From: a virus
Direction: 5' to 3' (one strand)
Virus record (IMG/VR): IMGVR_UViG_3300010935_000266
Coordinates: 1 to 20,816 of that record
Length of the DNA stretch: 20,816 nt
Shown: positions 1-20,816 of the stretch, piece after piece
Numbering within the stretch: position 1 is the stretch's first letter
Layout of the letters: each line of letters starts with the position of its first letter
Notes under the pieces: model-generated
Seen by the model: only the letters and a program-made list of their open reading frames with translations
The model's database searches: none
What the model was told of the DNA's origin: nothing
Program-made: the position numbers and the translations under genes

Positions 1-1
1 T

Positions 2-1219
2 CTCATCTACAAAATCAAGTTCGCTTCAGGAAAAATCATTGAAGCATTATCGTCATCGCCCCGCAATCTGCGCTCCAAAGGTAGGCCAAAAGATAGGCTG
101 ATTATTGATGAGGCTGCTTTTATTGATGATTTGGCAGAGCTGCTTAAAGCTGCAATGGCCATGACCATGTGGGGTGGTGAAGTTCATATCATCAGTACCC
201 ACAATGGCGATGACAACCCGTTCAATCAGCTCATCAACGATGTACGCGCTGGCCGCTATGATTATTCATTGCACCGCGTCACGCTTGATGAAGCCCTGGC
301 TGATGGCTACTTCAAAAAGATTTGTGAGGTCACTGGCAAAGAATGGTCTGCAGAAGCTGAGGCCGCATGGCGTGACACCATTGTTAAACGTTATCGCCCC
401 AATGAAGATGAAGAGCTTTTCTGCATTCCATCAATGGGTGGTGGTGCTTACATGTCCAGGGCTTTGATTGAGTCTTGTATGGTTGAGGCGCCAGTGGTTC
501 AGTTCAAAGGTTCAGCAAGCTTTAATATGGCTCCCGAGCCAGTGCGCAGAGCTGAGATGCAAGACTGGATTAAAGCTAATGTCTTACCGCTACTTTCGCG
601 CCTGGACAAAACACGTCGCCATGTGTTTGGCATGGATTTTGCCCGTTCAGGCGACATGTCAGATATCGTGCCAATGGAGATTGGCGCCACATTGCATCGC
701 CACGTTCCCTTTATTGTTGAGTTGCACAATGTGCCACACAAGCAACAAGAACAGGTGCTGTTTGCTGTTGCTGACGGTTTACCGCGGTTAAGTGGGGGCG
801 CTATAGATGCGGGTGGTAATGGTTCATACATTGCTGAATCAGCGGCAGATGAATATGGTAAAATGATTGACCAGGTTCATTTCACTGAAGGCTGGTATCG
901 CGAAACAATGCCTGTCTACAAAGCAGCTTATGAAGATCATGAAATCACCATTCCTAAACATGACGACATTTTAGAAGACCACCGTGCAATCAAGATGGTC
1001 AACGGCGTGCCGCGTGTGCCCAAGGGCAAGACAGACAGCAACGGCGAGCGGCATGGTGATAGTGCGATTGCAATGGTTTTGGCACATAACAAAAGCTTTA
1101 ACACGATGGCACCAATCGAATACCGAGGCATCAGCCGTTCACCTGATCATCAAAGCTCGATGCAACCCAATCATTCAGAAGATCACCAGTCAGGTCGGTT
1201 TAAGCAAGGTGGCTATTAA
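2..1219 (+). CDS. Phage terminase large subunit (Mu gp28-like), 5'-truncated by window edge
   Basis: This is the ATP-driven DNA-packaging motor with a C-terminal headful nuclease. The reading frame is open from base 2, so the gene starts upstream of the window; a TTG at 131 falls inside the ATPase domain and is not a credible start. Bases 98-112 encode LIIDE, a Walker B motif with the catalytic Glu, followed by AAFIDD. Then comes a coupling-type stretch ending IISTHNGDDNPF, typical of large terminases. FGMDFARSGD, with its first Asp at 635-637, fits the first acidic residue of the RNase H-like nuclease. The Walker A motif lies outside the window. The portal gene follows after 22 bases, the usual terminase-portal order of Mu-like phages. 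The family is seen directly from motifs; the assignment to Mu gp28 type rests mainly on the gene order. Confidence 0.9.
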   Translation, partial: LIYKIKFASGKIIEALSSSPRNLRSKGRPKDRLIIDEAAFIDDLAELLKAAMAMTMWGGEVHIISTHNGDDNPFNQLINDVRAGRYDYSLHRVTLDEALADGYFKKICEVTGKEWSAEAEAAWRDTIVKRYRPNEDEELFCIPSMGGGAYMSRALIESCMVEAPVVQFKGSASFNMAPEPVRRAEMQDWIKANVLPLLSRLDKTRRHVFGMDFARSGDMSDIVPMEIGATLHRHVPFIVELHNVPHKQQEQVLFAVADGLPRLSGGAIDAGGNGSYIAESAADEYGKMIDQVHFTEGWYRETMPVYKAAYEDHEITIPKHDDILEDHRAIKMVNGVPRVPKGKTDSNGERHGDSAIAMVLAHNKSFNTMAPIEYRGISRSPDHQSSMQPNHSEDHQSGRFKQGGY

Positions 1220-1241
1220 TGGACAATAAAGGAGAACAACC

Positions 1242-2804
1242 GTGGTAACATTATATGACGCGCATGGTCACCCAGTTCAGCGAAACAATTTAAAAGAAGA
1301 GGAATCAGCGCCATCGATGCGTGGGGTGCGTCAGGTTTTCTCAAACTACCCCTCCAATGGTATCACGCCATATCGGTTGGCCAACATCTTGCAGCAAGCC
1401 GATCAGGGCGACCCACATGCACAATGTGAGCTCTTTGAGGAGATGGAAGAAAAAGACCTGCACTTATCATCTATCATGGGCACGCGTAAGCGCGCAATCA
1501 CAGGTTTGGAAATCAAGGTAGAAGCACCAAAGTCGCCCAATGCAAAAGAACAGAAAGCTACGGAATTGGTGGCTGACCATCTGGAAAACATTTCAGACTT
1601 TCCTGAAAAGCTTGTAGATATTCTTGATGCCATTGGCAAAGGTTATTCAGCTACCGAAATCATCTGGGGCATTTATAAGCAAGAGGCCATCATTGAAGAT
1701 TTGAAATGGCGCCAGCCCAAGTGGTTCCGCTTTGATCAAGAGTCTATGTCGGAGCTGCGTATGCTCGATGCGGCTTACATCGATGGCAAACCACTCACGC
1801 CATACAAATATATCACCCACATCCACAAAGCCAAATCAGGCATTGCGGTGCGTGGTGGTATCTTGCGCCCCTGTGCTTGGATGTATTTGTTTAAAAACTT
1901 CACCTTCAAAGACTGGGTGACCTTTGCTGAAGTGTATGCGCAGCCATTGCGTGTGGGAAAATATCCCAACTCAGCCAGTGAGCCTGAAAAGGATATCCTG
2001 CTCCAAGCTGTAGCCAGCATGGGCACCGATGCAGCGGCAATCATTCCAGACTCGATGCTGATTGAGTTTGTTGAGGCTGGCGGCAAAGGTGGCAGCACCG
2101 ACCTTTATGAACGCCTTGCGCGCTTCTGTGATGAACAGATGAGTAAAGGTGTGCTTGGCCAAACATCCAGCGCGGATGCGATGTCTGGCGGCTTGGGCTC
2201 AGGGCAGGCTGACCTTCATGGCGATGTGCGTGATGACTTACTTAAAGCAGATGCGCGCCAGCTTAGCGGCACGCTGACTCGCGATTTGGTGAAACCCTTG
2301 GTTGACCTTAATCTTGGTCCACTCGATCGTTATCCCAAAATTACGATCGTGGTGGAAGACCCCGAAGATTTAAAAGAGCTGGGCGAAAACGCTGAGCGCC
2401 TGCACCGAATGGGTCTGCCTATCAGTACCGATTTCCTTTATGGTAAATTTAATATCCCTAAACCAGCCGCAGGCGATGATGTTTTATCTTCAGCACTGGT
2501 CGCGCCAAAAGGCAAGCCTACTGCTGAAGAAGTGGCCGCCAACGCTCAGCAGGCACCCAAGCCAAATGTTGTCGATACACTTACCGATCAACTTGAAGAT
2601 GAAGCATCACCCATAACAGACGCCATGCTTGATCAAGTGCGCCAACTGATGGATGAGGTGGCCACGCTGGATGAGTTGGCCAACCGTTTGCCCGAGCTGC
2701 TCGGTGATATCGATGCATCGGCGCTTTCTGAAATCATGGCCAAGGCAATGATGACTGCCGACCTACAAGGGCAAAAGGATGTGCTTGATGAGCAAGCGTC
2801 TTAA
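1242..2804 (+). CDS. Portal protein, DUF935 family (Mu gp29-like)
   Basis: This 520-residue protein should form the dodecameric portal ring at the capsid vertex through which DNA enters and leaves and to which the tail joins. The start is GTG at 1242, with AAAGGAG about 7 bases upstream. The sequence has the DUF935 hallmarks: an N-terminal stretch with LANILQQADQGDPHAQCELFEEMEE, then HLSSIMGTRKRAI, a central W-rich region (FKDWVTFAEVYAQPLRVGKY) and an acidic C-terminal tail from about residue 420. Length matches the family (about 500 residues). It lies between the terminase and the F-like minor head gene, as in Mu. The acidic tail is variable in the family. No defect is visible. Confidence 0.93.
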   Translation: MVTLYDAHGHPVQRNNLKEEESAPSMRGVRQVFSNYPSNGITPYRLANILQQADQGDPHAQCELFEEMEEKDLHLSSIMGTRKRAITGLEIKVEAPKSPNAKEQKATELVADHLENISDFPEKLVDILDAIGKGYSATEIIWGIYKQEAIIEDLKWRQPKWFRFDQESMSELRMLDAAYIDGKPLTPYKYITHIHKAKSGIAVRGGILRPCAWMYLFKNFTFKDWVTFAEVYAQPLRVGKYPNSASEPEKDILLQAVASMGTDAAAIIPDSMLIEFVEAGGKGGSTDLYERLARFCDEQMSKGVLGQTSSADAMSGGLGSGQADLHGDVRDDLLKADARQLSGTLTRDLVKPLVDLNLGPLDRYPKITIVVEDPEDLKELGENAERLHRMGLPISTDFLYGKFNIPKPAAGDDVLSSALVAPKGKPTAEEVAANAQQAPKPNVVDTLTDQLEDEASPITDAMLDQVRQLMDEVATLDELANRLPELLGDIDASALSEIMAKAMMTADLQGQKDVLDEQAS

Positions 2805-2913
2805 ATCGCCACAGAGCGCCTTTTACTATGATTCGGCACCTTGTGCTGCATTTGGCGAAGACGTTAAGCTTGTAACGCGTTGCAACGCCGTTGCAGGGGG
2901 CGCGCATGGCTGA
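2788..2913 (+). CDS. Small hypothetical ORF bridging portal and minor head genes
   Basis: A 41-codon ORF (starts MSKRLKSPQSAFYYDS) begins 17 bases before the portal stop and ends 8 bases into the next gene. An AAAAGGA sequence (2772-2778) lies about 9 bases before its ATG. It exactly fills the otherwise untranslated 100 bases between two genes that are elsewhere packed tightly, and its overlap with the following ATG could couple translation of the minor head protein. I do not recognise the product. It could be a chance ORF: it is short and the composition proves nothing. Confidence 0.4.
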   Translation: MSKRLKSPQSAFYYDSAPCAAFGEDVKLVTRCNAVAGGAHG

Positions 2914-4156
2914 TGTAAAGTACGGCTCGCTGCCTTTTGATGCGCAAATCGCTTTTTTCAAGAATAAGCTGGCTTTGCCCACCCGCACTTGGACTGACAT
3001 TTGGCAGGCCAATCATGACCATGCTTTTGTCGTGGCGGGAGCCACCAAGCAAGCGATGCTAGAAGATTTCCAGTCGGCTATCCAAAAAGCAATAAGCCAA
3101 GGCACTACGCTTACTGAGTTTCGAAAAGACTTTGACCAAATCGTCACTGCGCATGGTTGGGACTACAAAGGCACCCGCAGCTGGCGCACCCGCGTGATTT
3201 ATCATACCAACCTGCGCGGCTCCTACAATGCAGGCCGATTTGAGCAATTGCAGCGGTTTCCCTATTGGCAATACCACCATTCCATCGCCTCGCAAAATGC
3301 AAGGCCACAGCACTTAGCCTGGGATAAACTTGTGCTACCCGCCAATCATGCGTTCTGGCTCACCCACTACCCGCAAAATGGCTGGGGCTGTAATTGTTCG
3401 GTCACAGGTTTAAGCGAAGCGCGATTGAAGGCAAAAGGTTTGAGCGTGTCTGAAGCGCCAGAAATCAAGATGCGCAAAGTTGAAGTGGGCAAAAATGGAT
3501 TGAACCCACGCACCGTAGATGTGCCTGAAGGTATCAGTCCGGGTTTTGCCTATGCGCCTGGTCGCAGTGCTTGGATGCATAACCATGTGCCAACGCCGCT
3601 GGGCAAGCCGCCACACGGGTTTGATAAAATGATTCCAGCCACAGCCGCGCGGGATTTGCTTCCTGATCCACTTGCATTTGATAAAGGCAAGCTCATGCCG
3701 CTGATGAATGCTGGGCAAGAAGAACATTATGCGCGTGCGTTTCTGCAGCCGTTTGGTGCAGATATTGGCAAACCAGCCGTATTCACTGATATCACTGGTG
3801 AAGCTATTGTGCTTTCTGATGCACTGTTCAAAAGCTCAAATGGCGCGTGGAAAATGGGGAAACGCTCACGAAGCAGTGAAATTCCCATGCTTGCCGAAAC
3901 ACTAAAGCATCCCGATGAACTGTGGGCTGGCATGTATTGGCATGGCGAAAAAGGTATTGTTAAAACCAGCCGTGTTTATCTCTCGCGTTATGATGTGGAT
4001 GGTAAGCAGTATTTTTCCGTGGTGGTGATGGGTTATGATCATGGCTGGCATGGCATCACTGCGCACACATCGATGAGCGCAGATGAGTTTAACAGTAAAG
4101 TGGAAAGAAATAGGCAGGGTATTCGATTGTTTAAGCGCGGGTCAGTGCCTGAGTGA
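2906..4156 (+). CDS. Minor head protein, Mu F-like (gp30, phage head morphogenesis family)
   Basis: This is a capsid morphogenesis protein of the SPP1 gp7/Mu F family, which acts with the portal and scaffold during procapsid assembly. The chosen ATG at 2906 gives 416 residues beginning MADVKYGSLPF, as in relatives; a TTG at 2891 would add five residues and lacks a better ribosome site. The family core is visible: RVIYHTNLRGSYNAGRFEQ, then ARPQHLAWDKLVLPANHAFW, then WGCNCSV with cysteines 162 and 164 (the conserved GWGCxC element). The C-terminal 150 residues (after about residue 260) are a separate domain containing GMYWHGEKG and WHGITAHTSMSADEF. This resembles a phage-barnase-EndoU-ColicinE5/RelE-type nuclease extension seen on some such proteins, but I cannot confirm that. 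The gene is followed by about 110 untranslated bases. Confidence 0.88.
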   Translation: MADVKYGSLPFDAQIAFFKNKLALPTRTWTDIWQANHDHAFVVAGATKQAMLEDFQSAIQKAISQGTTLTEFRKDFDQIVTAHGWDYKGTRSWRTRVIYHTNLRGSYNAGRFEQLQRFPYWQYHHSIASQNARPQHLAWDKLVLPANHAFWLTHYPQNGWGCNCSVTGLSEARLKAKGLSVSEAPEIKMRKVEVGKNGLNPRTVDVPEGISPGFAYAPGRSAWMHNHVPTPLGKPPHGFDKMIPATAARDLLPDPLAFDKGKLMPLMNAGQEEHYARAFLQPFGADIGKPAVFTDITGEAIVLSDALFKSSNGAWKMGKRSRSSEIPMLAETLKHPDELWAGMYWHGEKGIVKTSRVYLSRYDVDGKQYFSVVVMGYDHGWHGITAHTSMSADEFNSKVERNRQGIRLFKRGSVPE

Positions 4157-4166
4157 GGGGCATAAG

Positions 4167-4192
4167 AAAGGCCACGTCCCAGCGTAGCCTTT
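4167..4192 (+). terminator. Possible terminator hairpin after the minor head gene
   Basis: AAAGGC at 4167-4172 pairs with GCCTTT at 4187-4192, with one mismatch and then an inner ACG/CGT pair around a 6-base loop. There is no long U run after it, so it may be an attenuator or processing site rather than a full terminator. It lies in the 109-base gap before the gpG-like gene. Confidence 0.35.
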
Positions 4193-4265
4193 GCTCTGTG
4201 TATCATTGCTGGGTTCTGGGCACCTCTAGTACACAATGAGCTTAATCGTAGTATAGGAGTGGTTG

Positions 4266-4724
4266 ATGGCAGGCGCAAGTACCAACGTTCACATTGATGA
4301 TGCAGCGCTGCAGTCGTATTTCAAACGTCTGCTGGAGCAAAGCGATGATTTAACCGATGTGTTTGCTGATATCGGCGAACATATGATTGAATCCACCAAG
4401 CAGCGGTTTGAAGACCAAGTTGACCCTGATGGCCAGAAATGGGCAAAGCTTTCTGATTTAACGTTATCGCGCAAAGAAAAGAATGCCGATAAGATTATGA
4501 TTGAATCTGGCGACCTGATGGAATCAATGGTTCCATTAGCTTCAGCTGAAGAGCTGATATTTGGTACAAATAAAATCTATGGCGCCATGCATCAATTTGG
4601 CGGCACCACCTCACCGCAAAGCATGTTCCCAGGCGCAGCCATTCCAGCGCGGCCATTCTTGGGCGTAAGCAATGATGATATCACTGCGATTTCTGATTTT
4701 CTGGTAATACGCTTGCTCGATTGA
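4266..4724 (+). CDS. Virion morphogenesis protein, Mu gpG-like (gp31)
   Basis: A 152-residue protein of the phage virion morphogenesis/tail completion (Mu G) family, which acts at the head-tail interface or in tail completion. ATG 4266 is preceded by ATAGGAGT at good spacing; a TTG one codon upstream is less likely. The typical pattern is present: an N-terminal helix-rich half (IGEHMIESTKQRFEDQVDPDGQKWAKLS), the KIMIESGDLMESM segment, and the C-terminal YGAMHQFGG followed by IPARPFLGVS, which is the family signature. Its position between the F-like and protease genes matches Mu. Confidence 0.9.
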   Translation: MAGASTNVHIDDAALQSYFKRLLEQSDDLTDVFADIGEHMIESTKQRFEDQVDPDGQKWAKLSDLTLSRKEKNADKIMIESGDLMESMVPLASAEELIFGTNKIYGAMHQFGGTTSPQSMFPGAAIPARPFLGVSNDDITAISDFLVIRLLD

Positions 4725-4762
4725 TGCACCATGTGAAACGGCATTACATTATAAGCAACAGT

Positions 4763-4792
4763 TTGACATCATCCGTCATGCCGCGCTAAATA
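4763..4792 (+). promoter_or_regulatory. Possible sigma70-type promoter upstream of the protease gene
   Basis: A perfect TTGACA (4763-4768) is followed 18 bases later by TAAATA (4787-4792), a weak -10 match. It lies in the 143-base intergenic gap before the protease gene, the same relative place as Mu's activator-dependent late promoter P_I. I cannot identify an activator site. The -10 is poor, so the call is tentative. Confidence 0.3.
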
Positions 4793-4867
4793 GATTTCAC
4801 AAGAAGTAAGTAATAGTAGGACACCCGTCCAGCTGATTAACCTATTCGCAGCCGCATAATTCGCTGC

Positions 4868-5971
4868 ATGAAACGCAACCAACCACACAAAGCACAACCC
4901 AACCAACAGCAAATCGATGTTGGTGTTGTTGTATGTTCGCTCGATGTGCTGGCATCAGATGCTGGGGTTACACAGCGCATCCACCTAATCCAAGCAGATG
5001 CCGATGGGATGGTCAACGGTGTTGACGGGCGGAAATGGAGGTTCAACGCTAATAACATCATTGCCAACGCTCAGGCCTATCCAGCTGAATATCCCGGTGA
5101 TTACCACCATGCATCTCTGTATGCTGACAAGACTGGTTCCGCCGCACCTGCATGCGGCTGGATTACACCAAGCACGCTCGAGGCCTCCAATGATGGCATA
5201 TGGGCAACTGTCGAATGGACGGCCAACGCTGCTAAGGCTATTCGCAACAAAGAGTTTCGATATATCTCACCTGTTTTTACTTATAACAAGGCGACTCGCG
5301 AAACGCTGTCGTTTAAGGGGTTTGCTTTAACCCACTACCCAAACCTCGGTGATTTAACGCCGGTGGCAAACGCACAAAATCTGGAGGAATCCCAAATGGA
5401 CGAACTACTCGAACGGTTCAAGTATATGTTGAACCTTCCCGAGTTGGCGACACCAGAAGAAATCTTAGCTGAAATGGAAAAGGCAATCACACGCCTCAAA
5501 GCCATGAGCGCCGAATCTTCTGATGCTGCAAATACTCAGGATCAAAACCTCATCGCTTTGATTGATGAACTTGAAACGCAAATGACAACCTTGGCCGCAA
5601 ATGCGCAACAAGACCTTACCGGTTATGTGCCACGCAACGAGTTTGACACAGTGCGTGATCAATTATTCACCATTACCAGTGAAAACGAAACCAAACGTGT
5701 TGAAGTGGCAGTCAATGCCGCGCTGGATAAAGGTGTGATTGCGCCAGCATCAAAAGCGTGGGCTGCTAACTACTGCCGCAAAGACCCCGAAGGTTTCGCT
5801 GATTTCGCAGCCAACGCCGCAAAAGCTGTGCCCTTGGGCGAAGAAGGTCACACGCAAACAACCGCTGACGCTTTGAATGCTGAAGAAGTGGCGATGTGTA
5901 CCCAGCTTGGTATCAACCAAGACGATTTCAAAAAAACAAAAGCTATGGAGGTGAATCATGGCACTAACTAA
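4868..5971 (+). CDS. Prohead protease with C-terminal scaffold region (Mu I/Z-like, gp32)
   Basis: A 367-residue protein resembling the Mu I protease, which matures the prohead and removes the scaffold. The N-terminal part has QRIHLIQADADGMVNGVDGR, the AYPAEYPGDYHHASLYADKTG block, WITPSTLE, WTANAAKAIRNKEFRYISPVF and LTHYPNLGDLTPVANAQ, the order seen in this family. The C-terminal 190 residues (about 177-367) are helical, charged and scaffold-like. An in-frame stop at 4838-4840 and no alternative codon make ATG 4868 the first usable start, yet it has no clear ribosome site. GCAGC (4848-4852) and GCTGC (4863-4867) can form a small hairpin directly before it. The end overlaps the next gene by 14 bases. 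Confidence 0.88.
   Translation: MKRNQPHKAQPNQQQIDVGVVVCSLDVLASDAGVTQRIHLIQADADGMVNGVDGRKWRFNANNIIANAQAYPAEYPGDYHHASLYADKTGSAAPACGWITPSTLEASNDGIWATVEWTANAAKAIRNKEFRYISPVFTYNKATRETLSFKGFALTHYPNLGDLTPVANAQNLEESQMDELLERFKYMLNLPELATPEEILAEMEKAITRLKAMSAESSDAANTQDQNLIALIDELETQMTTLAANAQQDLTGYVPRNEFDTVRDQLFTITSENETKRVEVAVNAALDKGVIAPASKAWAANYCRKDPEGFADFAANAAKAVPLGEEGHTQTTADALNAEEVAMCTQLGINQDDFKKTKAMEVNHGTN
5396..5971 (+). CDS. Probable scaffold protein from internal start of the protease gene (Mu Z-like)
   Basis: An ATG at 5396, exactly in frame with the protease ORF (codon 177), is preceded by GGAGGA 8 bases upstream, one of the best ribosome sites in the window and of no use to the protease itself. 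It would give a 191-residue product (MDELLERFKYMLNLPEL...) rich in Glu, Lys and predicted helix, with DLTGYVPRNEFDTVRDQL in the middle. In Mu the scaffold Z is made in just this way from the 3' part of gene I. The start and site are seen directly; expression as a separate protein is inferred. Confidence 0.7.
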   Translation: MDELLERFKYMLNLPELATPEEILAEMEKAITRLKAMSAESSDAANTQDQNLIALIDELETQMTTLAANAQQDLTGYVPRNEFDTVRDQLFTITSENETKRVEVAVNAALDKGVIAPASKAWAANYCRKDPEGFADFAANAAKAVPLGEEGHTQTTADALNAEEVAMCTQLGINQDDFKKTKAMEVNHGTN

Positions 5972-6356
5972 AGACGCAAATACGCCAGAGCGCTCAGGCG
6001 AACTGTTTGCTCGGCCAGTGGCTGCAGCAACGCAGCTATTCGCTGGCTCAATGGGCGCAATCAACGCAGCTGGTGATGTTGTACCCGCATCAAATACAGC
6101 CGGCTTAAAAGTGGCTGGGCGCGTTGCGTCCAGTGTGGACAACACAGCAGGCACCGCAGGTGATCTTAACGCCACCCTAAAACGCGGTGTTTTCCGCTTT
6201 GCCAATTCTGGCACAAGCCCACTCACCGTTGCTGACATCTTGGCAAACGCCTTGGTGGAAGATGACGGGACCGTAGCAAAAGTAACAACCAACTCAATCG
6301 TTGCCGGCAAGATTATCGATATCGATGCCAGCGGTGTTTGGGTTGAGATTAAATAA
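5958..6356 (+). CDS. Small head decoration/capsid-cement-type protein
   Basis: A 132-residue protein rich in Ala, Gly, Val and Thr, starting MALTKDANTPERSGELF, with GGAGGT just before the ATG and a 14-base overlap with the protease gene. It has the beta-rich make-up of a phage cement or decoration protein (AGSMGAINAAGDVVPAS, VWVEIK at the end) and lies between the protease/scaffold and the major capsid gene, as decoration proteins do. The identification is by position and composition, not by a specific motif. Confidence 0.7.
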   Translation: MALTKDANTPERSGELFARPVAAATQLFAGSMGAINAAGDVVPASNTAGLKVAGRVASSVDNTAGTAGDLNATLKRGVFRFANSGTSPLTVADILANALVEDDGTVAKVTTNSIVAGKIIDIDASGVWVEIK

Positions 6357-6360
6357 GGGA

Positions 6361-7434
6361 ATGGTGAATGAAATGAAAAAACTAAAAACATTAGGCATCT
6401 ACTCGCTTGCCTTCGTGGCTTGCGCGTTGATGTTCGTGGCAGGCACTGATCCTGCATATGCTTTGGCTCCGATGTCGTTTGACATGCCTAGTGCAGCGAC
6501 CGGGATGGGAATCGCTGCGGCGGGCATCATGATCAATGCTGCAACACTCAAAGCTGCGCAAACATCGTTTAATACATTGTTCCAAGGTGCATTTGATCAG
6601 GTGAAATCATTCTACATGATTATTGCTATGAAGGTGCCGAGCAATACTTCTGCCAATGATTATAAGTGGCTGGGTCAATTGCCTGGTATGCGCGAATGGT
6701 TGGGTGACAAAGTACTGCACAATCTTACGGCACATGGTTACTACTTGCCCAATAAAGATTATGAGCTGACCGTTTCTGTTGACCGCAATGATTTCGAAGA
6801 TGATCAGTTGGGTATTTATAATCCACTGATGTCAAATTTGGGTGATGCTTCAGCGCGCCATCCCGATGAAATCACATGGCCAGCATTGATTGCAGGTTTC
6901 ACTACGGGCAAAGGTTTTGATGGCGTACCATTCTTCAATACCGCTCACCCTGTGAATGGTATTGATGCCCAAGATGGCACCTATGCCAACCGCCCTGCGG
7001 TGTTGGGTGCGGCAGAGCCTTGGTTCTTGGTGGATGATTCGCGTCCAATCCAGCCAATCATTTTCCAAGAGCGCAAATCGTATCACTTTGTCAGCCAAAC
7101 TGACCCACAAAACCCAGCTGTATTTATGCAGAAGAAATTCCACTACGGCGTTGAAGCCCGTGTGGCTGTGGGTTACGGCTTGCCGCAGTTGGCATACGGC
7201 TCTCGTGAAGCTTTGACCCCTGCAGCTTACAAAGCAGCGCGATTGGCAATGTCTGGCTTGAAACGCATTGATGGTACGCCATTGGGTGTGAAAGGTCTGA
7301 CGCTGATTGTTGGTGAAGGCAACTTTGAAGCTGCCAACATCTTGTTAACCAACGACCGCGATGCAGCTGGCGCCACCAACACGTGGAAAGGCACTGCCAA
7401 GCTTGAATTGGTTGATTACCTCACTGGCCAGTAA
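6361..7434 (+). CDS. Major capsid protein, Mu gpT-like (gp34), with unusual hydrophobic N-terminus
   Basis: This is the major head subunit of the Mu T family. From MINAATLKAAQTSFNTLFQG (ATG 6529) onward it matches the gpT layout: a helical start, LPGMREWLGDKVLHNLTAHGY, YELTVSVDRNDFEDDQLGIY, and a C-terminal GLTLIVGEGNFEAANILLTN. Possible starts are ATG 6361 (357 residues), ATG 6373 and the internal ATG 6529. The upstream starts add about 52-56 residues that look like a signal peptide: MKKLKTLG, a hydrophobic run (IYSLAFVACALMFVAG), then AYA-LA. That is odd for a cytoplasmic capsid protein. The AAGGGA before 6361 is too close for that start and fits 6373 better; 6529 has no obvious site. The gene is followed by a terminator. 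Confidence 0.88.
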   Translation: MVNEMKKLKTLGIYSLAFVACALMFVAGTDPAYALAPMSFDMPSAATGMGIAAAGIMINAATLKAAQTSFNTLFQGAFDQVKSFYMIIAMKVPSNTSANDYKWLGQLPGMREWLGDKVLHNLTAHGYYLPNKDYELTVSVDRNDFEDDQLGIYNPLMSNLGDASARHPDEITWPALIAGFTTGKGFDGVPFFNTAHPVNGIDAQDGTYANRPAVLGAAEPWFLVDDSRPIQPIIFQERKSYHFVSQTDPQNPAVFMQKKFHYGVEARVAVGYGLPQLAYGSREALTPAAYKAARLAMSGLKRIDGTPLGVKGLTLIVGEGNFEAANILLTNDRDAAGATNTWKGTAKLELVDYLTGQ

Positions 7435-7448
7435 GCCACTTGAATAAC

Positions 7449-7477
7449 GAGGTGGGGCGATTGCCCCCCCTCTTTAT
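7449..7477 (+). terminator. Intrinsic terminator after the major capsid gene
   Basis: GAGGTGGGGC (7449-7458) pairs with GCCCCCCCTC (7463-7472) with one mismatch, loop GATT, followed by TTTATC. It would cut back expression of the genes downstream of the abundant capsid protein. Confidence 0.7.
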
Positions 7478-7517
7478 CAAACCACTGAATCCCTAAAAAA
7501 TTGAAAAGGAGAAGGAC

Positions 7518-7889
7518 ATGGCAAAACGTACAATCAGAATTGCACCATACAATGGTTTGTCTCTGCCCGGGCTTGGTCATCTCGCTCACGGCGAACACGA
7601 ACTGGAACTCACAGATGAACAAATCGAACTGTTTGATTCTGAAGAAGCTGAAGGCGTAAGCCTGGTCGAAGCCAAAGCGAAGAAAGAAGCCACTGGCAAC
7701 ACAAAACCTGAAGCAGCTGAAGCATTACATGCAGCTATCAAGGCCGCGATTGCAGGTTTGAATCCAGACCAAGCCAACGGCGAAGTTTGGACGAAAGCTG
7801 AAGGTGTGCCGCAAACAGCAGCGCTATCAAATGCACTGGGATATCCCGTAAGTGCTGCAGAGCGTGATGCCGCATTGGCCACAGGCTAA
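7518..7889 (+). CDS. Mu gp35-like head-region protein
   Basis: A 123-residue protein starting MAKRTIRIAPYNGLSLPGLG, with AAAAGGAGAAGG before the ATG. The first 40 residues resemble the short beta-rich head-region proteins of Mu-like phages, followed by an Ala/Glu/Lys-rich linker (about residues 43-75) and a C-terminal segment AEGVPQTAALSNALGYPVSAAERD. It sits between the gpT-like and gp36-like genes, the place of Mu gp35. Its exact role is unknown. It is bounded by terminators on both sides. Confidence 0.6.
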   Translation: MAKRTIRIAPYNGLSLPGLGHLAHGEHELELTDEQIELFDSEEAEGVSLVEAKAKKEATGNTKPEAAEALHAAIKAAIAGLNPDQANGEVWTKAEGVPQTAALSNALGYPVSAAERDAALATG

Positions 7890-7916
7890 AACAAAGCAAA
7901 GCAAGCCATAGTGAAT

Positions 7917-7948
7917 AAAAGGGGCGGGGTTCGCTTCGCCCCTTTTTT
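7917..7948 (+). terminator. Strong intrinsic terminator between gp35-like and gp36-like genes
   Basis: AAAAGGGGCG (7917-7926) and CGCCCCTTTT (7937-7946) form a perfect 10-bp stem around a 10-base loop, and the T run continues to 7948. This is the clearest terminator in the window. The genes downstream must use readthrough, antitermination or a promoter I could not find. Confidence 0.85.
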
Positions 7949-7978
7949 ACCACCACACTTTTAACAGGAGAATCAACG

Positions 7979-8407
7979 ATGCCGTATTCAACTTATGCCG
8001 ACCTTATTGAAGCGCACGATGAACAATATCTCATCCAACTCTCCGATGATAACAAAGATGGTATCGCAGACCCAGCAGTCATCGCCAAAGCGATCGACAA
8101 TGCTGATGCTGATATCAATGCTCGAATTTCCAACCGCTTCGCTGTGCCGCTTAATCCAGTGCCAGCGCTTGCGACCAGTTTATCAACAACCCTAGCCATT
8201 GGCATTTTATACAGCCGCCGAGGCATGGATAAACCCGACTCAGTTAAAGAAGATGTAAAGGCCGCTCACGCACTGCTTGATCGCATTGGCGAAGGCAAAG
8301 CGAATTGGGGCGAAGCTTCCGCACCAACAGCTGATTCAACTTCTTTGGATGTACGCATAACAAGCCAGACTCGTGTGTTTGATCGCACAAGTATGAAGGG
8401 CTTCTGA
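7979..8407 (+). CDS. DUF1320 protein (Mu gp36-like)
   Basis: A 142-residue protein with the DUF1320 pattern: MPYSTYADLIEAHDE at the start, then DPAVIAKAIDNADADINARISNRFAVPL, then SRRGMDKPDSVKEDVKAAHALLDRIGEGK. The family acts near the head-tail connector (a gp6/gp15-like adaptor fold is the usual proposal). The CAGGAGAATC before the ATG is a normal ribosome site. Its stop overlaps the next start by one base. Confidence 0.88.
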   Translation: MPYSTYADLIEAHDEQYLIQLSDDNKDGIADPAVIAKAIDNADADINARISNRFAVPLNPVPALATSLSTTLAIGILYSRRGMDKPDSVKEDVKAAHALLDRIGEGKANWGEASAPTADSTSLDVRITSQTRVFDRTSMKGF

Positions 8408-8847
8408 TGACCATTGAGATTTTAAATATCACCGATGTGGTGGCTCGCTTAAAGGCACAAGTGTCAGGCTTGGTTGCAGTTGAAGGTGCAGCCGAATTGG
8501 GCAATGCCATCAAACAAGGTGTGCGCCAAATGCCTTCTGCGTTTGTGATTCCATTGGCTGAAGATGCACGCAGCAACACCTCAGGCTCACAAGTGATCAC
8601 CCAGCAAATCACCAACCGTTTCGCTGTGGTCTATGCGGTTAAAGATGTTTCTGATCCACATGGCGAAAAAGCCATTGCCGAGAGCTTACGCACCATTCGC
8701 CTGGCATCGATGAATGCGCTGGTCGGCTGGGCTCCAAGCACTGCTTTTGACCTGTGCGAATTCGAAGGCGGGTCATTGTTTCATGTGGCCAATAGCGCGG
8801 TGTTTTGGCGCGACAAATTTTCAACAACACATACCAACGAAGTGTAA
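8407..8847 (+). CDS. DUF1834 protein (Mu gp37-like), putative tail terminator
   Basis: A 146-residue protein resembling the DUF1834/Gp37 family: AEDARSNTSGSQVITQQITNRFAVVYAVKD in the middle and LRTIRLASMNALVGWAPST with FEGGSLFHVANSAVFWRDKF near the end. Proteins in this position cap the tail tube and join it to the head, like lambda gpU. The assignment to the tail-terminator role is by family and gene order. It overlaps the previous gene by one base. Confidence 0.8.
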   Translation: MTIEILNITDVVARLKAQVSGLVAVEGAAELGNAIKQGVRQMPSAFVIPLAEDARSNTSGSQVITQQITNRFAVVYAVKDVSDPHGEKAIAESLRTIRLASMNALVGWAPSTAFDLCEFEGGSLFHVANSAVFWRDKFSTTHTNEV

Positions 8848-8857
8848 GGAGAACATC

Positions 8858-9013
8858 ATGGGAAGACTTGGCGGAAGCTACGAGATTGATGAAAAGGGTA
8901 AAAAAGCCCAGCTGGAGCAAACCAAAGCGGCAGCTCCTGTCAGCGATAAAACCACCCGAATAGAAGAACAAGCGGCGGCGGCAAAACAAGCGCCTGCCAG
9001 CAAAACGAAGTAA
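8858..9013 (+). CDS. Small charged hypothetical protein (Mu gp38 position)
   Basis: A 51-residue protein starting MGRLGGSYEIDEKGKKAQ, with TAAGGAGAACATC before ATG 8858. It is almost all Lys, Glu, Ala and Gln and is probably extended or coiled. It lies where Mu-like phages carry a small DUF2635-type protein, but I cannot confirm that family. The strong ribosome site and the tight spacing (12 bases to the next gene) support it as a real gene. Confidence 0.6.
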   Translation: MGRLGGSYEIDEKGKKAQLEQTKAAAPVSDKTTRIEEQAAAAKQAPASKTK

Positions 9014-9025
9014 AAGGAGTATATC

Positions 9026-9976
9026 ATGTTTAAAGCAAAACGAATGGGACTCGCGGCAGCTGTCGAAACAACGTATGGCACCGACAAAGTACCAACAGCA
9101 GCGCTAAACGCCATCTTGGTTGAAAACGTAAAACTGGTTGCTCTGGACGGGGACGAAATTGAACGCACCCACGCTCGCCCAGGTAGCTCTGGCGCATACC
9201 TCAAAACATTGATCAACAAGCGTGTGATGCTGGACTTTGATGTTCGTCTTCGTGGTGCGGGTGCTGCAGGCAGTATTCCGGCTATCGATGCCATCTTACG
9301 CGCAGTGGGTTTTGCGGGCATCACATCCGTTGGTGTGCATCGTCAATACAAGCTTGTTTCTGATGGTGAAGAAAGCGATACCCTCTATTTTTTCCGTGGC
9401 GGTGCTGCGGCTGGTATCCGCCATCGTTTGCTTGGTGCGCGCGGTTCATGGAAGTTTAGCGCCAGCAATAAAGGCGACATGATGTTAAGTGTCTCGCTGA
9501 TTGCTTTGTACACCGATCCAGCATCACAAGTGATGCCCGCCACCTTCAACTTTGCTGGTTTTACTTCGGTGCCGATTCCTCCTGTGAATAAGCAAAATAC
9601 CACATTCACCTTGGGTGGTTATGCAGCCATCTTAGAAAAATTGGATATCGATAGCGGCATCAAAGCTGCCCACCGCCCACTGGTGAACTATGAGTCTGTA
9701 GATATCACCGAGCGCGCTATCACAGGCTCCATCACCATCCAAGAGCCAACGCTGGCCACCAAAGATTTCTTCTCCACTGCTTATGGCGACCCAGAAGTAC
9801 TGGTGTTTGAAAACGGCTTAACCGCTGGGCAAATCATTCGTGTGGATGGACCACGCGTGCAGCGCGGAAAACCTGAGCTGGGTGAGTCGGATGGTGTTTC
9901 CAACTTAACTATCCCACTGGTGTTTTTGCCTTCCGACGCTGGTGATGACAACGATCTGCAATTCACATTCAAATAA
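9026..9976 (+). CDS. Phage tail tube (major tail) protein, siphovirus type
   Basis: A 316-residue protein that should polymerise into the tail tube. It starts MFKAKRMGLAAAVETTYGTD, the usual tail-tube opening, with AAAAGGAGTATATC before the ATG. IERTHARPGSSGAYLKT, LRGAGAAGSIPAIDAILRAVGF and the RGSWKFSASNKGDMMLSVS block are typical of the siphovirus tail tube family with an extra C-terminal domain (about residues 190-316). No sheath gene precedes it, whereas a contractile Mu tail has the sheath directly before the tube. This points to a non-contractile tail. Confidence 0.82.
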   Translation: MFKAKRMGLAAAVETTYGTDKVPTAALNAILVENVKLVALDGDEIERTHARPGSSGAYLKTLINKRVMLDFDVRLRGAGAAGSIPAIDAILRAVGFAGITSVGVHRQYKLVSDGEESDTLYFFRGGAAAGIRHRLLGARGSWKFSASNKGDMMLSVSLIALYTDPASQVMPATFNFAGFTSVPIPPVNKQNTTFTLGGYAAILEKLDIDSGIKAAHRPLVNYESVDITERAITGSITIQEPTLATKDFFSTAYGDPEVLVFENGLTAGQIIRVDGPRVQRGKPELGESDGVSNLTIPLVFLPSDAGDDNDLQFTFK

Positions 9977-9986
9977 GGGGTAAATC

Positions 9987-10310
9987 ATGGCATATGTATT
10001 ACAAAAAGAACGCAAAATTTGGTGGCCAGTAATCATCCTTGAGCCTGTGGATGATGGCAAAGTTGAAGAGAGGAAAATCAAGCTGCTCTTCACTATTGAA
10101 GCGCGAAAAAAATGGACTGAAACCGATCTGGTGTCCGACATTCTGAAACGTGTAGTCGCAGGCTGGGAATTCGTGACAGATGCCAATGGTGATGCAGTAC
10201 CCTTTACCAAGAAGAACTTCGAAGAACTTTGTGAAGATGAACGCGCCGAAATGGCAATTTGGAAAACGTATGACGAACAAGTCCTCGCTGGGGCACCTGC
10301 AAAAAACTAA
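9987..10310 (+). CDS. Tail assembly chaperone, G-type, with -1 frameshift site at its end
   Basis: A 107-residue protein located exactly between the tube and tape-measure genes, the place of tail assembly chaperones. AAGGGG precedes its ATG. It is charged and partly helical (IEARKKWTETDLVSDILKRV). The last codons are GCA AAA AAC TAA, containing the heptamer A AAA AAC in the correct phase for -1 slippage one codon before the stop. The fusion would continue at 10307 to the stop at 10697-10699, giving about 237 residues. The chaperone role comes from position and the frameshift arrangement, since the sequence alone has no motif I recognise. Confidence 0.78.
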   Translation: MAYVLQKERKIWWPVIILEPVDDGKVEERKIKLLFTIEARKKWTETDLVSDILKRVVAGWEFVTDANGDAVPFTKKNFEELCEDERAEMAIWKTYDEQVLAGAPAKN

Positions 10311-10352
10311 AAGACGCCGCGAAATACTGGGCAAGCCCACGTCGTAGCGGCG
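10301..10352 (+). promoter_or_regulatory. Programmed -1 ribosomal frameshift signal (slippery site plus stem)
   Basis: The slippery heptamer A AAA AAC spans 10301-10307 and is read AAA AAC in the zero frame. After a 7-base spacer, CGCCGC (10315-10320) can pair with GCGGCG (10347-10352), and between them TGGG (10328-10331) can pair with CCCA (10336-10339). Heptamer, phase, spacer and GC-rich structure all match known tail-chaperone frameshift signals. Efficiency cannot be judged here. Confidence 0.72.
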
Positions 10353-10699
10353 GCGACGATGACACAGTGCTTGAAGATTTGGAAAGCATGGACGCACCTG
10401 CTGAAGTGATTGCGCAATACCAGCAGGAGCTTGCTCAGGAGGAAGAGCTGGGCGAGGAGGAAGATTTTGGGGTATTCCCTGAAAACTGGGAGGCGCTACT
10501 TCTCTTCTTTGATGCTTCCAGCCAATGGCGCTACCGCTTGGTGGCAACAAACACTGGGTTTATCAACGTAAGAACAGGGCTTGATTATACCGCACTTGAA
10601 TCATTGATGCGGATGCGGCGAGTGAAAGATAAGGCGGATGTATTTGATCGTATCCGCACGTTGGAATCAGCAGCTTTGGAGGCTTGGAACAAATCATGA
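10307..10699 (+). CDS. T part of G-GT tail chaperone, DUF1799-like, read by -1 frameshift
   Basis: The -1 frame is open from the slippery site: LKDAAKYWASPRRSGGDDD, an acidic linker, then FPENWEALLLFFDASSQWRYR and GLDYTALESLMRMRRV, which is the DUF1799 pattern. A GTG at 10367 could start it alone (110 residues), but it lacks a good ribosome site and would drop the conserved-looking AAKYWA segment, so translation by frameshift is favoured. In lambda-like tails the GT form binds the tape measure and helps recruit tube protein. The stop overlaps the tape-measure ATG (ATGA). Confidence 0.75.
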   Translation, partial: LKDAAKYWASPRRSGGDDDTVLEDLESMDAPAEVIAQYQQELAQEEELGEEEDFGVFPENWEALLLFFDASSQWRYRLVATNTGFINVRTGLDYTALESLMRMRRVKDKADVFDRIRTLESAALEAWNKS

Positions 10700-13473
10700 G
10701 CAACGGCAAAGACATAAAAGTTGGGATTACCTTTACAGGTGATGGCTCTGGTCTTCGCAGTGAAGTCAAAGTCAGCGCTGCTGATTTTGATAAGCTCAAA
10801 GGCTCAGCTGCTGGCGCTGGTGAAACCGCCAGCCAATCCTTCAAGAAAATGTCACTTGCCCAAGCTGATTACGCCAAAAAATCAGCAGCATTCAAAGCCT
10901 TGGATATTCGTACCGATAGGGATATTCGGCATGAAATCTCACTGGTAACAGCTGCGCACAAGCGTCTGGCCGTTTCAGGTTCAGCATCATCTGGCGAGTT
11001 AGCCAGGGCTCATGTTAAGACTCGTAATCGTGTTGCCGACTTAAAACGCGAAATGGCTGGTCTGCCACAAGCTGGAAGTGGCGTTGGAGCACTTACAGGC
11101 CGAGTGATGGCTCTAGCTGGCGCATGGTTGTCAGTTCGCGGCGCGATGGCGGCTACAGATGCAAGCGACACCTTCGTTGGTGTAAATGCACGGCTTATCA
11201 ACGCAGTTAAGTCCACAGAAGAATTCGCCATTGCGCAAACTGAATTACAACTTATTGCCAAAGATACCCGCGCTGAATGGGCAGGAACGGTTGATCTGTA
11301 CAGCAGAATGAGCCGCTCTACGCAAGATTTAGAAATTGCCCAATCGGATTTGTTAACGGTAACAACCGCCATCAATCAGGCTGGCAAGGTTTCAGGGGCA
11401 ACGAATATTGAGCAGTCCAATGCCTTGATTCAGTTGGGCCAGGCATTTGCTTCAGGCGTATTGCGTGGTGATGAGTTCCGCTCCATGAATGAGCAAATGC
11501 CGCGTGTGGTTCGCATGATGGCGGATGGTATGGGTGTTGCATACGGGGACATGCGCGCTCTTGCTGAGGATGGAAAGCTCACTACTGATGTTTTAATCAA
11601 AGCCATTGTTAAAGAAGCCGGCACTGTAGACAAAGAATTCAAGCGCATGCCGGTAACGGTTGGTGATGCTCGCGTTCAAATAAGCAATGAAATGGTCAAG
11701 ATGATTGGCGATTTCGGCAAAACATCTGGTTCCGCTGAAACGTTGGCCAAAGGTTTGATGACCATTGCAGATCAAATCAAATACATTCCTGAGTATTTGC
11801 CTGAAATCGCGGTTGGTCTGGCAGCTGTCGGTGCGCAAGCTGTTGTAGCTAGGGTCGGGCTTTCTGGGCTCACTATTTCATTAGCATCTGCGACACTTGG
11901 TGCGAAAGCCCTGGGAAAAGCGCTACTCCCATTAGCTGCGGCTGAAGGTGTCTTTAAAATATTTGAGCTTGGTTCAGAGGCATTGTCAGCTTACGAGGCG
12001 CATCAAAATAGTGCTGGCGCAGCAACACGTGGCCATGCCACAGCGATGAAAGTGTTTAAAGAGAAGCTGCTCCCCGCAAGAGCTGAGTTGGCCTCTCTTG
12101 GTCTGAGCATGAACGAGTTTGCGGGTAAACTGTCAGCAGAGGAATTTGATAAAAAAGTATTAAAAATGGTGGCTGCGCTCAACAATATGCGCAGAGCAAA
12201 AGTAAATCCAGAATCAGCCAATGATGAACCCTCATCACCAGAAACGCCTGAGGTAAAACCGATTGACCCCGCTTTGGCCAAGAAGTCTTTGGATGATGCC
12301 AGAGCATTAACTAACCAGTTGAGCACTGCGTTTGACGATACATTCACCAAAACAAGTGATAAATATTCTGAAACATGGCAACAGCTTGTAGACACGCACG
12401 GCGAAGGCTCTGCGGAAGTTAAAGCGCTGGAATCTTCATACCAATCTTGGCTTGATAGCACATGGGATAATCAACTCAGGGTTGCCAAATCGGCCAGCGA
12501 TAAGGTGGTGGGTTTACAGGCTGCGAAATATGCCAGGATAAACCAAGCGGCGGCTGAAAATGCTGCAACGGATGAAGACCGCGCATTGATGCGCCTTGAT
12601 TCTGATTTGAAGGCAATGGACGATGAACGTCAGCGTCTTATCGACCAGAATAACTGGACTGATGCACTTGAAGCATCGTATGCCGAAGCAAAAATAAGCC
12701 GGGCCCAAGCCACGGCTGATCAGCTTGGCGTCATTGCTGATGAAGAAACAGCCAAGGTATTGGAACGGCTTATTGCGGGCGAAACCGCAGCCTACAATAT
12801 CAAAGGTCAGCTCAACCAAGCGTTCAGCAGAGACCAAAAAGTAAATCAAATGGCCATGCTTGGTAATATACAGGCATTCTCAAAAGCTTCAGCAGATTGG
12901 GAAAAATGGTCAGGCGAACAAAAAGTAGGCTTTGCGGCCGCTACATTCGGCGCGCTCTCTGGCTTGATGGCCAGCGAAAACCGCAAGCTCTTTGAAGTTG
13001 GCAAATTGGCCGCCCACTCTGAAAACGTCATCCATACCGCGCTCGGTGCCACCAAAGCGATCTCTACACTTGGCCCAATTGCGGGCCCCATTGCAGCTAT
13101 CGCGATTACGGCCGCAGGCGTAGCCAACTCACAAGTGATTCAAGGTCAAAAATTCAATGGCGGCGGCGGCGCAGTTTCGGTACCCACCATCTCAGCTGGC
13201 GGCGGCGGTGGTGACACACAAGCCACAGTTGCAGTTGACCCCGCAACAGGGCTCCCATCTTGGCAGCAAAATACGCAGCCAGTGGTGAATAACTATTACT
13301 ACACCACCAATAACAACCTGCAAAATTCTGTGGGTGGCATTGATTTTTATCGCTCTGTTATCAAGCCAGCAATCAAAGAAGATGTGAATGCTAACGGCGA
13401 AGTGATGTTTGAACCCGGCACCAACCAAAGCCGCGTGCTTGCTGATGAAGCGCGCCTGGATAAAGCAGCATGA
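10696..13473 (+). CDS. Tail tape measure protein
   Basis: A 925-residue protein that sets tail length and is probably ejected with the DNA. The ATG at 10696 overlaps the previous stop (ATGA) and has GGAGG 13 bases upstream; a TTG four codons earlier is less likely. Residues about 140-310 form the tape-measure N-terminal domain (LINAVKSTEEFAIAQTELQL, SGATNIEQSNALIQLGQAFASGVLRGDEFRSMNEQMPRVVRMMADGMG). A hydrophobic segment follows at about 365-425, then long helical/coiled-coil regions, then a second hydrophobic Ala-rich stretch (about 795-815) and a glycine-rich tail (about 821-840). At roughly 0.15 nm per residue the tail would be near 140 nm. Confidence 0.93.
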   Translation: MSNGKDIKVGITFTGDGSGLRSEVKVSAADFDKLKGSAAGAGETASQSFKKMSLAQADYAKKSAAFKALDIRTDRDIRHEISLVTAAHKRLAVSGSASSGELARAHVKTRNRVADLKREMAGLPQAGSGVGALTGRVMALAGAWLSVRGAMAATDASDTFVGVNARLINAVKSTEEFAIAQTELQLIAKDTRAEWAGTVDLYSRMSRSTQDLEIAQSDLLTVTTAINQAGKVSGATNIEQSNALIQLGQAFASGVLRGDEFRSMNEQMPRVVRMMADGMGVAYGDMRALAEDGKLTTDVLIKAIVKEAGTVDKEFKRMPVTVGDARVQISNEMVKMIGDFGKTSGSAETLAKGLMTIADQIKYIPEYLPEIAVGLAAVGAQAVVARVGLSGLTISLASATLGAKALGKALLPLAAAEGVFKIFELGSEALSAYEAHQNSAGAATRGHATAMKVFKEKLLPARAELASLGLSMNEFAGKLSAEEFDKKVLKMVAALNNMRRAKVNPESANDEPSSPETPEVKPIDPALAKKSLDDARALTNQLSTAFDDTFTKTSDKYSETWQQLVDTHGEGSAEVKALESSYQSWLDSTWDNQLRVAKSASDKVVGLQAAKYARINQAAAENAATDEDRALMRLDSDLKAMDDERQRLIDQNNWTDALEASYAEAKISRAQATADQLGVIADEETAKVLERLIAGETAAYNIKGQLNQAFSRDQKVNQMAMLGNIQAFSKASADWEKWSGEQKVGFAAATFGALSGLMASENRKLFEVGKLAAHSENVIHTALGATKAISTLGPIAGPIAAIAITAAGVANSQVIQGQKFNGGGGAVSVPTISAGGGGGDTQATVAVDPATGLPSWQQNTQPVVNNYYYTTNNNLQNSVGGIDFYRSVIKPAIKEDVNANGEVMFEPGTNQSRVLADEARLDKAA

Positions 13474-13991
13474 TTGGCATGATTCGATACACAGCCACCG
13501 TAGCGACACCCGCGCGCTCACCTTATCAATCGCCTGATTTTTATGCGGCGTTGGCGCAGGGGGATACCTACGCAATTGGCGACACTGTGGAAATCCTCCT
13601 CGATTGGCGCTACAAAAAGTTACAGCCCATCGAGCAAGAAAACCGCCATCTCACAATGGCAGCGAGCAGCGTTGGCGAGGTTGTTGATCACGGTACTCAA
13701 GATGGCCAGACCATTGTATTTGAGCGCGTTTTACAGACGCGGATTGATGGTGTGGCCAATGACCATGCGGTGATGGAAGCGCTGCGCAAACACTTTAAAC
13801 ACAGCGCGGTTGAATGGTTTGAAGATTACGAAAACTACCCTAATGAATCTCAGGTTGTTTTGGCCAAACGATGCGCGCCTGCAACCCGCGAGCGCGATAC
13901 CAACCGTTGGACATTTAGCTTTGATGTTTTATACACCACCAACCAAACTGACCGAGTCATCCCCGCGTTTGCATTGGCAGGCACTTACTGA
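13470..13991 (+). CDS. Minor tail protein of unknown function
   Basis: A 173-residue protein whose ATG overlaps the tape-measure stop (ATGA); a second ATG lies at 13479. I recognise no family. Visible features are a Tyr/Pro-containing start (TVATPARSPYQSPDFY), a beta-rich middle (VEILLDWRYKKLQPI) and an end with RDTNRWTFSFDVLYTTNQTDR. Its place directly after the tape measure and one base before the tail-tip gene suggests a distal-tail or tail-tip adaptor. That role is inferred from position only. Confidence 0.7.
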   Translation: MIGMIRYTATVATPARSPYQSPDFYAALAQGDTYAIGDTVEILLDWRYKKLQPIEQENRHLTMAASSVGEVVDHGTQDGQTIVFERVLQTRIDGVANDHAVMEALRKHFKHSAVEWFEDYENYPNESQVVLAKRCAPATRERDTNRWTFSFDVLYTTNQTDRVIPAFALAGTY

Positions 13992-16843
13992 TGCAAGTAC
14001 TTGCAGATAGACAACGCCAGCACGTGCTTTCATCGAGCAAGCAAGTGGTAGACGTTGGTGAAATATTGTTTACCAACGGTAAGAATATTGTTGATGTAAA
14101 CGATATGTATTTCAGCAATCGTGAGATTGATGTTTTGGTGGACGGCACAACCACACCTTTGCCTCCAGCGGCTTCATGGTTTCCATATTTGGAGCCAGGT
14201 TCAATCAGCGGCATCAGCGAAACCTTAAACGCGGTCACAGGCACTACATCAATAGGCACAGTCACGCTGCGCATTGTTGATGTTGGCGGTAAGTTCTCTG
14301 CTTTAGTCGAAGCTGCCCGCGCAGCTGGCCACGGCTTGAAACGCCAGTATCTTGATATCTATCGTTTGCATGTTGGCGATAGTTGGGATGATAGGCTCAA
14401 GCGCCGTCGCCTCCAAATTTCCAAAGCAACCGAACTCAATGGCGTATGGACCATTACAGCCAAAAAAATCGATGCGTTGGCCGATAAGCAAATCATGGTG
14501 CTCCATACTGCTGTGCTCATTAATAGCATCGCGGTAGCCGACTATGCAGACACCACAGTGACCATCGCCCGATTTATCGAGGGCGGCTTCCCTTATGTGG
14601 CCAATATGAGCCATATTGGTATTGAAAAGGAAATCATGAAGGTGCTAGCTCAACCCGTTTTAAGCGTAGATGGATTGAGCATGACTATATCCGTATCGCG
14701 TGCTGCGCATGGAACTGCGCCTGCAACGCATGATGCGAATAAAACCGTTACTGAAGTGGTGAACATGACTGGGTGCGGCATTGATATTGCAACCATGCTC
14801 TTCACTGGCTTTGTGCCTAGCGATGCAGGGCATTGGGCAGACACTGTGTATAATGTCTATGAGCAAACGTTTGCTGTACCGAACTCCAAAACAACACCGC
14901 CAGCAACATCCACACGCAATACTTCGGCGCTGGCAACTGACCCTGCGCCTGTGGATGGCTGGCAATATAACTTTTACTACCGAACCAATGTGTATTATTA
15001 TAATACCACCTTTGTAAATTCAATTGTTACCCAAACTTGGGTGATGGCCACTGCACCAGTTAATCTGCCGGCGCATTGGCATGCTGGTATGGATATCAAC
15101 AACCATATTGAGATTACGCAATGGGCCAAACTGCAAACGCAGCTGGGCACGAAGAATACAACGACTGGCGAAGTGTATGTTCCATTCAATTTTATTTTCA
15201 CCAAAGCGGTGGGCGCGCTTTATTACGCACAGCGTGAAATCTTCCGATTACTCTCTGTTGCCCCGCAGCTTACGGGTGATGGTAGAATTCGGCTCAAAGC
15301 ATATAACCATGATTATGCGGACATGGTCCAAAACACCAAATCGTATGGTGACTACGCCAACATGGTGCTTGATCAAGATTTGGCGAAAAGCTGGGGTGAA
15401 ATGGTTCGTGTGGACGAATCGCAACACATCACCTCAATCGTGTTTAAATGGGATAGGTATCCGCGTGTGGGTGGTGAGTTTCAACGTAGCGTCACATTCA
15501 AAGATGAAGGTGGTGTATCCATCGATGGTGAAGGCAAAGAAATCACCATCACCAGCGAAGGTTTGGTAGCAAGTAACAGCAGAGGCGTTGATGCAGTATT
15601 CGTTTTCCTGTCTCGCATGCTCGCTAAGTACTCCCGCCCAACATTGGTTTTTCCCGCTACTTTATTGCACAGATGTTTCCCTTGGGAAATTGGTGATGTG
15701 ATCCGCGCCAACCTGCCATTGAATAGCGGTCGTGTATTGAACCAATGTTTTGAACTGCTAACTGAAGATGAGCAGGAAGGCTCAGGCGCTATTGCTGCAA
15801 CTTTTGCTGCCCAACCAGAACGCGCCACCATCACCACATTTCGTGTTGTGTCAGCTTATGCAGATTCTGCATTTCTCAATGGCTTTGCAGATATTGATAT
15901 CCCAGCAGATAGAAATCTGTTGTCGCTCAACCCGAGTGGTGCTGGTATGACGCTTGATGGCGGCGACTGGTATGTTCCTGTGGGTGAAGGCGGCGTGTAT
16001 GAAGCTTTTGGCATCTGGTCAATTCATGCTACCACTCGCATCTTCTGCTCTGGTGAATTTCGCTTAAATGCAGCCGCTACCCTCGATGGTACGGGTAACA
16101 GTGATAAAATTGACGGTATTACGAATGGCACAGCTGGCGGCGTTGGCAATATCAAAGTTGACCATGAAGAAGGCCAACTTAAATGGCGCTGGCAGGGATT
16201 ATATTCAACATCATATTGTGGCGTAAAAGCTGTTAGCACAACCGACCTTGATATCATAGATGGCGTTGGTGCTGGCGGTTTAGCGCCGCTAAACGCTGGC
16301 TTGGCTGACATTGTATCTGCAACAGATGATGGGGCTACCCCTCCAAAAATCACCTCACTTTCAGGCCTGCCAACTGACTTGGCTGGCTCGTATGGCGGCT
16401 CAGCGGGTCATGCTTTACCAAGAGCAACATCAAACAATCGCATCACGCTCGCTACCATTTGGGCAAAATCGCAAGGCTACGCATCTTACGATATTAATTA
16501 TGGGTACGGGCTTTCAAACATCGTCGGCCTAGGTCCATTGGCGAGTCAACCAGGCGGCCCTGGTGGAGCCGGCTTATTTATATGTGCCCGCAAGATGATT
16601 CTTGATGGCAATATATTATTGGATGCCGCGCCAGTTGCAGACCCTATTGTCACATCATCTCCGCGTATGGAAATTGAAGTGGACGGCTGCAACGATTTCC
16701 AAACCTACACCTTCACCACAGGTAAAGCTGGCCCAGGCTCGCATGGCGGCCTTGTGCTCGCCGCTGAAGCTGACCCACTCAAAGGTATTCATAGAAACAA
16801 CGCGACGATTGTCGCCGCTACACTCAAAGAGGTATTAATATAA
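13991..16843 (+). CDS. Putative tail-tip/central fibre protein (hub-like), 950 residues
   Basis: A large protein with one-base overlaps at both ends. The N-terminal 150 residues (SISGISETLNAVTGTTSIGT, RIVDVGGKFSALVEAA, then YLDIYRLHVGDSWDDRLKRR) look like a beta-rich hub domain that measures and binds tube-end structure. The middle (about 430-620) resembles the baseplate-hub/J-like fold by general pattern. From about residue 650 the protein turns Gly-, Asn- and Asp-rich, and residues near 853-870 contain QPGGPGGAGLFICARK, a glycine-rich motif seen in phage tip proteins. Probably forms the tail tip carrying the receptor-binding protein. No catalytic motif is seen. Confidence 0.7.
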   Translation: MQVLADRQRQHVLSSSKQVVDVGEILFTNGKNIVDVNDMYFSNREIDVLVDGTTTPLPPAASWFPYLEPGSISGISETLNAVTGTTSIGTVTLRIVDVGGKFSALVEAARAAGHGLKRQYLDIYRLHVGDSWDDRLKRRRLQISKATELNGVWTITAKKIDALADKQIMVLHTAVLINSIAVADYADTTVTIARFIEGGFPYVANMSHIGIEKEIMKVLAQPVLSVDGLSMTISVSRAAHGTAPATHDANKTVTEVVNMTGCGIDIATMLFTGFVPSDAGHWADTVYNVYEQTFAVPNSKTTPPATSTRNTSALATDPAPVDGWQYNFYYRTNVYYYNTTFVNSIVTQTWVMATAPVNLPAHWHAGMDINNHIEITQWAKLQTQLGTKNTTTGEVYVPFNFIFTKAVGALYYAQREIFRLLSVAPQLTGDGRIRLKAYNHDYADMVQNTKSYGDYANMVLDQDLAKSWGEMVRVDESQHITSIVFKWDRYPRVGGEFQRSVTFKDEGGVSIDGEGKEITITSEGLVASNSRGVDAVFVFLSRMLAKYSRPTLVFPATLLHRCFPWEIGDVIRANLPLNSGRVLNQCFELLTEDEQEGSGAIAATFAAQPERATITTFRVVSAYADSAFLNGFADIDIPADRNLLSLNPSGAGMTLDGGDWYVPVGEGGVYEAFGIWSIHATTRIFCSGEFRLNAAATLDGTGNSDKIDGITNGTAGGVGNIKVDHEEGQLKWRWQGLYSTSYCGVKAVSTTDLDIIDGVGAGGLAPLNAGLADIVSATDDGATPPKITSLSGLPTDLAGSYGGSAGHALPRATSNNRITLATIWAKSQGYASYDINYGYGLSNIVGLGPLASQPGGPGGAGLFICARKMILDGNILLDAAPVADPIVTSSPRMEIEVDGCNDFQTYTFTTGKAGPGSHGGLVLAAEADPLKGIHRNNATIVAATLKEVLI

Positions 16844-17295
16844 TGGCCATACAAACGCAAACCCCACTTTTACCACTCAGCCCAACGGCGGTCGCGCTAC
16901 GTGCCGCGCATGAGAATGATTTTCAGACACTAGAGACCGCTCTAAATCAGGTGCTAGCTTTGGTAGATACAGCTCAATCAAAAATAAGTGCCGGTACATT
17001 TGTCCTTGGCGGCGTTGGCAAAAGTGCATGGCCCACAGCTGCGGCTGGATCATCGGGGCAAGTGTTTTTAACTGGGTCTGTACTACTGAAAGGTATGGAT
17101 GGCGCAACGGTGACTCACAATAAAAGTGACCTCAATTATCTGGTCAAGCTTAATCTTATCGGTGTAAATGCAGCCGCGCAGGGAGGGCAGCTTAGCTATG
17201 TAAAATCTGCCAACACAGTGGTCGTTTACAATACTGGCAGAGGCTCAGTTTATAATCAGCAGCTATCAGCAGAAATCGAAATATCAGCACTTTAG
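16843..17295 (+). CDS. Tail-associated hypothetical protein
   Basis: A 150-residue protein starting MAIQTQTPLLPLSPTAVALR, overlapping the tail-tip stop by one base. The N-terminal 50 residues are predicted helical (LRAAHENDFQTLETALNQVLALVDTAQSKI), a likely trimeric coiled coil; the rest is beta-rich and Gly/Ala/Val-rich. This is the form of a short trimeric fibre or adaptor. I recognise no family. Its place between the tip and the diversified protein suggests a structural link to it, by inference. Confidence 0.62.
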   Translation: MAIQTQTPLLPLSPTAVALRAAHENDFQTLETALNQVLALVDTAQSKISAGTFVLGGVGKSAWPTAAAGSSGQVFLTGSVLLKGMDGATVTHNKSDLNYLVKLNLIGVNAAAQGGQLSYVKSANTVVVYNTGRGSVYNQQLSAEIEISAL

Positions 17296-17304
17296 GAGAA
17301 CACA

Positions 17305-17595
17305 ATGAACGTATCAGGGTCAATTATCACTATTCCGCCCATCAGGATGCCCGACGGCAGTATGAGCGCAGCAAGCGACATCGACTTGGCAGGTCTAGAA
17401 GGCAAGACGGTGCGCATTTATGTTGATGCTGCGGGTATTGCGCATATCAATCCAGCATCAGAGATGTATTGGCAGCTTGCAGAAATATCGATCCCATTCG
17501 CACAGGCTGGCGAAGATGCCAACGGAAACCCGACGCCGCCACCGCCACTTGATTTGAGCATGCTCAATATCGTCACATTTGCCAGCCCAGTATAA
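17305..17595 (+). CDS. Small tail-associated hypothetical protein
   Basis: A 96-residue protein starting MNVSGSIITIPPIRMPDGSM, with TTAGGAGAACACA before the ATG. It is rich in Ile, Ala and Pro, has a PTPPPPLDL stretch near residues 77-85 and no recognisable motif. It lies 15 bases before the variable-protein gene, so it could be a chaperone or adaptor for that protein. Function unknown. Confidence 0.62.
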   Translation: MNVSGSIITIPPIRMPDGSMSAASDIDLAGLEGKTVRIYVDAAGIAHINPASEMYWQLAEISIPFAQAGEDANGNPTPPPPLDLSMLNIVTFASPV

Positions 17596-17610
17596 AATAA
17601 GGAGTTAATC

Positions 17611-18705
17611 ATGGCTGAATTATCGCTGCAATCATTAGAACGCTTATCGAAATTTGACACGAGAATCGATGTATACATCGATGGAGATGGCAAGAAATCA
17701 TACATGAAATGGATTCCGCCATTTCGCGCCGCTCGCGCGCTCACAGTGCTGGGTGCAACAGCCACGGCATCAAATACGGTGGGCGACTGGTTTCATCCAG
17801 CAGACGCCCCATCGGGCGCAGTCTCTGCTGTTGACTATGCGACTGTAGATATGGGTGGATATTGGGTTGATATGTATCTATGCAGCTCGCCCGACGCATC
17901 TGCTAGCAGGCTGGGCACGGCCGCCAACGGCACTACGGTCCATGCTTATGTGTCGCAGCCTCTCGTTTCTCCGCGTGTTTCGCAAAATATAGCCCACTTC
18001 AAAACTTACTTGGCCACCCGCTTTGCGACTGGCGATTTTGAGCATGGCAGCGGCGGCCTGGCTGGAACAGCATGGGCTGGCAAAGGCGGATTAATGACAG
18101 ACCAACACTGGTTTGAGCTGTGGGTATGGAGTCGCATCAATGGGTTGTCGTTGCGAGGAAACACATTTGGATACTCAGCGGCAGATCATGTGCCAGCTTG
18201 GCATGGTGATGGCTCTGAGGTTGGCATGCTAGATGTGGCGCAGTTGGCCGATTATGGCGCAAGCCTCACAGGCTCAGGCCCCAAGCAGTGGCGCACGATT
18301 GTCGATGACTTTTGCGGTAATCGGTGGGAGTTTACTGACGGGCTCAGGCTCTTTAATGGCGGCATATATTCATCAGGAAAAACCATCGACCCTCCAGCCA
18401 GCTATGCTGATGCCGCGTATCTCAATACTGTGCGAGCGGTTTCTGGCGTGACGGCAGGTCAGATGGTTGCGAGCTATCGCGATGACGTCGATATTGTCCG
18501 GCACGGCATCCCAGCGTCTACTACCGCAGCAGGCGCGGGGCCGATGGATGGTCAAGGATTTTGGTTTAGTGCATCCGGAGAAATTGTTGCGCTTCGCGGT
18601 GGCGCCTGCTACAACGGTGCCCTGTGCCCTGGTGCGCTCTACCTCAGCGCCGGGCCGGCTATCGCGAACTGGAACATCGGCGCGCGCGCGGTACTTGTAC
18701 CTTGA
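17611..18705 (+). CDS. DGR variable protein with C-type-lectin-like C-terminus (putative receptor-binding tail protein)
   Basis: This 364-residue protein is the target of the diversity-generating retroelement. AAGGAG lies before the ATG. The C-terminal region has the formylglycine-generating-enzyme-like C-type lectin pattern: GNRWEF (236-241), FWFSASGE, VALRGG and NWNIGARAV near the end. The variable repeat encodes residues from about 324 to 362. Residues read from TR Asn codons (AAC) are Ala332, Tyr334, Tyr344, Ser346, Ala347 and Ile351, while Asn335, 353 and 355 are unchanged. Cys333 and Cys339 come from adenine-free codons, so TR cannot vary them. The N-terminal half (MAELSLQSLERLSKFDTRID...) probably attaches it to the tail. 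The ligand is unknown. Confidence 0.93.
   Translation: MAELSLQSLERLSKFDTRIDVYIDGDGKKSYMKWIPPFRAARALTVLGATATASNTVGDWFHPADAPSGAVSAVDYATVDMGGYWVDMYLCSSPDASASRLGTAANGTTVHAYVSQPLVSPRVSQNIAHFKTYLATRFATGDFEHGSGGLAGTAWAGKGGLMTDQHWFELWVWSRINGLSLRGNTFGYSAADHVPAWHGDGSEVGMLDVAQLADYGASLTGSGPKQWRTIVDDFCGNRWEFTDGLRLFNGGIYSSGKTIDPPASYADAAYLNTVRAVSGVTAGQMVASYRDDVDIVRHGIPASTTAAGAGPMDGQGFWFSASGEIVALRGGACYNGALCPGALYLSAGPAIANWNIGARAVLVP
18587..18697 (+). repeat. Variable repeat (VR) of the DGR
   Basis: This 111-base stretch aligns without gaps to TR at 19097-19207 (510 bases downstream). It differs at 12 positions: 18604, 18605, 18610, 18623, 18636, 18640, 18647, 18649, 18650, 18662, 18691 and 18695. Eleven of these are adenine in TR; only 18623 is not (TR G, VR T). 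The GC-rich run at 18679-18690 followed by the end of the repeat is the expected initiation-of-mutagenic-homology end. Confidence 0.96.
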
Positions 18706-19082
18706 GTGCTGATGCTCGTATAGCTCGCGGGAGCGAGCCTCTTGTGCTGGAGCGCAAGGCTTATGAAATGATTGAGTATGGGTACGTTTGTTTGCGGCAA
18801 TTCCCAAACAGTGAAAAGCACACGCTAGCGGCAGAGATTAAATCCTGCATGTTTACTATTCTGCGTTTCGTTATTCGCGCTAGAAGGCAGTATTATAAAA
18901 AGACAACGTTACAGGATCTCGACATAGAGAACCACGCACTCATGACTCTGGTGCGATTAGCGAAAGACTTGTCTTTTCTTGCGTTCAAGCGGTACGAAGT
19001 TTGGGCGGGCATGATTGTAGAGATTGGCAAGATGGTTGGTGGGTGGATCAAGCATCAGTCTGCCAATCATTCTGGCCGGTAG
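18702..19082 (+). CDS. avd: DGR accessory variability determinant (Avd-like four-helix protein)
   Basis: A small basic helical protein that binds the DGR reverse transcriptase and template RNA and is needed for mutagenic retrohoming. The C-terminal part is diagnostic: MTLVRLAKDLSFLAFKRYEVWAGMIVEIGKMVGGW, with the IGxMxGGW ending of the family; LERKAYEMIEYGYVCLRQFPNSEKHTLAAEI is the typical start. Start choice is uncertain. TTG 18702 (126 residues) overlaps the VP stop (TTGA), while GTG 18744 (112 residues) has GGGAG upstream and begins right at the conserved region. The frame stays open upstream through VR to a GTG at 18624, but that start would put VR inside the gene and is unlikely. BPP-1 Avd is 128 residues. 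Placement between VR and TR matches BPP-1. Confidence 0.85.
   Translation: MSADARIARGSEPLVLERKAYEMIEYGYVCLRQFPNSEKHTLAAEIKSCMFTILRFVIRARRQYYKKTTLQDLDIENHALMTLVRLAKDLSFLAFKRYEVWAGMIVEIGKMVGGWIKHQSANHSGR
18723..18738 (+). promoter_or_regulatory. Hairpin/cruciform downstream of VR (DGR target recognition element)
   Basis: GCTCGC (18723-18728) and GCGAGC (18733-18738) form a perfect 6-bp GC-rich stem around the tetraloop GGGA. It lies 25 bases after the VR end. In the BPP-1 DGR a stem with a GRNA tetraloop just downstream of VR is required for efficient target recognition, and GGGA fits GRNA. No equivalent hairpin follows TR. It also sits inside the start region of avd. Confidence 0.7.
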
Positions 19083-19363
19083 GGTATATGGTAAATTTGC
19101 GCTTCGCGGTGGCAACTGCAACAACGGTGCCCGGTGCCCTGGTGCACTCAACCTCAACAACGGGCCGGCTAACGCGAACTGGAACATCGGCGCGCGCGCG
19201 ATACATGGGGCTGCCAGAAGGCACAGGCTTAAGGACCGGTGCCCAGCGCGACCCAAGTACGGCCATGTCCCCCCTGTCTTAAAAAGGCAAAAATCGGGAC
19301 TAATATCCGGTGGCAGGCGGCTAGTAGCTATAGCGAAGCCCGTTGCCGTCGGATCCCCTTCAG
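19083..19363 (+). ncRNA. Probable DGR template RNA (TR plus spacer to the RT gene)
   Basis: The 281 bases between avd and the reverse transcriptase hold no credible gene. They contain TR and a 156-base spacer (19208-19363). In BPP-1 the RNA covering the TR, the adjoining avd end and the spacer to the RT is the template and primes cDNA synthesis from the spacer. The same layout is present here. RNA ends are not visible in the sequence. Confidence 0.6.
19097..19207 (+). repeat. Template repeat (TR) of the DGR
   Basis: The template copied by the reverse transcriptase with adenine-specific errors and used to overwrite VR. In the VP frame it reads LRGGNCNNGARCPGALNLNN, then GPANANWNIGARA, with nine AAC codons. 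AAC is the typical DGR codon, since changing its adenines gives 15 amino acids and no stop. The alignment with VR ends at 19207; beyond that the sequences diverge completely. Confidence 0.96.
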
Positions 19364-20416
19364 ATGAAGCGTCATGGTAACTTGTTTGAGCGCATTGCTG
19401 CTTTCGATAATCTTGAGTTGGCGTATCGCAAGGCCTCGCGCGGTAGAAGCATGGACCGAGCTGTACTTAAGTTTCGTGATCGCCTTGAGGAAAATCTAAT
19501 TCAGATGCAAAATGAATTGATATGGGGTATGTACACGCCCGGAAAGTACTTTGTATTTAGCGTTTATGAGCCAAAAGAGCGACTCATCTATGCCGCGCCG
19601 TTTCGTGACCGTGTAATGCATCATGCTGTAATGAATATTCTTGAGCCCCTATGGGACGGGTTATTTATAAGTGATTCTTTCGCCTGCCGAAAAGGCAAGG
19701 GCGTGCATGCTGGGCTCGACCGCGTAACATCAATGCTGCAGTCAGCTCACGATATGTGGGGAGGCCGCGCCTTTTGCTTACAGGCAGATATTTCAAAGTA
19801 CTTTCCATCAATTAATCATCACGTTCTGATGTCGATTATTAAACGAAAAATAAAATGTAAGCGTACTCTGGATTTGTTGGATCAGATTGTGTTCATTGAG
19901 GGCGATAGGGATGATGTTGACAGTCATAATCTGCCTATAGGCAATCTGATTAGCCAATGGTGCGCCAATATATATCTTAACGAGCTGGATATGTTCGTAA
20001 AACATGAGCTAAAGGTGACGCATTATGCCCGCTATATGGATGACTTTATTTTACTGCACCACAACAAGGCCGAGCTACATCGAATGCTGGAATTAGTGGA
20101 TGCCTTCCTAGCGAATAAACTATGCCTTTCACTCAACAAGAAGACATCAATATTCCCTGTCGAGCAAGGTATCGATTTGATGGGGTTCCGTCTCTGGCGT
20201 GACCACAGGCTGTTGCGTAAATCATCGGCGCGTCGAATGGTATCTCGCTTGCGCTATATGCGGGCTAGGTATGCTGAAGGAAAGATTCCAATGTCAAAGG
20301 TTCGGCAGCGAGTTGGTAGTTGGCTTGCCCATTGCAGTCATTGCAATGGATGGAGGGTTCGCAGGAGGATTATGGCTCAGGCTGTTTTTAGCGGGGACAG
20401 AGACCCCACTTCGTAG
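19364..20416 (+). CDS. DGR reverse transcriptase
   Basis: A 350-residue error-prone reverse transcriptase. ATG 19364 gives MKRHGNLFERIAAFDNLELA, the standard DGR RT beginning; a TTG 7 codons upstream is less likely. Motif A is ADISKYF with Asp142; the motif IGNLISQ (192-198) is the DGR-specific (I/V/L)GxxxSQ that replaces the QGxxxSP of group II intron enzymes; the active site is YMDD (224-227). A thumb region with GSWLAHCSHCNGWRVRR follows, and no maturase or endonuclease domain is present. It makes TR cDNA with errors at adenines. It comes right after TR, as in BPP-1. No defect is visible, so the system looks intact. Confidence 0.96.
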   Translation: MKRHGNLFERIAAFDNLELAYRKASRGRSMDRAVLKFRDRLEENLIQMQNELIWGMYTPGKYFVFSVYEPKERLIYAAPFRDRVMHHAVMNILEPLWDGLFISDSFACRKGKGVHAGLDRVTSMLQSAHDMWGGRAFCLQADISKYFPSINHHVLMSIIKRKIKCKRTLDLLDQIVFIEGDRDDVDSHNLPIGNLISQWCANIYLNELDMFVKHELKVTHYARYMDDFILLHHNKAELHRMLELVDAFLANKLCLSLNKKTSIFPVEQGIDLMGFRLWRDHRLLRKSSARRMVSRLRYMRARYAEGKIPMSKVRQRVGSWLAHCSHCNGWRVRRRIMAQAVFSGDRDPTS

Positions 20417-20816
20417 TCGCCGCAAAAGATGTGGTCTGCCTATACTGCCTCTATGCTATACTGGCATTGCCTCGGCTATTTATGCTTTGCTTTTTTGTAA
20501 CTGAATTTCAATATACGCAATATGGTTAAAACTAACTTATATCGCTTTACCTGCGGAATTTATCGCGCGCGGCATCACATTTTTGGGCAGCCAAAAACGA
20601 ACCAAAAAACTGCCCCTTATATAGCTGCGTTTACCCTTCACTTACAAACATAAAAAGGGCGCGTGATACTGCGCTTTTCCTTTTTATGCCTGACGTTTCT
20701 GCGCAGCTATAGCAAGGGGAAAAACATCTGAAACTTCGGGTAACTTTGCGTACTTTGCGGTTCAGCACTACCTAAGTTGCGGATTTTCTCTTAGGTGAGT
20801 AATCGAGAGTTCGTTC
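20417..20816. other. Non-coding stretch with inverted repeats after the RT gene
   Basis: No ORF with a credible ribosome site or known motif is seen here. Inverted repeats are: TTTTTGG/CCAAAAA around GCAG (20580-20597), an overlapping alternative GGGCAG/CTGCCC (20585-20590, 20610-20615), the terminator-like repeat at 20649-20688, and ACCTAAG/CTTAGGT (20770-20776, 20790-20796). A near-tandem ACTTTGCG occurs twice at about 20742-20758. It may hold the end of the late operon or approach the phage's right end. Nothing in it identifies an attachment site or host gene. Confidence 0.5.
20649..20688 (+). terminator. Probable bidirectional terminator after the DGR
   Basis: CATAAAAAGG (20649-20658) is perfectly complementary to CCTTTTTATG (20679-20688), and inside it GCGC (20659-20662) pairs with GCGC (20671-20674) with a TTTT bulge. 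A T run lies in the right arm and an A run in the left, so it could end transcription from either side. Confidence 0.6.

Follow-up and report, generated by a model that had tools for sequence, protein, structure and literature searches.

A phage record from IMG/VR, analysed over its whole length of 20816 bases (the window), carries what is almost certainly a complete phage diversity-generating retroelement (DGR) of the BPP-1/TaqVP type. Anatomy, gene families and fold agree on a cassette of VP with its VR, Avd, TR and reverse transcriptase (RT), in which all open frames are intact (Table 1). VR lies inside a coding gene, at the C-terminus of VP, and TR lies outside genes, between Avd and RT. 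A complete and intact cassette in the BPP-1 order had been proposed in a sequence-only reading of this DNA, and direct comparison with NC_005357 bore out that order. The RT contains the motifs IGNLISQ and YMDD, in columns conserved across an alignment of eight RTs, and these correspond to the [ILV]GxxxSQ and YxDD that define DGR-clade RTs. Its start is most likely ATG 19364, as in relatives, and Avd would begin at GTG 18744 or, alternatively, at TTG 18702, which overlaps the VP stop. A search of the whole record for a second VR found none. On the 3' side of RT, a 10-bp perfect inverted repeat (CATAAAAAGG/CCTTTTTATG) occupies 20649-20688 and is possibly a terminator.

Table 1 Features of the DGR cassette, in window coordinates
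Feature	Position	Strand	Description
VP, variable protein, 364 aa	17611..18705	+	C-type-lectin (FGE-type) fold; last tail-module gene
VR at 3' end of VP	18587..18697	+	111-nt TR copy; differences at TR adenines
VR mutable core	18592-18678	+	
IMH, 3' homing boundary	18679..18697	+	GC-only tract 18679-18690 = TR, then GTACTTG
Target-site hairpin GCTCGC-GGGA-GCGAGC	18723..18738	+	GRNA loop, 6-bp stem; DNA fold
Avd, accessory variability determinant	18744..19082	+	PF22296 bAvd 2e-31; PHROG 3206 'Avd protein of DGR' 3.5e-37
TR	19097..19207	+	Nine AAC codons in VP frame; IMH* 19189-19207
RNA element, TR 3' end to RT	19201..19352	+	Rfam RF02921 RT-14
DGR reverse transcriptase, 350 aa	19364..20416	+	RVT_1 3e-19; PHROG 1423 2.5e-133

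VR and TR are two 111-nt copies with a spacing of 510 nt and 89% identity. They differ at 12 sites, 11 of them adenines in TR (hypergeometric P=3e-8), and VR has a base other than A at every one of them. Both copies share a 12-bp GC-only tract (18679-18690 in VR, 19189-19200 in TR), and two of the differing sites, 18691 and 18695, fall 3' of it. Beyond the tract, the VRs of the window and of the sister phages L011, L014, L015 and L016 read GTACTTGT, where their TRs differ, and L030 has the same VR/TR G/A polarity at the equivalent of 18691, the first of the two sites. Because these fixed bases differ in relatives too, 18691 and 18695 are differences between IMH and IMH* and not the result of mutagenesis. 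The IMH/IMH* asymmetry is present, as a shared GC-only tract followed by VR- and TR-specific bases that are kept in relatives. The earlier count of 11 of 12 differences at TR adenines holds over the repeat and slightly overstates the bias, which in the mutable core is 9 of 10, with VR departing from TR at 9 of 20 adenines as against 1 of the 67 remaining bases (P=2.9e-6). The proposal that these differences are evidence of mutagenic retrohoming is supported by the core bias and by adenine-linked VR changes in sister phages. Two direct repeats at this spacing could also be a plain duplication whose copies have diverged by drift and whose adenine bias is accidental. The probability of this is negligible, given the core P value, the same bias in L015, L016 and L030, and the DGR-type RT and Avd alongside, and plain duplication was rejected on the adenine-linked VR variation in relatives.

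The sole non-adenine difference in the core is at 18623, where the codon is CTG in VR and CGG in TR. Since the TRs of L030 and L011 have CAG at this codon, which varies across VPs and aligns by eye with the variable TaqVP residue V354 (PMC6328139), the difference may reflect a later A-to-G change in TR. The ancestral base is not certain, because L015 and L016 each read CTT in both copies. At 18636 (TR A19146), VR has G, as do the TRs of relatives, and A is found in the window TR alone; as an adenine mutation this site is ambiguous. At 19133, and perhaps 19146, the change is confined to TR, which suggests that no rewriting of VR has occurred since. The last core TR adenines (19177-19186) are unaltered in VR. 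Read in the VP frame, the TR core offers nine AAC codons and one ATC codon that are productively mutable, giving ~1.5e11 proteins and no stop codons, and six of the nine AAC codons are altered in VR.

The nearest VPs are those of L030, L011/L012 and L013-L017 (56-66% identity); among them, L030, L011/L012 and L014-L017 are 59-66% identical to the window VP and have a closely similar IMH. The VRs of L014 and L015, which come from one metagenome, disagree in 15 of 19 TR-adenine columns and in 1 of 63 others. Adenine-linked VR changes beside a TR that keeps its adenines are the pattern that the sequence-only reading had proposed to look for in related strains. Among the sister phages, VR is polymorphic at 19/19 TR-adenine columns versus 22/63 others (P=1e-7). 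Within L015, VR and TR disagree at 13 of 22 TR adenines and 0 of 65 other bases, and L030 has the adenine-linked pattern too. As judged from these comparisons, VRs in sister phages have been rewritten at TR adenines and mutagenic homing has taken place in the lineage. The earlier description of the element as apparently active stands in this sense of past homing, and the cassette of the window phage is presumably active at present. A real DGR that is now silent in this phage, with a VR that records old homing and a TR that has begun to drift, is unlikely. It would account for 19133 and possibly 19146, positions at which TR has departed and VR still matches the other close VRs examined, and it has a parallel in L011, whose 11 non-adenine VR/TR differences are those of a VR that looks stale. 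However, the window cassette retains its open frames, the catalytic YMDD and DGR motif, the hairpin and the RNA element, and non-adenine differences affect just one of the core sites.

Two nucleic acid elements that the sequence-only reading did not name, like the AAC codons of TR, also fit a DGR. BPP-1 requires a hairpin with a GRNA loop and a 7-10 bp stem, located 4-34 bp after VR (PMC3240598). The GGGA-loop hairpin in Table 1 lies 25 bp after VR, has a stem of 6 bp as against the reported 7-10 bp, and is the sole GRNA-loop hairpin with a stem of at least 6 in the window. Hairpins of this type were found downstream of VR in 51 of 77 DGR loci, compared with 1 of 223 control stretches. Between TR and RT, the RF02921 match is full-length and scores 34.5 bits, under the gathering score of 48.1. 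The RT-14 match recurs at the equivalent place in L011, L015, L016, L024 and L027, and in BalMu-1 (L025) it scores above gathering; the element is likely the structured part of the DGR RNA.

No Pfam domain was found in VP. A profile of the VP clade matched a single PDB sequence, TaqVP (5VF4, 1.8e-5), which is a DGR variable protein with a C-type-lectin fold whose variable residues are solvent-exposed (PMC6328139). An AlphaFold model of VP built from a 45-sequence alignment reached pLDDT 68 and pTM 0.78, compared with pLDDT 27 from an 8-sequence alignment, and its best match was TaqVP (E 1e-12), followed by Mtd variants, with PvdO and TvpA weaker. In this model VP has the C-type-lectin fold of the solved DGR variable proteins TaqVP and Mtd. 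As the model is of low local confidence at 335-340, the surface placing of the variable residues rests on homology; of the structure prediction suggested with the earlier reading, the fold was recovered from the model and the surface position was taken from TaqVP. We infer that the diversified VP is the receptor-binding tip. It is very unlikely that VP is instead an enzyme or a surface protein of another role (FGE/EgtB-like), even though the fold is common to FGE and EgtB-type enzymes and similar phage genes are annotated SUMF1/EgtB. TaqVP and Mtd match VP better than any enzyme does, VP is the last gene of the tail module, and its C-terminal part has a match to the tail protein PHROG 5302. 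An FGE-type enzyme was rejected as the main reading of VP on the better TaqVP/Mtd matches and the tail-module position. One such annotated gene, the 'SUMF1/EgtB/PvdO non-heme iron enzyme' of YPCBV-1, was presented in the literature as an auxiliary metabolic gene with a possible antioxidant role (PMC9769972). This gene (1753-2802 of L026, OP380511.1) holds the VR, and its product is most likely the DGR variable protein.

In the clade of the window VP, the usual RGGxW...A is replaced by RGGxC...C (Cys333 and Cys339), with both cysteines encoded by adenine-free TR codons. They flank the first variable loop and are shared with L030, L011/L012 and L014-L017; in the alignment the pair is present in six of six complete clade members and in none of 37 other VPs. 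The pair is one evolutionary event and the sole unusual feature of the clade. That a Cys333-Cys339 disulfide pins the first hypervariable loop, making a disulfide-braced C-type-lectin diversity scaffold, is a guess, conceivable but rather doubtful.

The window is probably a fragment, 20.8 kb being short for such a phage. It contains the Mu-type head genes Portal_Mu, Phage_Mu_F, Mu-like_Pro, Mu-like_gpT and Gp36 (portal, gpF, gpI protease, gpT capsid and gp36), together with a siphophage-type tail module with tail tube and tape measure; no tail sheath gene was found among the window's tail genes. This composition agrees with the earlier assignment of the DGR to a Mu-like siphophage tail module. 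The gpF-like Mu head protein (2891-4156) has a C-terminal PBECR2 nuclease-like domain (PF18810, 1.5e-23). No transposase was found in the 20.8-kb record, and its last 390 bases contain no clear right-end repeat set of a transposable phage. Signs of transposition are confined to relatives: Mu-transpos_C is present in L012, and the L011 and L015 prophages have a common right end, ...TTCGCCTGACA (near 10020-10230), followed by differing host DNA, that is, at differing insertion sites. Each of these two right ends is near a tRNA gene, and the tRNA genes differ.

BPP-1 (mtd-avd-TR-brt) shares the gene order of the window, where Avd is bAvd-like, and resembles it in having a C-type-lectin tail protein gene with VR at its 3' end, a GC-rich IMH and a GRNA hairpin (PMC3240598). 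The window VP differs in that neither an Mtd N-terminal nor a second domain was found in it, and the window hairpin has the shorter stem. BPP-1, a podovirus, has an integrase. The Thermus aquaticus prophage protein TaqVP is the closest solved VP by both sequence profile and fold, and its DGR has the same order, VP-avd-TR-rt (PMC6328139); the two VPs are 17% identical in the fold alignment, and TaqVP Trp349 and Ala355 correspond to Cys333 and Cys339 here. DGRs are already known in the Mu-like phages BalMu-1, YPCBV-1 (PMC9769972) and hankyphage (PMC12135933). In BalMu-1 (NC_030945) and YPCBV-1 (OP380511), VP-Avd-TR-RT follow tail genes, the VR/TR differences are adenine-linked and the RTs are ~42% identical to that of the window, whereas the neighbouring genes are annotated xkdT-like or baseplate, as opposed to the siphophage-type tail here. 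The same cassette is also present in vB-Vv-ZX4290.

Searches with the RT gave at least 582 RT-related loci in IMG/VR, matches in 164 phage records and, in a scan of genomes, distant relatives only. An exact pattern scan of IMG/VR detected no near-identical TR/VR copy, and the phage collection contained nothing close at the DNA level by megablast. Three sister phages differ from the window in that VP and Avd are separated by a gene for a Dam-type N6-adenine methyltransferase (L011 7336-8124, L015 7400-8308, L016 7526-8311), and in two other DGR loci such a gene lies directly 3' of RT (L085 ~5915-6865, L118 ~5911-6891). The window has no Dam-type gene, and no paper was found on a link between Dam and DGRs. 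In L030 (2985-3092), the closest relative, the RT frame runs into a CRISPR direct repeat (3019-3055, RF01322). The assembly appears to have jumped from the RT gene into a host CRISPR array by way of an identical spacer, and ~2985-3018 of L030 may accordingly be a protospacer.

In the mechanism we propose, TR would be transcribed together with the downstream spacer, and RT and Avd would produce a cDNA with random bases opposite template adenines. This cDNA would replace VR, entering at the GC-only IMH tract beside the GRNA hairpin, and would leave TR intact. Up to nine AAC-coded residues and one Ile would thereby be rewritten in the ligand-binding face of the C-type-lectin domain. If VP binds the receptor, its variation would let the phage alter what the tail binds and switch tropism.

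The window cassette is a standard DGR; hundreds of similar ones are known, and no principle is changed by it. What it contributes is a well-preserved example in a Mu-like genome whose tail genes are of siphophage type. The Cys pair and the Dam gene of the sister cassettes offer specialists in DGRs minor leads, and the uncultured sister phages, in which the TR adenines are kept while the VRs differ there, provide a clean natural test case.
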